From: an uncultured Pelagimonas sp.
Lineage (GTDB): Bacteria; Pseudomonadota; Alphaproteobacteria; Rhodobacterales; Rhodobacteraceae
Reading direction: 5' to 3'
DNA length: 64,000 nt
NCBI GenBank assembly: GCA_947499735.1
Contig: CANMPP010000003.1
Span: 186,001-250,000 of the forward strand
Under the pieces are notes generated by a model. The model did no database searches and was not told the DNA's origin. It was given only the letters and a program-made list of their open reading frames with translations. Of this stretch, positions 1 to 64,000 are shown in pieces (position 1 is the stretch's first letter; each line of letters opens with the position of its first letter). The position numbers and the translations under genes are program-made.

Positions 1-63
1 ATTGAACCGGGGCGGGGCATAGGTCATCTATGCTTTGCAGCGAAGTAAATTGAGGGGGCGGGC

Positions 64-999
64 ATGAAAGTCGCTTTTCAGATGGATCCAATTGAATCGG
101 TCAATATTGATGCCGATAGCTCCTTTCGTTTGGCCGAAGAGGCGCAGGCACGCGGACATGAATTGTTTTATTTCACGCCCGATAAACTGGCCTATGAAGA
201 GGGAAAGATCACTGCACGCGGGCATAGCTTGACGGTGCAACGCGTTCAGGGCGATCACGCGACACTGGGCCCAGAGCAGGTCATCGATCTGGCTGAAATG
301 GATGTTTTGTGGCTCCGCCAAGACCCACCATTTGATATGTTTTATATCACCACAACCCATTTGCTGGATCGCCTGGCCCCTGATTGCATGGTGGTCAATG
401 ATCCGTTTTGGGTGCGCAATTACCCTGAAAAACTGCTTGTTTTGGATTTTCCTGATCTGACGCCGCCCACAACGATTGCCCGGGACATTGATGTCCTTAA
501 ATCGTTTAAGGAAAAGCATGGCGATATCATTTTGAAACCGCTTTACGGGAACGGGGGCGCAGGTGTGTTCCGTCTGGGCCCGGATGATCGCAATATGAAT
601 TCTTTGCATGAGCTGTTTACTGGATTTTCGCGCGAACCCCTGATTGTCCAAAAGTTCCTGCCGGATGTGTCAAATGGCGACAAACGGGTGATTTTGGTCG
701 ATGGTGAACCTATTGGTGCGATCAACCGTGTGCCCGCCAAAGGGGAAACGCGTTCCAATATGCATGTGGGCGGCCGCCCAGAAAAGGTTGGCCTGACCGA
801 GCGTGATCGCGAAATTTGCGCCGCGATTGGACCGCTTTTGCGTGAAAAGGGACAGATCTTTGTTGGGATCGACGTGATCGGCGATTACCTGACCGAAATC
901 AACGTGACATCCCCTACCGGTATTCAAGAACTGGAACGCTTTGACGGCATCAACGTTGCCGCCGCGATTTGGGAAGCGATCGAAGCCAAGCGGGCGTAA
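64..999 (+). CDS. gshB: glutathione synthetase
   Basis: Ligates gamma-glutamylcysteine and glycine with ATP, the second step of cytoplasmic glutathione synthesis. The 311-residue length is normal for bacterial GshB. The N-terminal domain begins [11 protein letters not shown]. The ATP-grasp core includes the glycine-rich loop GNGGAG (about 162-167) and the metal/ATP-binding stretch [19 protein letters not shown] (about 268-286), which is very characteristic of GshB. The ATG at 64 follows a purine-rich stretch (gagggggcggg). The hydrolase gene at 1006 starts 6 bases after the stop, so the two are probably cotranscribed. Identification is firm. Confidence 0.95.
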
Positions 1000-1005
1000 C
1001 CTGTT

Positions 1006-1902
1006 ATGAGCTGGCAGCTGACTGCGCTGAACGCTCAGCTGCGCTATATTGCGAAACCGCGTATTGGGAAAACCGCATCCCCCGCTCATGCCGAACGGGC
1101 GATGCGCGTTTTTTCGAAAGCTGCCTATGTGCCGCCGTATCTAAAGGTTCTGGAACGTGAAGGTGGTTTGACGTTTTTGTCTGTCGGGCCTAGCACAGCG
1201 CGTCAGGTTGTGTTGTATTTTCACGGTGGTGGTTTCATTGCAGGCAGTCCTGACACCCATAAAGGTATGCTTGGTCAATTGGCCGTGATGTCGGGACGCG
1301 AAATTTGTGCACCGACATATCCCTTGTTGCCGACCGGCGTTTTTCCGGTCGGGCCCAATGCGGCCATGGCAGCGTGGAAACGATTGCGATCATTGGGGTA
1401 TCGCGCAAAAGATATCGTATTGGGCGGTGATTCAGCGGGTGGAAATCTGTGTTTTGGCCTTTTATCGCATCTCTGTGACATCGGAGAAGCACCTGCCGGC
1501 GCGTTCGGTTTTTCACCGTGGACAGATCTGACATTGTCCGGTGATAGTCTGCGAGAAAACGCCGAAAGGGACGTTCTTTTACCACCTGCGCGTATTGGTG
1601 AACTGACAGAAATGTATCTGCAAGGATCTGATCCCAATGATCCACGTGCGTCGCCTGTTTTGGGGCGCTATCCAAATTGCCCACCTGTTTGGATCTCTTA
1701 TTCGGACACCGAAATTTTAAGAGATGACAGCACGCGTTTGATCCAGCGCCTTAAGGAATTTGGCGCGGATGTCGAGACAGAGGTTCAGCCCAACGCGCCC
1801 CATGTGTGGCAAATGTTCCAAGGCTGGTTGCCAGAAGGCACGAGCAGTTTGCAAAAGACGGCGCGATTTATTCAAACCTGTTTTGAGGCAGGCAACCGAT
1901 AG
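1006..1902 (+). CDS. alpha/beta hydrolase, HSL (hormone-sensitive lipase) type
   Basis: A 298-residue serine esterase-type protein. The oxyanion motif HGGG (73-76) precedes the nucleophile motif GDSAGG (141-146, Ser143). A later acidic residue (YSDTEILRDD region) and a His in NAPHVWQMF can complete the triad, so it looks catalytically intact. HSL-family enzymes hydrolyse short acyl esters or lactones; the substrate cannot be read from the sequence. It has no signal peptide and lies just behind gshB. Its 3' end overlaps the 3' end of the convergent YifB-type gene by about 31 bases. Confidence 0.88.
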   Translation: MSWQLTALNAQLRYIAKPRIGKTASPAHAERAMRVFSKAAYVPPYLKVLEREGGLTFLSVGPSTARQVVLYFHGGGFIAGSPDTHKGMLGQLAVMSGREICAPTYPLLPTGVFPVGPNAAMAAWKRLRSLGYRAKDIVLGGDSAGGNLCFGLLSHLCDIGEAPAGAFGFSPWTDLTLSGDSLRENAERDVLLPPARIGELTEMYLQGSDPNDPRASPVLGRYPNCPPVWISYSDTEILRDDSTRLIQRLKEFGADVETEVQPNAPHVWQMFQGWLPEGTSSLQKTARFIQTCFEAGNR

Positions 1903-3386
1903 CTCAGGGCCTCGGCCACATGATGTTTGTGGATGTCTGAACTGCCTTCAAGATCGGCAATGGTCCGGGCCACGCGTAGAATGCGGTGATAAGATCGGGC
2001 AGACAGGCGAAAGCGTTCTGCCGCACGGGTCAGCATGTCGCGCCCTTCTCGGCTGGCGTTCGCGACCTCTTCCAACGCATGTCCAGACAGATCAGCGTTT
2101 GTGCGAACCTGCGCGTCGGAACCAAACCGTGCTGTTTGTAGATCTCGCGCAGTGGCGACACGTTGGGCAACGGTTGCACTGCTGTCACCTGTGCTTGGCA
2201 GATCGAGGTCAGAAATGGACACCGGGGGGACATCAATCCGCAAATCGATGCGGTCTGTCAAAGGGCCCGAGATCCGGTCCAAATAATCGTCACCGCAGGC
2301 AGGTGCACGCGCGCAGGCCTGTGATGCATCCCCCAACATCCCACATTTGCAAGGGTTAGCAGCGGCAACCAGCATGAACCGGCAGGGATATTTCACATGG
2401 GCGTTGGCGCGTGATACCATAACCTCGCCTGTTTCAATCGGCTGACGCAGGGTCTCCAACACGGGGCGCTGAAATTCAGGCAATTCGTCAAGGAACAGAA
2501 CTCCGTTATGGGCCAGACTGATTTCGCCAGGCCCCGCCTTTTTGCCTCCGCCCACAATCGCCGCCATTGAAGCGGTATGATGGGGATCACGAAACGGGCG
2601 ATGTCGTGAAATGCCCCCTTCGGTCAATAGGCCAGCGATGGAATGGATCATGGACGTTTCCAACGCTTCCAACGGGCTAAGGGGTGGTAGGATCCCGGGA
2701 ATGCGTTCGGCCAGCATAGATTTGCCAGATCCCGGTGGGCCGACCATCATCAGGTGGTGACGTCCTGCTGCTGCTATTTCCAATGCGCGCTTTGCCCGTT
2801 CTTGTCCTTTGACATCACGCAGGTCCTTGGTCGATCCATCACTGGGAATTTCGCCGGGTCGAGATGGTGAAAGCACGTTTTGCCCTGTAAAGTGTTGCAC
2901 AATTTCCAGCAACGTACCCGCGCTGATCACATGGCAGGCTTCAACCCATGCGGCCTCTGCCCCGGATCCTGTAGGGCAAATCAATCCTCGATCCTCAGAG
3001 GCCGCTGCCATTGCGGCGGGCAATGCGCCAGTCACGCGTGTTAGTTTTCCATCCAAAGACACTTCGCCCATCGCCACCATATCGGCGACTTTGTCGCTGG
3101 GGATGATGTCCAACGCCGCAAGCAGGGCCAAGGCGATCGGTAAATCGAAATGGGACCCTTCTTTTGGCATGTTTGCGGGGGATAAATTGACGGTAATCCG
3201 TTTGGAGGGAAGGGAAATAGCAAGGGCGGCCAACGCATTGCGTACCCGTTCTTTGGCTTCGCTGACCGCTTTGTCGGGCAGGCCGACGATAGAGAATGCT
3301 GGTAGGCCGGGACTGAGGGCGCATTGGACTTCCACCATGCGGGCATCGACCCCGTCAAAGGCTACCGTATAGGCATGTGCCACCAT
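1872..3386 (-). CDS. YifB/ComM-family Mg-chelatase-like AAA+ ATPase
   Basis: A 504-residue protein with an N-terminal Lon-like domain (about 1-165, with GLPDKAVSEAKERVRNA), an AAA+ module with Walker A GPPGSGKS (about 216-223) and Walker B VLFLDELPEF, and a C-terminal Mg-chelatase domain. Family members such as ComM act as branch-migration helicases during natural transformation. I chose the ATG at 3386 because AGGAGAGG lies just upstream, instead of the in-frame start five codons earlier. The gene is complete. Whether this strain is competent cannot be told from here. Confidence 0.9.
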   Translation of the reverse strand: MVAHAYTVAFDGVDARMVEVQCALSPGLPAFSIVGLPDKAVSEAKERVRNALAALAISLPSKRITVNLSPANMPKEGSHFDLPIALALLAALDIIPSDKVADMVAMGEVSLDGKLTRVTGALPAAMAAASEDRGLICPTGSGAEAAWVEACHVISAGTLLEIVQHFTGQNVLSPSRPGEIPSDGSTKDLRDVKGQERAKRALEIAAAGRHHLMMVGPPGSGKSMLAERIPGILPPLSPLEALETSMIHSIAGLLTEGGISRHRPFRDPHHTASMAAIVGGGKKAGPGEISLAHNGVLFLDELPEFQRPVLETLRQPIETGEVMVSRANAHVKYPCRFMLVAAANPCKCGMLGDASQACARAPACGDDYLDRISGPLTDRIDLRIDVPPVSISDLDLPSTGDSSATVAQRVATARDLQTARFGSDAQVRTNADLSGHALEEVANASREGRDMLTRAAERFRLSARSYHRILRVARTIADLEGSSDIHKHHVAEALSYRLPASKQV

Positions 3387-3516
3387 GGGCCTCTCCTGCA
3401 AGCTGTTTCACTTGCGTTAACCATGATGCTGGGTGGGTTGAAGAACGGTTAATCAAGCGTCGTTTGTGCGCCAGTGATGTTGCGCTGCTAGGGTTTGCCA
3501 AATATTGTTTGAACTT

Positions 3517-3736
3517 ATGAAACTGACACTTCTTCACGGTGCCCCAGCGGTGGGAAAATTTACGGTCGGACAGGCATTGTCTGCACTGACGGGTGTGCCG
3601 TTTGTCGACAACCATTCAACTATTGATTTGGCGAAAAAGGTGTTTGATTTTGGTGCGCCGGGGTTTTGGGAAACAAACCACCCCAGAGGAAATTGCCGCG
3701 CGAATTGCACGGCATTTCCATATGCCAATAGTTTAG
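3517..3736 (+). pseudogene. remnant of a small P-loop kinase/ATPase gene (internal deletion and frameshift)
   Basis: From the ATG at 3517 the frame encodes a clear P-loop protein start: MKLTLLHGAPAVGKFTVG, with Walker A GAPAVGKFT, followed by NHSTIDLAKKVFDFGAP. This resembles small AAA/shikimate-kinase-like proteins of about 170-190 residues. After about 3665 the reading frame loses sense. A different forward frame continues with TPEEIAARIARHFH and stops at 3736, which looks like the original C-terminus. The simplest reading is loss of the middle of the gene with a frame change. The nominal open frame to 3867 runs antisense into the neighbouring GST gene and is not credible as protein. Confidence 0.65.
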
Positions 3737-4602
3737 CTTGCCGAAAGCAATGTCGCCAGTTGGGGCCATGCCATTGGGTCTGCGACGGATTTATCCCGGC
3801 AAAAGGCGTTGCAGAACCCGAATACACGGTCCTGAACTTCCATCAGATGCGTGATCTCTTTGCCTGAATAGAGGCAGGCGTCGTTTTCCGCTGTCCCCGC
3901 ATCAATTGCTTTGGCTGGTAGTGGGGGTATGCCCCGCCAAACGCCGGGCGTGTAATCAAGCTTGTAGCGTTCAAATTCTTTGCCAAAGGCCATGCCCATC
4001 GCGCGCCATTGGCGGAATGCGGGATCGGAAAGATGCGCATCAACATAGGCTTGGCCGTCCGCTCCAAAGGGCAGGCCGTAACTTGCAGCGCGCGCTGCGA
4101 CAGGTGCGAAAAACACATCTGCTGCGCTATATTCACCGCATAACCAGGGACCTCTCGACTGGACCAATGCATAGGACCAGACGTCTTCCAATCGCGCGAT
4201 ATCCGCCAAAACGGGGTCCGAAAATGGGACATCTTTATAGGCAGCGAACAAGTTGAAATTGCACTCATTCCGCAACGCCATAAACCCGGAATGCATTTCT
4301 GCCGCCAAACTGCGTGCCGTTGCGCGCAAGCTTGGGTCAGATGGCCAAATACCGGCCTTTGGATGTAGGCTGGCCAATTCTTCGGCGATGGCCAAACTGT
4401 CCCAGATCAACGCGCCATCTTTTGTGATCAATGCGGGCGCAGTGCGCGCTGGTCGGTGGGCGGCAAGGTGGTCTGCGATGGGGGTTTCTTCGTACCCCAT
4501 CCAGGTCGTTGTTTTGGTCAAACCAAATTTTTCAAACAAGAGCCATCCGCGTAGTGACCAACTAGAATGCGCCGGATCTGCAATGAAAAGCCTGTGTGCC
4601 AT
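3733..4602 (-). CDS. glutathione S-transferase family protein with C-terminal extension
   Basis: A 289-residue protein starting MAHRLFIADPAHSSWSLRGWLLF, where SSWSLRGW is the active-site-like stretch of a GST thioredoxin fold. An ESLAI-like motif (DSLAIAEELA) and an all-helical C-terminal domain with AADVFFAPVA follow. After about residue 230 there is an extra segment of roughly 55 residues beyond the usual GST end, including NDACLYSGKEITHLMEV. The ATG at 4602 was chosen over one 27 codons upstream because GAGGGAAGGA precedes it. The stop overlaps the end of the decayed kinase gene. Substrate unknown. Confidence 0.82.
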   Translation of the reverse strand: MAHRLFIADPAHSSWSLRGWLLFEKFGLTKTTTWMGYEETPIADHLAAHRPARTAPALITKDGALIWDSLAIAEELASLHPKAGIWPSDPSLRATARSLAAEMHSGFMALRNECNFNLFAAYKDVPFSDPVLADIARLEDVWSYALVQSRGPWLCGEYSAADVFFAPVAARAASYGLPFGADGQAYVDAHLSDPAFRQWRAMGMAFGKEFERYKLDYTPGVWRGIPPLPAKAIDAGTAENDACLYSGKEITHLMEVQDRVFGFCNAFCRDKSVADPMAWPQLATLLSAS

Positions 4603-4746
4603 ATTTTGTCCTTCCCTCTTTGCAACAAGCCTAGCCAAAGCCGCGCTTTTGCGCCAATCAGGATCTGTTCGCACAGCCATCACGATCCGATATCATCGTA
4701 GTTCAGCCACAGGCGCACATATCGGATTTTGTTGAAGGACCTCGCG

Positions 4747-5556
4747 ATGATCAAACGCCTCTATATAACAATAACAGCCATTCTGATGGCGCAGACAGCA
4801 TTGGCACAGATGCCTGATGATCTGAAACGGGCTGATGTTATCTTTCTGGGCGAAGTCCATGACAATCCAGTCCACCATGCGCGTCAGGCAGAGCTTGTCG
4901 CGGATAGTGCGCCACAGGCCATCGTTTTCGAAATGCTGAGTGAAGCACAGGCGGCTTTGATCACACCTGACATGATGATGAAGCCTGATGTTTTGGCGGA
5001 GACTGTGAATTGGGCCGATAGCGGCTGGCCGGACTTTGCGATGTATGCGCCCATCTTTGCCGCAGCGCCGGATGCGGTTGTTTTCGGTGCTCATGTGCCC
5101 CGGGACCAAACGCGCATGGCAGCGTTTGAAGGGGTTGAGGCCGTATTTCCTGATGCGGAGCGGTTTGGTTTGTTGGATCCTGTGTCACAGGACGAACAAT
5201 CACAACGCGAAGCATTGCAACTGGCCGCACATTGCGATGCTTTGCCCGAAGAAATGTTGCCAGTGATGGTCAATATTCAACGATTGCGTGACGCAGCTTT
5301 GGCGCGCGCGGTGGATCAAGCGGTTGCTCAGGACATGACCCCTGTTGTTGTCATCACCGGCAATGGCCATGCCCGCACGGATTGGGGTGCGCCGCGGGTT
5401 TTACGTGATGTGTTGCCCGATCTAACGATCAAAGCGTTGGGGCAGGGTGAAGATGGATCATCAGTTCAGGGCACATTTGATTTGGTTGAAATGACTACAG
5501 GCGTCGATCGGGCGGACCCATGTGCTGCGTTCTTGAAAAACCGCGAACAGAACTAG
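4747..5556 (+). CDS. ChaN-family (heme-binding-uptake-like) exported protein
   Basis: A 269-residue protein with a signal peptide (MIKRLYITITAILMAQTALAQ) followed by DVIFLGEVHDNPVHHARQ, the signature of the ChaN/PF04187 family, whose members have been linked to heme or iron handling at the membrane. The C-terminal part contains VVITGNGHARTDWG, the second conserved histidine region. No lipobox cysteine is seen, so it is probably periplasmic. The ATG at 4747 is preferred over 4729 because GAAGGA lies 8 bases upstream and the signal peptide then starts correctly. The biochemical role is inferred from the family only. Confidence 0.8.
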   Translation: MIKRLYITITAILMAQTALAQMPDDLKRADVIFLGEVHDNPVHHARQAELVADSAPQAIVFEMLSEAQAALITPDMMMKPDVLAETVNWADSGWPDFAMYAPIFAAAPDAVVFGAHVPRDQTRMAAFEGVEAVFPDAERFGLLDPVSQDEQSQREALQLAAHCDALPEEMLPVMVNIQRLRDAALARAVDQAVAQDMTPVVVITGNGHARTDWGAPRVLRDVLPDLTIKALGQGEDGSSVQGTFDLVEMTTGVDRADPCAAFLKNREQN

Positions 5557-5627
5557 GTGCTTTTCACCCGGCGCGAGATCACTATGTTGGGCGCAATGAG
5601 TGTTTCGCAACATAGGACGGCGATATT

Positions 5628-6842
5628 ATGGTGCTGAGTTTGCAGGACAAACGCGTTCTTTTGATCATAGGCGGCGGCATTGCGGCCTATAAGTCACTGG
5701 ATCTGATCCGTCGTTTGAAAGAACGCGGCGCTGCTGTTGTGCCTGTCTTGACCAAAGCGGGGCAGGAATTTGTAACACCGCTTAGCGTTTCTGCCCTGTC
5801 AGGGGACAAGGTTTATACTGACCTATTCGACCTGACAGATGAGGCCGAGATGGGGCATATCAACCTGTCGCGCAGTGCGGATCTGGTTTTGGTTGCGCCG
5901 GCGACTGCGGATTTGATGGCAAAAATGGCCAATGGGCTGGCCAATGATTTGGCGTCAACTTTGCTACTGGCGACCGATACACCTGTACTGATCGCTCCTG
6001 CCATGAATGTGCGCATGTGGGATCACCCAGCGACGCAGCGCAATATTCCAACTTTGCAAGCAGATGGCGTGACGTTTGTTGGCCCAAATGAAGGCGATAT
6101 GGCCTGCGGTGAATATGGCCCCGGTCGTATGTCAGAACCGTTAGAGATTGTTGCGGCTGTTGAAGCCGCGCTGACAAATGGCCCGCTGAAAGGCAAACGC
6201 ATTCTCGTAACATCGGGGCCCACACATGAACCCATTGATCCGGTTCGTTATATCGCCAATCGTTCCTCTGGTGCGCAAGGGACAGCGATTGCCGCAGGAT
6301 TGCGCGATCTTGGCGCCGAGGTGGTTTTTGTAACAGGCCCTGCTGATGTCGCCCCTCCGGCGGGTGTTCACGTTGTGCCCGTTGAAACCGCGCAACAAAT
6401 GCGGGATGCGGTGATGGCTGCTTTGCCATGTGATGCAAGTGTCTTTGCTGCGGCTGTGGCGGATTGGCGTGTGGACAATGCATCATCTTCGAAAATGAAA
6501 AAGACCAAAACCGGACTGCCCGTTTTGGAATTTGCAGAAAACCCAGACATCTTGGCGGAAGTGTCGCAGTTGGAAACAGGCCGCCCGCCACTGGTGGTGG
6601 GCTTTGCCGCGGAAACGGATGATGTCATTGCGCATGCGACGGCAAAACGATTGCGCAAAGGATGTGATTGGATCCTCGCCAATGATGTATCGCCCGAAAC
6701 CGGCATTATGGGCGGTAGCGAGAACGCGGTTGTCCTGATTTCCGAGGCGGGGGCCGAACCTTGGGACCGTATGAGCAAAACAGATGTGGCGCGCGCATTG
6801 GCAGCGCGCATCGCCAAGGACTTACAGAAAGACGAAACATGA
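5628..6842 (+). CDS. coaBC: bifunctional phosphopantothenoylcysteine decarboxylase/phosphopantothenate-cysteine ligase
   Basis: Catalyses two steps of coenzyme A synthesis: ligation of cysteine to 4'-phosphopantothenate (CoaB) and FMN-dependent decarboxylation (CoaC). The N-terminal flavoprotein half starts LLIIGGGIAAYKSLDLIRRL and contains the decarboxylase motif PAMNVRMWDHPA (about 124-135). The ligase half begins near 190 with RILVTSGPTHEPIDPVRYI and ends with FAAETDD and LANDVS motifs. The 404-residue length is normal. Its stop codon overlaps the dut start (ATGA), indicating translational coupling. Confidence 0.96.
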   Translation: MVLSLQDKRVLLIIGGGIAAYKSLDLIRRLKERGAAVVPVLTKAGQEFVTPLSVSALSGDKVYTDLFDLTDEAEMGHINLSRSADLVLVAPATADLMAKMANGLANDLASTLLLATDTPVLIAPAMNVRMWDHPATQRNIPTLQADGVTFVGPNEGDMACGEYGPGRMSEPLEIVAAVEAALTNGPLKGKRILVTSGPTHEPIDPVRYIANRSSGAQGTAIAAGLRDLGAEVVFVTGPADVAPPAGVHVVPVETAQQMRDAVMAALPCDASVFAAAVADWRVDNASSSKMKKTKTGLPVLEFAENPDILAEVSQLETGRPPLVVGFAAETDDVIAHATAKRLRKGCDWILANDVSPETGIMGGSENAVVLISEAGAEPWDRMSKTDVARALAARIAKDLQKDET

Positions 6843-7297
6843 CAGTTGCAATTGAAATGACATGGGTCGAGGGCGCCGATACTGCGCTGGGCCTGCCGCG
6901 ATACGAAACGGTTGGGGCGGCCGGTGCCGATCTGCGCGCCAATTTTCCAGATCGGGGCAGTCTAACATTGCAACCAATGCAACGCGCTATTGTGCCAACC
7001 GGTCTGCGGATGGCGATCCCATTGGGATACGAGGTGCAGATCCGTGCGCGGTCATCCATGGCCTACAAACATGGGATTGGCCTGCCAAATGCGCCGGGGA
7101 CGATTGATAGCGACTATCGCGGTCCCGTTGGCGCGATTATGATCAATTTTGGCACTGAACCTTATACAATCCAACATGGGGACCGCATCGCTCAGATGGT
7201 GGTTGCGCCTGTTGTGCAGGCCCAATTTGGACTGGTGGACGAATTGAGCGAAACCGTTCGCGGTGAAGGCGGCTTTGGGTCAACCGGCAAAAACTAA
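6839..7297 (+). CDS. dut: deoxyuridine 5'-triphosphate nucleotidohydrolase (dUTPase)
   Basis: Hydrolyses dUTP to dUMP and pyrophosphate, keeping uracil out of DNA and supplying dTMP synthesis. The 152-residue trimeric-type dUTPase shows the conserved motifs AGADLRA, RSSMAYKHGI, NAPGTIDSDYRGPV, RIAQMVVAP and the C-terminal RGEGGFGSTGKN arm. The ATG at 6839 overlaps the coaBC stop by 4 bases. A coaBC-dut arrangement is common in bacteria. The stop (TAA) shares its last base with the ATG of the next gene. Confidence 0.96.
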   Translation: MTVAIEMTWVEGADTALGLPRYETVGAAGADLRANFPDRGSLTLQPMQRAIVPTGLRMAIPLGYEVQIRARSSMAYKHGIGLPNAPGTIDSDYRGPVGAIMINFGTEPYTIQHGDRIAQMVVAPVVQAQFGLVDELSETVRGEGGFGSTGKN

Positions 7298-8346
7298 TGG
7301 TATTGTTTCTGGGGCTTTGTGGTTTGATTTGGGGGGTGGGTCATGCCTTTGGCGCCCCGAAATATCTGCGAAGTTTGACCATGGCGGGGTTATATGGTTT
7401 TGTTCTGCTTTCGTTGTCTGTTCTGCCAACGGATAGCATGCTGTCGCGCATTTGGGGCGAAAGCATCGGCATCTGGCTGGTCGTTGGGGGCGGTGCCGTT
7501 TTGGTCACCGGATATATATCCGGTCTGAAATGGCTGAAGGCCCGTGCCATGCCAAAACACATGCCATCAGAACAAGATCCTGCGCTATTTTCTGACGCCG
7601 AGCTTGAGCGCTATGCCCGTCATATCTTCCTGCGTGAAATTGGTGGGCCGGGTCAAAAGGCACTGAAGGAAGCGCGCGTTTTGGTCATTGGTGCGGGGGG
7701 ATTGGGGGCTCCGGTGCTGCAATATCTGGCGGGTGCAGGCATTGGAACGATTGGCGTCATTGACGATGACGTGGTCGATAATTCAAATCTTCAACGCCAA
7801 GTGATCCACCGGGATCAAGATATTGGTGCGCCAAAAGTGTTTTCGGCCAAAGCCGCGATGTTGGCGCAAAACCCATATATCACGGTGCGGCCCTATCATC
7901 GCCGCCTGAACGAAGACATGGCCACTGATTTGTTTGCGGATTATGATGTGATCATTGATGGCAGCGACAATTTTGAAACGCGCTATTTGTCCAATCGTGT
8001 GGCTGCGTCGCTGGGCAAACCTTTGATCTCTGGTGCGCTTAGCCAATGGGAAGGGCAGGTTAGCCTATTCGACCCAGCACAGGGAACGCCCTGTTATGAA
8101 TGCGTCTTTCGTGAAGCGCCAGCCGCACATCTTGCCCCCAGCTGTGCCGAGGCCGGTGTTGCTGGGCCTTTGCCAGGCATTATCGGATCGATCATGGCGA
8201 TGGAGGCCGTGAAACATGTCACTGGTGCTGGGCAAACCTTGCGCGGTGAAATGTTGATCTATGACGGTTTATGGGGCGAAACGCGTAAATTGGGTCTGAA
8301 ACGGCGCGACTGCTGTCCGGTCTGTAACGCCACATCTGCCGCGTAA
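7297..8346 (+). CDS. moeB: HesA/MoeB/ThiF-family adenylyltransferase with N-terminal membrane segments
   Basis: The C-terminal part (about 95-349) is an E1-like sulfur-carrier-activating enzyme. It has the ATP-binding loop VIGAGGLGAPVLQYL, the DDVVDNSNLQRQ segment, and two zinc CxxC pairs (CYEC and CPVC). Such proteins adenylate the C-terminus of MoaD or ThiS-like carriers. The first 85 or so residues are unusual: at least two strongly hydrophobic stretches (about 1-20 and 28-45, with a further one near 60-75) predict membrane anchoring. It starts directly at the dut stop, so it belongs to the coaBC-dut operon. Assignment to MoeB and not a ThiF-like role is tentative. Confidence 0.8.
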   Translation: MVLFLGLCGLIWGVGHAFGAPKYLRSLTMAGLYGFVLLSLSVLPTDSMLSRIWGESIGIWLVVGGGAVLVTGYISGLKWLKARAMPKHMPSEQDPALFSDAELERYARHIFLREIGGPGQKALKEARVLVIGAGGLGAPVLQYLAGAGIGTIGVIDDDVVDNSNLQRQVIHRDQDIGAPKVFSAKAAMLAQNPYITVRPYHRRLNEDMATDLFADYDVIIDGSDNFETRYLSNRVAASLGKPLISGALSQWEGQVSLFDPAQGTPCYECVFREAPAAHLAPSCAEAGVAGPLPGIIGSIMAMEAVKHVTGAGQTLRGEMLIYDGLWGETRKLGLKRRDCCPVCNATSAA

Positions 8347-8443
8347 AATTTGCGGATCTTTGCAAAGATGAAATATCTGACTGCGTAGGTCATTGTACAC
8401 GACGACCAGCAACCCTAGGTTGGTTAACAAAGGAGAACCCGAT

Positions 8444-10453
8444 ATGAGCAACCCTCTGTTGAGCGACTGGACCACGCCCTATGGTCTGCCCCCTTATTCT
8501 GCAATCAGTGACGCGGATTACGCGGCGGCTTTTGATGCTGCAATGGCCGAAGATCTGGCGCAGGTTCAGACGGTTGCAAACAATCCCGATCCGGCGACGT
8601 TTGAGAACACAATTGAAGGTCTTATGCGCACGGGTGCTTTGCTGGACCAAGTGGCGGGCGCGTTTTATTCCGTGGCAGGCGCTGATAGCAATGATGCGCG
8701 CGAAGCCATTATGCGAGAGTTTTCACCAAAATTCGCAGCCCATTCCAGTGCGATCTATTCCAATAAAAAGCTGTTTGATCGGATCCGCACGGTGTGGGAG
8801 GCGCGCGATAGTCTATCCCTTAACGATGAACAAAACCGCGTTCTCATGCTGATGCATCGCAATTTTGTGCGCGCCGGTGCTGCACTGGAGGGCGAAGGCG
8901 AAGCGCGGATGAAGGCGATCAAATCCCGTTTGGCCGAGTTGGGCACCAGCTTTACCCAGAACCTTTTGGCCGATGAACGTGACTGGTTTATGGAGCTGGC
9001 CGAGGATGATTTAGAAGGTCTGCCTGATTTTGTCATCGATGCAGTCACACAAGCAGGCAAAGATCGCGAAATGGGGCCGGTTGTAACCCTGTCTCGGTCA
9101 GTTATTACGCCATTCTTACAATTTTCGCCACGCCGTGACCTACGGCAAAAGGCACAGGCGGCTTGGGCCGCGCGGGGGGCCAATGGCGGCGCAACGGACA
9201 ATCGCGAGATCGCTGCAGAAACGCTGGCATTGCGTGAAGAGCGTGCGCAGTTGTTGGGCTACAAGGATTTTGCAGCCTATAAGCTGGAAACAGAAATGGC
9301 GGGCAATCCCGACAATGTACGCGATCTGTTGATGAAGGTCTGGGGTCCGGCCAAAGCGCAGGCGTTGAAAGATGCCGAAATCCTTGAAGCTATGATGCGC
9401 GAAGATGGCATCAACGGCCCGTTAGAAACCTGGGATTGGCGGTATTATTCGGAAAAACGCCGCAAGGTCGAACATGATTTGGATGAGGCAGAGGTCAAAC
9501 CTTATTTCCAGTTGGATAAGATGATTGAAGCGTCATTTGACTGTGCGTCCAAACTATTTGGCTTGTCGTTCCAACCTTTGGATGTTGACCTTTATCACCC
9601 TGATTGTCGCGCCTGGGAGGTCCTGCGGGATGGCAAGGTGATCGCGGTCTTTATCGGTGATTATTTCGCCCGGTCCTCCAAACGCTCTGGTGCCTGGTGT
9701 TCGGCCATCCGTGCGCAGCGCAAATTCCCGGATGTTAAAATCCCGCTGGTGATTAATGTTTGTAACTTTGCGAAAAGTGATCCGGCATTGTTGTCCTATG
9801 ATGATGCACGCACGCTGTTTCACGAATTTGGCCACGCGCTGCACCAAATGCTATCTGATGTGACATATGAAATGATTTCAGGCACGTCTGTGGCGCGCGA
9901 TTTCGTGGAATTGCCCAGTCAGCTTTATGAACATTGGTTGGACGTGCCGGAAGTTTTGGGTGAATTTGCAACCCATGCGCAGACGGGTGAAGCCATGCCA
10001 AAGGCCCTTCTGGATAAAGTTCTGGGCGCGGCGACCTATGATATGGGGTTCCAGACCGTGGAATATGTGGCCTCGGCGCTGGTTGATTTGGAATTCCACA
10101 ATGGCGCAGTGCCCAGCGATGTGATGGCCAAACAAACCGAGGTTCTGGATGGTTTGGGCATGCCGCATGCGATTGGTATGCGCCACGCAACGCCCCAATT
10201 TGCACATGTTTTTTCCGGTGACGGATATTCCAGTGGCTATTACAGCTACATGTGGTCTGAGGTTATGGATGCTGATGCGTTTGAAGCCTTTGAAGAGGCG
10301 GGCAGCGCGTTTGATCCGGCAACAGCTGAAAAACTGGAAAACTTCATCCTGTCGGCTGGCGGATCGCAGGACGCTGAAAGCCTGTATAAACAGTTCCGCG
10401 GACGTATGCCGGGGGTCCAGGCCTTGTTGAAAGGTCGTGGATTGGCGGCCTAA
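8444..10453 (+). CDS. M3-family metallopeptidase (oligopeptidase A/peptidyl-dipeptidase type)
   Basis: A 669-residue zinc peptidase with the catalytic motif HEFGH at about residue 460 (LFHEFGHALHQML), followed by the third-ligand region ELPSQLYEHW. The N-terminus begins MSNPLLSDWTTPYGLPPYSAI, typical of the Dcp/PrlC branch, which trims cytoplasmic oligopeptides including cleaved signal peptides. There is no signal sequence. The ATG at 8444 has a strong AAAGGAGAA upstream, so the earlier in-frame start at 8393 is rejected. The gene stands alone on this strand and converges with the TraB-type gene. Confidence 0.9.
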   Translation: MSNPLLSDWTTPYGLPPYSAISDADYAAAFDAAMAEDLAQVQTVANNPDPATFENTIEGLMRTGALLDQVAGAFYSVAGADSNDAREAIMREFSPKFAAHSSAIYSNKKLFDRIRTVWEARDSLSLNDEQNRVLMLMHRNFVRAGAALEGEGEARMKAIKSRLAELGTSFTQNLLADERDWFMELAEDDLEGLPDFVIDAVTQAGKDREMGPVVTLSRSVITPFLQFSPRRDLRQKAQAAWAARGANGGATDNREIAAETLALREERAQLLGYKDFAAYKLETEMAGNPDNVRDLLMKVWGPAKAQALKDAEILEAMMREDGINGPLETWDWRYYSEKRRKVEHDLDEAEVKPYFQLDKMIEASFDCASKLFGLSFQPLDVDLYHPDCRAWEVLRDGKVIAVFIGDYFARSSKRSGAWCSAIRAQRKFPDVKIPLVINVCNFAKSDPALLSYDDARTLFHEFGHALHQMLSDVTYEMISGTSVARDFVELPSQLYEHWLDVPEVLGEFATHAQTGEAMPKALLDKVLGAATYDMGFQTVEYVASALVDLEFHNGAVPSDVMAKQTEVLDGLGMPHAIGMRHATPQFAHVFSGDGYSSGYYSYMWSEVMDADAFEAFEEAGSAFDPATAEKLENFILSAGGSQDAESLYKQFRGRMPGVQALLKGRGLAA

Positions 10454-10460
10454 AAGCGAC

Positions 10461-11459
10461 TTAGAAGGGTTGGCGCGTTAACGTGAACCCTTCGTTTTCC
10501 AACAATTGCAACACACCCTCGGCCCCTCCCAGATGCGCGGCACCGACGGCAAGCGCGACAGGGCCATTCGTGTTCGTCAAGGCATCCAGAATAACGGGAA
10601 TCCAAGTGTGGTTGCGTTGCGTTAGAACGATTTCAGTGCTGCGATCGAACAGATGATGCAGCTCATCGGTGGGTAGGGTGCTTGTGCGTTCAACGATGAC
10701 TTTCCCCAACATCCAGCCCTGCATTGAATCCTCTTCAAAATAGGTGGCTATTACGGTTGCGGTTTGATCGTCGATATCGCCACGTTGCAGCGCAGTCATT
10801 TCCAACATCTGGATCTGTTCTGCATATTGCAGACTTGAGAAAATTTTGAACACCGTCTCTGGTGGTTCCAAACTTGCGGAGGGTATGTTTTCTTGCGTTG
10901 CGACGGCCTCTAACCGTTTGTCCAAACCACTGCTGGCCTGTGTTGACACCAAAAGACAATCGGGCAACCCCATCATCAGCGCCACATACCACGGGGCCAG
11001 TCGCGCAGTTGATTGCGGTGGAACGCCCATGGTTTCTAAACGATCAATGATAATGGGCCAAATGTCAGGCGCGACATGATCGGATAGCGCGCCAGCAGGG
11101 TTCAAAATCAAGGCTGGGTTTGCGGCAATGGTGGCTTCAAAGGATTGCGCTTGTTCGGTTGTGGCTTCTAATAAAAGCAGGTCAGATTGTGCGATCACAT
11201 CATCCAACCTTTCAACAATCGCATCCATGCGGGGATCGGCAATATGCAACGTCCCGATGATATTCAAAATCTCGCCACCCCGTTGCGCCTGCCAATGATT
11301 GCCTTGGGTGTAAGGCATGCCATCAGTGTAGCGGTCTAGCGTGGTCTGTTCTATCGGTCTCAAACTGTCGCGTAGATCTGTTCCAGAACACTGGGCGGAT
11401 ACCAGGTTGGGCAAGGTCAGAATGAACAGGGCGGAGAGGCTGGACATCATACGGCGCAT
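10461..11459 (-). CDS. TraB/GumN-family protein, exported
   Basis: A 332-residue protein with a signal peptide (MRRMMSSLSALFILTLPNLVSAQ). It contains the family motif IGTLHIADPRM near residue 80 and LLLEATT, and near the C-terminus VALAVGAAHLGGAEGV, the paired GxxH motifs of the TraB/PrgY/GumN fold, proposed to be metal-dependent peptidase-like. The ATG at 11459 is chosen because AAGGAAA precedes it at proper spacing and the signal peptide begins there. The in-frame start 16 codons upstream lacks such a site. Physiological role unknown. Confidence 0.78.
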   Translation of the reverse strand: MRRMMSSLSALFILTLPNLVSAQCSGTDLRDSLRPIEQTTLDRYTDGMPYTQGNHWQAQRGGEILNIIGTLHIADPRMDAIVERLDDVIAQSDLLLLEATTEQAQSFEATIAANPALILNPAGALSDHVAPDIWPIIIDRLETMGVPPQSTARLAPWYVALMMGLPDCLLVSTQASSGLDKRLEAVATQENIPSASLEPPETVFKIFSSLQYAEQIQMLEMTALQRGDIDDQTATVIATYFEEDSMQGWMLGKVIVERTSTLPTDELHHLFDRSTEIVLTQRNHTWIPVILDALTNTNGPVALAVGAAHLGGAEGVLQLLENEGFTLTRQPF

Positions 11460-11530
11460 ACAGCAGTTTCCTTTGAAAATGGGTTGTTCCATTGGATGGC
11501 ATATCATTGAGTAAAGAAGGTTAACGGAAT

Positions 11531-12220
11531 ATGGATCGCGAAGCTGATATGTCGCCTTTCCTCAAGGCCTTTTTAGAAGGGCAGGGGTATACGGTTAAAG
11601 GCGAAGTCGGCGCTGTTGATCTGATGGCCTGTCGTGGTGATGAGCCGCCTTTGATTGTGGAATTGAAATTGGGGTTCTCGCTAACCTTGTATCATCAGGC
11701 AATTGCGCGGCTTGCTGTTACGGATAGCGTTTATATTTCTGTGCCTAAACCAGCTGGGGCCCGGGCGCGCAAAATTCTGGCTGAAAACACCGCAATGTGC
11801 CGTCGTTTGGGTTTAGGCCTTATGACCGTGTTGAAGGATGGTCGGATTGACGTGCAATGCGATCCGGGGCCGTATGAACCACGTAAAAATAAGAAGAAAC
11901 AGACACGGTTGTTGCGAGAATTTGAAAGGTTGCGTGGTGATCCCAATGATGCAGGCGCGACCCGCCATGGAATAGTGACAGCCTATCGACAAGATGCATT
12001 GGTCTGTGCTGCGCATTTGGCCAAGACGGGGGCGTCACGCGGAAGGGATGTTGCAAAAGCGACAGGGGTCGAACGGGCGACGACGCTAATGAGGGACAAT
12101 CATTACGGGTGGTTCGAAAAGGTGGAAAAAGGGGTGTATGCATTGTCTGAAGCAGGCGCACAGGGCCTGAAACACTGGGCGTTCAGCTGGGAAGACAATA
12201 AGGCGGTTTCGGAAAAGTAA
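11531..12220 (+). CDS. DUF2161-type putative PD-(D/E)xK phosphodiesterase
   Basis: A 229-residue protein. The N-terminal half has the nuclease-like signature EVGAVDLMACRG...PLIVELKLGF (about 21-48), i.e. an acidic residue followed by E-x-K, the arrangement of PD-(D/E)xK enzymes and of DUF2161. A basic middle region (RKNKKKQTRLLREFERLRGD) and a C-terminal helical part (about 145-229), possibly winged-helix-like, follow. It is divergent from the TraB-type gene with about 70 bases between starts. No partner gene indicates restriction or repair, so function is open. Confidence 0.65.
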   Translation: MDREADMSPFLKAFLEGQGYTVKGEVGAVDLMACRGDEPPLIVELKLGFSLTLYHQAIARLAVTDSVYISVPKPAGARARKILAENTAMCRRLGLGLMTVLKDGRIDVQCDPGPYEPRKNKKKQTRLLREFERLRGDPNDAGATRHGIVTAYRQDALVCAAHLAKTGASRGRDVAKATGVERATTLMRDNHYGWFEKVEKGVYALSEAGAQGLKHWAFSWEDNKAVSEK

Positions 12221-12244
12221 CCCTGTAACCAGCTTATTTCTTGG

Positions 12245-12324
12245 CAAGTTGGACGACTTTATCGCCCTTGAATGGGTGTATTTTTACTAAATTTTAACAT
12301 TACGACTTGCCGCGATCCAACTTG
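12245..12324. repeat. separated 9-bp inverted repeat in the intergenic region before uspA
   Basis: CAAGTTGGA at 12245-12253 is matched exactly by TCCAACTTG at 12316-12324, with 62 bases between the arms. It sits between the DUF2161 gene and uspA, upstream of any likely uspA promoter. It could be a looped RNA structure or paired protein sites. The rest of the 207-base gap is AT-rich near 12285-12300, and I see no convincing promoter in it. Confidence 0.35.
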
Positions 12325-12427
12325 TCTTGCATCGTTTCTGAACCAACGCCTTAGGATTCTAGTTTGACCAACCTAGGGGCGAATTTTTCGTAAAACGTTG
12401 GTATATAAAAAATCAGGGAGAAATCGT

Positions 12428-12865
12428 ATGAGTGCGAAACTTGTAGTCGGTCTGGATGGTGAACCATCTGGCGGGCGCGCTTTGGCTTATGCTCAACGCA
12501 TGGCTAAACTCATCGGGACATGTGAAATTGTTGTCGTTTTTGTTGTAGAGTGGTCCCCCTACTCTTTTCAAACAGCTGAAGAAAACGCAGAACGTCATAA
12601 GCGCCGCGAAGCAGAGATATCTATTGCAATGGAGCGGGTCGTAGATCCCGCATTGGCAGAACTGAAAGAAGCCGGTTTGTCAGCCAAAGGCGTCGTGCGC
12701 CATGGGGATGTTGCGGAGACAATCAACCGTGTTTCTATCGAAGAAAATGCAGACCAAATCATCGTAGCGCGATCCTCAGAGGGTGGATTTGTGAAACGCA
12801 TGTTCGGGTCATCGACAGGGTCTTTGGTTATGTCGGCCAGCGTGCCTGTGACTGTTGTTGGGTAA
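12428..12865 (+). CDS. universal stress protein, UspA family
   Basis: A 145-residue single UspA domain. The start [19 protein letters not shown] gives the first strand and the nucleotide-proximal Asp. The C-terminal ATP-type loop G-x2-G-x9-G-(S/T) is recognisable as [19 protein letters not shown]. Usp proteins bind ATP and raise stress tolerance. The start at 12428 has GGGAGA upstream. The downstream symporter gene begins 10 bases after the stop, so this Usp is likely cotranscribed with, and may modulate, the transporter, a pairing often seen with membrane transporters. Confidence 0.88.
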
Positions 12866-12875
12866 GGGGAAAACA

Positions 12876-14414
12876 ATGACAACATTTAAAAAATTAGCTG
12901 CTGCTGCCCCATTGGCGATGATGCCAATGGCCGCGCGTGCGCAAGAGGGCGGTCTGGACGCTGCGATTGCAGATGCATTCGCCACATATACCGGACCTTT
13001 TGTAGGCTTCGTTTTCGCACCAATCCCAGGGACCGCATTCCCATGGATCGTGTTGTGGTTGGTTGTGGCTGCGACTGTGTTCACAATCATCTTTGGCTTT
13101 GTTCAATTCCGTTTCTTTGGTCACGCGATTTCGCTGGTCAAAGGCGATTATTCTGATCCGAATGACGCGGGTGAGGTCAGTCACTTTCAGGCGCTGGCAA
13201 CCGCTTTGTCTGGAACCGTTGGTTTGGGTAACATTGCGGGTGTTGCTGTTGCGGTTGGCATCGGCGGCCCGGGTGCGACATTCTGGATGATCCTTGCCGG
13301 CCTGTTGGGCATGGCATCAAAATTCACCGAATGTACGCTAGGTGTTAAATTCCGCAACGAATATCCAGATGGATCCGTTTCCGGTGGCCCAATGTATTAC
13401 ATTTCCAAAGGGTTCGCGGAAAAAGGCCTGCCGGGTGGCAAAATCCTAGCGGTTCTGTTCGCGATCTTCTGTATCTGTGGGTCGCTTGGTGGCGGCAACA
13501 TGTTCCAAGCCAACCAAGCACACGCTGCGATTTCTGGCATCACCGGTGATTATCCAGGCTGGATCACAGGTGTGATCTTTGCGGGTATCGTTTTTGCTGT
13601 GATCGTGGGCGGTTTGAAATCTATCGCCTCTGTCACTGAAAAAGTCGTTCCATTCATGGGGGTCATGTATGTGGCTGCTGCTGCGATCGTTCTGATCGTG
13701 AACTATGATATGATCGGCTGGGCCTTTGGTCAGATCTTTACCGGTGCCTTTACAGGTCTTGGTGTTGCTGGTGGTCTTGCGGGTGCCTTGATCCAAGGTT
13801 TCAAACGCGCGGCGTTCTCAAACGAAGCGGGTGTTGGTTCTGCGGCGATTGCGCACTCTGCGGTGAAAACCAATGAACCTATCACCGAAGGCTTTGTGTC
13901 CTTGCTTGAGCCTCTGATCGATACAGTTGTGATCTGTACAATGACAGCACTGGTCATCATCGTGTCCGGTCAATTGCTGATCGACGATGCAACAGGTCTG
14001 TACCAAGTCACAGACGGCGCGATTGCGACCGTGGGTGGCGTATCCGGTGTTGGTCTGACATCAGCGGCATTTGCCACAGGCATCAGCTGGTTCCCATACG
14101 TTCTGACGATTGCTGTGATCCTGTTTGCTTTCTCAACCATGATTTCTTGGTCCTATTACGGCCTGAAAGCGTGGACATATCTGTTTGGCGAAAGCGCAGC
14201 GTCTGAGCTGACGTTTAAAGTGATCTTCTGCATCTTTGTTGTCATCGGCGCGGCAGCCAGCCTTGGCCCGGTTATCGACTTCTCCGATGCGGCGATCTTT
14301 GCCATGGCGGTTGTGAACATTCTGGCGCTCTATTTCTTGATCAGCTTCGTCAAAGACGAGCTGGGCAGCTATTCCGAGCGTTTGCGCAACGGCACGATCA
14401 AAAAGTTCCACTAA
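12876..14414 (+). CDS. alanine/glycine:sodium symporter, AGCS family
   Basis: A 512-residue polytopic inner-membrane protein importing alanine or glycine with Na+. Family hallmarks include [19 protein letters not shown] (about 110-128), [20 protein letters not shown], and the later [20 protein letters not shown] (about 309-328). The first 25 residues look like a cleavable or signal-anchor segment ([18 protein letters not shown]), as in marine alphaproteobacterial relatives. GGGGAAAAC precedes the ATG. A strong rho-independent terminator follows, closing a uspA-symporter operon. Confidence 0.93.
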
Positions 14415-14438
14415 GCTTTTCGCGATATAGAAACACAG

Positions 14439-14468
14439 AAAGGGCGGCCATTTGGGTCGCCCTTTTTT
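14439..14468 (+). terminator. rho-independent terminator after the AGCS symporter
   Basis: An 8-base stem (AAAGGGCG / CGCCCTTT) with an 11-base loop is followed by a T run, 24 bases past the symporter stop. Confidence 0.88.
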
Positions 14469-14570
14469 GCGTCGTGCTGCGACGCATCCGCGCAAATTTT
14501 GCGACACGACTTGCCATCACCGCGTGCGCGTTGCATAGCCTACAGGTCCAGCATCAAAGAGTTCAGGGAT

Positions 14571-14873
14571 ATGACAGACGACAGCGCCCGCGGCTTTATC
14601 CGCCATGTTGTGTTTTTTTCCGCCAAGGATCAGGCGGATGTGCCTAAGATCATGGACGGTCTGTCGATCTTGAAGGACATTCCGCATACGCAAACCTTTG
14701 AGATCGTGCAAAACCGTAAGGCAGATCTTTTTGGGAATGAGGCCGATGTGATCGTCTATGTGGAATTCGCAAATGAAGCAGAGTTCCACGCATATAAAGC
14801 ACATCCTCTATATGAAGAATCTATTCGCCGCGTACGCCCGTTACGTGACATGCGGGTCGCTGCTGATTTTTAA
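14571..14873 (+). CDS. Dabb (stress-responsive A/B barrel) domain protein
   Basis: A 100-residue single-domain protein. RHVVFFSAKDQADVPKIMDG and the closing segment FHAYKAHPLYEESIRRVRPL match the dimeric alpha/beta-barrel Dabb fold, where the YxxHPxH-like region is typical. Some relatives are stress-induced or bind aromatic ligands, but no reaction can be assigned. The ATG at 14571 is chosen because the domain starts immediately after it; upstream codons would only add disordered sequence. It converges with the TetR gene, 9 bases apart. Confidence 0.78.
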   Translation: MTDDSARGFIRHVVFFSAKDQADVPKIMDGLSILKDIPHTQTFEIVQNRKADLFGNEADVIVYVEFANEAEFHAYKAHPLYEESIRRVRPLRDMRVAADF

Positions 14874-14882
14874 TAGCGTTCG

Positions 14883-15476
14883 TCAATCTGGCTGGGCAAA
14901 GATCTCGTCAACGATGCTGTTGGCTAGTGCATGATCGAGCGGGCGGTCGTTCAACAGTGCATACCAAAATGCACCATGCACAAATGACGACAGCATGTAT
15001 AAATCCCGTGCCTGTGAGATTTCGTGGCGATGTTGCGCGCGCTGTAAGATCGCAACCACCATCTGATCGCGTGGTTCGACAAACCGCGTTCGAAATGCAT
15101 GTCCGAAATTGGCGTCTTCTTGCGCGGCTGCGATCAGTGATTTGATCACTTGGCCTTCTTGATCGAGATGCGCAAAAATTTGGCATAGAAAATCAAGCAG
15201 CTGATCGCGACAGGTTATGTTGGGGTCATCCGCGGGCAGGGCGGCTATGCGGCCTGCTTCTTCAAATACCGCGTCTAGCACCAGATCCGCCTTTGTATTC
15301 CAACGATTATATAATGTCTGTTTCGAAACACCGGCCGCTTTGGCAATCGCTGCAATTGATACCTGTTGAAACGGGTTGTCCCGCAGCAAATCCAATACGG
15401 CCGATTTGATCAAATCATCGATTTGGGGGTCTTTCGGGCGCCCGGCCGTTTTTACATGCTCTGTTTCGCTGTGCAT
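14883..15476 (-). CDS. TetR/AcrR-family transcriptional repressor
   Basis: A 197-residue regulator. The N-terminal helix-turn-helix is clear (VSIAAIAKAAGVSKQTLYNRW, about 40-60). The C-terminal helical ligand/dimer domain contains QLLDFLCQIFAHLDQEGQVIKSLIAA. It is divergently transcribed from the Bcr/CflA efflux gene at 15597, and two near-identical palindromes lie between them. The natural inference is that it represses the pump and itself and responds to a pump substrate. The ligand is unknown. Confidence 0.9.
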   Translation of the reverse strand: MHSETEHVKTAGRPKDPQIDDLIKSAVLDLLRDNPFQQVSIAAIAKAAGVSKQTLYNRWNTKADLVLDAVFEEAGRIAALPADDPNITCRDQLLDFLCQIFAHLDQEGQVIKSLIAAAQEDANFGHAFRTRFVEPRDQMVVAILQRAQHRHEISQARDLYMLSSFVHGAFWYALLNDRPLDHALANSIVDEIFAQPD

Positions 15477-15518
15477 TGCTGTTTCCTCCCAGCCTTTACC
15501 ATCTCACGATTTAATTAC

Positions 15519-15555
15519 TGGACCAAGGTCTAAAATGATAATAGACCGCAGTCTA
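15519..15555. promoter_or_regulatory. paired operator-like palindromes between tetR-type and MFS genes
   Basis: Two 14-bp related palindromes: TGGACCAAGGTCTA at 15519-15532 and TAGACCGCAGTCTA at 15542-15555, the second with perfect 5-bp arms. Their centres are 23 bp apart, about two helical turns, as expected for cooperative TetR dimers. They occupy the 120-bp divergent promoter region. Confidence 0.65.
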
Positions 15556-15596
15556 ATAATGTGGCGGCTGACGCTCTTTAACCTCGGTTTTGACAT

Positions 15597-16814
15597 ATGA
15601 CACCTGACATCCAATCTGAAAAACAAACAACCTGGCTGATCGCAATCTTTGGCTTGCTCACGATTTTTCCACCATTGGCCACGGACATGTACCTGTCCGC
15701 CATCGGGGATCTTGCGGTTTCCATGCAGGCAAGCAAATCCGCTGCTGAATTGTCTCTGTCTTTGTTTTTTCTGGGATTGTGTCTGGGGCAATTGGTTGTG
15801 GGCCCGTTGATCGATGTATTTGGTCGAAAAGGACCGCTCTTGATCGGTATTGCGATCTATATTGCGACCTCTTTTGCCCTCGCGATGACCAGCAACATCT
15901 ATATCTTCGACGGTCTACGTGTTCTTCAGGCTATTGGGGCATGTGCAGGTATGGTCGTTGGGCGCGCGATTGTAAGTGATCTGTATGAGGGCCAGCAGGC
16001 TGCGAAAGTCATGACGGTTTTGGTGATGATGCTGACGATTGGTCCGATCGTGTCGCCGACATTGGGCAGCCTGTTGCACCTTGCCTTTGGCTGGCGTTCG
16101 ATTTTTGCACTGTTGGTTTTAATCGGATTGGTGTCCTTTGCACTGGCTCTGCGCTATGTGCCGGAAACCTTACCGCCGTCTCGTCGTCGTCCTGGATCCG
16201 TTAGTGGAACCGCATCCGCGTTTGGCAATCTGCTAAGCAATCGTAGATTTGTCACATTTGCGGTTATTGGTGGTTTGGTGCAGGCGGGAATGTTTGCATT
16301 TATCACCGGGTCTTCCGGGGTGTTTCAGACTGTTTTTGGTCTGACATCATTGCAATTCGGATTGGTCTTTGCGCTGATCGCTGCTGCTTTGATCGTGTTT
16401 GGGCAGGTCAACAAAATGCTGCTGAATACCAGAACGCCAGAGAGTATTTTGAAAAGCAGCCTTTGGCTTTATGTGGCGGCTGGTGTGGTCCTGGTTGTTG
16501 TGTCTCGCCTTGATGTGCTTTGGGCGCTGATTGGCGCAATGTGGGTGGCGATTGGTCTGGTTGGAATGGTGTCTGCCAATGCCATGGCGCTTGCTATGGG
16601 TGCGGGAAAAGCGTCAGCCGGTATCGCTTCAGCGGCCTTGGGGGCGGTGCAATTTGTTATCGCGTTTGCTGTTTCAACATCTGTCGCATTAAGTGACGCA
16701 GGATCTGCGACACCTATGGCATTGGGTATTGTGATCCCTGGGCTTTGTGCAGCCGTGTTGTTCGTGCTGTCCAACCCGTATTTGGGGATCAAGGCACATC
16801 AAGTCGAACAGTGA
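15597..16814 (+). CDS. Bcr/CflA-type MFS drug efflux transporter
   Basis: A 405-residue, roughly 12-helix proton antiporter. The first helix carries the Bcr/CflA marker PPLATDMYLSAI, and the loop between helices 2 and 3 has the MFS motif GPLIDVFGRKGPLL (about 64-77). Helix 4 contains GRAIVSDLYEG. Family members export bicyclomycin, chloramphenicol-like compounds or small metabolites. It is divergent from and probably controlled by the adjacent TetR-type repressor through the two operator-like palindromes. Substrate is not predictable. Confidence 0.9.
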   Translation: MTPDIQSEKQTTWLIAIFGLLTIFPPLATDMYLSAIGDLAVSMQASKSAAELSLSLFFLGLCLGQLVVGPLIDVFGRKGPLLIGIAIYIATSFALAMTSNIYIFDGLRVLQAIGACAGMVVGRAIVSDLYEGQQAAKVMTVLVMMLTIGPIVSPTLGSLLHLAFGWRSIFALLVLIGLVSFALALRYVPETLPPSRRRPGSVSGTASAFGNLLSNRRFVTFAVIGGLVQAGMFAFITGSSGVFQTVFGLTSLQFGLVFALIAAALIVFGQVNKMLLNTRTPESILKSSLWLYVAAGVVLVVVSRLDVLWALIGAMWVAIGLVGMVSANAMALAMGAGKASAGIASAALGAVQFVIAFAVSTSVALSDAGSATPMALGIVIPGLCAAVLFVLSNPYLGIKAHQVEQ

Positions 16815-16927
16815 AACGGGTCAAATTTTCGGAAATCTCTGCTGCTTGGCGCTTGCGATTTCGGGCGTCAGGGCTACATGGACACATACAGCCAATCTGC
16901 TGATGGATAAAATTTGCCAAATCCGTG

Positions 16928-16956
16928 TTGACTCATACCAATGTCGCGCCTAACTA
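16928..16956 (+). promoter_or_regulatory. candidate groESL promoter
   Basis: TTGACT (16928-16933) and TAACTA (16951-16956) are separated by 17 bases and lie just upstream of the CIRCE element. The -10 match is weak, so this is a proposal only. Confidence 0.45.
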
Positions 16957-16963
16957 TCCCGCG

Positions 16964-16990
16964 TTAGCACTCGACTTAGGTGAGTGATAA
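16964..16990. promoter_or_regulatory. CIRCE operator (HrcA-binding) before groES
   Basis: TTAGCACTC at 16964-16972, a 9-base spacer, then GAGTGATAA at 16982-16990. This matches the CIRCE consensus TTAGCACTC-N9-GAGTGCTAA with a single mismatch in the right arm. HrcA bound here represses groESL at normal temperature. hrcA is not in this window. Confidence 0.92.
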
Positions 16991-17044
16991 CGGGTCAATT
17001 GGGCCCATGACAGGGACAATTTTTGAGCCAAGGAGACTCAAACA

Positions 17045-17332
17045 ATGGCATTTACACCGCTGCATGATCGCGTGCTCGTCGAGCGCCTCGAGGGTGAAGA
17101 AAAGACCGCGGGCGGTCTGATCATTCCAGATAGCGCAAAAGAAAAACCAGCAGAAGGCAAAGTTGTTGCCGTTGGTGAAGGCGCACGCAAAGATTCAGGC
17201 GAGCTGATCGCGCCATCCGTTAAAGAAGGCGACACAGTACTGTTCGGCAAATGGTCCGGCACAGAAGTTACTGTTGAAGGCAAAGAGCTGCTGATCATGA
17301 AAGAAAGCGACATCCTGGGCATCATTTCCTGA
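17045..17332 (+). CDS. groES: co-chaperonin GroES
   Basis: The 95-residue heptameric lid of the GroEL chamber. It begins [20 protein letters not shown], carries the mobile loop [17 protein letters not shown] (about 20-36) and ends with the usual ESDILGII strand. AAGGAGA precedes the ATG. It heads the groES-groEL operon behind a CIRCE element, so heat induction through HrcA is expected. Only 75 bases separate it from groEL. The gene pair shows strong codon bias typical of highly expressed genes. Confidence 0.98.
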
Positions 17333-17401
17333 TCTTTCAGGACATCCCGGACGGCGGGGAGGCCCGCCATCGCTTTTTCTAACCGATATTCCAAGGAGTA
17401 A

Positions 17402-19051
<1,650 letters not shown>

Positions 19052-19074
19052 TCACTGCCCCGCAGTTCAAATTT

Positions 19075-19104
19075 AAAGGCCACCCATTTGGGTGGCCTTT
19101 TTTG
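19075..19104 (+). terminator. rho-independent terminator after groEL
   Basis: A perfect 11-base stem (AAAGGCCACCC / GGGTGGCCTTT) with a 4-base loop is followed by more T residues. The remaining 268 bases up to the next gene at 19373 show only a short CTCT/AGAG hairpin near 19310 and no gene. Confidence 0.95.
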
Positions 19105-19372
19105 TTTCCGCATTGCCTAATCTGTTTTGCTCTATTTGCTGTGCCTTTGGGCGTGGCCTGCGGGTTTGCTTATTATCTGGACAGTTGAAAGCTGCAAATG
19201 ATGCAAACATGCACAAAGAAAAAACTATGCGACTTTGGTGGCGGGAAGATGCTTGCGAAGGTTAACATTCTGGCGGAAACGACTATCTTAGTAGGGGAGC
19301 CACAGGTCTCTGGACAGAGGTGGAAATTCCAGCCCTCAATTTGATTTTAACGACCAATGTCAGGAACGTATT

Positions 19373-19858
19373 ATGAAACTTCGACCCATTGAAGCGAAGG
19401 ATATGACCTATGTCTCGGTTTTGTTGGATACGGCATTTGGGGGACCCGAAGAATTTCAGCGCATGAAAAACATCCGCGAGGCGGACGCGATGGCGATGGA
19501 GCTGATTGCGGAGCGCGATGATGGAACGCTGATCGGCTATATTTCATTTGTGCGCCATGCCACGCCGGACGGCTGGTGGGCCTTGGCATTAGAAGCGGTG
19601 AACCGGGCCGAGCGCGGCAATGGCGTGGGGTCCAAGCTGGTTGCCTATGGTGTTGATGCAGCACGCCAAGCTGGCGCAAAAGCGATTACAGTTGTCGGCG
19701 AGCAACGTTTCTATGAACGCTTTGGGTTCTCAGATCTGGCGGCCCAAAATATAGAGACCCCTTTTGAAAAATCGGCAACTCTTGTCTATCCAATCGCGGA
19801 TGGCACGGGCGGTGCGGCGGTCACATTGACCTATCCCGCAACAATGATGTCGGTATAG
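19373..19858 (+). CDS. GNAT-family N-acetyltransferase
   Basis: A 161-residue single GNAT domain that would transfer an acetyl group from acetyl-CoA to an amine. The acetyl-CoA loop motif A is visible as RAERGNGVGSKLVAYGVDAA (about 82-101; R/Q-x2-G-x-G/A form), and the closing beta-bulge as FYERFGFSDL. The N-terminal part MKLRPIEAKDMTYVSVL is typical. The substrate is not predictable. It stands between groEL and a small unknown gene, with CAGGAAC before the ATG. Confidence 0.85.
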   Translation: MKLRPIEAKDMTYVSVLLDTAFGGPEEFQRMKNIREADAMAMELIAERDDGTLIGYISFVRHATPDGWWALALEAVNRAERGNGVGSKLVAYGVDAARQAGAKAITVVGEQRFYERFGFSDLAAQNIETPFEKSATLVYPIADGTGGAAVTLTYPATMMSV

Positions 19859-19892
19859 TGGTGGCACTGGCACGCCGCGAAAGCCGAGCGTC

Positions 19893-20186
19893 ATGAGCCG
19901 CAAGGATTGCCGAAAGGCACTTGCCGTTCATCTACCCGACGAATTACGTCTCAGATTGATTGAAATAACGCCTTCGTGGCGTCCTTTGCCTGCGCTCATG
20001 CGGCAGGCCTTGGTTAAGGGCTTGGACGTCCCATGTGAGGATCCGGTGCTGGTCGCACAAGGTCAGGTACGCCCTGTGTCGCTGCAATTGTCGCGCCGAG
20101 AATTACGCAAGTTACACTCGTTTTCTGCAGCACATGACATCGACGCAGAAACAGCTGCGCTGACATTGATCCGTTTGGGTGTGTAA
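19893..20186 (+). CDS. conserved-looking hypothetical protein
   Basis: A 97-residue protein I cannot place in a family. It is basic, with [17 protein letters not shown] near the N-terminus and a C-terminal [20 protein letters not shown] segment. Both resemble strand-helix units of ribbon-helix-helix-type DNA-binding proteins, but that is only a visual impression. It lies 34 bases after the acetyltransferase and 40 bases before rnhB on the same strand, so it could be part of a short operon. The reading frame is uninterrupted and the codon use resembles neighbours. Confidence 0.55.
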
Positions 20187-20226
20187 AAGACTTGCGACTC
20201 GGGCGCGTGTAGTCTTTCAGGGGTGC

Positions 20227-20856
20227 ATGACATTCCCAAACGATGAATATGAAACACCCTTTTGGCAGGCTGGCAAACTTGTGGCAGGCGTAGATGAGGT
20301 CGGGCGTGGCCCCTTGGCTGGTCCGGTGATTGCCGCCGCCGTTATGCTGGATCCGGAACAAATTCCGGACGGTTTGAACGACTCCAAAAAGCTGAGCGAG
20401 AAGAAACGCGAGGCGCTTAACATGGCGCTAGCAGAGTGCGCGCATGTGTCTATTGCGGAGGCAACAGTCGCCGAAATTGATGAGATCAATATTCTACATG
20501 CCAGCCTATTGGCGATGGAACGCGCCGTGGCTGGCCTACCGAAAACGCCAGATCACGTGCTAATTGACGGGAATAAGATCCCAAAAAATCTCACTATTCC
20601 GGCAACCGCTGTGGTCAAAGGGGACAGCAAATCACTGTCGATTGCCGCTGCGTCAATCGTCGCTAAGATCAAGCGGGATCACTTAATGCAGGATTTGAAT
20701 CGGATTTACCCCGGCTATGGCTGGGATACGAATGCCGGTTATCCAACGAAACGTCACATTTCTGCACTAAGCGAATTGGGTGTAACCCCTGTGCATAGAC
20801 GTTCGTTCAAGCCGGTACACAACATCTTGTATCAAGAGAAATTTATAAGAGATTGA
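20227..20856 (+). CDS. rnhB: ribonuclease HII
   Basis: Removes misincorporated ribonucleotides and RNA primers from DNA. The 209-residue protein shows the catalytic N-terminal motif [16 protein letters not shown] (about 20-35, Asp and Glu ligands), then [11 protein letters not shown], the [20 protein letters not shown] block, and [17 protein letters not shown]. The ATG at 20227 begins MTFPNDEYE and has AGGGG upstream. Starting at the earlier in-frame codon would overlap the preceding gene. It lies directly upstream of ccrM; a rnhB-ccrM neighbourhood is common in Rhodobacteraceae. Confidence 0.96.
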
Positions 20857-20857
20857 T

Positions 20858-22049
<1,192 letters not shown>

Positions 22050-22083
22050 TCTAACAAAATCCATCTTTCTAGATACCGCCTGT

Positions 22084-22146
22084 GCCCCGATCCGCAAAAC
22101 GGGGCGCAGACCTGCCCCGCCTGCATGTCAGGTGGGGCCTTTTTAT
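22084..22146 (+). terminator. tandem hairpins ending in a terminator after ccrM
   Basis: A first hairpin GCCCCG...CGGGGC (22084-22105) is followed by GCCCC-g-CCTG...CAGG-t-GGGGC (22114-22138) and then CCTTTTTATT. The second is a good intrinsic terminator; the first may strengthen it. Confidence 0.8.
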
Positions 22147-22201
22147 TGCGCGAAATAGCGTTTTGATGTACGATGTTGTGTGGATCAAATGTTGGAGCAT
22201 G

Positions 22202-22837
22202 ATGGCGCATATGGTTGATTTACAAACACTTCTCATTTTCATTCCGGTCGCCTTGGCGCTTAACATCACGCCTGGTGCGGATATGTTGTTTTGCTTGGGG
22301 CAAGGCGCAAAATCTGGTCCAAAGGCAGGCATGGCTGCGTCTTTGGGTGTTTCGGCTGGCGGGATGGTGCATGCGCTGGCTGGCGGGCTTGGTTTGGCTG
22401 CGTTGATTGCAGCCTCACCCATAGCGTTTGAAGTGATCCGCTGGTCCGGCGTGGGCTACTTATTGTTTCTTGCCTATAAGTCTGTGACGTCCCAACCAGA
22501 CGTCGCGATCCCTGAACAAGCTGGCCATGTATCAATCGGTCGTGCATTCACAGACGGAATGATGGTCAATCTTCTAAACCCGAAAGTGGCCATTTTTATG
22601 CTGGCACTCGTGCCACAATTCGTGGATCCCGGCTCTGGTTCCATCTTGGGGCAATTCCTAACATTCGGTTTGGTGCTTAGCATTGGTGGAACGGTGATCA
22701 ATGGATTGGTTGGCGCGCTGTCCGGTCAGATTGGCCAATTCATGGCCAAAAGCCACAGGGCTGCACAGATTTTGCAATATGTAACAGCGTCTGTTTTTGT
22801 CGGTTTGGCGACCAAATTGGCCTTTGAGCGACGCTAA
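22202..22837 (+). CDS. LysE/RhtB-family amino-acid exporter
   Basis: A 211-residue inner-membrane translocator. The family signature LNITPGADMLFCLGQGAKSG (about 20-39) is followed by ASLGVSAGGMVHALAGGLGL and YLLFLAYKSV. About six hydrophobic helices are visible. Members export lysine, homoserine, threonine or similar. GGAG sits 4 bases before the ATG at 22202, which is a little close; ATG 22211 (MVDLQ) is an alternative. Upstream in-frame codons extend into the ccrM terminator and are rejected. Confidence 0.87.
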   Translation: MAHMVDLQTLLIFIPVALALNITPGADMLFCLGQGAKSGPKAGMAASLGVSAGGMVHALAGGLGLAALIAASPIAFEVIRWSGVGYLLFLAYKSVTSQPDVAIPEQAGHVSIGRAFTDGMMVNLLNPKVAIFMLALVPQFVDPGSGSILGQFLTFGLVLSIGGTVINGLVGALSGQIGQFMAKSHRAAQILQYVTASVFVGLATKLAFERR

Positions 22838-22900
22838 GCTCTGGCCTATTTGGCCTGATTTGGATAGCTCATTGTTAGACCTGTTCCGGAGACCCAAATC

Positions 22901-23404
22901 ATGTGCGCCAAATCCCTAACTGCCGATGAAATAGCCCAATTGCCGTATCGTAAGAATGTCGGCGTGATGCTGGTCAATGGCGACGGTTTGGTTTGGGTTG
23001 GGCAACGTCTGGACAGTGAAACACCTGCTTGGCAAATGCCGCAGGGTGGCATTGATAAAGGCGAAAATCCTCAAACCGCGGCTTTGCGCGAATTAGAGGA
23101 AGAAACGGGCGTGTCTGCAGATTTGGTGACGGTTGAGGCCGAAACAAAAGGCTGGGTCGCTTATGACTTGCCTCACGATTTGGTGCCAAAAATCTGGAAA
23201 GGGCGGTATCGCGGGCAGGAACAAAAATGGTTTCTTTTGCGGTTTAATGGGTCTGACGATGCGATCAATATCGATGTCGACCATCCCGAGTTTTCGCAAT
23301 GGCGCTGGTTGCCTGCAGATCAATTGGTAGATGCAATCGTGCCGTTTAAGCGCGAAGTCTACAGACAAGTGGTCGAAGAGTTCGCCGAGAATTTGGGCCT
23401 TTAG
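22901..23404 (+). CDS. rppH: RNA pyrophosphohydrolase (Nudix)
   Basis: Removes pyrophosphate from 5'-triphosphate mRNA ends, starting decay by RNase E-type enzymes. The 167-residue protein has the full Nudix box [20 protein letters not shown] (G-x5-E-x7-REU-x-EE-x-G-U) preceded by PAWQMPQGG. RppH/IalA hallmarks [13 protein letters not shown] and QKWFLLRF are present. The stop overlaps by a few bases the stop of the convergent transglycosylase gene. The rnr gene nearby also serves RNA turnover, but not in the same operon. Confidence 0.93.
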
Positions 23405-24651
23405 CGGCGCAGCCTATTCAGGATAGCAAGGGATGCGTAGCCATCCGGTGCCAATCCTTCATGGATTTGATAGGCCCGCACAGCATTGATCGTCAGTGGG
23501 CCTATTTTGCCGTCAATTTTTTCCGTGTCAAATCCCGCTGCGGTCAAACGGCGTTGCAAATCAAGCCGTTCTTCTAGTGTCAAAGCGCGGTCCTGAAGGG
23601 GCCAACTATGTGCGATGCCTGGCCCACCAAGGATACGGTCGCCCAGATGGCCGACACCAATGACATAGGCGTCAGCGGTATTGTAGCGTTCAAGAACTGC
23701 AAAATTTGGAAAGATCATGAACGCGGCCCCCTTGTGCCCCGCAGGCAGAAGGATAGATGCCGGTGCGTGGTCAGGCACGGCTTGCCCGTTTAACCCAAAC
23801 ACGCCCAATGCGGCCCATTCTGAGGGCAGCATCATATTGTCACGGCGTGCGCTGGTGTAATCAAAATTGTCGGGTAGCGTGACCTCAACGCCCCAAGGTT
23901 GGCCTTTGGTCCAACCGTGATGGCGCAAGTAATTTGCGGTTGAGGCTAGGGCATCGGTTGGGTCGTCAGACCAGATGTCTTTGCGTCCGTCGCCCGTGTA
24001 ATCCACTGCCAAATTCGTGAATGAACTTGGCATGAATTGCGTATGTCCCATGGCCCCGGCCCAAGATCCCTTCATTTGTGTCGGTGTCGTGTGCCCGTCT
24101 TGTAAGATCTTGAGGGCGAGCAGTAATTCGCTCTCAAAAAATGCTGCACGGCGACTGTCTGCTGCTAATGTTGTCAAAGAGGAAATAACCGAACTGCTGC
24201 CCCGAAATGTGCCATAGGCACTTTCCAATCCCCAGATTGCTAGGATGATTTGCTTATCGACGCCATAGTCTGCTTCGATCTGCTCTAATACCGATCTATG
24301 GCGGTCCAACGCTTTTTGACCGTTGGCAATACGGGTTTCCGATACGGCCGTAGACAGGTAATCCCAAATCGTCTTGGTAAATTCAGCTTGGTTTCTGTCA
24401 CGCCGAATGACGTCGTCATCATAGCGGGCATTGGCCATGGCATTGTCGAACAGATCGGCGTTAATGCCCTGTGCCAGCGCACGGTCGCGAAAGGTTTGGA
24501 TCCAGGATTGGAAATCGCCGGTCTCTGTCGACTGTGTCGTTATCCTGATTTGTGGGCGCTGGGATTGACTGGGCGCAGATTGTGCAGAAACGATCTGAGC
24601 GGTTGCTGCAAGCAGCAAAGAAAAATGAAAACATTTACGCGTGATTGCCAT
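23401..24651 (-). CDS. lytic murein transglycosylase (MltB-like) with peptidoglycan-binding domain
   Basis: A 416-residue exported enzyme cleaving peptidoglycan with 1,6-anhydro product formation. The signal peptide is [24 protein letters not shown]. The SLT_2 catalytic domain follows, with [20 protein letters not shown] (catalytic Glu in GLESAYG) and [15 protein letters not shown]-terminal PG_binding_1 domain (about 345-416) contains [20 protein letters not shown] and ends RLR. No lipobox is seen, so it is periplasmic and not lipid-anchored, unlike E. coli MltB. Confidence 0.92.
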
Positions 24652-24726
24652 TCGAACTGCTCGCCTTTGGCTATTATTGTGATCAGCATAGCAAAGCCTA
24701 TCCGTACTGCGAAGCGGCGTCTTGCA

Positions 24727-25425
24727 TCATGTGCGGCTTTCCGCTTCGTGACGCAGCTTTTGCATATAGTCGCGCAAAAGCGGGACCCGTTCGGGACGAA
24801 AACTCTGCCCTGTTAGGGTAAGATCCGACATTCTATCTAGGCGAAAAGCGCGAAAATCGCATCGCAATAAACACCAGGCCATCAAACAATTGGATTGATC
24901 AAAGAATGTAATGGATAGGGGTTTAACTTGTCGTTGGGTCTTTGCGTCTTTCGCATCACGATAAGTGAAGTGCACGATTTCTTCCTGCCAGCAGGCTTGT
25001 CTTAACTGTGCCGCATCAATCCCGGGCGGGGGCGGTTTGGAAAAGCGATGGGCCTGTAAAACCGCATGGCGTAGCCGATGGGCTTTGCTTTCTGGCAGAC
25101 GTGCGCGCAATTTGGTCAATGCGGAATTGGCTGCTTCCACCAGTGCGGGATCGCCAATACTGGCCACTTCGCGCAGGCCTAGAACCAAAGCTTCAATTTC
25201 ATCCTCGGCAAAATCCAGCGGTGGCAGATGTGCATCTTCAATAAGGGTGTAGCCAAACCCAGCCTCTCCATCAATCACCGCGCCTAGTCCGCGCAGCGTG
25301 TCGATGTCCCGATAAAGCGTACGGGGGGACACGTTGGTTTCTTGTGCCAAAACGTCTGCGGTTGCCGGGGCAGGTAAACGGCGCAGCGCCATCATCAATT
25401 GAAACAGTCTTTCTGTACGAGCCAT
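24727..25425 (-). CDS. YafY-type HTH regulator with WYL domain
   Basis: A 232-residue regulator. The N-terminal DeoR-like winged helix is MARTERLFQLMMALRRLPAP...TNVSPRTLYRDIDTLRGLG. The C-terminal WYL ligand-sensing domain (about 125-215) includes HFTYRDAKD and LMAWCLLRCDFRAFRLDRM. Such proteins often control a divergent neighbour and respond to nucleotides or stress. The ATG at 25425 is chosen because the domain starts there; the longer frame would cross the divergent promoter and palindrome at 25442. The likely target is the GST gene at 25511. Confidence 0.87.
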   Translation of the reverse strand: MARTERLFQLMMALRRLPAPATADVLAQETNVSPRTLYRDIDTLRGLGAVIDGEAGFGYTLIEDAHLPPLDFAEDEIEALVLGLREVASIGDPALVEAANSALTKLRARLPESKAHRLRHAVLQAHRFSKPPPPGIDAAQLRQACWQEEIVHFTYRDAKDAKTQRQVKPLSITFFDQSNCLMAWCLLRCDFRAFRLDRMSDLTLTGQSFRPERVPLLRDYMQKLRHEAESRT

Positions 25426-25441
25426 AATTTTTATATGCTCG

Positions 25442-25497
25442 CACATGCTGACAAAAATTGACAGCATGTGACGATAGCCTGCTGTCAGATTTTGACA
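25442..25497. promoter_or_regulatory. operator-like palindromes between WYL regulator and GST gene
   Basis: A 29-bp near-perfect palindrome at 25442-25470 has exact 9-bp arms CACATGCTG / CAGCATGTG and an inner CAA/TTG pair. A second site, TGTCA-N5-TGACA, lies at 25483-25497. The shared unit is TGaCA/TGtCA. They occupy the 85-bp divergent space and are strong candidates for binding by the WYL regulator. Confidence 0.65.
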
Positions 25498-25510
25498 CAG
25501 GAGACCTACA

Positions 25511-26233
25511 ATGATCACCCTAATCAGTTTTCGGCCAGCTTTTGGTGAAGCCAGCATGAGTTCGTTTTGCACCAAGGCTATGGCTTTGTTGAATTTGTCA
25601 GGGCTGGAATGGCAGGTAGAATGGGCGGATATGCCCAAGGAAAGCCCGACTGGAAAATTGCCAGCGTTGCGCGTGAACGATCAGATCATTCCAGATAGCA
25701 ATTTGATCTTGTCTTGGTTGGAAGGGCAGGGTGCTGATCTATTTCAAGGGCTTAGCATAAGTGAGCGGGCGCAGGCACATGCGTTCATGCGTATGCTGGA
25801 AGAGCACCTACGTTACGGTGTCATATATGATCGATGGGCGGACGCAGAGGGCTGGGCATCCGTAAAGAATGTGATTTTTCGCCCGGTGCCCGCGTTCGTT
25901 CGGGGGATGGTGGCGTCCAAGATACGTAAGCAGATTGTAGGCGGTCTGCATTGGCAGGGTTTGGTAAGATATAGTGCAGATCAGCGAAATGAATTGCTGA
26001 TCGCGGACCTAAAGGCGCTAGAGGATCAATTGGGCGAAAGTGAGTGGCTGTTTGGTGCGCAGCCGACAGCCGCGGATTGTTCGGCCTTGGGCATCTTGAG
26101 CAACATCAACAGCTGCCCAGTGCCCAATGTCATGCGCGCCTATGTCAAAGGCAGTGATGTATTACAGGCCTATTTGGTGCGCTGTCAGTCACAGTTGCTG
26201 TCGCCTAAGATTTTGACCGCCGTTGCCGCGTGA
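25511..26233 (+). CDS. glutathione S-transferase family protein
   Basis: A 240-residue GST-fold protein. The thioredoxin-like N-terminal domain starts MITLISFRPAFGEASMSSFC and has PTGKLPALRVNDQIIPDSN, the cis-Pro and glutathione gamma-glutamyl-binding (DSN) segment. The helical domain contains SEWLFGAQPTAADCSALGIL, the conserved N-capping box region. AGGAGAC precedes the ATG. Its promoter is shared with the divergent WYL-type regulator. The last 29 bases overlap the 3' end of rnr on the other strand. Substrate unknown. Confidence 0.83.
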   Translation: MITLISFRPAFGEASMSSFCTKAMALLNLSGLEWQVEWADMPKESPTGKLPALRVNDQIIPDSNLILSWLEGQGADLFQGLSISERAQAHAFMRMLEEHLRYGVIYDRWADAEGWASVKNVIFRPVPAFVRGMVASKIRKQIVGGLHWQGLVRYSADQRNELLIADLKALEDQLGESEWLFGAQPTAADCSALGILSNINSCPVPNVMRAYVKGSDVLQAYLVRCQSQLLSPKILTAVAA

Positions 26234-28532
26234 CCTTTAGCTTGGTCTTAGCCGTCTTTTTCTTGGCAGCGGCTGCTTTGCGTTTCGCAGGCGCTGCCTT
26301 TTTGCCAGAAGGTTTGCCCGAGCTTTTACCACCATAGCTGCGGCGTCCACGACCGCGTGGGCCACCACGCCCGGCACCGACCTCGACCTTTGCGCCGTCC
26401 AGTTCTAGCAATTCACCTGCGATACCGCCGGTGATCGGCGCAGCTTCGGTCAACTTCACCTTTGCGCGCAAACCGACCGAGATTTCCATGCCGGTATTTG
26501 ATCCCATCAACGTGTTGGTTTCGCGGTCATAGTGGAAATATTCGCGCCCGATCGTTGCAATAGGCACCATCGCATCTGCGCCACTGTCATCCAGACGAAT
26601 GAAAATGCCGAATTTGGCAATGCCACTGACTTTGCCTTCAAATTCGGAGCCAATCCGTTCGGACAAAAAGGCGGCAAGATATCTGTCTGTCGTATCCCGT
26701 TCCGCCATCATCGAACGGCGTTCGGTTTCCGAGATGTGTTGGGCAGTGCTTTCCAGGCGCTCTATCTGTTCATCCGTCAGACCATCATCCCCCCAGCGAT
26801 GGGCTGATATCAGTGCGCGATGTACGATCAGGTCCGAATAGCGGCGGATTGGCGAGGTGAAGTGAGCGTAATTCAACAGGGCCAAACCGAAGTGGCCAAA
26901 GTTCTGTGGGCTGTAATAGGCCTGTGTCATGGAACGTAGGGTTGCCATATTGATCAGCTCAGCTTCATCTGATCCTTCCGCTTGGCGAAGCAGTTTGTTC
27001 AGATGCGCAGTTTTCAGCACCTGACCTTTGGCCAGCGTCATGCCCGATGCTTTGGCCGTTTCGCGCAACGCATCTAATTTATCCTCTGCGGGTTCTTCGT
27101 GAACACGGAACAAAAGCGGCATGCCGCGCGCGATAAGCGTTTCAGCTGCAGCCACATTGGCCAGAACCATGAATTCTTCGATCATGCGATGGGCATCTAG
27201 GCGATCCGTATAGGACACGGACGTGACTTCGCCTTCGTCTGACAGGATGATTTTGCGTTCTGGCAGATCCAGTTCAAGCGGTTGTCGGCGTTCACGTGCG
27301 GATTTCAATGCGCCATAGGCTTGGTACAGTGGTCGAATGACCGTCGACACCAATGGCCCTGTTTTATCATTGGGCGCGCCGTCCATCGCGGCCTGTACCT
27401 CTTGATAATTCAAGGCTGCGGGTGAACGCATAAGGCCGCGTTCAAAACGGTGCGAGATTTTATTGCCCTCAGTATCCAGTACCATACGCACGGCCAAACA
27501 GGCGCGCGGCACGCCTTCATGCAGCGAACACAGATCGCCTGATAGGCGGTCCGGCAGCATCGGCACAACGCGGTCTGGAAAGTAGGATGAATTTCCACGC
27601 TTCCACGCTTCGCGATCTAATTCCGAATGGGGGCGGACGTAATGTGCGACATCGGCAATCGCGACCCAAACGATATGACCGCCGGGGTTTTGGGGATCTT
27701 TATCTGCTTCGGCATACACAGCATCGTCATGATCGCGCGCATCATGCGGGTCGATTGTGACAAGTGGCAGATCCCGCATATCGGTGCGACCCTTGAGGCC
27801 AGCGGGTTTCATTCCATCTGCTTCTTCCAAAACTTGTGGCGGAAACGTATCTGGAATGCCGTGTTGGTGGATTGCGATCAGTGATACGGCTTTTGGCTGT
27901 GACGGATCCCCCAGGCGGTCGGTAATACGCGCAATAGGTAATCCTAAACGGCCGCGTGGACCGGCCTGCTCGGCCTCGACCAATTCACCGTCTTTTGCGC
28001 CAGCTGTTGAATCTGGTGCGACGGACCATTCTTTGTCCGATCCCTTGTCGATGGGCACAATACGCCCACCTTCATCACCCTTGCGGAAAATTCCGACCAA
28101 GGTTCGGGGCGCATGACCAATTTTACGGATCAAGCGTGCAACATAATTATGGCTATCTTCCTGAACCATTTGCAGCTTGGCCAAAACGCGATCACCTGCG
28201 GCCAATGCCACATCTGTTTGGCGAAGTTGCATAAGAACAACAGGTTCGACCCCTTCCCCATGCCATTCTAATGGTTGGGCAAAGAGGTCTCCATTTGCAT
28301 CAGGCGCTAAGATTTTAAGCACACTGACAGGGGGCAAACGATCTGGGTCTCGGTATGATCTTTTGCGCTTTGCTAAATGGCCTTCTTCTTCCAGTTCTTT
28401 CAACAAACGCTTTAGATCAATCCTATCTGACCCTTTGATTCCAAAGGCTTTTGCGATATCTCGCTTGGCCGTCAGAGTGGGGTTGGATGTGATCCAATCT
28501 AGGATTTCGGACTTGGAAGGAAGCTGTGTCAT
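26205..28532 (-). CDS. rnr: ribonuclease R
   Basis: A processive 3'-5' exoribonuclease (RNB family) degrading structured RNA. The 775-residue protein has an N-terminal winged-helix region (about 1-65), cold-shock-like domains, the catalytic RNB block with IDPHDARDHDDAVYAEAD (about 261-278, four metal-binding Asp) and FTSPIRRYSDLIVHR, an S1 domain (about 620-710), and a very basic lysine-rich tail (KKAAPAKRKAAAAKKKTAK), usual for RNase R. It is complete and divergent from the receiver-like gene. Confidence 0.95.
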   Translation of the reverse strand: MTQLPSKSEILDWITSNPTLTAKRDIAKAFGIKGSDRIDLKRLLKELEEEGHLAKRKRSYRDPDRLPPVSVLKILAPDANGDLFAQPLEWHGEGVEPVVLMQLRQTDVALAAGDRVLAKLQMVQEDSHNYVARLIRKIGHAPRTLVGIFRKGDEGGRIVPIDKGSDKEWSVAPDSTAGAKDGELVEAEQAGPRGRLGLPIARITDRLGDPSQPKAVSLIAIHQHGIPDTFPPQVLEEADGMKPAGLKGRTDMRDLPLVTIDPHDARDHDDAVYAEADKDPQNPGGHIVWVAIADVAHYVRPHSELDREAWKRGNSSYFPDRVVPMLPDRLSGDLCSLHEGVPRACLAVRMVLDTEGNKISHRFERGLMRSPAALNYQEVQAAMDGAPNDKTGPLVSTVIRPLYQAYGALKSARERRQPLELDLPERKIILSDEGEVTSVSYTDRLDAHRMIEEFMVLANVAAAETLIARGMPLLFRVHEEPAEDKLDALRETAKASGMTLAKGQVLKTAHLNKLLRQAEGSDEAELINMATLRSMTQAYYSPQNFGHFGLALLNYAHFTSPIRRYSDLIVHRALISAHRWGDDGLTDEQIERLESTAQHISETERRSMMAERDTTDRYLAAFLSERIGSEFEGKVSGIAKFGIFIRLDDSGADAMVPIATIGREYFHYDRETNTLMGSNTGMEISVGLRAKVKLTEAAPITGGIAGELLELDGAKVEVGAGRGGPRGRGRRSYGGKSSGKPSGKKAAPAKRKAAAAKKKTAKTKLKVTRQRRSKS

Positions 28533-28573
28533 GGCTTTTGACTATCATGACAGGCGGGCTTCCACACCCCTTA

Positions 28574-28613
28574 GTTAAGAGCGATTTGCAAATAGTCGGG
28601 CGACACTCTTAAC
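28574..28613. repeat. 8-bp inverted repeat in the rnr upstream region
   Basis: GTTAAGAG at 28574-28581 pairs exactly with CTCTTAAC at 28606-28613, 24 bases apart and about 40-80 bases upstream of the rnr start. It could be a leader-RNA stem for rnr or a protein site. The remaining gap to 28725 is AT-rich and may hold divergent promoters. Confidence 0.4.
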
Positions 28614-28725
28614 CTTTATACACTTTAAAATTGCATAAACGCTTGTATTCTAATTTTCTTATGGTTTACTCTGAATTAACAAAGGCCGCCTAACTATTGA
28701 AAGCGCAAGCTGGAACCGGTGTAGA

Positions 28726-29220
28726 ATGGAAGCTCCCAAGATCGAAAACTGCGAAGATTCAGAAACAGTGTCGTCCCCGGCAAATATTGATGATGTGAAA
28801 ATCGCTGTGATGAATGATATGCGAAAGATGAATAAGCTTATTTGTGTGATTGATCACGATGTAAGCTGTTTTCAAGTGATTTCTCAAACACTTGGACGAC
28901 AAAACTTTGATGTCATTTTTCTACAGAGCGTCGAAGAATTCCTGTCCATGAAACCAGTCCCCGAGCCGGATGTGTTATTAATAGGTGTAGACGTTTTCGA
29001 TCCAGACGCAGTAGACAACGTTAGTCAGGTTGTTCACGGATGCGACTATCGCAAGAAGCCTTTTATCTTTTCGATGTCCTATTTCATGCCGGGTTCATTT
29101 GATCACATGCTGCAACAGGCTGGATGCAATTTGTGCCTTAGGAAATCCAACGGTTTGGAAGATGTGATTTCTGCGGTTCAGTCGGTTGAATTTGCGGATA
29201 ACGTAGAAGTCTTAGCCTAA
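28726..29220 (+). CDS. receiver-like (CheY-fold) protein, atypical
   Basis: A 164-residue protein. From about residue 38 it reads like a response-regulator receiver: LICVIDHDVSCFQVISQTLG (acidic pair D-H-D on strand 1), EPDVLLIGVDVFD (strand 3, where the phospho-acceptor Asp should end the strand), FIFSMS (strand 4 with Ser) and LCLRKSNG, with a Lys before a helix. There is no output domain. The acceptor region and the T/S-K spacing are imperfect, so it may be a diverged or pseudo-receiver. The first 35 residues are acidic and may be unneeded; MRKMNK at 28828 is an alternative start. Confidence 0.55.
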   Translation: MEAPKIENCEDSETVSSPANIDDVKIAVMNDMRKMNKLICVIDHDVSCFQVISQTLGRQNFDVIFLQSVEEFLSMKPVPEPDVLLIGVDVFDPDAVDNVSQVVHGCDYRKKPFIFSMSYFMPGSFDHMLQQAGCNLCLRKSNGLEDVISAVQSVEFADNVEVLA

Positions 29221-29264
29221 GCTGGCCGCCGTCATTTCCAGAGATTTCTGTAAACAACGATGCC

Positions 29265-29867
29265 TTATCTTAGGCGTTCGAGCTGTTTTAGATCAGCCAA
29301 TGTGTCAACATCCCCTAGCTCCTTTACAAGGCCAATAGACTGCGTGCCCTTGCTTTGCAGGCTTGCAATGCTGTCTTCTAGGGCAAATTGGCTGGACCAG
29401 CGTACGTTTCCAAATGTGCTTGGTGGCAAATTTTTCGGTTTTGCAAATCCCGTTAGCCAGTAGCCTCCATCTGGCGCAGGACCAAATACCGCCTTTTTGT
29501 GTCCCAGCTCGGTAAAAGCCTCCCAGACTAATTCACGTGTGATCCCTGGAATGTCTGCGCCTATGACGCAGGCGGGGCCAATCGGGACGGATCGCAAGGC
29601 GCGCACCATTCGTGCACCCAAATCACCTTGCCCTTGTGGCAGGCGTGGTAGGCCAGCAGGCCAAACACGGCTGCGCAGGCCTTCTGCATCAGGGCTGACA
29701 GCTAGGTAGATTTGCCATCGGGGATCGTCCAAGCGGCGGAAAAGCTGTTTTGTTTGATGGCGAAACCACCACGCAGCGCTGACCATCCCAATATCTCGTC
29801 CAAGGCGCGTTTTGACACGACCGGGACGGGGTTCTTTGACCATGATGATGAGACTGCGCTGTAGCAT
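29265..29867 (-). CDS. TIGR04282/DUF2064-type glycosyltransferase-fold protein
   Basis: A 200-residue nucleotidyl/glycosyltransferase-like protein. The start MLQRSLIIMVKEPRPGRVKTRLG gives the K-x-P-x-P-G-x-V-K-T-R-L signature of the family. The DxD-like segment is VIGADIPGI (about 98-106), and GPAPDGGYWLTGFAKP follows. The family is related to CofC and GT-A folds and is often found near arsenosugar or unknown glycolipid genes; no such partner is seen here. It lies 8 bases after the acetyltransferase gene in the dapE cluster on the minus strand. Confidence 0.75.
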   Translation of the reverse strand: MLQRSLIIMVKEPRPGRVKTRLGRDIGMVSAAWWFRHQTKQLFRRLDDPRWQIYLAVSPDAEGLRSRVWPAGLPRLPQGQGDLGARMVRALRSVPIGPACVIGADIPGITRELVWEAFTELGHKKAVFGPAPDGGYWLTGFAKPKNLPPSTFGNVRWSSQFALEDSIASLQSKGTQSIGLVKELGDVDTLADLKQLERLR

Positions 29868-29875
29868 TTTACCTG

Positions 29876-30298
29876 TCAGAAAAAGAGTTCCATTTCACGA
29901 TGATCTATTCCGGCGTCATCGTAGACCGGTCCATAGGCTGCGAACCCCAGTTTTTCATAAAAACCAATAGCATAGCATTGTGCGCCCAACTCGGCACGTT
30001 TCATACCTGGTCTGGCTTTCGCGATTTGGATTGTATGGTCAACCAATCGTGCACCCAAACCGGTACCGCGCGCGGATTCAAGTAAGCAGATCCGGCCGAT
30101 TTTGGCCGTATCAGCCTTCCATACGATGCGTGCCGTACCCACGGCCTTATCTTCGTGATAGGCCAGAAAGTGAGATGCATCTTGGTCCAGATCATCGATT
30201 TCTTCATCCATCGAGATCCCTTGCTCGTGGACAAAAACCTCGATGCGAATATCCAAGCAGGTTTTTAGGTCCTGTTCACTGAGGGCTTGTTTGATCAC
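29876..30298 (-). CDS. GNAT-family N-acetyltransferase (GTG start)
   Basis: A 140-residue GNAT protein similar to the ElaA/YjcF-type group: [25 protein letters not shown] at the start, then the acetyl-CoA motif [15 protein letters not shown] (about 75-89) and [21 protein letters not shown]. The start codon is GTG (complement of 30296-30298) and overlaps the dapE stop as GTGA, so it is translationally coupled to dapE. The substrate is unknown. Coupling to dapE may be only transcriptional convenience. Confidence 0.82.
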
Positions 30299-31440
30299 GC
30301 GAAATAGCCTTGAAGAATACGGGTGTAGATGGATTTCAACTTGTGAATTTGATCGACACGCACCCGCTCATCAACCGCATGCATGCGGTGCCCAACAAGG
30401 CCAAATTCGACAACGGGGCAGTGGGCCTGCACAAAGCGTGCATCAGATGTTCCCCCTGATGTCGACAACACAGGGGTTCTGTTTGTTTCCGTTTGGACCG
30501 CAGCACCGATAAGCTCTGATAGGGCACCGGGGGGGGTGAAAAAGCTTTCACCAGATATTTTGACCTGCATTTCAGTTTGGGTGCCAAAAACTTCGTCTAT
30601 AGTCGCAGCTTCTTTTTGCATCCATTCAGTCAGGGATGCGCCGGAATGGGCATCATTAAAGCGAATGTTGACGGATGCTTTGCACTGCGCAGGGATGACA
30701 TTCGTCGCCGGATTGCCAGTGTCGATCGTCACAATCGCCAATGTGGATGGATCAAAATGCGCCGTGCCTGTGTCCAGTTCGTGACTGGCAAGCTGGTCCA
30801 TCAGTCGCGCCAATGCAGGCAGCGGGTTCAATGCACGGTGCGGATAGGCGGAATGTCCTTGTTTGCCACGCACAGTGAAATGTGCGGTTAACGATCCGCG
30901 CCGACCGATTTTCATCATATCGCCCATTTCGTCGGGGCAGGTCGGTTCGCCAACCAGACAATCGGTCATCGCCTCGCCTTGGTCTGCCATCCAATCCAAA
31001 AGGGCCGTTGTTCCATCTAGGGCGGGACCTTCTTCATCCCCGGTTATGGCAAGGATCACTGCGCCATCAGGTGGTGTATCGCGCACGAAATCAATAGCTG
31101 CTGCGGCAAAGGCGGCCACGCCAGATTTCATATCTGTCGCGCCACGCCCATAGAGCCAGCCATCTTTAATCTCGGCGCCAAAAGGATCGACGGTCCAGGC
31201 CGCGAGATCACCAACAGGAACAACATCCGTGTGCCCGTTAAAGCCAAAGCTGCGTTTGTGTCCCTTTTCGCCCCAACGGGCATACAGGTTGCAGACCTTG
31301 CCGCGGTCAACGCGCCAGCATGAAAACCCGGCTTCGCTTAGGATATCTTCCAAAAGGCGCAATGCGCCGCCTTCTTCCGGCGTGACAGAAGGGCACCGCA
31401 CCAAATCAGCGGTCAGCTTGACAGGATCAATTGTGGGCAT
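30295..31440 (-). CDS. dapE: succinyl-diaminopimelate desuccinylase
   Basis: Hydrolyses N-succinyl-LL-diaminopimelate, a late step in lysine and cell-wall DAP synthesis. The 381-residue M20-family enzyme has the metal motif [14 protein letters not shown] (about 65-78), [13 protein letters not shown], and [14 protein letters not shown] with the catalytic Glu. CTFPTPEEGGA-like [17 protein letters not shown] opens the protein. I chose the ATG at 31440 ([10 protein letters not shown]); the longer frame would overlap the neighbour upstream. dapD and asd, other steps of the pathway, are also in this window. Confidence 0.95.
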
Positions 31441-31477
31441 TGGTAAAGTCCTTATCGCTGCATATTCAGGCAGAGGA

Positions 31478-31834
31478 TTATTGAATGATCTCGGATGCGT
31501 CAAAATCACCGAAAAATGGGGTGACTTGAGCGACAACTACGGCATTCTCGTCTTTGGCACGCTGCATCAAATCCTGTTCCTCTTGTGGGACATCATGTCC
31601 TGACGCGAGGCGTTCTTCCAAGGTTCCGTATCCAGTGACATCCAACGGTGCCATATCCGCCTGCTTTAGCAAGGCAACGGTTTCGCGCACTGCTTCGGCT
31701 TCATCTATGCCGCTGGCATAGCATAGAATGCCTGCACCGCTGGCTTTCTTCGGCAAGCCGTCTTGGTCCTTGCGTCCAACTTGGACAAGCAAAGTGTAGA
31801 CGAAGGTCTGTTTTTTGTTTTCGCGTTTTGTCAT
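31478..31834 (-). CDS. hypothetical protein upstream of dapE
   Basis: A 118-residue protein without a family I can name. It has a short basic start (MTKRENKKQ), then alternating strands and helices ([38 protein letters not shown]) and an acidic C-terminus. There is no signal peptide or membrane segment. The compact alpha/beta pattern suggests a small ferredoxin-like fold. It precedes dapE by 37 bases, so the operon is probably this gene-dapE-GNAT-TIGR04282. Start 31834 is chosen; the longer frame would reach into the divergent promoter region. Confidence 0.6.
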
Positions 31835-31961
31835 CGCACTTTGCGTGCCAGATATCGCAGAGATGAGCAAGCCACTCTTGCGTGTCTGTTCATTTTTGAA
31901 CAATAAGGTTATGGGGACCAAAAGTGGAATGCGTCTTGGTATGCAAAGAAGACTTCAATCA

Positions 31962-33092
31962 ATGAATCGCCATGAACAAAATCAGCGGATCGCGACGGTT
32001 GGGCTGCGCCCTTGGTCGATGTTACTTGCAACATGCACGCTGATTTACGTCGTGCTGCACTTTGTTTTGGGGACAGCGGCTTTTGCGCAGGATGCGCTAA
32101 AGGGCAATTTGCGTATTGCGACTATTGAACGCCCTCCGTTTTCGATGATTGAAAACGACGAAGCCGCCGGATTTAGTGTCGAATTGATGCGACATATTGC
32201 GGCGGCCAATAATTATACCGTGGATTTCACATATTTTGGCAGCTTCCCCGATATGTTGGCAGCTGTTGAAAGCAATGAATATGATGCTGCCATTGCCAAT
32301 ATTTCGATCACGCGAGATCGTGAAGCTGCGATGGATTTCTCGCAACCCATTTTCGACAGTGGATTGCAGATCATGGTTCATGAAACCCCGGGCAGCGTGT
32401 CGCTGCTACGCACTCTGCTGAATTGGGAATTGGCCCTTGTCATGGTCCTATCATTCTCCGGGCTGTTTGCCTGTGGCATTCTGATGTGGGTTTTTGAACG
32501 CCGCAAACAGCCCTATTTTGATCGCGAATTGGGCGAGGCGCTGTTTCCGTCCTTTTGGTGGGCCTTAAACCTTGTGGTGAATGGTGGCTTTGAAGAACGC
32601 CAACCGCGATCATTGCCAGGGCGCATTTTTGCCGTTCTCTTGGTTGTCTCTAGCCTGTTCATTGTGTCCATATTTGTGGCCCATATCACGGCGGCTATGA
32701 CCATCGAGGCGATCAATTCCTCTGTGAATTCAATACAGGATCTAGATGGTCGGCGGGTGGCCACAACAGAAGAATCAACGACCAGTCGTTTCTTGGACAG
32801 CCGCGGTATCGGGCATGCCACATATGATACGTTTGGCGGTTTGATTGAGGCCTTTGAGGAGGGCGATTTGGACGCTGTGGTGTTTGATGGCCCTCTACTG
32901 GCATATTATTTGCGCAGTCACCCTAGAACGCATGGGTATCTTGTGGATGTGGTGTTCCAACCAGAAACATACGGTATCGCGCTGCCAAGCGGCAGCATGC
33001 TGCGCGAAGAGCTGAATGTGGAAATTTTGGAAATGGGTGAAACTGGCGCATATGATGCGTTGAAAGCAAAGTGGTTTGGCCAGTCTCGCTAA
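31962..33092 (+). CDS. ionotropic glutamate receptor-like protein (GluR0-type architecture: S1-TM-pore-TM-S2)
   Basis: A 376-residue membrane protein whose solute-binding domain is split by a two-helix channel module. Order: N-terminal signal/anchor (about 17-43); ligand lobe S1 (47-143) with SITRDREAAMDFS, where Arg120 would bind an amino-acid carboxylate; TM1 (156-178); re-entrant pore region FPSFWWALNLVVNGGF (195-210); TM2 (219-248); ligand lobe S2 (258-376) with DAVVFDG, where Asp309 would bind the amino group. This is the layout of prokaryotic glutamate-gated channels. The K+ filter TVGYG of GluR0 is replaced by VVNGG. The start is uncertain: several in-frame Met codons lie between 31815 and 31962. 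Confidence 0.72.
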   Translation: MNRHEQNQRIATVGLRPWSMLLATCTLIYVVLHFVLGTAAFAQDALKGNLRIATIERPPFSMIENDEAAGFSVELMRHIAAANNYTVDFTYFGSFPDMLAAVESNEYDAAIANISITRDREAAMDFSQPIFDSGLQIMVHETPGSVSLLRTLLNWELALVMVLSFSGLFACGILMWVFERRKQPYFDRELGEALFPSFWWALNLVVNGGFEERQPRSLPGRIFAVLLVVSSLFIVSIFVAHITAAMTIEAINSSVNSIQDLDGRRVATTEESTTSRFLDSRGIGHATYDTFGGLIEAFEEGDLDAVVFDGPLLAYYLRSHPRTHGYLVDVVFQPETYGIALPSGSMLREELNVEILEMGETGAYDALKAKWFGQSR

Positions 33093-33145
33093 CCGGAACC
33101 GGCTAAACCATTTCGTCAATCGGGGTAAGTAGATCCCCAATTTTC

Positions 33146-33925
33146 CTAGAGCCGTGACAAAAGCTCGGCTTTTTTGGCGCTGAATTCTGCATCTGTCAAA
33201 ATGCCTTGATCACGCAAATTGCCCAGTTGTGTAAGTGCGTCAAAGATCTGGCTTTGATCTGCATCTGCATCTGCACTTGCGCTGGTTTGCTGCGGTCCTT
33301 CTGGCGCTGCAACGGGTGCAGCAGGTTGCGTGGCTGGAGCTGGGGTTTGATTTTCCAATTCAGGCCCTGCGATGATTTGCAGATCAAGTGTTGATACATT
33401 TCCAAACTGGGACGTGAAGATAACCGATGTACCGCTGCCTTGTTGTTGGCTGACGCCGCCAATCATATGTTGGCCCGTGTCAAACACCCGAACGTTTCCG
33501 TCAATCAGTGTCGCCAATCGGGCGGATTGCGGGAACACCGCATAACCCATATTGTTTTGCATGCCTGTTGAAGATGGCTGCCCCAAATCCGCTGGCCACC
33601 ACTGACCACCGCCCAAAGACATGCCGCCCGCGCCCCTAACGGGTTGGGGTGCATAAAAGGATCCATTGAAATAGGATTGAGACAGGCTTTGGCACAGGTT
33701 TGATACCAACGCCTGCAGCCCGCTGTTGAACATGTCGCCTACCATAACCATGCCGCCGGCCTGCCATTGGCCCATGCCGCCGATTTCGGGGTGGCTGAAT
33801 TGTGCTTGATTGCCGCCACCTGCGCTGATCGCATCCATCATGCTGCGCACGGCATCTTGGCTAAGGCCAAATTGCTGAGCAGTATTGATCATCACGGACT
33901 GGCCGTGGTCGGAAAGCTGTTGCAT
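33146..33925 (-). CDS. SHOCT-domain protein
   Basis: A 259-residue protein. The last 35 residues (IFDALTQLGNLRDQGILTDAEFSAKKAELL) form a SHOCT motif, a short C-terminal oligomerisation/interaction element. A Pro/Ala/Gln-rich linker (about 190-222) separates it from a central region of unknown family. The N-terminal part is glycine/methionine rich (GGMGQWQAGGMVMVGDMF). There is no signal peptide. The sequence gives no enzyme motif. It lies between the channel-like gene and dapD. Confidence 0.7.
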   Translation of the reverse strand: MQQLSDHGQSVMINTAQQFGLSQDAVRSMMDAISAGGGNQAQFSHPEIGGMGQWQAGGMVMVGDMFNSGLQALVSNLCQSLSQSYFNGSFYAPQPVRGAGGMSLGGGQWWPADLGQPSSTGMQNNMGYAVFPQSARLATLIDGNVRVFDTGQHMIGGVSQQQGSGTSVIFTSQFGNVSTLDLQIIAGPELENQTPAPATQPAAPVAAPEGPQQTSASADADADQSQIFDALTQLGNLRDQGILTDAEFSAKKAELLSRL

Positions 33926-33990
33926 GACGAATCCTCATCGCATTTTTGGGGGGCGGTATGAGGGCGCGTAACATGGGGCGCGTGGTATAG

Positions 33991-34014
33991 CCACAGCCCT
34001 GACTGCAGGGCTGT
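33991..34014 (-). terminator. strong hairpin downstream of dapD
   Basis: A perfect 10-base stem CACAGCCCTG / CAGGGCTGTG with a 4-base loop, 25 bases beyond the dapD stop. A T tract is missing on the dapD side, so it may act as an mRNA 3'-end stabiliser or imperfect terminator. Confidence 0.55.
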
Positions 34015-34038
34015 GTTGCGTTTTGTAAACTTGGGCGA

Positions 34039-34866
34039 TTAGTCGCGCAGCAATTCGTTGATACCCGTTTTGGAACGTGTCTTTTCATCAACGCGTTTTA
34101 CGATCACAGCACAATACAGGTTAACGCCGTTTTTGGATGGCAGAGAACCAGAAACAACGACCGAGTAAGGCGGTACTTCGCCATACATAACTTCGCCAGT
34201 TTCGCGATCCACGATTTTGGTGGACTGGCCTATATAGACGCCCATGCCCAGTACAGAACCTTCGCGGATGATGCAGCCTTCAACGACTTCAGAACGTGCG
34301 CCGATGAAACAGTTGTCTTCAATGATGGTTGGGCCCGCTTGCATAGGTTCCAGAACACCACCGATGCCAACGCCACCTGACAGGTGCACGTTTTTACCGA
34401 TCTGCGCGCAAGAGCCGACGGTTGCCCATGTGTCAACCATCGTGCCTTCGTCAACATAGGCGCCTAGGTTGGTGAAGGATGGCATCAACACAACGCCCGG
34501 TGCGATATAGGCGGATTTGCGAACGATCGCATTTGGTACAGCGCGGAAACCGGCTGCTTTCCATTGATTGTCGCCCCAGCCTTTGAATTTGCTGTCAACC
34601 TTGTCCCACCAGCCAGAACCCTGCGGGCCACCGGATTGCTCTTCCATATCTTTGATGCGGAAACCCAACAGAACGGCCTTTTTGGCCCATTGGTTCACAA
34701 ACCAAGATCCGTCTTCTTTCTTTTCCGCAACGCGCAAAGTTCCGGAATCCAGCGCATTCAGCGTGTCTTCAATGGCTTCGCGTGTTTCGCCCGTCGTTGC
34801 CGGCGTGATTGTGTCGCGCGCCTCCCAGGCGGCTTCGATGGCGGCTTCCAGCTGTGCGTTGGACAT
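34039..34866 (-). CDS. dapD: 2,3,4,5-tetrahydropyridine-2,6-dicarboxylate N-succinyltransferase
   Basis: Succinylates tetrahydrodipicolinate, the step that commits the pathway to succinylated intermediates later processed by DapE. The 275-residue protein has a left-handed beta-helix with hexapeptide repeats ([37 protein letters not shown]). [20 protein letters not shown] and the [14 protein letters not shown] segment are typical of DapD. The N-terminus is [18 protein letters not shown]. It stands alone on the minus strand, with asd about 1.7 kb away on the other strand. Confidence 0.96.
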
Positions 34867-34959
34867 GGGTCTCTCCGTGATCTAATGCTTTGCGCATGCC
34901 TATAGCGGGCGCACGGCGTCCCGGCAATCATTCTGACCTAGCATTTTAGGAGCGCCACC

Positions 34960-35355
34960 ATGGCAAAAGCCATTCATTCCATGATCCGTGTCTTGGACGA
35001 GGCCAAATCACTGGCCTTTTATGAAACCGCCTTTGGCTTAAAAATTGCGGATCGTTTGGATTTTTCCAACTTCACGCTGATCTATCTGTCAAACGCCGAA
35101 AGCGGCTTTGAATTGGAACTGACTGTAAATAAGGGGCAAACTGAACCCTATGATCTGGGCAACGGGTACGGACATTTTGCCGTTTCCGTTGAAGACCTAG
35201 AGGCCGAACATGCACGCCTGACCGAGGCCGGTCTGGAACCACGCAAAATCGTGGAATTCGCGCCAGACGGGGAATTGGTAGGAAGGTTCTTTTTCATCGC
35301 TGATCCCGATGGGTACGAAATCGAAGTTTTGGAACGGTCAGGCCGCTTCGTCTGA
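34960..35355 (+). CDS. gloA: lactoylglutathione lyase (glyoxalase I family)
   Basis: Isomerises the methylglyoxal-glutathione hemithioacetal to S-lactoylglutathione. The 131-residue VOC-fold protein has metal ligands recognisable at the start (MAKAIHSMIRVLDEAKSLAFY, His6), in the FELELT strand, in GYGHFAVSV and in DPDGYEIEVLE. AGGAG precedes the ATG. A hairpin follows the gene. Together with gshB elsewhere in the window this indicates glutathione-based detoxification. The first metal ligand is in the usual HxMxRV context, supporting true GloA. Confidence 0.85.
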   Translation: MAKAIHSMIRVLDEAKSLAFYETAFGLKIADRLDFSNFTLIYLSNAESGFELELTVNKGQTEPYDLGNGYGHFAVSVEDLEAEHARLTEAGLEPRKIVEFAPDGELVGRFFFIADPDGYEIEVLERSGRFV

Positions 35356-35409
35356 CTGAAAACTGATTTTTGATGGGAAATTTACCCCTCTGCTTTAACA
35401 AGATAAGGC

Positions 35410-35426
35410 GCTGGCGCTTCGCCAGC
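35410..35426 (+). terminator. hairpin after gloA
   Basis: A 7-base stem GCTGGCG / CGCCAGC with a 3-base loop followed by CCTTTGTCT. The T run is short, so termination is probable but not certain. Confidence 0.5.
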
Positions 35427-35466
35427 CCTTTGTCTAGTCTGGTTTGGCAGTAACAAGGAAATCGAC

Positions 35467-36309
35467 ATGAACGATCATCGCAAAAGCGCCTTTCGCGCGG
35501 CAAATACAGATATCGATGCTGTGAGCCATGTGCCAGACACGCCACAAACGCGTTCACCCGCGTATCGGTTGGCCTTTGTTGATGAAGAATTTCTATGCCG
35601 TGACGAAATGCGTCCAGTCCGCTTGCAATTAGAGCTGCAAAAAACAGAAATGTTGCTGGATGAAGCAGGCATTGAAAGCACAATTGTGATGTTTGGTGGC
35701 GCACGTATTCCATCGCCTGCCGAAAAACATACGGCGCGCACGCAAACCTTGGCGGATCTATCGCATTTTTATGACGAAGCACGCGATTTTGCGCGCGTGA
35801 TGACACGTAAGGCGAAAGAAACCGACTATAAAGACTTTGTCGTTGTAACAGGCGGTGGCCCCGGCGTGATGGAAGCGGGCAATCGTGGTGCGGTTGACGA
35901 AGGTGGCGTGTCTATCGGATTGAACATCGTTCTTCCGCATGAACAGGCGCCAAATGAATATGTGACGCCAGAACTGGCGTTTAACTTTCACTACTTCGCC
36001 ATCCGCAAGATGCATTTCTTGATGCGCGCCCGTGCGATCACTGTATTCCCAGGCGGGTTTGGCACGCTGGATGAATTGTTTGAGGCACTGACCCTTATTC
36101 AAACCGGTCGTATGAAACGCGTCCCATTCCTGTTGTTTGGACGTGAATTCTGGCAAAAGATCATCAATTGGGATGCGCTGTCTGAGGCAGGCACGATTTC
36201 AGCGGAGGATCTGGATCTTTTCAAATTCGTTGACACCGCGGAAGAGGCGGCTGCGATTATTGAAAACTGGGAACCAGAACCCGCGCGTGATGATATTCCG
36301 GGGCGTTAA
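35467..36309 (+). CDS. LOG-family (TIGR00730) Rossmann-fold protein
   Basis: A 280-residue protein with the LOG signatures TGGGPGVMEAGNRGA (about 130-144) and PGGFGTLDELFE (about 196-207). LOG proteins cleave cytokinin-type or other nucleoside 5'-monophosphates to the base and ribose phosphate. This larger version has an extra N-terminal segment of about 75 residues compared with plant-type LOGs, which is common in proteobacterial paralogues. GGTGGCCCCGG-encoded loops are intact. CAAGGAAA precedes the ATG. The actual nucleotide substrate is unknown. Confidence 0.88.
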   Translation: MNDHRKSAFRAANTDIDAVSHVPDTPQTRSPAYRLAFVDEEFLCRDEMRPVRLQLELQKTEMLLDEAGIESTIVMFGGARIPSPAEKHTARTQTLADLSHFYDEARDFARVMTRKAKETDYKDFVVVTGGGPGVMEAGNRGAVDEGGVSIGLNIVLPHEQAPNEYVTPELAFNFHYFAIRKMHFLMRARAITVFPGGFGTLDELFEALTLIQTGRMKRVPFLLFGREFWQKIINWDALSEAGTISAEDLDLFKFVDTAEEAAAIIENWEPEPARDDIPGR

Positions 36310-36337
36310 GCCCATTAAATCTCGTTTTAGCGGTCAA

Positions 36338-36366
36338 GGGGCGTGGTGTTTCCGCGCCCTTTTTGC
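36338..36366 (+). terminator. terminator after the LOG-family gene
   Basis: GGGCG and CGCCC arms around a loop of about 12 bases are followed by CTTTTTGC, about 30 bases beyond the stop. Confidence 0.65.
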
Positions 36367-36530
36367 ATTTGAAAATATGCTTTTTACCAATGTGGGCTGA
36401 GAAAAACGTCTTCGATCCCTTTTCCCCGGAAAGGTGTTCCTGTATGGACGCGCTGATCTGAAGCGGGGGTTCGGGCCGTTATGGTCCCCGGATTGCCAGC
36501 CAAAAGCGAAATTATATGAGGAGGTCCGAA

Positions 36531-37553
36531 ATGGGCTATAAGATCGTCGTTGTTGGGGCAACTGGGAATGTTGGCCGTGAGATGCTGAACATTTTGGAAG
36601 AGCGCGAATTCCCGGTAGATGAAATCGCAGTATTGGCGTCACGCCGGTCTTTGGGAACCGAAGTTAGCTTTGGCGACAAGACGTTGAAGACACAAGATCT
36701 GGAAGCATTTGACTTCGCGGGTTGGGACATGGCCCTGTTTGCGGTCGGCTCTAGCGCAACCAAAGAACACGCACCACGCGCTGCGGCGGCTGGCTGTGTC
36801 GTGATCGATAACTCGTCTTTGTATCGCTATGATCCAGACGTTCCTCTGATCGTTCCAGAGGTCAACGCCGATGCGATTCATGGCTATTCCAAGAAAAACA
36901 TCATCGCGAACCCAAACTGTTCGACCGCGCAGATGGTTGTTGCTTTGAAACCATTGCATGACCGTGCCAAGATCAAACGCGTTGTTGTGTCTACATATCA
37001 ATCCGTATCTGGATCAGGTAAGGGCGGGATGGACGAGCTTTGGGATCAGACCAAGTCGATCTATAACCCGGTGACCGAAGTTGCACCAAAAACCTTTACC
37101 AAGGAAATTGCGTTCAACGTCATTCCACATATCGATGTTTTCCTGGATGATGGATCCACCAAAGAAGAATGGAAAATGGTCGCTGAGACCAAAAAGATCA
37201 TTGATCCATCAATCAAAGTGACGGCGACATGCGTTCGTGTTCCAGTCTTCGTTGGCCATTCTGAGTCGATCAATATTGAAACGGAAGATTTCCTCGACGA
37301 AGATGAAGCGCGCGACATCTTGCGTGAAAGCCCCGGCATCATCGTGGTCGATAAGCGCGAAGATGGTGGCTATGTCACACCAAAAGAATGTGTAGGCGAT
37401 TTCGCGACATTCATCAGCCGTATCCGCCAAGACAGCACCATCGATAATGGCCTGAACATGTGGTGTGTGTCTGACAACCTGCGTAAAGGCGCGGCCCTAA
37501 ACGCGGTCCAGATCGCCGAGCTTCTGGGTGCGAAAGTTCTGAAAAAGGGCTGA
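36531..37553 (+). CDS. asd: aspartate-semialdehyde dehydrogenase
   Basis: Reduces aspartyl phosphate to aspartate semialdehyde, the branch point for lysine, threonine, methionine and DAP. The 340-residue enzyme shows the NADP loop VVVGATGNVGREML (about 6-19), the catalytic Cys in NPNCSTAQMV (about 129-138), STYQSVSGSGKGG, and the late GHSESINIET with the active His. The ATG at 36531 follows GAGGAGGT closely, ruling out the in-frame start five codons upstream. A strong terminator follows. Confidence 0.97.
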   Translation: MGYKIVVVGATGNVGREMLNILEEREFPVDEIAVLASRRSLGTEVSFGDKTLKTQDLEAFDFAGWDMALFAVGSSATKEHAPRAAAAGCVVIDNSSLYRYDPDVPLIVPEVNADAIHGYSKKNIIANPNCSTAQMVVALKPLHDRAKIKRVVVSTYQSVSGSGKGGMDELWDQTKSIYNPVTEVAPKTFTKEIAFNVIPHIDVFLDDGSTKEEWKMVAETKKIIDPSIKVTATCVRVPVFVGHSESINIETEDFLDEDEARDILRESPGIIVVDKREDGGYVTPKECVGDFATFISRIRQDSTIDNGLNMWCVSDNLRKGAALNAVQIAELLGAKVLKKG

Positions 37554-37589
37554 GACCCTCAGTTTTAACGCAAATCTTTGTGATTTATA

Positions 37590-37611
37590 GGGGCGCATCG
37601 CGCCCCTTTTT
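37590..37611 (+). terminator. rho-independent terminator after asd
   Basis: A perfect 7-base GC stem GGGGCGC / GCGCCCC with loop ATC and five T residues. Confidence 0.92.
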
Positions 37612-37783
37612 GCGTTTCTGCCGCACGCGCTGCGGCTAGTCGCCATGGTTTCGCCCGATTTCAACGTGACAGATACAACTGTTCAGCAGGCGTGTGACTA
37701 CGGGTATACCATAATTCCCCTATCTTCGTTTTGCTGAAATAATGATCCTATTGTTATGGAAATGTTGTGAAGGGGTGAATTTT

Positions 37784-38098
37784 ATGAACGCGGTTTATTC
37801 TCAGCCAAAGGCGCATGCGGCAGTCGGTCCATCTGGGGTGGGCACAATTCCCAATTGTCCGGAAACTGAAACTCTTGTTTTGTTGCAGGGTTTTATTGCG
37901 CCAATTCTACGTGGTGCATCCAGCTGGACGGCACTGACCGAACAATTGGCGAAAAAGGGATACGCGTTGGTGTTACGTGATGGGCAAGGTATTTTGCTGT
38001 CCAAAGATGCCGACAAAGACGTATGCACATGTGCTCATTTGGGTATGGCATTGTCTGATCTGACCAAACGTTTGGGCCCGCCTCCGCAGTCTGTTTAA
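37784..38098 (+). CDS. small hypothetical protein
   Basis: A 104-residue soluble protein with no recognised domain. Recognisable stretches are LVLLQGFIAPILRGASSWTA and KKGYALVLRDGQGILLSKD, and the end CTCAHLGMALSDLTKRLGPP has a CxC pair. The strand-rich C-terminal half with a possible helix at 55-70 recalls a small DNA-binding or relaxase-type add-on, but I cannot support that. GAAGGGGTGA lies before the ATG at 37784. The frame is intact. It may share a transcript with the next small gene. Confidence 0.5.
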   Translation: MNAVYSQPKAHAAVGPSGVGTIPNCPETETLVLLQGFIAPILRGASSWTALTEQLAKKGYALVLRDGQGILLSKDADKDVCTCAHLGMALSDLTKRLGPPPQSV

Positions 38099-38253
38099 GA
38101 TCACTTGGAACGTGACCTTAGGGCATTTTAATAGCAACTGTCTGAAATTCTAATGAAATTAGCTCCAAAAGCTTCTTGGGCTATAACCTTTTGGGAATTT
38201 TTACACTGCAAGTTTGCACTACCCTTGGGTGGGTGTAACTAGTGGGGTAACCA

Positions 38254-38634
38254 GTGAGCTTTGTAACCTATTTAATGCCTTCAGAACGACCGCGTATGAA
38301 CACGGACGTTTTGTATGCCCTCTGCGATACTTTGGGGCCAAGTCAGGCGGAGGATGTCGTTGCGCGCGCGTTGGAGGATCTGGCGTCGCGATTGTGCCTT
38401 GTGCAGGATCTTGCCGTAACCGGATCCCGTAACGATCTACGAAAAGAATTACGCGCATTGCGTGCTGTGGCAATTCAGGTCGGTCTAACGGGCCTATCCG
38501 AAGTGGCAGAAGATGTTTTGACCTGCATTGATCAAAATGATTTGGTCGCAGAGGCATCCACGCTTGCGAGATTGGCGCGTATTGGCGAAAGCGCCCTCAG
38601 CGCGCTTTGGGATCTACAGGACCTTAGCCTGTAA
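38254..38634 (+). CDS. Hpt-like helical protein lacking the phospho-acceptor histidine
   Basis: A 126-residue protein, almost all helical. Residues 66-88 (LRALRAVAIQVGLTGLSEVA) align with the histidine-phosphotransfer motif xHxLKGxAxxxGLxxL, but the His position is Arg67 and the KG is RA. It may be a degenerate Hpt, a dimer domain, or an unrelated helical bundle. The GTG at 38254 has GTGGGG before it; ATG 38275 or 38296 are alternatives. It is followed by an M17 aminopeptidase gene 206 bases later. No kinase or receiver is adjacent. Confidence 0.5.
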   Translation: MSFVTYLMPSERPRMNTDVLYALCDTLGPSQAEDVVARALEDLASRLCLVQDLAVTGSRNDLRKELRALRAVAIQVGLTGLSEVAEDVLTCIDQNDLVAEASTLARLARIGESALSALWDLQDLSL

Positions 38635-38840
38635 CCCTCTGGCAAAACATAATGTTTGTTTTATTCTGATTGCAGCACCCGATTTTGAATTCTGGTGCTC
38701 GTCAGCATGCCACCGCCAAGAAAATCTTGTCATAACCCCTTGCAGAGATTGGTTTTGCGGGTCACATTTCGCAAAAGCGATCACGGTTTGACCGAAATTC
38801 GCGCCCCAAGCATCGGTTATGCGCAAGGAGCTTTCCCAAA

Positions 38841-40226
38841 ATGACATTTGTTTTTGCCCCAGAGGATGCGGATGCGTTGCCGCTTCATATCATCGGATCA
38901 GGTGATGTTGAGGATTGGTTAGAAGGGCAAAGTGAAACTGTTTGCGCTTGGGTCAAGGCCAATGATTTCACCGGCCAATTGGGAGCAACCCTTTTGATCC
39001 CGTCAGCGGCCGGTGACGCTGAGATGATCTTAATCGGATATGGCACCGCGGAACAACGGGTGCGTCACAGATTTCCTTTAGCATCGGCGGTCAAAAAACT
39101 TGGCGAACGAACCTGTAAGATCGCATCAGGTTTGCCAGATGATGTTGCTTCGACCGAAGCATTGGGGTGGTTGTTATCGGGATATAGTTTCACGAAATAT
39201 CATGGGAAACCTTCTGATATCGCGCAATTGTCTGCACCGGCGAATGTGCCTTTAAAGAAGGTTGAAACTATGGCGCAGGGTGAGGCGCTGACGCGTGATC
39301 TGATTAACACCCCAGCCTCCGACATGGGACCAGATGCTTTAGAGGCGGCTGCGCGCGTGCTGGCAGACGCGTTTAATGCTGTGATCGAGGTCACTACCGG
39401 TGATGCGTTGTTGGAGCGAAATTTCCCAATGATCCACACGGTCGGCCGTGCCGCAGATCATGAGCCGCGATTGATCGATATGCGATGGGGAAAGACAGGC
39501 CCGACATTGACGCTGGTCGGTAAGGGGGTCTGTTTTGACACAGGTGGCCTGAATATCAAACCCGGTGGTTCGATGGGATTGATGAAAAAGGATATGGGTG
39601 GCGCGGCCAATGTATTGGGTTTGGCCCATATGATTATGGCGTTGGATCTGCCCGTGCAATTGCGCGTACTTATTCCTGCCGTGGAGAATGCGATTGCTGG
39701 CAATGCGTTCCGCCCGCAAGATATTCTAACATCGCGCAAAGGGCTGACGGTTGAAATCAACAATACCGATGCTGAGGGGCGTTTGGTTTTGGCAGATGCC
39801 CTCGCCTTGGCGGATGAAGAAACCCCAGACCTCTTGATATCCATGGCAACTTTGACAGGAGCTGCGCGTGTTGCTGTTGGGCCAGATCTGGCCCCCTTTT
39901 ATACGGATGATGACGCAGTGGCTGCCGCGATGTCAAAATCTGCCACGCAATGGGCCGATCCAGTTTGGCGCATGCCGTTTTGGCAACCTTATGAGACCAT
40001 GATTGAACCGGGCATTGCCGATCTCGATAACGCCCCAAAGGGTGGCATGGCGGGGTCCATAACGGCGGCCTTGTTCTTGCGTCGATTTGTGGAAAACGCC
40101 AAAAGTTTCGCGCATTTCGACATCTACGGCTGGCAACCCGCCAGTGCACCGGCCCGTCCAAAGGGCGGATTAGGACAGGGGCCGCGCGCCATTCTGGGTG
40201 CATTGCCCGAGATCTTGAACCTTTAA
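38841..40226 (+). CDS. leucyl aminopeptidase family protein (M17)
   Basis: A 461-residue M17 metallo-aminopeptidase. The C-terminal catalytic domain holds the signature NTDAEGRLVLADAL (about 310-323). Upstream lie VGKGVCFDTGGLNIKPGGSM (metal and substrate site) and KKDMGGAANVLG. The end is ILGALPEIL. It is shorter than the 500-residue PepA of E. coli, with a reduced N-terminal domain. It trims N-terminal residues from cytosolic peptides. An NlpC/P60 gene starts 10 bases after the stop, so the pair probably forms an operon of peptide/peptidoglycan turnover. Confidence 0.92.
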   Translation: MTFVFAPEDADALPLHIIGSGDVEDWLEGQSETVCAWVKANDFTGQLGATLLIPSAAGDAEMILIGYGTAEQRVRHRFPLASAVKKLGERTCKIASGLPDDVASTEALGWLLSGYSFTKYHGKPSDIAQLSAPANVPLKKVETMAQGEALTRDLINTPASDMGPDALEAAARVLADAFNAVIEVTTGDALLERNFPMIHTVGRAADHEPRLIDMRWGKTGPTLTLVGKGVCFDTGGLNIKPGGSMGLMKKDMGGAANVLGLAHMIMALDLPVQLRVLIPAVENAIAGNAFRPQDILTSRKGLTVEINNTDAEGRLVLADALALADEETPDLLISMATLTGAARVAVGPDLAPFYTDDDAVAAAMSKSATQWADPVWRMPFWQPYETMIEPGIADLDNAPKGGMAGSITAALFLRRFVENAKSFAHFDIYGWQPASAPARPKGGLGQGPRAILGALPEILNL

Positions 40227-40236
40227 GGGGGATATC

Positions 40237-41064
40237 ATGCCGGACCGCCGAACGCATTTCGCAAATGAACATGTCGCGCATAGCAGCCTGAAAGGGCAGG
40301 TGGATGCCGAACGTTTTAGCGATGGCGTCCGCTGTCGTGTTGCGGTTCCCGTTGCTCATATCTATCGCGCTCCAGAACTGGGGCGATTGGAACGTCAAAG
40401 TGTGCTGGGGCGATCAATAACTGTCTTGGAAGAACGTGATGGTTTTGCGTTTATGCGTGATGACCAAACGGGGTTCGTGGGATACATGGTCGCCGCAGAT
40501 TTAGAACCATGGGCCGCGCCGACGCATCGTGTGATTGTGTCTCGGTCGCTTCTGTTCGATGCGCCCGATATCAAACATCCAGCACCATTGCATGTCTCGA
40601 TGGGTAGTCTCGTTTCGGTTCAAAGCACCGAGGGAAAATTCGCTCAATTGGCATGTGGACGTTGGGCAATCGCATCCCATATTGCCCCCATCGCAGCTGA
40701 TCCTGATCCGGTGGCAGTTGCTGAACGTTTATTGGGAACGCCATATTTATGGGGTGGCAATTCAGGTTTCGGCATAGATTGCTCTGGCCTGGTCGAGGCA
40801 GGTTTGAACGCTTGTGGCGTGGCTTGCCCAGGGGATAGCGACCTACAAGAGGCCATGCTGGGCGAAACGATCGTTGATGGGTCGATCCTCCGCGGTGATC
40901 TGTTCTTTTGGAAAGGACATGTTGCGATGGCCGTTGATTCAAAGACTTTGATCCATGCGAATGCCTATCACATGGCTGTTTCCTATGAGGGCATTGAGGA
41001 TGCGATTCAGCGGATTTCTGACCAAGGAGACGGTCTCGTGACCCGTCAGGCCCGTGTTCTGTGA
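40237..41064 (+). CDS. NlpC/P60-family peptidase
   Basis: A 275-residue C40 cysteine peptidase, probably cutting D-gamma-glutamyl-meso-DAP bonds in peptide fragments. SH3-like regions occupy about 20-140 (AVPVAHIYRAPELG, DGFAFMRDDQTGFVGYM). The catalytic domain (about 155-270) contains YLWGGNSGFGIDCSGLVEAG with the nucleophile Cys, and GHVAMAVD...LIHANAYHM with the His. No signal peptide is visible, consistent with recycling of imported muropeptides inside the cell. The M17 aminopeptidase just upstream could act on the released peptides. Confidence 0.88.
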   Translation: MPDRRTHFANEHVAHSSLKGQVDAERFSDGVRCRVAVPVAHIYRAPELGRLERQSVLGRSITVLEERDGFAFMRDDQTGFVGYMVAADLEPWAAPTHRVIVSRSLLFDAPDIKHPAPLHVSMGSLVSVQSTEGKFAQLACGRWAIASHIAPIAADPDPVAVAERLLGTPYLWGGNSGFGIDCSGLVEAGLNACGVACPGDSDLQEAMLGETIVDGSILRGDLFFWKGHVAMAVDSKTLIHANAYHMAVSYEGIEDAIQRISDQGDGLVTRQARVL

Positions 41065-41196
41065 TCATATGACTTTTGAATCCGTTTCAACCACTTAGAA
41101 AGGGTTGCGCGTCATACCTGACAAGGTGGTCAATGTTTGTGACACGATTTAAGGCACAGGCAATTGGCCCTCCGGCAGAATGTCAGGGAGCAAAAA

Positions 41197-42243
41197 TTGC
41201 ACGACACAACTTTCTTTAAACCCGCTTCTATGCAGGAATTTGCAAGCGGGGATGGGGTCGCAACCTTTATGCGTCTTCCGTTGGTAACGATGACCGATCC
41301 AGCTTTTTCTCAGGTTGATGTTGGGTTCGTGGCCATACCTTGGGATGGCGGGACGCCGAATCGCGAAGGGGCTCGGCATGGACCATGGCAAATGCGCAAT
41401 GCTTCGGTGCGACTGCGTGAGGAAAACATGGTCACCCGAATGCGCCCCTTTGATTTGATCAACTGTGCGGATCTAGGTGATGTGATCATTGATCCAGAAA
41501 GTGTCGGTGCGTCCCTTGGTTGGATTACGTCCTATTTCAGCGCCCTTGTGCGAAATGGGATTCGTCCGGTCAGTGTCGGTGGCGACCATCTGGTCACCTT
41601 GCCGATTTTGCGGGCGCTGGGGCGCGATAAACCTTTGGGGCTTATTCAATTTGATGCGCATACAGATTTGAAACGCGCAGGGCCGGGTATGCCGCGTTAC
41701 AATCACGCAACCACGTTCCGCCACGCCATTGAAGAAGGTTTGATCGACCCGCGTCGCATGGTGCAAATCGGCATTCGCGGCACGTCACATGATGGTGAAG
41801 ACCGCGATTTTGCCCGGGCGGTCGGTGTGCGCACAATTACAATGGATGAATTCGCGGCGCGTGGGCGACAGGATGTCATGGCTGAAGCACGTGATATCGT
41901 CGGATTTGACCCGACCTACGTGACCTTTGATGTGGATTTCATTGATCCCTGTTTTGCGCCTGGCACTGGGACGCCTGAGGTCGGTGGTCCGAACAGTTTT
42001 GATGCTATGCAGGTCTGCCGTGCGCTAACGGGATTGAATATTGTTGGGGCGGACATTGTTGAATTGTCGCCACCTTTCGATACCAGCGGTGGCACTGCGT
42101 GGTTGGCCGCGTCGGTTTTATTTGAAATCTTGTGTTCTGTTGTGCCGGGAATTGCATTGCAGAATACAGATCAGCCCGAGATCGCGGCATCACGCAACGA
42201 TGCGGACGAATCTAAGGTCCTGAATCTGGTGAATTGGGTGTGA
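41197..42243 (+). CDS. speB: agmatinase/ureohydrolase-family protein (TTG start)
   Basis: A 348-residue manganese ureohydrolase. The metal motifs are GGDHLVTLP, FDAHTDLK and FDVDFIDPCFAPGTGTPEVGG-like (read as short blocks FDVDFIDP and APGTGTPE). Family members hydrolyse agmatine, arginine or other guanidino compounds to urea and an amine; the exact substrate is unassigned. The start is a TTG at 41197 with GGGAGC 5 bases upstream; ATG 41230 would remove about 11 residues. Nitrile hydratase genes follow within 500 bases. Confidence 0.8.
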   Translation: MHDTTFFKPASMQEFASGDGVATFMRLPLVTMTDPAFSQVDVGFVAIPWDGGTPNREGARHGPWQMRNASVRLREENMVTRMRPFDLINCADLGDVIIDPESVGASLGWITSYFSALVRNGIRPVSVGGDHLVTLPILRALGRDKPLGLIQFDAHTDLKRAGPGMPRYNHATTFRHAIEEGLIDPRRMVQIGIRGTSHDGEDRDFARAVGVRTITMDEFAARGRQDVMAEARDIVGFDPTYVTFDVDFIDPCFAPGTGTPEVGGPNSFDAMQVCRALTGLNIVGADIVELSPPFDTSGGTAWLAASVLFEILCSVVPGIALQNTDQPEIAASRNDADESKVLNLVNWV

Positions 42244-42265
42244 AGATCCAAGTGTTATGAAGGCG

Positions 42266-42607
42266 TTAGTCAATCGCCTTCATAAGTTTGCGTTCCAAAA
42301 GTTTCAGCACGTTTTTTAGGTCCGATCCACGCTTTAAAACCTGACCATTCTGCGCAATCAGGGCGTATTCGCCTTGTTTGTTGCGCAGTTTTGGGCGTTT
42401 TTCGATGCGATACAGCGGGTATTCTGCCGTTGCGCGAAAAACCGAAAAGATGGCCACATCTTTTAACGCCGAGATGGCGTAATCCCGCCATTCTCCGGCT
42501 GCGACCATGCGCCCATAAAGGGACATGATGATGTTTAATTCAGTTCTTTGAAAATGCACGTCTGGTGCGGGTTGGCCCGGGCGTGAAAAAGGTATTACGG
42601 TGCTCAT
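42266..42607 (-). CDS. DUF2794 family protein
   Basis: A 113-residue basic protein with FQRTELNIIMSLYGRMVAAG, WRDYAISALKDVAIFSVFRA and YRIEKRPKLRNKQGEYALI, the recognisable pattern of DUF2794, a family seen in Alphaproteobacteria. There is no known function. It lies on the opposite strand between the agmatinase-type gene and nthA, so it is not part of either operon. Confidence 0.8.
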   Translation of the reverse strand: MSTVIPFSRPGQPAPDVHFQRTELNIIMSLYGRMVAAGEWRDYAISALKDVAIFSVFRATAEYPLYRIEKRPKLRNKQGEYALIAQNGQVLKRGSDLKNVLKLLERKLMKAID

Positions 42608-42711
42608 GACTAAAACCTACGCTTTGTCGCGACAAAATCAAGATGGGTCGCGAACCTGAAGGGATGATGGCACGGGCAGGGCTAAGGTTTTGCAAATCTA
42701 AGGGGCGGCAT

Positions 42712-43359
42712 ATGTCTGATAGTCGTAAACATTCGAAAATAGCGGAACTGCATCAGCATTTACATGCGCACTTGCCGCCAGATCCGGCTTTGCGTGTGAA
42801 GGCTCTTGAAGATTTGGCCGTCGAAAAAGGATTGGTGGCCCGGGAAACTCTGGACACTTGGGTTGAAATGTATGCGGAAAAGGTCGGGCCAAAGCGCGGA
42901 GCCGAGGTGATCGCGCGCGCGTGGACCGATCCAGAGTATTTTACGCGCCTGCGCGAGGACGCGGGCCAAGCGATTAAGGATTTTGGCTATGAAGGGCATG
43001 CGACTGAGCATTTGATCGCGGTGGAAAATACGGATGAGGTTCATAACCTTGTCGTTTGCACATTGTGTTCTTGCTATCCGTTTGCATTGCTTGGCATGTC
43101 GCCTGCTTGGTACCGTTCAACGGCTTATCGTGCGCGGGCAGTTCGTGAACCTAGGGCGGTCTTGTCCGAGTTTGGTGTCACTATTCCAGCAGATGTAAAG
43201 ATCCGCGTTTGGGATTCTACGGCCGAGCTGCGCTATCTGGTGATCCCCCAACGTCCAAAAGGGACGGAAAGCTGGAGTGCCGAGCAATTGGCGTCCCTGA
43301 TCACTCGAGATTCGATGATTGGGACACAGCGAGAACTGGTTTTGGAAGGGGGCGAGTGA
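42712..43359 (+). CDS. nthA: nitrile hydratase alpha subunit, cobalt type
   Basis: Hydrates nitriles to amides with a non-corrin Co or Fe centre. The 215-residue protein carries the metal motif CTLCSC at residues 116-121. Thr117 instead of Ser indicates the cobalt type, in which two of the Cys residues become oxidised to sulfinic/sulfenic acid. Further match: GAEVIARAWTDPEYFTRLRE and YRARAVREPRAVLSEFG. The ATG at 42712 has AGGGGCGG upstream. Its TGA overlaps the ATG of the beta gene. No amidase gene lies next to it. Confidence 0.93.
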   Translation: MSDSRKHSKIAELHQHLHAHLPPDPALRVKALEDLAVEKGLVARETLDTWVEMYAEKVGPKRGAEVIARAWTDPEYFTRLREDAGQAIKDFGYEGHATEHLIAVENTDEVHNLVVCTLCSCYPFALLGMSPAWYRSTAYRARAVREPRAVLSEFGVTIPADVKIRVWDSTAELRYLVIPQRPKGTESWSAEQLASLITRDSMIGTQRELVLEGGE

Positions 43360-44009
43360 TGGATAGCGCGCATGACATAGGTGGCAAGCAGGGGTTTGGT
43401 GCGATCGTTGTGGACGCCCCCGAGTTCCATTTCGATTGGGAAGCACGGGCTTGGGCACTGACGAAGACAGCGGCGTTGTTCAGTAGCCCCAGCATTGATG
43501 CATGGCGGCACGGCATCGAAACCATGGAGCCGACAACCTATCTGACCCAGCCGTATTTCGTGAAATGGACGCTGAATAATGCCGGCTATGCCATTTTGGA
43601 TGGCTCATTTACTTTGGATGAATTTTTGCAAGGCAGCGCAGACACGCGCGGAGCTCCTGCGCAACCTTTGGATATGCAGGCCTCGCTTGCTAGGTTGCGG
43701 GGCAATAACATTGATTTTCGTCGCAAGCTTAGTGAACCCAGCCGTTTCAGTATCGGCGACCGGGTGATGACCAATCGACACGGCCATTCTGGGCATACCC
43801 GCCTTCCTGCCTATGCGCGCGCAGCGGAAGGCGCGATCGTGCAATCCCATGGTGCCTACGCATTTGCTGATGCGTGTGCTGATGGCGTCGAGGCAGCGGA
43901 ATATCTGTATTCCGTGGAATTTGACGGCCAAACCCTTTGGGGGCCGGAAGCCGAGCCGGGAACATCTGTCATCATCGACCTTTGGGAGAGCTATCTTGAC
44001 GCCGTTTGA
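43359..44009 (+). CDS. nthB: nitrile hydratase beta subunit
   Basis: The 216-residue partner of the alpha subunit, forming the wall of the active-site channel. Its start MDSAHDIGGKQGFGAIV is typical. It has FHFDWEARAWALT, GIETMEPTTYL and, in the C-terminal SH3-like part, GDRVMTNRHGHSGHTRLPAY and FDGQTLWGPEAEPGTSVIIDLWESYL. It starts on the last base of the alpha stop (TGATG) and ends overlapping the third gene, a tight operon. It shows no own metal motif, as expected. Confidence 0.93.
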   Translation: MDSAHDIGGKQGFGAIVVDAPEFHFDWEARAWALTKTAALFSSPSIDAWRHGIETMEPTTYLTQPYFVKWTLNNAGYAILDGSFTLDEFLQGSADTRGAPAQPLDMQASLARLRGNNIDFRRKLSEPSRFSIGDRVMTNRHGHSGHTRLPAYARAAEGAIVQSHGAYAFADACADGVEAAEYLYSVEFDGQTLWGPEAEPGTSVIIDLWESYLDAV

Positions 44010-44364
44010 TGACCCTGATTTAGGCCTGTGTGGCAATGCGGCAGAACCCCCAAATGGGCGGTTTGGTCAACAATGGCACGCTCAGGTATTGGCCATGGCA
44101 AATGGGCTTATTGAGGCAGGTAAAATTTCCGCCGATGATTGGGCGCAAAGCTTAGGGGCCGCGTTACAGAGCGGCGTTGAGGCAGGGAACCCTGATACAG
44201 AGGAAAGTTATTACCTTGCTGCGCTGGTTGCTTTAGAAACTGTGACGATCCGCAACAGCACGATTACGTCCCAACAGGTGGATGCCCGAAAAACGGCATG
44301 GGAACAGGCCTATCTTAGCACCCCGCATGGGGAACCTGTGCAGCTCAAGGTGATGAAAGACTAG
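43996..44364 (+). CDS. nitrile hydratase accessory protein (beta-like/P14K type, TTG start)
   Basis: A 122-residue protein similar to the N-terminal part of the beta subunit: NGRFGQQWHAQVLAMANGLI and WAQSLGAALQSG, as in the P14K/NhlE-type activators that help insert Co into the alpha subunit. The start is a TTG at 43996, 5 bases after GGGAGAG and overlapping nthB by 14 bases; the longer open frame upstream overlaps nthB fully and is rejected. This protein supports the cobalt-type assignment of NthA. Confidence 0.82.
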   Translation: MTPFDDPDLGLCGNAAEPPNGRFGQQWHAQVLAMANGLIEAGKISADDWAQSLGAALQSGVEAGNPDTEESYYLAALVALETVTIRNSTITSQQVDARKTAWEQAYLSTPHGEPVQLKVMKD

Positions 44365-44472
44365 CGTCGTATTCCACACGTGATGTGACGGTTTTGGTCT
44401 GAAAAGTTTCCGATCCGCTCCCGAAAAGCCCTGAATTTTTGCAATCAGCCACAAAATTAGGCGGATTAACTG

Positions 44473-44532
44473 TTGCGAGTCGCAAGGCCAGCAGGTAGAC
44501 CCATATGTGGGACACCCCTCCCCAACGAGGGG
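44473..44532 (+). promoter_or_regulatory. candidate serC leader RNA (serC motif) with attenuator-like hairpin
   Basis: The stretch before serC shows three hairpins: TTGC-GAGTC-GCAA (44473-44485), CCCA-TATG-TGGG (44500-44511), and CCCCTC-CCCAAC-GAGGGG (44515-44532). The last is followed by CTTTTAT and ends 25 bases before the serC start. An RNA family named serC motif is known upstream of serC in Alphaproteobacteria; this is a likely member, but I cannot run the covariance model. It would regulate serC by attenuation or by masking the start. Confidence 0.6.
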
Positions 44533-44557
44533 CTTTTATCTGGAAGGGTAACACCTG

Positions 44558-45700
44558 ATGGCACTACAAAAACCGGCAACGCGGCCGGCCAATCCGCGTT
44601 TTTCCTCTGGCCCATGCGCCAAATATCCCAGCTTTTCTTTGGATAAACTCGCCTCTGCGCCGCTTGGTCGGTCGCATCGTGCAGGCGTTGGCAAAGACAA
44701 GCTAAAAGCCGCAATCGAAGGCACCCGTGAAATTCTGGGTATTCCTGCGGATTATAAAATCGGCATCGTTCCTGCATCTGACACTGGTGCGGTCGAAATG
44801 GCGCTGTGGTCGCTGTTGGGCGCCCGCAAGGTCGAAATGCTGGCATGGGAAAGCTTTGGCGCGGGTTGGGTGACGGATGTTGTTAAACAACTGAAAATCG
44901 AGGCTGACTCTAAAATCGCGGATTATGGTGATATCGTCGATTTCGCGACCGTTGATTTCAACAATGACGTTGTCTTTACTTGGAACGGCACCACATCCGG
45001 TGTTCGTATGCCAAATGGCGATGTCATTCCTGCGGATCGTGAAGGTCTGACAATTTGTGACGCGACCTCTGCTGCATTTGCACAAGACCTGCCTTGGGAC
45101 AAACTGGATGTCACCACGTTCTCTTGGCAGAAAGTGTTGGGCGGAGAAGCTGCACATGGTGTGATCGTTCTTAGCCCCCGCGCAGTTGAGCGTTTGGAAA
45201 CATATACACCTGCATGGCCTCTGCCAAAAATTTTCCGCATGACCAAAGGCGGCAAGCTGATTGAGGGCATCTTTACGGGTGCAACGATCAACACACCGTC
45301 CATGCTATGTGTCGAAGATTACCTATATGCGCTGGAATGGGCACGTTCTGTGGGTGGCCTGAAAGGTTTGATCGCACGCGCTGATGCAAATGCAAAAGCC
45401 GTTTGGGATTTCGTTGATGCGAAACCATGGATCGCCAATCTTGCGAATGATCCAGTAACGCGTTCAAACACATCCGTTTGTTTGAAGTTCACCGATGCAC
45501 GCATCACAGATGGCGCAGCTTTTGCCAAAAAAGTGGCTAAGCTTTTGGAAACAGAAGGTGTTGCGCTGGATATTGGTGGATATCGCGATGCGCCAGCCGG
45601 TTTGCGGATCTGGTGTGGTGGCACTGTTGAAGCCGAAGACCTTGCAGCGATGCTGCCTTGGCTGGAATTCGCCTTTGAAACGGCTATCGCAGAAAAATGA
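44558..45700 (+). CDS. serC: phosphoserine aminotransferase
   Basis: PLP enzyme converting 3-phosphohydroxypyruvate and glutamate to phosphoserine in serine synthesis; also used in the vitamin B6 route in many bacteria. The 380-residue protein opens [20 protein letters not shown], with [14 protein letters not shown] and the PLP-Lys segment [20 protein letters not shown]. This is the alphaproteobacterial type, not the shorter E. coli form. A structured leader precedes it. serA follows one gene further downstream, giving a short serine operon interrupted by a DUF805 gene. Confidence 0.96.
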
Positions 45701-45768
45701 CTCTGAGTTGAGACAATTTAAGGTTACGAAAGGTAGGTAATATGTAATAGAGTTTGGGTTAGGTTGAA

Positions 45769-46143
45769 ATGTTTATGTTGCGCGCAGTTGCCAACGGATT
45801 CAAAAAAGCTTTCGTTTTCGCGGGTAGAAGTACCCGATTGGACTTTTGGGTTTGGTTTGGCTTCGTTGTCTTGCTGGTTTCAGGTATAAGCCTGGTGCTG
45901 TATGTTTCACCCGTACCTGTTGAAAATCAAAATCTACAATATATCGTAGGTGGAATTTTAGCGGTGCCCACTCTGTCATATATGAGCCGTCGTTTGCACG
46001 ATTTACCCCAAGTACGTCAAACGGCCTGGCTTGCATTGTTACTTATCCCTGGTGTCGGCCTTTTGGTCTTGTTGGCATGGTGTGCTGGCAAAGGCCATTA
46101 CGGACCAAATCGATACGGTCGTGACCCAATGGATGAAGCATAG
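45769..46143 (+). CDS. DUF805 membrane protein
   Basis: A 124-residue protein with the DUF805 features FAGRSTRLDFWVWFGFVVLL, then SYMSRRLHDLPQVRQTAW, then LLLIPGVGLLVLLAWCAGKGHYGPN. It has two or three transmembrane helices (about 25-45, 58-70, 88-108). The family is membrane-embedded with unknown function, and the conserved GPNRYGRDP tail is present. It sits between serC and serA, about 70 bases after serC, but has its own possible transcription. No link to serine is known. Confidence 0.85.
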   Translation: MFMLRAVANGFKKAFVFAGRSTRLDFWVWFGFVVLLVSGISLVLYVSPVPVENQNLQYIVGGILAVPTLSYMSRRLHDLPQVRQTAWLALLLIPGVGLLVLLAWCAGKGHYGPNRYGRDPMDEA

Positions 46144-46262
46144 GTTTCATTCGCCAAGGAATTTGAAGGCCCAAGGTACATGTTCATGCTGTGCCGGATA
46201 TGGGGGGAAATCCTAGGCTGGATGACGGATCATCCTAAATTGTCTTTGTAGATCTGCAGCTT

Positions 46263-46319
46263 AGCGCATCGTTTCATTGATGCGCTGCCTTGATTAAATT
46301 TTGGCGCAGCCTCTGCGCC
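46263..46319. promoter_or_regulatory. two hairpins in the serA leader
   Basis: AGCGCATC...GATGCGCT (46263-46286; 8-base arms, 8-base loop) is followed by GGCGCAG-CCT-CTGCGCC (46303-46319; 7-base arms). They lie 45-100 bases before the serA ATG. The first is not followed by a T run. They may end the DUF805 transcript or form a regulatory leader for serA. Confidence 0.5.
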
Positions 46320-46364
46320 GGACAGACAAACAGAATACAAATTCACACAAAGTAGGAGGCCCAA

Positions 46365-47960
46365 ATGGCTCCCAAAGTTCTCGTATCCGACAAACTGTCA
46401 GAAACCGCAGTTCAGATTTTCCGTGATCGTGGCATCGATGTTGATTTCATGCCCGAGCTTGGCAAAGACAAAGAAAAACTGGCTGAGGTTATCGGTCAAT
46501 ATGATGGTCTGGCGATCCGCTCTGCGACCAAGGTCACACCGACGCTGTTGGAACATGCAACCAATCTGAAAGTTGTCGGTCGTGCTGGTATTGGTACTGA
46601 TAACGTTGATAAGGAAGCATCTTCCAAAAAAGGCGTGATTGTGATGAACACGCCATTTGGCAACATGATCACCACGGCTGAGCATGCGATTGCCATGATG
46701 TTTGCGGTTGCACGCCAAATCCCAGAAGCAAGCGAATCCACCCATGCCGGTAAATGGGAAAAGTCCAAGTTTATGGGCGTTGAGCTGACCGGCAAAACAC
46801 TGGGCGTTATTGGCGCGGGCAATATCGGTGGCATCGTTTGCGACCGTGCGCGCGGCCTGAAGATGAAAGTGGTTGCGTTCGATCCGTTCCTTTCTGAGGA
46901 AAAGGCGGAAAAGATGCAGGTCGAAAAGGTTGAGCTGGACGAATTGCTGAGCCGCGCAGATTTCATCACGCTGCACGTGCCTTTGACGGATGGCACGCGC
47001 AACATTTTGTCCGCCGACAATCTGGCGAAAACGAAAAAAGGCGTGCGTATTATCAACTGTGCCCGTGGTGGTCTGGTTGACGAAGCTGCCTTGGCTGAAT
47101 TGTTGAAATCTGGCCATGTGGCTGGTGCGGCGTTTGACGTGTTTGCCCAAGAGCCTGCAAAAGAAAACGCTCTGTTTAACCTGCCAAACGTTGTGTGCAC
47201 GCCGCATCTTGGCGCATCTACATCCGAGGCGCAGGAAAACGTGGCCCTGCAGGTTGCGGATCAAATGTCGAACTATCTGTTGACCGGTGCGGTTGAAAAC
47301 GCTCTGAACATGCCATCCGTGACCGCCGAAGAGGCCAAGGTCATGGGTCCATGGATCAAACTGTCGGATTATCTGGGGGCTTTTGCTGGCCAGATGTCTG
47401 CGGAACCGATCAAAGCGATCAATATCCTCTATGACGGTGTTGCAGCAGACATGAACCTTGAGGCGCTGAATTGCTCAGTCATCGCAGGTATCATGAAAAC
47501 AGCCAACCCTGATGTGAACATGGTCTCTGCACCCGTGATCGCAAAAGAGCGCGGCATTCAGATCTCAACAACCAATCAGGATAAATCGGGCGCGTTTGAC
47601 GGCTACGTTAAAGTGACGGTTGTTACCGAGACAATGGAACGCTCTGTTGCTGGCACTGTATTCAGCGATGGCAAGCCGCGCTTTATCCAGATCAAAGGGA
47701 TCAACATCGATGCCGAAGTGACCGAGCACATGCTGTATTCCACGAATGACGATGTGCCTGGTATCATTGGTAACTTGGGTACGATTTTGGGGGCAAGCAG
47801 CGTGAACATTGCGAACTTTACGCTGGGCCGTTCCGAAGTGGGCGGCGGTGCGATCGCTCTGTTGGCCGTTGACGGCGCCGTGCCGCAAAAAGTGCAAGAT
47901 GATCTGATGGCAACGGGTCTGTTCCGTCAGGTGAAACCGCTTGCTTTCGATATCGCGTAA
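46365..47960 (+). CDS. serA: D-3-phosphoglycerate dehydrogenase
   Basis: First step of serine synthesis, oxidising 3-phosphoglycerate with NAD. The 531-residue long-type enzyme has the catalytic D-2-hydroxyacid dehydrogenase domain with NAD motif TLGVIGAGNIGGIV (about 144-157), CARGGLVDEAALAELL, and the active His in VCTPHLGASTSEAQ. A central ASB domain (about 320-450) and a C-terminal ACT domain (about 455-531, VPGIIGNLGTILGASSVNIA) allow regulation. AGGAGG precedes the ATG. A very strong terminator follows. Confidence 0.97.
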   Translation: MAPKVLVSDKLSETAVQIFRDRGIDVDFMPELGKDKEKLAEVIGQYDGLAIRSATKVTPTLLEHATNLKVVGRAGIGTDNVDKEASSKKGVIVMNTPFGNMITTAEHAIAMMFAVARQIPEASESTHAGKWEKSKFMGVELTGKTLGVIGAGNIGGIVCDRARGLKMKVVAFDPFLSEEKAEKMQVEKVELDELLSRADFITLHVPLTDGTRNILSADNLAKTKKGVRIINCARGGLVDEAALAELLKSGHVAGAAFDVFAQEPAKENALFNLPNVVCTPHLGASTSEAQENVALQVADQMSNYLLTGAVENALNMPSVTAEEAKVMGPWIKLSDYLGAFAGQMSAEPIKAINILYDGVAADMNLEALNCSVIAGIMKTANPDVNMVSAPVIAKERGIQISTTNQDKSGAFDGYVKVTVVTETMERSVAGTVFSDGKPRFIQIKGINIDAEVTEHMLYSTNDDVPGIIGNLGTILGASSVNIANFTLGRSEVGGGAIALLAVDGAVPQKVQDDLMATGLFRQVKPLAFDIA

Positions 47961-47986
47961 ACCTTTACGCAATTGATGATGCTTAT

Positions 47987-48016
47987 AGCTCTCGCCCTAA
48001 GGGCGGGAGCTTTTTT
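47987..48016 (+). terminator. rho-independent terminator after serA
   Basis: An 11-base stem (AGCTCTCGCCC / GGGCGGGAGCT, one mismatch) with loop TAA, then T residues. Confidence 0.92.
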
Positions 48017-48075
48017 CGCCTTGCACCCTGTGCAGGATCAGGATTGAGTGGGACCACGTGAGACAGGAGACAGCT

Positions 48076-48669
48076 ATGCTCGACAGAATGATGAGTGATG
48101 ATACCGATAAGGATGAACCACAATCCGCAGGTCCAACTGCAGATAAGCTGTTTTTCCAAAGCCGCAGTGTGATTGTTGCTGGCGCGATTGATGACAAACT
48201 TGCACAACGTGTCACCGCGCAATTGCTGGCATTGGCCGAAGAAAGCGATGATCCGATCAACATGTTCATCTCATCACCCGGCGGTCACGTCGAAAGCGGT
48301 GATATGGTGCATGATATGATTGGCTTCATCAAACCAACCGTACGCACAATTGGCACGGGCTGGGTCGCATCGGCTGGCGCGCTGATTTATGTTGGTGCGA
48401 AAAAAGAAAACCGGTTCTGTCTGCCAAACACACGTTTCCTTCTGCATCAACCGTCAGGCGGTATTCGTGGTCAGGTAACGGATATGATGATTCAGGCGGA
48501 GCAGCTGAAAATCATGAAGGCCCGCTTCAATCAGTTGTTTGGTACAGCGACAGGTCAGACACCAGAGAAGATTGCAGAAGATACGATGCGTGATTTCTGG
48601 CTAACAGCGCAAGAAGCGATTGATTACGGCCTTGCAGGCCAGATCATCACCAGCGCGTCGGAACTGTAA
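48076..48669 (+). CDS. clpP: ClpP-like ATP-dependent protease proteolytic subunit
   Basis: A 197-residue serine peptidase of the ClpP fold. The triad is visible: Ser in VASAGALIYVGA, His in FLLHQPSGGIRGQ, and Asp in TMRDFWLTAQEAIDYGL. ISSPGGHVESGDMVHDMIGF is the oligomer/handle region. The start of the protein and the VASAGA box differ from canonical ClpP (QAASMGA), so this looks like the divergent ClpP paralogue often found in Rhodobacteraceae. The ATG at 48076 follows GGAGACAG. A terminator is downstream. Confidence 0.85.
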   Translation: MLDRMMSDDTDKDEPQSAGPTADKLFFQSRSVIVAGAIDDKLAQRVTAQLLALAEESDDPINMFISSPGGHVESGDMVHDMIGFIKPTVRTIGTGWVASAGALIYVGAKKENRFCLPNTRFLLHQPSGGIRGQVTDMMIQAEQLKIMKARFNQLFGTATGQTPEKIAEDTMRDFWLTAQEAIDYGLAGQIITSASEL

Positions 48670-48693
48670 AAACCGCCGCATACCCAGATTTAG

Positions 48694-48724
48694 AAAGCCG
48701 CGTTTTCAAAACGCGGCTTTTTGC
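48694..48724 (+). terminator. rho-independent terminator after clpP-like gene
   Basis: A 12-base perfect stem AAGCCGCGTTTT / AAAACGCGGCTT with a 1-base centre and extra A/T runs on both sides. It also serves the convergent lipoprotein gene. Confidence 0.88.
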
Positions 48725-48726
48725 TT

Positions 48727-49104
48727 TTAATATGTGATTGCAGTGCCTGTTGCTGTGCGAATGCCCCAGCTGGTCAGGCCAACGGTCACGTCACCGATAT
48801 CGGCGTAGATGATCGCATTTGCACCATGCTTGGCGGCTTCTTTCTTAAGCTCTAATTCGGCCTGTTCAACGCTTGGGTTTGGATGGAAGGCTGTCAATTT
48901 GTTGACGGTAACTTTGATCGGTTTCACGATCGTATACTCCGTACTGGGCGGCGTATCCAAAATGACCACATCTTCAGCCCGAATTGTCTGTATGGCTTGG
49001 TCGGTTGCCGAAGATATACCTGTCGTATAATTTCCGGAGCCTGAAAACTCACACCCGGCAACGGCGCCACATAGTAGTGAGCTAAAAAGAATTTTTTTGA
49101 ACAT
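48727..49104 (-). CDS. putative lipoprotein, YbjQ-like
   Basis: A 125-residue protein with a lipoprotein signal peptide MFKKILFSSLLCGAVAGC (lipobox AVAGC, Cys18). The mature part holds VVILDTPPSTEYTIVKPIKV and a later AELELKKEAAKHGANAIIYADIGDVT, similar to the small YbjQ/DUF74-like fold with conserved K-x-GANAI. It is anchored in the inner or outer membrane. There is no clear operon partner. Family assignment is by pattern only. Confidence 0.72.
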   Translation of the reverse strand: MFKKILFSSLLCGAVAGCEFSGSGNYTTGISSATDQAIQTIRAEDVVILDTPPSTEYTIVKPIKVTVNKLTAFHPNPSVEQAELELKKEAAKHGANAIIYADIGDVTVGLTSWGIRTATGTAITY

Positions 49105-49268
49105 TGAATTTCCTCTCAGGGGTATGGTTTGAAGTCGTGTGTTTTGAATGTCTTCCTCAGCAACTTTGGGTTGCTATGAAATTTGTATGTGCGATGTATT
49201 GCCAAATTGTTTCCTGCGTTGTGTTCGTTCAGATCGCCGTATAATCTTGGATACAAGTGGGCATTTAG

Positions 49269-50036
49269 ATGCCGAAACATAGCGACGGGCCGATTTCCAT
49301 GATCGAACATCCAATTGTTGCCATAGGCGATGTTCACGGCCAACTTGGGTTTTTGGAACAAGCATTGGAATGGATTGCCCAAGATGCAGATGCACAAGAT
49401 GCGGCAATTGTGTTTCTGGGCGATTACGTGGATCGCGGACTCGACAGCAAAGGGGTGATTGACGCGATCATGGATCTGCAGTTGATACGCGATGTCACCT
49501 GTCTGCGTGGCAATCACGAAGACGAAATGCTGCGTTTTCTCAATAGCGATCACGACCAAATGCCCAAAACCGATTGTGGTAAAATGTGGTTGTCCGATGG
49601 CGGTGGCGGTCGTCAGACATTGTTGTCCTATGGTGTGCATGGAAACACGGATCATGACTTTCGCGATCTACAGGTCCGAGCACGGGATGCTATTCCCGAC
49701 ACGCATCTCGATTTTCTTAGTCGTTTGCGGCACAGCTATGAAACGGATAGCTATTTCTTTGCCCATGCGGGCATACGGCCTGGAATTCCATTTTCGGAAC
49801 AAGACCCAGACGATCTGATTTGGATCCGGGACCCGTTTCTGTCGGCGACTGTCGATCACGGAAAAACAGTTATTCATGGCCACACTCCGATCAGTTTTCC
49901 GGCGTTTTATGGCAATCGTGTGAATTGTGATGGCGGAGCGGCTTTTGGACGTGCGGTTCACCCCATTCTTTTGCAAAATGGGACCAGTTTCGCATTGGGA
50001 CCAAATGGGCGCGTGGCGCTATCAAAACAGAGTTGA
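49269..50036 (+). CDS. PPP-family metallophosphoesterase (paralogue 1)
   Basis: A 255-residue metallophosphatase. The PPP motifs are in order: GDVHGQ (about 18-23), GDYVDRG (about 54-60), GNHEDE (about 86-91), and a later VIHGHTP (about 203-209). It resembles bacterial serine/threonine protein phosphatases or symmetrical diadenosine tetraphosphatase-like enzymes; substrate unclear. ATG 49299 (MIEHPIVAIGD) is an alternative start. It lies directly before a second, clearly related gene on the same strand. Confidence 0.82.
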   Translation: MPKHSDGPISMIEHPIVAIGDVHGQLGFLEQALEWIAQDADAQDAAIVFLGDYVDRGLDSKGVIDAIMDLQLIRDVTCLRGNHEDEMLRFLNSDHDQMPKTDCGKMWLSDGGGGRQTLLSYGVHGNTDHDFRDLQVRARDAIPDTHLDFLSRLRHSYETDSYFFAHAGIRPGIPFSEQDPDDLIWIRDPFLSATVDHGKTVIHGHTPISFPAFYGNRVNCDGGAAFGRAVHPILLQNGTSFALGPNGRVALSKQS

Positions 50037-50050
50037 GGACACCAATTACC

Positions 50051-50776
50051 ATGTCAGACTATCCAGTTATCGCCATTCCAGACGTTCACGGACAATTGGA
50101 TTTGCTCAACCAAGCATTTGATTGGATCGCCAAGGACGAGGCTGCGGATGCGCAGTTGGTGTTTCTCGGTGACTATGTTGATCGCGGGCCTGCCTGTAAG
50201 CAGGTGATCGATCTATTGCTTGACCTAAAGGCAAAACGCGATGACGTGACATGTCTGATGGGCAACCATGACAGTCTGATGATCACGTTTGCCGATGATC
50301 CTTTCCATATTCACCCATTGATCGAACGCCCTTTGCGTTGGCTGGATAAATCCTTGGGCGGTCGACCGACGCTTGCCAGTTATGGTGTTGATGTTTCAGA
50401 GGAACGCCCCTTTGAAGACATTGCCGCTGATGCAAGAGAGGCCGTGCCAGAGGCGCATTGGAATTTCTTGAAAGGGTTGGAGCGGATGTATGAGACAGAA
50501 AACCATGTTTTTGTTCATGCTGGTATTCGCCCGGGCGTGCCTTTTGACCAACAAGATCCTGAAGAACTGTATTGGATCCGTCCGGGTTTTTTGGATGATG
50601 AAACAATCCACCCAAAGATGGTTGTTCATGGCCATACGATCGTGAAATTCCCAACACGCTATGTCAATCGCATCAATTGTGATGCGGGGGCTGCGAAGGG
50701 TAAGACGCTGTATCCGGTTGTGTTGGACGGGGATGATGCATTTGCTCTGGGCCCAGATGGGCGGATCAAACTTTGA
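50051..50776 (+). CDS. PPP-family metallophosphoesterase (paralogue 2)
   Basis: A 241-residue metallophosphatase similar to its upstream neighbour: PDVHGQLDLLNQAFDWI, FLGDYVDRGPACKQVIDLL, MGNHDSLM, VHAGIRPGVPFDQQDPEELYWI and VVHGHTIVKFPTRYVNRI. All PPP metal motifs are present. The first motif is PDVHGQ instead of GDVHGQ, keeping the key Asp and His. The gene begins 15 bases after the first copy stops. The two are surely a tandem duplication. A strong bidirectional terminator follows, shared with rpmE. Confidence 0.85.
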   Translation: MSDYPVIAIPDVHGQLDLLNQAFDWIAKDEAADAQLVFLGDYVDRGPACKQVIDLLLDLKAKRDDVTCLMGNHDSLMITFADDPFHIHPLIERPLRWLDKSLGGRPTLASYGVDVSEERPFEDIAADAREAVPEAHWNFLKGLERMYETENHVFVHAGIRPGVPFDQQDPEELYWIRPGFLDDETIHPKMVVHGHTIVKFPTRYVNRINCDAGAAKGKTLYPVVLDGDDAFALGPDGRIKL

Positions 50777-50788
50777 ACCCATAACAAA

Positions 50789-50816
50789 AAACGCCGCTCT
50801 GAAAAGAGCGGCGTTT
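50789..50816. terminator. bidirectional terminator between phosphatase 2 and rpmE
   Basis: A perfect 12-base stem AAACGCCGCTCT / AGAGCGGCGTTT with loop GAAA, flanked by A-rich and T-rich sides, so it can terminate both converging transcripts. Confidence 0.92.
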
Positions 50817-50837
50817 CTATTTTCAGGTAAGGGGATC

Positions 50838-51059
50838 TTAGAAGCCCAGACCTTCGTATTTCTTTTTGAACTTGGATACGCGACCACCTTGGTCCATCAG
50901 GCGGGATGAACCACCGTTCCACGCTGGGTGCGCAGTTGGGTCGATTTCCAGTGACATTTGATCGCCTTCTTTGCCCCATGTTGTGCGGGTTTGGAAAACG
51001 GTACCGTCGGTCATTTTGATGTCGACGATGTGATATTCTGGGTGAATGCCTTTTTTCAT
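50838..51059 (-). CDS. rpmE: 50S ribosomal protein L31
   Basis: A 73-residue ribosomal protein: [20 protein letters not shown], then [20 protein letters not shown] and [10 protein letters not shown]. The zinc-binding cysteines of one L31 subtype are absent, so this is the zinc-free form. It lies 11 bases after rplS on the minus strand, forming a rplS-rpmE operon. It ends at the shared terminator near 50789-50816. Confidence 0.96.
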
Positions 51060-51070
51060 CTCGACAATCC

Positions 51071-51457
51071 TTACGCGTCTGCGCCGGTTTTACGCGGCTT
51101 GTAGTTGGTAACTTCTGCGATACGCGCGGATTTACCACGACGGGAGCGCAGGTAGTACAGTTTCGCGCGGCGTACGCGGCCACGACGAACAACTTCGATT
51201 TTTTCGATGTTTGTGGAATATAGCGGGAATACACGCTCTACACCTTCACCGAAGGAAATTTTACGAACTGTGAAAGAACCCGCAATGCCTTTGCCGTTTT
51301 TACGGCTGATGCATACGCCTTCATAGTTCTGAACACGAGAGCGGGAGCCCTCGGTCACTTTGTAGCCAACGCGAATAGTGTCGCCAGCTTTAAAATCGGG
51401 GATGTCTTTCCCCAGCGCAGCGATTTGCTCCGCTTCGAGTGTTGCGATCAGATCCAT
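51071..51457 (-). CDS. rplS: 50S ribosomal protein L19
   Basis: A 128-residue L19: [80 protein letters not shown] and [16 protein letters not shown]. The start is at 51457 with AAAGGAGAAGG before it; the in-frame extension upstream is non-coding. rimM and trmD, usual partners, are not adjacent; the upstream neighbour is phnM with its own terminator at 51592-51623. The stretch between holds no other gene. Confidence 0.97.
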
Positions 51458-51591
51458 ATGACCTTCTCCTTTATACAGCGCGGTTTGCCCACGGATGATG
51501 TCTGGCCAGAGCTTCCCGAGTGGGAAGAAAAACCAGCTTTTCTTTGTTTTGACTGAGATGCGGATCAAAAAAATCACCGCTCCCAAATTTC

Positions 51592-51623
51592 AAAAAAGGC
51601 CCCGAGTCGCCTCGATGCCTTTT
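51592..51623 (-). terminator. terminator downstream of phnM
   Basis: On the minus strand AAAAGGC pairs with GCCTTTT around an inner CGAG-GCGA-CTCG hairpin, followed by more T residues. It ends the phnM transcript before rplS. Confidence 0.72.
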
Positions 51624-51681
51624 CGATGCGCCTTCATAGGCGCGAAACCTCAATGGCGCAAGGGTTTTGTATCGGCGTTGG

Positions 51682-52827
51682 TTAGGTCAAAAACCGTGTA
51701 CCAACAGGGCCGGACATATGTGCGATTTGACCGTTGGCGATGGTTGCCACGATCCGTCGGGTTGCTGGATCCATCACAACAAAATCGGCACGCAGGCCGT
51801 CACGAATGGATCCACGATCCGCTAAACCCAGCAATTTGGCGGGACCAGATGACACCAAAGCCCATGCTTGTTCTTCGTCCAATAGGCCCTTTTCCACACA
51901 ACGCCATGCGGCACGGGCAGGAGAAGGGTAGTGGTAATCAGATGCCAGCGCATCACAACACCCTTCGGCGATCAGATCGCGCGCAGATGCGTTTCCGGCA
52001 TGGGATGCCCCGCGTACAACATTCGGTGCACCTAGAATAATTCCATCGCCCGCCGTTCGCGCGGCATTTGCCGCCGCGAGTGTTTCAGGGAATTCCGAAA
52101 TCTTGGCTCCGCGCGCGCGCCATGTTTCACGTTCCTGGGGCGTATTGTCATCATGGCTGCCCATACGAATGCCCTTTGCAGCCAATCGTGCGCACAGGGC
52201 GTCCATTGCGGCAGGCACATCCGCACTGCGATTGTGCAGGTCGGTCATCATACGAAAATGCTCTTCTGGATTGCGCTGGCTTTTTAGGGCCTGCCCGGTC
52301 AAGCGGGGTGGTTTGCGACCCTCGGACAGCCGCGCATGAGGCAGGTGATCGTTGAAGACGACGTAATCAATCGACCAATGATCTAACATCTGTTCCATTG
52401 CAAGAATGTCATCCAAGCAATGGGTTTCGAACCTCAATTGTTGACGCAAATCAATTGTGATGCTGTCTTTGACCGCTGCGATTGAGGCAAACACTTTGCC
52501 AGCAAAATCATGGCCGCGCATGCCACCTTCCCAGGACCAAAACTGGGCCAGAACGGCCGTGGTGATCCCTGCTGCCGCAATTTCGTCAGCAACTGCCACA
52601 ACCCCGGCTTCTCTTTCCCGTAATGCACCGCGCCTTGGGGCGAGATGGCGTTCGAACCCGTCGCCATGCAGATCTACAATTCCGGGCAATACATCATATC
52701 CAGACAGATCAATGACCCGCCCAACAGGGGCATCACAGATGACGCCACCTGAAAATGAAACGCTGCCACTATCCCAACCACCGGGCCGCATAATGCGGGC
52801 ACCTTGCAAGGTCAGTTCAATTGTCAT
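51682..52827 (-). CDS. phnM: PhnM-type alpha-D-ribose 1-methylphosphonate 5-triphosphate diphosphatase
   Basis: A 381-residue amidohydrolase-superfamily protein. It has the metal start [19 protein letters not shown] (about 46-64), where D-L-H-G-D is typical of PhnM, then [31 protein letters not shown] and [11 protein letters not shown]. PhnM removes pyrophosphate in the C-P lyase route of phosphonate use. No other phn gene is present nearby. The start at 52827 overlaps by 11 bases the end of the lipase-like gene, so the two are coupled. Confidence 0.88.
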
Positions 52828-53572
52828 CACCTGTCTCCGGCCTGTCCACGAACAAGGCCGCCATCTCGCCCAAGGACGAACGCCAGTCAAGGGTCTGATC
52901 GAATTGGCCGGTTTCCAGAAAAGACCGTATTTGCGCAATCACGAGCGGCGCTTGCATCATAAATGTATGGGTGACGGGCAATTGAATGTGATCGCTCATG
53001 CCTTCTAGCCGTGTGGAAGGAACCGTGACCTTTCCATCATCTGCGCCGGGCAAGAGGGATGAAAAGAACGGGTTGAGCGATTGATTGCCCGCAATAATGC
53101 CGAGGGAAAAATCAGCCATCGGCAGCGTTGATGAAATGCCATTTGTCCCCAACTGCAAACCTGCGGGCCCGTTGATCCAGCCGAAAGGCGCCAGGCCTTC
53201 GAACTTATCAACCAGTTCACTCCCGTGATTTGGCGGCCCCAGCATGACCACATGGCCCAGATTTTTCGGTCGATGGCTGATAAACCAGTGACGTAATAGA
53301 ATGCCACCCATGGAATGGGTGACAAAATGGACCTGCCCATCTGAACAATCGGGAATAGCCGGCGTGATAAAGGCCTGCGCCAGTGTTTCAACGCTATCTG
53401 TGGTGGACGGGTAGTCGAACGAGACAACATCATAGCCGTCTTGTGTCAAAATAAGTTCAATCGCTGCCATTGACGTATCACTGCGCGCTAAACCATGGAT
53501 CAACACGACACAATCGGCCGCTTTTAGGGGCAGTGCCAGAAACCAAAACCATAAAACAAAACATAGTCGCAT
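52817..53572 (-). CDS. exported alpha/beta hydrolase (lipase-like)
   Basis: A 251-residue protein with a signal peptide ([19 protein letters not shown]). The mature part starts [17 protein letters not shown] with the oxyanion HG, and the nucleophile elbow is [16 protein letters not shown] (Ser in HSMGG). A late [12 protein letters not shown] offers the catalytic His. Members of this group act on lipids or esters in the periplasm or outside. It is coupled to phnM, a pairing with no clear metabolic logic. Confidence 0.8.
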
Positions 53573-53646
53573 GGTTGTGATCTATGCTTTGCAGGCATGT
53601 GAAACAATGGCGGTATTCATGACCTATTGAGGGCAGAATCCCGACA

Positions 53647-54513
53647 TCACGCTTGTGTTTTTTTGGCGTTATAGAGCGGCCAAAGGATGGATAAGGCGAT
53701 CCCGCCCAGAACGAATAGAGAGGCAAAAACAAAACGCAAAGTGAGGGCTTCGCCCAGGAAGGCCATTCCACCTGCCATTGCGATTATGGGTACGGTCAAT
53801 TGCGACACGGCCGCAACGGATGCACCAAGGCGGGGCAGAATTGCATACCATAAGGCATAGCCCAGACCCGAGGTGATCGCGCCGCTGAGAATACCAAGTA
53901 TTGCGCCGGTCTGTGATATGGCATTGCGATTGCCATCGGGCATAACGGCCAGCAAAACGATAAAGAGCACAGAGCAGATCACAAAATTGGCGGCACTTGC
54001 ACCAAAAGGTTCAGGCACGTCTCGTCCGATCAAAGAATAAAGGCCCCATCCGATCCCGCCTAAAACCATCAAGGCTGCGTGCGGTAAGCTGAGATGGAAA
54101 TCGCCAGACGGCCAGAGCAGCCACACAAGTCCAGAAAATGCTAAGGCTGCGCCGACCCAACGTACGAATGGCACGGGTTCCCTTAAAACCAAGGCACCGA
54201 CAAACATGGTCAGCTGGACAACGCCAAAAAGGATCAATGCCCCCAACCCAGCATCCAACGATTGATGGGCCAATGAAAAGCCGAGGATATAAAGACCCAA
54301 TCCCAATGTACCCCCAATACGCAAAGGGTCGCGAAATGGGATGCTCTTTTTCAGGATGAGGCACAGGATGCATAGAGCAACGGCACCACTGCTCAACCGG
54401 ATGACGGCCAACGTCATAGGATCCAGTCCCCCGACTGCCAAAGCGGCGCGGTTCAGAACGGAATTGGCCGCGAATGCGAACAGGGTGAGGATGGTCAGAA
54501 AAAACAAGCGCAT
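53647..54513 (-). CDS. EamA-family (DMT) transporter
   Basis: A 288-residue inner-membrane protein of ten helices, a duplicated EamA unit: MRLFFLTILTLFAFAANSVL, then GALVLREPVPFVRWVGAALAF (first EamA end), and VAAVSQLTVPIIAMAGGMAF in the second half. Members export amino acids, sugars or other metabolites. The start at 54513 is preferred since the first helix follows; ATG 54543 is possible. It runs in the same direction as smc and begins about 50 bases after the smc stop. Confidence 0.85.
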   Translation of the reverse strand: MRLFFLTILTLFAFAANSVLNRAALAVGGLDPMTLAVIRLSSGAVALCILCLILKKSIPFRDPLRIGGTLGLGLYILGFSLAHQSLDAGLGALILFGVVQLTMFVGALVLREPVPFVRWVGAALAFSGLVWLLWPSGDFHLSLPHAALMVLGGIGWGLYSLIGRDVPEPFGASAANFVICSVLFIVLLAVMPDGNRNAISQTGAILGILSGAITSGLGYALWYAILPRLGASVAAVSQLTVPIIAMAGGMAFLGEALTLRFVFASLFVLGGIALSILWPLYNAKKTQA

Positions 54514-54564
54514 AGGCCCCGTTACACGGGTTTTTCTCAACATACACCTGTCGGAAACGCACAT

Positions 54565-57500
54565 TTACGCGACCAATGTTTCGGCCTTTTTCAAATCAAC
54601 CGATACCAGCTGGCTGACGCCTTGTTCTTGCATCGTGACACCAAACAGACGGTCCATCCGTGACATGGTGACCGCGTGGTGGGTGATGATCAGGAACCGC
54701 GTATCTGTGCGGCGACACATTTCGTCCAACATGTCGCAGAAACGCGTGACATTGGCATCATCCAAAGGCGCATCGACCTCGTCCAGAACACAGATCGGGG
54801 CTGGATTGGCCAGGAAGACCGCAAAGATCAGCGCCAACGCCGTCAGCGTCTGTTCTCCACCAGAAAGCAGCGATAGGGTCGATAGCTTTTTACCCGGCGG
54901 TTGGCACATGATTTCCAAACCGGCCTCTAATGGATCGTCGCTTTCGACCATGACCAAGTTGGCTTCGCCACCGTTGAAAAGGTGTGTGAACAGGATCTTG
55001 AAATTCTCGTTCACCTGTTCAAATGCAGTGAGCAGACGTTCACGCCCCTCGCGGTTCAGGCTGGAAATGCCAGAACGCAGGGTTTTGACCGCTTCTTCCA
55101 AATCGGTCTTTTCGGCCACCAGCGCGTCATGTTCTTCCTGAACTTCGCGCGCATCCTCTTCCGCACGTAGATTGACAGCACCCAAAGCATCACGTTGCCG
55201 TTTCAAACGGGATAGATCCGTTTCCAATTGCACAATCGAAGGAATATCCTCTGGCAGCACGGCCAACTGTTCCAGTAGGTTTTCTGGGGTTGTTTCCAAT
55301 TCTTCGGCAATTCTGGACTTTGCGACCTCGACACTGTCTTGGGCGGCTTCAGAAATTGCTTCAGCGCGGGCGCGGGCCTCGCGGGCTTCGCCTGCCAACC
55401 GTTCTGCTTCACGTTCTTCGCTGATCGTTTCGCGCAATGCGGTTTCTGCAATTGCCAATGCATCAGCGGCCGTCGCACGGCGGTCTTCTGCCTGTTCAAT
55501 CGCGGCTGCCATATCAGATCGTTTTTCGGCCAATTCTTCGGGCAGGGCCATTGCCTCGGCCAATTCGTCCTGCGCGCCATCGCGCCGTTCGGCCAATTCT
55601 TCCATCTGCTTTCCGGTACCTTCCAAACGGTGTTTCCACCCGGACAGGTCTTTGGTCACTTGCTGCATCCGCCCTTTGCGCGATTGGCCTTCGCGCCGCA
55701 GCCCGTCATGGGCCGATCGTTTGGCCATCATGGTCATACGTGATGCTTCCACGGTCAGCTTGATATCTTCTACCTCAGCCCGTGCCGCATCTAGATCGCC
55801 AAGGTCATCCAAGGCCGCTTCGGCCTCAGCCCGTTGCTTGCGCGCCAATGTGCCTTCTTCTTCATAGCGGCGTACGGACAGGGTAACGCTTTCCAGTTTG
55901 CTGGCAGCCAGATTGCGATCTGCTTCGGCCCGATTGAGCAACCGCGCGGCATCGCTCATGTTGCGATCTGCATCGCGACGGGCTTCGCGTGCGCGTTTCT
56001 CGGCCTCTGTGATGTCTTGCAGGCGGCGCGTTAGGACGTCATGCGCGTTACGCGAGCTGTCAACAACTGCGGTGGCCGTCGCCATTTCCTGTTTCAAAGC
56101 CTCTAGACGATTCATTTGCTGCAAACGCAGCGCAGCAGCAGATGGGGCATCTTCGGCCCAAGCGCGGAACCCGTCCCAACGCCACATATCGCCATCTAGA
56201 CTGACCAAACGCTGGCCCGGTTGTAACTGCTGATGCAGGCGCGGGGCATCTTCTGCCTTGATCAGGCCGATCTGTTGCAGACGACGGGACAGAACATCTG
56301 GAACAGAGACATGATCGCTGAGCGGTGTCACGCCTTGCGGCAAAGGTTGATGCTGATCATATCCGGGCAGAGCGAACCAGCCCGAGGGACCATCAGTTGC
56401 TTCAACCTCTGGTGCGCGCAGATCATCGGCCAAAGCAGCGCCGATGGCTTTTTCAAACCCTTGTTCGACCTGCAGATGATCCATGATCTGACCATCTTCG
56501 GACGTGTCGCGTTCCAACAGTTTGGCCAGCGCGGTCACTTCTGCGCGCAACGCGTTAAAGGCACCCTCGGCCTCAGAGCGTTCAGCACGCGCATCTGCTT
56601 CACGCGACTGGGTTTCTGCGCGTTCCGCTTCGGCCTCGATCAATTGATCCTCGGCCTGTTCGGCGGCCTCTTGCGCCATTTCTTGGCGCTCGGATGCCTC
56701 TTCCATTGCGTCGCCTGCCTCTTCCAGCGCGGTCTGCGCAGTGTCGACAGTGTCTTTGGCTTTGGTCAGCTCAGTTGTCACGCGTTCTTCATTGCGAAGA
56801 CAATCGGTCAAAAAACGTTCTGCTGATTGATGACGCGCAGCCAGACGCGCGACATCTTCTGTGCGTTCACTTAGATCTGCTTCGCGTTCCTGAAGGATCT
56901 CGGCGGCTTCGCGTGCGGCCTCTGCGGCCTCTTCTAGCTGGTCGTCATGGCCTTCAGCGGCCTTGGCCAATTCCCGCGCTTCCCATTCCAGCTGTTCAAT
57001 CGTTTCGCCTGCGTCGCGCGATAGGTTCGCTTCGCGCTCCATATCTTGGCCCAACTGATCGATGCGGCGCTTCAGGGTCACAATGGTCTCAGCGGCCCGT
57101 GTTTCTTCTTCGTCCAATGCGTCGCGCTGAACAGTCAAACGTTGCAAGATGGCGGCTGCGATGGCTTCTTCTTCGCGAAGAGGGGGCAGGGCCTGTTCAC
57201 CGGTTTCGCGCTTTTCCCGCGCGGCACGCACGGTGATTTCGCTTTGCCCTGCTTCTGCGAGCTTGGTGCGCAACGCCTCTTGGGCCGCTGCCAATGCCTG
57301 ATCCGCTTCGCGCCAGCGGTTATAAAGCAACATGCCTTCGAATTGACGTAGTTCTTCACCAATGGCGCGGTAGCGCGCGGCCTGTTTGGCCTGCCGGGCC
57401 AATTGCCCCAACTGCGTTGCCAACTGTTCGACCACGTCATCAACGCGCAGTAGATTGGCCTCTGTGCTCTTTAGTTTCAGCTCGGCCTCGTGACGTCGCT

Positions 57501-58023
57501 GGTAAAGACCACCGATGCCAGCGGCATCTTCCAAAACCTTGCGCCGGTTTTTGGGTTTAGCATTGATCAGCTCAGAAATCTGTCCCTGACGCACAAGGGC
57601 GGGCGAATGCGCACCGGTTGAGGCATCCGCGAACAGCATTTGCACATCACGCGCCCGGGTGTCGCCGCCATTTACCTTATAGGCCGATCCGACATCGCGC
57701 GTGATCCGGCGAACGATTTCCAACTGATCGCTGTCATTGAACCCGGCCGGGGCCAGACGTTCACCATTGTCGATCAGCAATTGGACTTCTGCATAATTGC
57801 GGGCGGGTCGGGATGAGGCACCGGCAAAGATCACGTCTTCCATGCCGCCGCCGCGCATCGCCTTGGCGCGGGTTTCGCCCATCACCCAACGCAGTGCTTC
57901 CAAAAGGTTTGATTTGCCGCAGCCATTTGGTCCAACAACACCGGTCAACCCGTCTGCGATCAACAGATCGGTCGGGTCTACAAAGCTTTTAAAGCCTGTC
58001 AGTTTGAGCCGTGAAAAGCGCAA
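54565..58023 (-). CDS. smc: chromosome segregation protein SMC (TTG start)
   Basis: ATPase of the bacterial condensin. The 1152-residue protein has Walker A GPNGCGKSNLLEALRW near the N-terminus, a long coiled coil with many Ala/Glu/Arg heptads (about 165-480 and 650-980), a hinge (about 500-640, with WFALPGYDQH), and the C-terminal head with LSLLSGGEQTLTALAL (signature) and CVLDEVDAPLDDANV (Walker B). The likely start is TTG at 58023 (LRFSRLKLTGFKSFVDP), with AGGA 8 bases upstream; an ATG nine codons earlier is the other option. mipZ lies just upstream. Confidence 0.96.
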   Translation of the reverse strand: MRFSRLKLTGFKSFVDPTDLLIADGLTGVVGPNGCGKSNLLEALRWVMGETRAKAMRGGGMEDVIFAGASSRPARNYAEVQLLIDNGERLAPAGFNDSDQLEIVRRITRDVGSAYKVNGGDTRARDVQMLFADASTGAHSPALVRQGQISELINAKPKNRRKVLEDAAGIGGLYQRRHEAELKLKSTEANLLRVDDVVEQLATQLGQLARQAKQAARYRAIGEELRQFEGMLLYNRWREADQALAAAQEALRTKLAEAGQSEITVRAAREKRETGEQALPPLREEEAIAAAILQRLTVQRDALDEEETRAAETIVTLKRRIDQLGQDMEREANLSRDAGETIEQLEWEARELAKAAEGHDDQLEEAAEAAREAAEILQEREADLSERTEDVARLAARHQSAERFLTDCLRNEERVTTELTKAKDTVDTAQTALEEAGDAMEEASERQEMAQEAAEQAEDQLIEAEAERAETQSREADARAERSEAEGAFNALRAEVTALAKLLERDTSEDGQIMDHLQVEQGFEKAIGAALADDLRAPEVEATDGPSGWFALPGYDQHQPLPQGVTPLSDHVSVPDVLSRRLQQIGLIKAEDAPRLHQQLQPGQRLVSLDGDMWRWDGFRAWAEDAPSAAALRLQQMNRLEALKQEMATATAVVDSSRNAHDVLTRRLQDITEAEKRAREARRDADRNMSDAARLLNRAEADRNLAASKLESVTLSVRRYEEEGTLARKQRAEAEAALDDLGDLDAARAEVEDIKLTVEASRMTMMAKRSAHDGLRREGQSRKGRMQQVTKDLSGWKHRLEGTGKQMEELAERRDGAQDELAEAMALPEELAEKRSDMAAAIEQAEDRRATAADALAIAETALRETISEEREAERLAGEAREARARAEAISEAAQDSVEVAKSRIAEELETTPENLLEQLAVLPEDIPSIVQLETDLSRLKRQRDALGAVNLRAEEDAREVQEEHDALVAEKTDLEEAVKTLRSGISSLNREGRERLLTAFEQVNENFKILFTHLFNGGEANLVMVESDDPLEAGLEIMCQPPGKKLSTLSLLSGGEQTLTALALIFAVFLANPAPICVLDEVDAPLDDANVTRFCDMLDEMCRRTDTRFLIITHHAVTMSRMDRLFGVTMQEQGVSQLVSVDLKKAETLVA

Positions 58024-58143
58024 ATGGCATATCCTGATTCCGTTATTCACATGATAGTGAAATCACATCGACCAGAGTCAACGGGTATTATCCAGATATG
58101 GAAGATCCGACCGGGTTATCCCCAATATATTGCGGTTTTTCCT

Positions 58144-58962
58144 TTAAAAGTTAACGGTCACGCCTGGCAATTGCAGCGCTTTCATAAGCTCACGGACTTC
58201 TTGGCGGGCTGCGATATTGGAAATGCTCAACTGTCGACCACCAACATCACGCAAATCTAACAGTGTCAAACCGCGGGGGAAGAGTTCGCGAAAGACAACG
58301 CGTTCGGAAAAACCCGGTGCGACACGAAAGCCAATGCGCTTTGCCAGATTTTCGACAGCCGTCTGCATCTTGGCCTTGTTGATCATGGCCTGACTGCCCA
58401 AACGGTTGCGCAGAACGATCCAATCCATTGGATCCTGTCCCTGCTTGGCGCGCAGCTGGCGTGCGGACCACACCATTTCTGAATAGACTGAAGGGCCAAG
58501 GACCTTTGATCCTTCATCAGCAACACGCGCCAACATGTCAAAATCAACAAAGCTGTCATTTAGCGGTGTGATCAACGTATCCGCCTGCGCATGTGCAAGC
58601 TGGGAAAGACGTGTATGCGAACCGGGGCAATCGATCAGGACAAAATCATAGCTGTCTTTCACACTGTCCAATGCAGCCATCAAACGACGGTCATTGATGT
58701 GTTCGCCGGGGGCTAGGCTGGCCTGATCAATCTCAGGCAGGGGAACAAAAACGGGCATGGCCAATGTGAGATTGTTCTTGTCGGCAAAGACCCGACGGTT
58801 CTCAATAAAACGGCCCAAACTTTGCTGACGTAGATCGAGATCCAGCAGTGCAACCTTAAATCCCATCCGGGCAACGGCTGTGGAGACATGCATGGAGACG
58901 GTAGATTTTCCCGCCCCGCCTTTTTCATTTCCGACCACGATCACATGTGCCGTTTTCGTCAT
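58144..58962 (-). CDS. mipZ: division-plane positioning ATPase MipZ
   Basis: A 272-residue ParA/MinD-family ATPase that forms a gradient from the poles and blocks FtsZ away from midcell in Alphaproteobacteria. The deviant Walker A is GNEKGGAGKSTVSMHV (about 12-27), followed by ALLDLDLRQQSLGRFIENR and the DFVLIDCPGSHTRLSQLAH switch II region. The C-terminus has LRDVGGRQLSISNIAAR. It lies upstream of smc on the same strand, 120 bases apart. It is preceded by the atp operon terminator. Confidence 0.95.
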   Translation of the reverse strand: MTKTAHVIVVGNEKGGAGKSTVSMHVSTAVARMGFKVALLDLDLRQQSLGRFIENRRVFADKNNLTLAMPVFVPLPEIDQASLAPGEHINDRRLMAALDSVKDSYDFVLIDCPGSHTRLSQLAHAQADTLITPLNDSFVDFDMLARVADEGSKVLGPSVYSEMVWSARQLRAKQGQDPMDWIVLRNRLGSQAMINKAKMQTAVENLAKRIGFRVAPGFSERVVFRELFPRGLTLLDLRDVGGRQLSISNIAARQEVRELMKALQLPGVTVNF

Positions 58963-59045
58963 TCTTACCCTCTCTGCGTGTTGCCGGATCTGCGCCCGGT
59001 TTCACTTCCGCGAATTATTTGACTTTGTTCTATATGCGGAAAACA

Positions 59046-59083
59046 AAAAGACCCAGCCCATCAATTTCTGGGCCGGGTCTTTT
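59046..59083 (-). terminator. terminator of the F0 ATP synthase operon
   Basis: An 11-base stem GACCCAGCCCA / TGGGCCGGGTC (one G-T type mismatch) with an 8-base loop and T runs, directly after atpF on the minus strand. Confidence 0.88.
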
Positions 59084-59101
59084 ATCAATGATGTGGCGAG
59101 A

Positions 59102-59665
59102 TTAGTGCAGTTTTGTGCCAACTTCAGCGATTGCGTCATCAATCAGTTTGTTCGCATCTTTTGCTGTCAACTGAGCAGCAACGACTTCTTGCGCCGCTGC
59201 GACTGCAACTGTGGCAGCCTGATCACGAACCTGCTTAACTGCGGATGCTTCTGCAGATGCGATCTGATCTTCCGCGGCAGCCAAACGGCGTGCAATTGCG
59301 TCTTTCAGATCATCCTTAGCAGCGTTTGCTGCGTTGGTTGCATCTTCTTTCGCGTTTTCCACAATGCGGGCCGCCTGTGCCGTGACTTCTTCTGACTTTT
59401 TCTCAAAGCTGGCCAAAAGAGACTGAGCTTCCTCACGCAAGGTGCGGGCTTCATCCAATTCGGATTTGATGTCGTCTGCACGCTTGTCCAAAAGACCGGA
59501 AATCATAGCCGGAACTTTGAAATAGATCAGGATGCCGACAAATACCAAAAAGGCGATCAAGACGACAAAGTCTGTATTGCCTAGTGAGAAGAACGGGCCG
59601 CTTGCTGCAAATGCAGGCGAGGCAAGAACCGCTGCCAGGCCAGTGAGAGAGAACGTATTGCGCAT
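59102..59665 (-). CDS. atpF: F0F1 ATP synthase subunit b
   Basis: A 187-residue peripheral-stalk subunit. The N-terminal part has a signal-like stretch ([18 protein letters not shown]) and one membrane helix ([20 protein letters not shown], about 32-51), then a long charged helix with [20 protein letters not shown]. The unusual leading segment is normal for Rhodobacterales. It is the last gene of the atpI-B-E-X-F cluster, 5 bases after the b' gene. F1 genes are not in this window. Confidence 0.92.
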
Positions 59666-59670
59666 ATCGT

Positions 59671-60216
59671 TTACCCTTTTACCTGGTTTGAAACGGCGGC
59701 TGCGATGGCTGCGTCGTCAACAGTGCCGCCAAGAGCGGTCACAATTGCGGATGCAGTATCTTTGGCCACAACTTCGACGTTTTCCAAGGCACTTGCACGA
59801 ATTTCGCTGATCGCTTTTTCAGACTCTGCGGTCTTAGCAGCGATATCTTCATCGGCTTTTGCAGTGGCTGCAGCCAATTCGGTCGCGATTTCGTCACGTG
59901 TTTTTTGTGCGATTGCCTGAGCTTCTGTGCGGGCATCCGCCAGAGCTTTTTCATATGCGGCTTCCGCATCTGCTGCGCGACGTTTTAGTTCGTCGGCGGC
60001 AGAAATATCATTCGTGATCGTTCCCTGGCGCTCGGCCAGCACAGAGGCAATCCGAGGCAGCGCAATGCGAGACAGAATGAAAAAGATCGCCACAAGAGTT
60101 AGTATCAACCAGAAAACCTGATTGCCAAACCAGTCAGCACACAGCTGAGGCATGCCGTCAGCAGAACCGCTGACGTCAACGCAAGCAAGAAGGCTTTCGT
60201 TGTGTGTATCTGCCAT
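59671..60216 (-). CDS. atpX: F0F1 ATP synthase subunit b'
   Basis: A 181-residue second stalk subunit, found in Alphaproteobacteria and photosynthetic bacteria. A short exposed N-terminus with [18 protein letters not shown] leads to one membrane helix (about 30-52), then a long amphipathic helix rich in Ala/Glu ([20 protein letters not shown]). It pairs with the b subunit encoded downstream. It starts 87 bases after atpE. Confidence 0.9.
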
Positions 60217-60302
60217 AGTTTCCTCCGTCGGAACGTTGTCATTACATCGGGCGAGGGGCGTTAGCCGCCCCGCCCGCGCGTAAGGATTTTATGTTCCGCG
60301 GC

Positions 60303-60515
60303 TTATTGCATCAGAGCAACGAGGAATGCGAAGATTCCCAGCGCTTCTGCGAACGCGATGCCGATGAAGAAGTTTGTAACCTGAGACGCTGCTGCGGATG
60401 GGTTACGCAATGCGCCGGACAGGAAGTTCGCCGCAACGTTGCCCACGCCTAGAGCTGCTAGACCACAACCGATTGCCGCCAGACCTGCGCCGATGCTGCT
60501 GATATCGCCTTCCAT
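60303..60515 (-). CDS. atpE: F0F1 ATP synthase subunit c
   Basis: The 70-residue proteolipid forming the rotor ring. Two helices: [20 protein letters not shown] (about 9-28) and [20 protein letters not shown] (about 48-67), with the proton-binding Glu in FAEALG. The polar loop is [10 protein letters not shown]. It lacks the extra N-terminal extension of some species. GGAGAT precedes the ATG. Very high expression is likely. Confidence 0.97.
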
Positions 60516-60578
60516 GATGTATCTCCTTACGATTGGAAGTTGGAATTCTTGATGAAGAGGTTCAGACCGTGACCCGTT

Positions 60579-61364
60579 TTAGTGTGATGGGTGCATTGCG
60601 TCTTTCAGATAGACGCAGGTCAGAATTGTGAAAACATACGCTTGGACGACAGCCACGAGGACTTCTAGGCCGTACAGCGCTGTGATGCCGAGGATTGCAA
60701 CCGGGCTGATCAGCGTGATGGATGCAAATGCGGCGAAAACTTTGATAACCGCGTGGCCCGCTAGAATGTTGCCGCCCAAACGGATGGAGTGGCTGACCGG
60801 ACGGATGAAGTAAGAAATGACTTCAACGGCCGCCAGAACAGGGCGCAACGGTAGCGGTGCGGAGCTGACCCAGAACAGGCCAAGGAATTTGGTGCCGTGC
60901 TTGACGAAACCAACCACTGTGATCGTGATGAACACGGCCAGGGCCAGTGTTACGGTCACAGCAAAATGCGATGTAGACGTGTAGGACAGGGGCAGAAGGC
61001 CCAGCAAGTTCGCCGTTACGATGAACAGGAACAATGTCATAATGTATGGCAGGAAAGGCAGTGCTTCTTTACCTGCAACATCTGAGATCATTTTGTGCAG
61101 GAAACCATAAAGCAGTTCGCCAATGGATTGCGCACGACCTGGGATCACAGCGCGTTTGGAAGATCCCAAAACCATGACGCAGAAAATTACGGCAACGGCA
61201 AGAAGCATCCAGAAGGCTGCGTTGGTGAAGGTAAACAGGCCAACAGGACCATCATGGAACATAGGTTTCACGATGAATTGGTCAAACGGGTGGAAAACAA
61301 GGCCTTCGCCATGTTCCGCCGCTGCGTGACCTGCATCCTTGCCGTGTTGTGCTTCACCCGCCAT
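60579..61364 (-). CDS. atpB: F0F1 ATP synthase subunit a
   Basis: The 261-residue membrane subunit forming the proton path with the c ring. It has the essential Arg-bearing helix [20 protein letters not shown] (Arg in SIRLGGN) and five or more helices, e.g. [57 protein letters not shown]. The ATG at 61364 ([10 protein letters not shown]) follows GAAGGGG; the frame upstream overlaps atpI and is not used. The last bases of atpI overlap its start region by about 11 bases. Confidence 0.96.
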
Positions 61365-61725
61365 TGCGATCCCCTTCTTCGTCCGTCCCGGTATCCCGGT
61401 TTGTCTCATCTGCCCCGTCATTTAGGGCTTGTTCCGCCTGAAGCTCTGCTGCGGTGGTCATCATGACCCGGAAACCAGCAACAAGGCCCAGCATTGTAAA
61501 CACGATCATCAACCACGGATCTGTGCCTAACAGCTCATCTAACCCGTAGCCAATCGCAAAGCCGATACCAAGACCGACCATCAATTCAATCACCATTCGC
61601 CATGCAATAGATGCCTGAGAATAGTGTTCTTCGACATGGGGCTCTTCTGCCGCTTGTTCCGCCTTGAATGCAGCCAGCTTCTTATCCAATTCGGCAAGTC
61701 GCTGTTTGTTGTCAGGCTCTGACAC
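61354..61725 (-). CDS. atpI: AtpZ/AtpI ATP synthase accessory protein (GTG start)
   Basis: A 123-residue protein with two membrane helices ([20 protein letters not shown] and [20 protein letters not shown]) joined by DELLGTDP, the AtpZ/AtpI pattern. It aids c-ring assembly or Mg2+/Ca2+ transport. The N-terminus is a charged helix ([19 protein letters not shown]). The start is GTG at 61725; an in-frame ATG is not available. It heads the F0 operon, whose promoter would lie in 61726-61990. The C-terminus overlaps atpB by 11 bases. Confidence 0.88.
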
Positions 61726-61990
61726 GTGCAGATGTGCTCCATGTAATCTCTTAACGATGTGCTAGTCATTGCAGAGGTCAGAGTCAATAAGTTGTCTGTT
61801 GAATTTATTTGGATTTAAGGCATTGAAATTGAATGATAAAAAATATTGAAGGCGTTTGGGATTTTGTGGTTCCGGGGGCTCAGGCGGCAAATTGGGCACA
61901 ATCTGCATATTCAACGATTTCGTTAAATATTGCCCGGGCGTGTCGCAACCGCCACTTGCGGGCATGCTAATTGGGTGCGTATGAAAGCAC

Positions 61991-62341
61991 ATGACCTTTT
62001 CGCTCGACACTGTGTTTTCCGCACTATCAGACCCAACGCGCCGCGCGATCCTATCGATGCTGTTGGAAGATGATATGGCCGTAACGGATGTCGCTGAACC
62101 GTTTGATATGTCATTGGCTGCTATTTCCAAACATTTGGCCATTCTCGCCACAGCCGGTCTAATCACGCAAGAAAAGCGCGGGCGGGTTAAATGGTGCAAG
62201 TTAGAGCCGGATGCGATGCGGGATGCCAGTATTTGGATGCAAGGCTTTGGTCAATTCGAACCTGTCAATCTGGATGCGTTTGAAAAGTTTCTGGAAACAG
62301 AACTGTCACATGAAGGCGGCGAACCTCCCGCTGGAGACTAG
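61991..62341 (+). CDS. ArsR-family transcriptional regulator
   Basis: A 116-residue winged-helix repressor: MTFSLDTVFSALSDPTRRAI, AVTDVAEPFDMSLAAISKHL (recognition helix) and LAILATAGLITQEKRGRVKW (wing). No metal-binding Cys pair typical of ArsR/SmtB is seen, so it belongs to the general HTH_20 type that usually controls an SRPBCC or transporter gene; no such target lies directly next to it. It converges with the LysR-type gene, 7 bases apart, and is divergent from the atp operon. Confidence 0.88.
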   Translation: MTFSLDTVFSALSDPTRRAILSMLLEDDMAVTDVAEPFDMSLAAISKHLAILATAGLITQEKRGRVKWCKLEPDAMRDASIWMQGFGQFEPVNLDAFEKFLETELSHEGGEPPAGD

Positions 62342-62348
62342 CCAAGCG

Positions 62349-63266
62349 CTATTCGGCATCCTCAGTCTTAATTTCTTGCTGGATGACGTTTTTGACATGA
62401 TCCAGAAACGCCTGCACTTTTGCGGTGCGGTGCAGATCTACATGCGTAACCAGCCATAAGGGCGAGGCCCATTCCTTTTGCATTGGTAAGATGCGCTGAA
62501 TTTTTTGGTATTTTTTGCAGTCTCGCAGATTCAAAAAGCCAATGCCCGCGCCAGACAGGACCGCTTGTTCCAAAAGCTGCAGATTTGTGGATCTGAAGAC
62601 AATTTGTTCTGTGGCCACATGCGCACGTAGCCAGCGGTTAAAGGGGGCTTTGTAATCTGCATTATCATGGGCAACAAACCGATGTCGGCTGAGGTCGCTT
62701 ATGTCTCTGGGCGTACCATGTTGATCAATATAGCTGTCGCTGGCGAACAGGGCCATTTGCTGGGAATAGATGCGTTGAGCGATATTGTCGGGTTCGTTTG
62801 GCATTGGCCCTGCACGCAAGGCCACATGTGCTTCGCCATATTCCAACCGAAATGGACGTTCGTCTGTGTGGTAGCGGACGCAGATATTGGGGTGGATGGA
62901 TTGAAAGCTGACCACTGCTTCTAATAACAATGTCGCGTTTTCAACCAAAGATGTGACGATCAAGTCGCCTGATATGTCTGATGCATGCCCGCGAATGCGG
63001 CCCGACAATTGCTGGAACTGCTCCGCCGTTGCCTGTGCGACGCGCAACAGGTCGCTGCCTGCCTCAGTCGCTGAATAGCCGCGCGGGTGGCGTTGGAACA
63101 GTTTGACATTCAGGCGCGCCTCTAGGGAATCTATATGGCGTATGACCGTTGCATGGTGGATGCCCAACGCATCCGCCGCACCGCTGACTGTTCCTAACTT
63201 TGCGACCTGATAGGCTGTTTTTACTTCGTCCCAATTTTTCACAACTATATCGCGTTCATTGTTCAA
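62349..63266 (-). CDS. LysR-family transcriptional regulator
   Basis: A 305-residue regulator: N-terminal HTH (WDEVKTAYQVAKLGTVSGAA, LGIHHATVIRHIDSLEARLN) and the substrate-binding domain (about 95-300). The SGDLIVTSLVENATLLLEAV segment starts the sensor part, and the hinge region is typical. It is unusual that the winged helix starts a little late (after about 10 residues MNNERDIVVKN). A 12-bp palindrome lies 78 bases upstream. No divergent target gene is present between it and ffh. Confidence 0.88.
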   Translation of the reverse strand: MNNERDIVVKNWDEVKTAYQVAKLGTVSGAADALGIHHATVIRHIDSLEARLNVKLFQRHPRGYSATEAGSDLLRVAQATAEQFQQLSGRIRGHASDISGDLIVTSLVENATLLLEAVVSFQSIHPNICVRYHTDERPFRLEYGEAHVALRAGPMPNEPDNIAQRIYSQQMALFASDSYIDQHGTPRDISDLSRHRFVAHDNADYKAPFNRWLRAHVATEQIVFRSTNLQLLEQAVLSGAGIGFLNLRDCKKYQKIQRILPMQKEWASPLWLVTHVDLHRTAKVQAFLDHVKNVIQQEIKTEDAE

Positions 63267-63641
63267 TCAAAAAATCTAACTTGCCGACAGCATCAGGCTG
63301 GCTGGTAACTTTGCGACTGGGTTCCTGCGGCGTCAATATCTTGTATGGTACCATAGGTATGCAGGTTTTTCGATGTGTATTTTGACGGTTTGGTCTTTAG
63401 GCCCCGTTTCTGTGCTGGACTTGACTCTGGGCGTGCTTCGAATTATCCGACATCCAACTTCCGGGAGATCTGAGTCTTCCGGTCCTATGGCTTTTGCCGG
63501 GATCGACCTCCGTCAGCGCGTTGCGCCCACGGGGGCTTTTGCGCATTGGCCGATTTCTTTGGGTTCGCTTAGGTGGACCGCCCCGTCACCGGCCCCATAT
63601 ATAGGGTCATATCTTGATCACTGGCAAAGGAGGCCGCCCAG
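63267..63641. other. 375-base gap before ffh, no gene seen
   Basis: Contains the perfect 12-bp palindrome TATGGTACCATA (63344-63355). I looked for the SRP RNA core (GGTCAGG...GGAAGGAAGCAGCC) on both strands and did not find it. An open frame starting at 63373 has no protein-like features and runs into ffh. The region probably holds the LysR and ffh promoters. Confidence 0.6.
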
Positions 63642-64000
63642 ATGTTTGAAAACCTATCCGAACGCCTTGGATCGGTCTTTGACCGCCTGACCAAACAAGG
63701 CGCGCTTTCTGAGGATGACGTCAAAACCGCGTTGCGTGAAGTGCGTGTTGCTTTGCTAGAAGCGGACGTGTCTTTGCCAGTTGCGCGCCAGTTCATCAAG
63801 CGGGTGGAAAAGAAAGCGACCGGCGCGGCGGTGACCAAATCGGTGACGCCGGGCCAGCAGGTTGTAAAGATCGTTCATGATGAGTTGATCAATGTCCTGT
63901 CCGGCGACACAGATCCCGGTGTTTTAAAGATCGACAATCCGCCTGCGCCGATCTTGATGGTGGGTTTGCAAGGGGCTGGTAAAACCACGCTTTCTGGTAA
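63642..64000 (+). CDS. ffh: signal recognition particle protein Ffh (partial, 3' end beyond window)
   Basis: The first 119 residues of the SRP54 GTPase, which binds signal sequences and SRP RNA and delivers ribosomes to FtsY. It begins MFENLSERLGSVFDRLTKQG, then has TALREVRVALLEADVSLPVA of the N domain, and the G1 motif VGLQGAGKTT at about 106-115. The last base of the window falls inside the gene. AAAGGAGG lies 8 bases upstream of the ATG. Only the N and early G domains are visible. Confidence 0.97.
   Translation, partial: MFENLSERLGSVFDRLTKQGALSEDDVKTALREVRVALLEADVSLPVARQFIKRVEKKATGAAVTKSVTPGQQVVKIVHDELINVLSGDTDPGVLKIDNPPAPILMVGLQGAGKTTLSG

Follow-up and report, generated by a model that had tools for sequence, protein, structure and literature searches.

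A Rhodobacterales homologue of ionotropic glutamate receptors with a conserved NGGFEE segment in place of the potassium filter

According to our analysis, the gene at positions 31962-33092 of the window (the whole 64,000-nucleotide stretch of DNA analysed, from an uncultured Pelagimonas sp.) encodes a genuine prokaryotic homologue of the ionotropic glutamate receptors (iGluRs), with the order S1, M1, re-entrant pore, M3-like helix and S2. Its pore carries NGGFEE where K+-type relatives carry the filter TVGYGD, and this segment is kept nearly unchanged among orthologues. From the sequence, the structural model and the analogy with animal receptors, we consider it probable that the product is an amino-acid-gated tetrameric cation channel of the inner membrane which is not K+-selective and is perhaps Ca2+-permeable.

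Domain layout and predicted fold

The open reading frame extends from ATG 31962 to the stop at 33092 and specifies 376 residues. Its start codon is uncertain, as further in-frame ATGs are present at 31911 (preceded by AAGG) and 31941, and conservation does not decide among them because the similarity between orthologues begins downstream of the candidate ATGs. The features are as follows, in window coordinates.

31478..31834, minus strand: orf147, conserved divergent neighbour, 118 aa from ATG 31834, no Pfam family
31962..33092, plus strand: prokaryotic iGluR-like gene, 376 aa (ORF, Pfam, orthologues, model, fold matches)
32010..32096, plus strand: N-terminal hydrophobic helix, residues 17-45, probable signal peptide (AFA-QD) or signal anchor (model helix, sequence reading)
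32106..32384, plus strand: S1 half of the amino-acid-binding domain, residues 49-141 (SBP_bac_3; aligns with the Nostoc GluR0 ligand core 2pyy)
32319..32321, plus strand: Arg120, putative alpha-carboxylate-binding arginine
32424..32498, plus strand: M1, residues 155-179 (model helix)
32529..32582, plus strand: re-entrant pore helix, residues 190-207 (model helix)
32580..32597, plus strand: selectivity-filter segment NGGFEE, residues 207-212 (register alignments, orthologue counts)
32613..32720, plus strand: M3-like inner helix, residues 218-253 (model helix, alignments)
32721..33080, plus strand: S2 half of the binding domain, residues 254-373 (Pfam, structure alignments)
32886..32888, plus strand: Asp309, putative alpha-amino-group-binding aspartate
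33146..33925, minus strand: SHOCT-domain protein, 259 aa, between the iGluR-like gene and dapD (Pfam)

The protein matched three Pfam families above their cut-offs, namely, SBP_bac_3 (1.3e-25, spanning residues 50-374 and hence split), Lig_chan (4.5e-13, residues 167-265), and Lig_chan-Glu_bd (5.5e-10). It is the sole Lig_chan match of its own genome, and none was obtained in 14 control genomes. An AlphaFold2 monomer model, built on the alignment of 29 orthologues, had a pLDDT of 84 and placed helices at residues 17-45, 155-179, 190-207, and 218-253, with values of only 61-80 in the linkers and in some of the M1-pore region. The best PDB matches retrieved by Foldseek were AMPA-receptor LBD-TMD subunits (about 363 columns, E value of 2.8e-25, 24% identity), which cover the predicted structure along its whole length, and the M1-M3 stretch by itself matched GluA2 at 2.6e-6. 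The binding domain agreed closely with that of L-glutamate-bound Nostoc GluR0 (2pyy; Z of 30.8, rmsd of 1.4 Å over 212 residues, 37% identity) and with that of GluR0 in 1ii5 (Z of 28.7). Pfam, the model, and the PDB folds concur on the arrangement typical of prokaryotic iGluRs, in which the S1 and S2 halves of an SBP_bac_3-type domain are split by M1-P-M3. They bear out the GluR0-type split architecture (S1, M1, re-entrant pore, second helix, S2) that a reading made from the letters alone had proposed, and both profile families named in that reading, Lig_chan and SBP_bac_3, were recovered.

The same sequence-only reading had placed Arg120 and Asp309 at ligand-holding positions, and both residues are invariant in the alignment of 29 orthologues. 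An S1 Arg and an S2 Asp are given as conserved ligand contacts of both Group 1 and Group 2 prokaryotic proteins by Ger et al. 2010 (PMC2950845). Both the M4 helix and the N-terminal domain are absent, since the ORF stops right after S2 and only the signal-like helix precedes S1. The R and K residues found in the M1-P and P-M3 linkers fit a cytoplasmic location according to the positive-inside rule.

Register and conservation of the pore

In the ungapped alignment with K+-type bacterial iGluRs, the K+ filter TVGYGD faces N207-G-G-F-E-E212 (32580-32597). The pore aligns without gaps from FWW to PxxxxGR, with FWWALNLVVNGGFEERQPRSLPGR on FWWAAVTMTTVGYGDKAPITKAGR, and the register that pairs FWWALNLVVNGGFEERQPRS with FWWAAVTMTTVGYGDKAPIT scored 48, which none of 2000 shuffles reached, against 9 at the next offset. 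The GluR0-type (Group 1) signature T-x-V/I-GYG is thus lacking, and only G209 is retained from the K+ filter. The sequence-only reading had set VVNGG in the place of TVGYG; VVNGG is indeed encoded at 32574-32588 and the absence of the K+ filter was rightly noted, but the proposed register was shifted by two residues.

When the pore was compared with GluN1, whose letters were checked against PDB chains, the best ungapped offset set NGGFEE on NSGIGE (46 versus 1; 0/2000 shuffles). In GluA2, whose letters were also checked and whose edited chains show the Q-to-R change at the Q/R-site residue, the Q/R-site Gln faces N207 and the +4 Asp faces E211. By alignment, N207 therefore takes the Q/R/N site, which is Asn in GluN1, and E211 the acidic +4 position, as in the pore tip of eukaryotic receptors. 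To our knowledge, the adjacent E211 and E212 are the exact pattern of no characterised iGluR. The segment following the pore loop is PRSLPGRI, compared with PRSLSGRI in GluA2, and the M3-like helix bears SIFVAHITAAMT where animal receptors have the SSYTANLAAFLT gate motif; it reads FVAHITAAMT, not SYTANLAAF, and the animal motif is only loosely kept. Once the register is corrected, so that an Asn occupies the Q/R/N site and acids occupy +4 and +5, the "different selectivity" of the earlier reading becomes a specific prediction.

Among 41 sequences, made up of the query plus 40 orthologues retrieved by peptide patterns in which pore pieces were included, the mean pairwise identity of the filter was 98%, compared with 58% for the whole mature protein, 86% for the pore helix (residues 190-206), 68% for M3, 57% for M1, 56% for S1, and 53% for S2. 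By this measure, the filter is the best-conserved part of the protein. NGGFEE is present in 82 of 86 close orthologues, although about half of all orthologues came from a search seeded with pore peptides; the subset obtained with a whole-protein profile, where it occurs in 40 of 43 loci and the remainder have NGSFEE, NGGFEV, and SGGFGQ, gives the fairer count. The ungapped alignment with K+-type bacterial iGluRs and the strong conservation among close homologues uphold the view of a non-potassium pore, and the conservation contradicts the outcome that would have undone it, in which the insert is a pair of plain anchors without a conserved pore. An identity of 98% in the filter against 58% in the protein favours a working pore over two ordinary anchors or a decaying pore.

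Bacterial relatives

In a tree computed with the filter columns left out, the NGGFEE proteins form one group (bootstrap of 100, SH-aLRT of 97), neighboured by proteins with NASFTI, MGGFEK, and DGGP loops (95/90). The K+-type proteins (TVGYGD or TIGYGD) are located in other parts of the tree, some of them belonging to the same bacterial family as the NGGFEE clade, and the state changes between K and non-K at least four times. Judging from these sequences, bacteria seem to have exchanged the filter on several occasions.

GluA2 and GluN1 were placed on long branches outside all bacterial rows. Trees in which they group with the NGGFEE clade were nevertheless not rejected (AU p values of 0.64 and 0.86) and had a likelihood above that of the quick tree. 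K+-type bacterial proteins have Lig_chan scores that equal or exceed those of the clade. The proposal that the clade is the closest bacterial relative of eukaryotic iGluRs is thus not supported. A shared origin of the non-K+ pore with eukaryotes is neither supported nor rejected, and the eukaryote-like Asn site may be convergent or shared.

Other non-K+ loops of proteobacterial iGluR-like proteins are the short TQAD, the longer SGKxxx or SGRxxx, and K/RGPFNY, observed at loci L046 and L047 (in both, with the pore near mid-locus), L064, L066, L070, L107, L140, and L146-L150. Weak Lig_chan matches within the same phylum (mostly family f38, one f57) were set aside, since the seven that were read (L067-L069 and L071-L074) are small TVGYGD channels of 221-260 aa that belong to another family.

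Distribution and gene neighbourhood

Of the 248 genomes in the window's Rhodobacterales family, about 53, or roughly one in five, have the close clade, and a sample covering 385 genomes of the class yielded no close orthologue outside this family. Its usual site is the dapE/orf147/dapD locus, which also occurs without the gene. In the 43 orthologous loci, some of which are incomplete, the divergent orf147 lies beside or near the gene in 36, dapD lies downstream in 33, and LOG is present in 26. In many genomes without the gene, orf147 still adjoins dapD and/or dapE; at L170, L172, and L174, the gap between orf147 and dapD is tens of bases or fewer. The pattern suggests a stable locus into which the iGluR-like gene was optionally inserted or from which it was lost. 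We rejected the dapE/dapD neighbourhood as a hint to the ligand, since the adjacency of orf147 and dapD persists in many related genomes without the gene and the dap genes are therefore uninformative in this respect. The SHOCT-domain protein had a match in none of the 43 orthologous loci and seems particular to this lineage.

Proposed function and alternatives

In the channel that we propose, four copies would assemble so that their re-entrant loops (190-212) and M3-like helices (218-253) form the pore. On the side predicted to be periplasmic, the S1/S2 clamshell would close over an L-amino acid bound through R120 and D309 and, in doing so, pull the M3-like helices apart and open the pore. A ring of Asn would form at the Q/R/N site, with the glutamates at +4 and +5 towards the cytoplasm, and the pore would pass cations without K+ selectivity, i.e., Na+, K+, and probably Ca2+, so that an amino acid arriving from outside would lead to depolarisation of the cell or to a rise in its internal Ca2+. 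K+ selectivity is not expected because NGGFEE, with the Asn ring and the glutamates, replaces TVGYG. A cation-permeable and perhaps Ca2+-permeable pore is suggested by analogy, since NMDA receptors require an Asn at the Q/R/N site in order to let Ca2+ through (PMC13246513), and both block and permeation of animal iGluRs are controlled by the Q/R/N residues and the +4 acid (PMC12226733); for Ca2+, the argument draws on these two positions only. As G209 is all that is kept of the K+ filter, conduction is not guaranteed, and the many other filters of the bacterial relatives indicate that filters drift and that some lineages may have non-conducting pores. We lean somewhat against the most far-reaching version, although it is a real possibility: a Ca2+-permeable, non-selective amino-acid-gated cation channel with an NMDA-like Asn site and acids directly beneath it. 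Through such a channel, amino acids would trigger an electrical or Ca2+ signal in marine Rhodobacterales, and structural biologists would gain a homomeric model, 376 residues long, of a non-K+ iGluR pore.

The protein could instead be a non-conducting amino-acid sensor derived from an iGluR, with a permanently closed pore and conformational signalling to a membrane partner. Loss of the K+ filter and the short or scrambled filters of several bacterial relatives (TQAD, SAG, SGKxxx) would agree with this, and the fold itself requires no partner. Yet a dead pore should decay, which is at odds with the filter identities given above, the 376-aa protein contains no cytoplasmic signalling domain, and, in the 43 orthologous loci and the ten Pfam-tested neighbours, none of the conserved genes nearby belonged to an obvious signalling family, so that we deem such a sensor unlikely. 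We give an equally low probability to a K+-permeable or K+-preferring GluR0-like ligand-gated channel, where N-G-G-F-E would act as a degenerate T-V-G-Y-G. The ungapped alignment with TVGYGD retains the central Gly and an aromatic residue at the Tyr position, and K+-type relatives exist in the same bacterial family, but T and V are gone, the second G has become Glu in essentially all orthologues, and K+ filters are not known to tolerate an acidic residue at this Gly. A membrane-anchored ABC solute-binding protein with two ordinary TM anchors inserted in its domain is largely refuted and highly improbable, because, even though SBP_bac_3 is the top Pfam match and the LBD is similar to glutamine-binding proteins, what is inserted consists of a re-entrant pore helix with a filter, is conserved above the binding domain, and matches Lig_chan and AMPA TMDs, and no ABC permease or ATPase lies among the ten neighbours tested. 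The sequence-only reading had dismissed an ABC binding protein for want of adjacent transporters; Pfam likewise found no transporter family among these ten neighbours (28.7 to 38.1 kb), but this is a weak argument, the real one being the conserved M1-P-M3 insert.

Among bacterial iGluRs, channel function has been characterised in GluR0, which is a K+ channel and so does not explain how animals and plants came by their non-K+ pore. The clade shows a bacterial iGluR pore whose K+ filter was replaced by Asn and acids and then strongly constrained. The protein is small and probably homomeric, and the selectivity of the cation channel that we favour is testable by the exchange of NGGFEE and TVGYGD. 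If Ca2+ or Na+ were conducted, marine bacteria would own a fast amino-acid-to-voltage sensor.

Comparison with known systems

The protein shares the domain order and the ligand core with GluR0 (Synechocystis Slr1257) and Nostoc punctiforme GluR0, whereas GluR0 is K+-selective with a TVGYG-type filter in the position of NGGFEE. With GluN1 and GluA2, it shares the pore alignment, N207 on the Asn or Q/R site, E211 on the +4 Asp of GluA2, and the full-length fold, but it has neither N-terminal domain nor M4 and is only about 24% identical. GlnH/ArtJ-type solute-binding proteins (SBP_bac_3) have the fold and the amino-acid clamp of S1/S2 but are without the M1-P-M3 insert and are partnered with ABC permeases; a soluble or lipid-anchored protein with a partner permease and ATPase does not describe the present one, which has a pore insert and no ABC genes among ten neighbours.

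The nearest counterpart is found in Ger et al. 2010 (PMC2950845), who described 22 prokaryotic proteins of this topology. Of these, 12 have a K+ filter (Group 1); the other 10 lack it (Group 2), and the authors saw in their P regions no likeness to a channel of known selectivity. The gene at 31962-33092 fits Group 2, and its kind is already known, since S1-M1-P-M3-S2, the S1 Arg and S2 Asp, and the lack of a K+ filter, of M4, and of an N-terminal domain are shared; neither the NGGFEE motif nor the Q/R/N register is given in its text (PMC2950845). Among the titles listed from the open-access literature, we found no functional study or current measurement of a Group 2 bacterial iGluR. The Group 2 set probably includes roseobacter proteins; we take YP_168531.1 to be a Silicibacter pomeroyi protein. 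What the present analysis adds is the register of the filter, the constraint on NGGFEE, and the clade that carries it.
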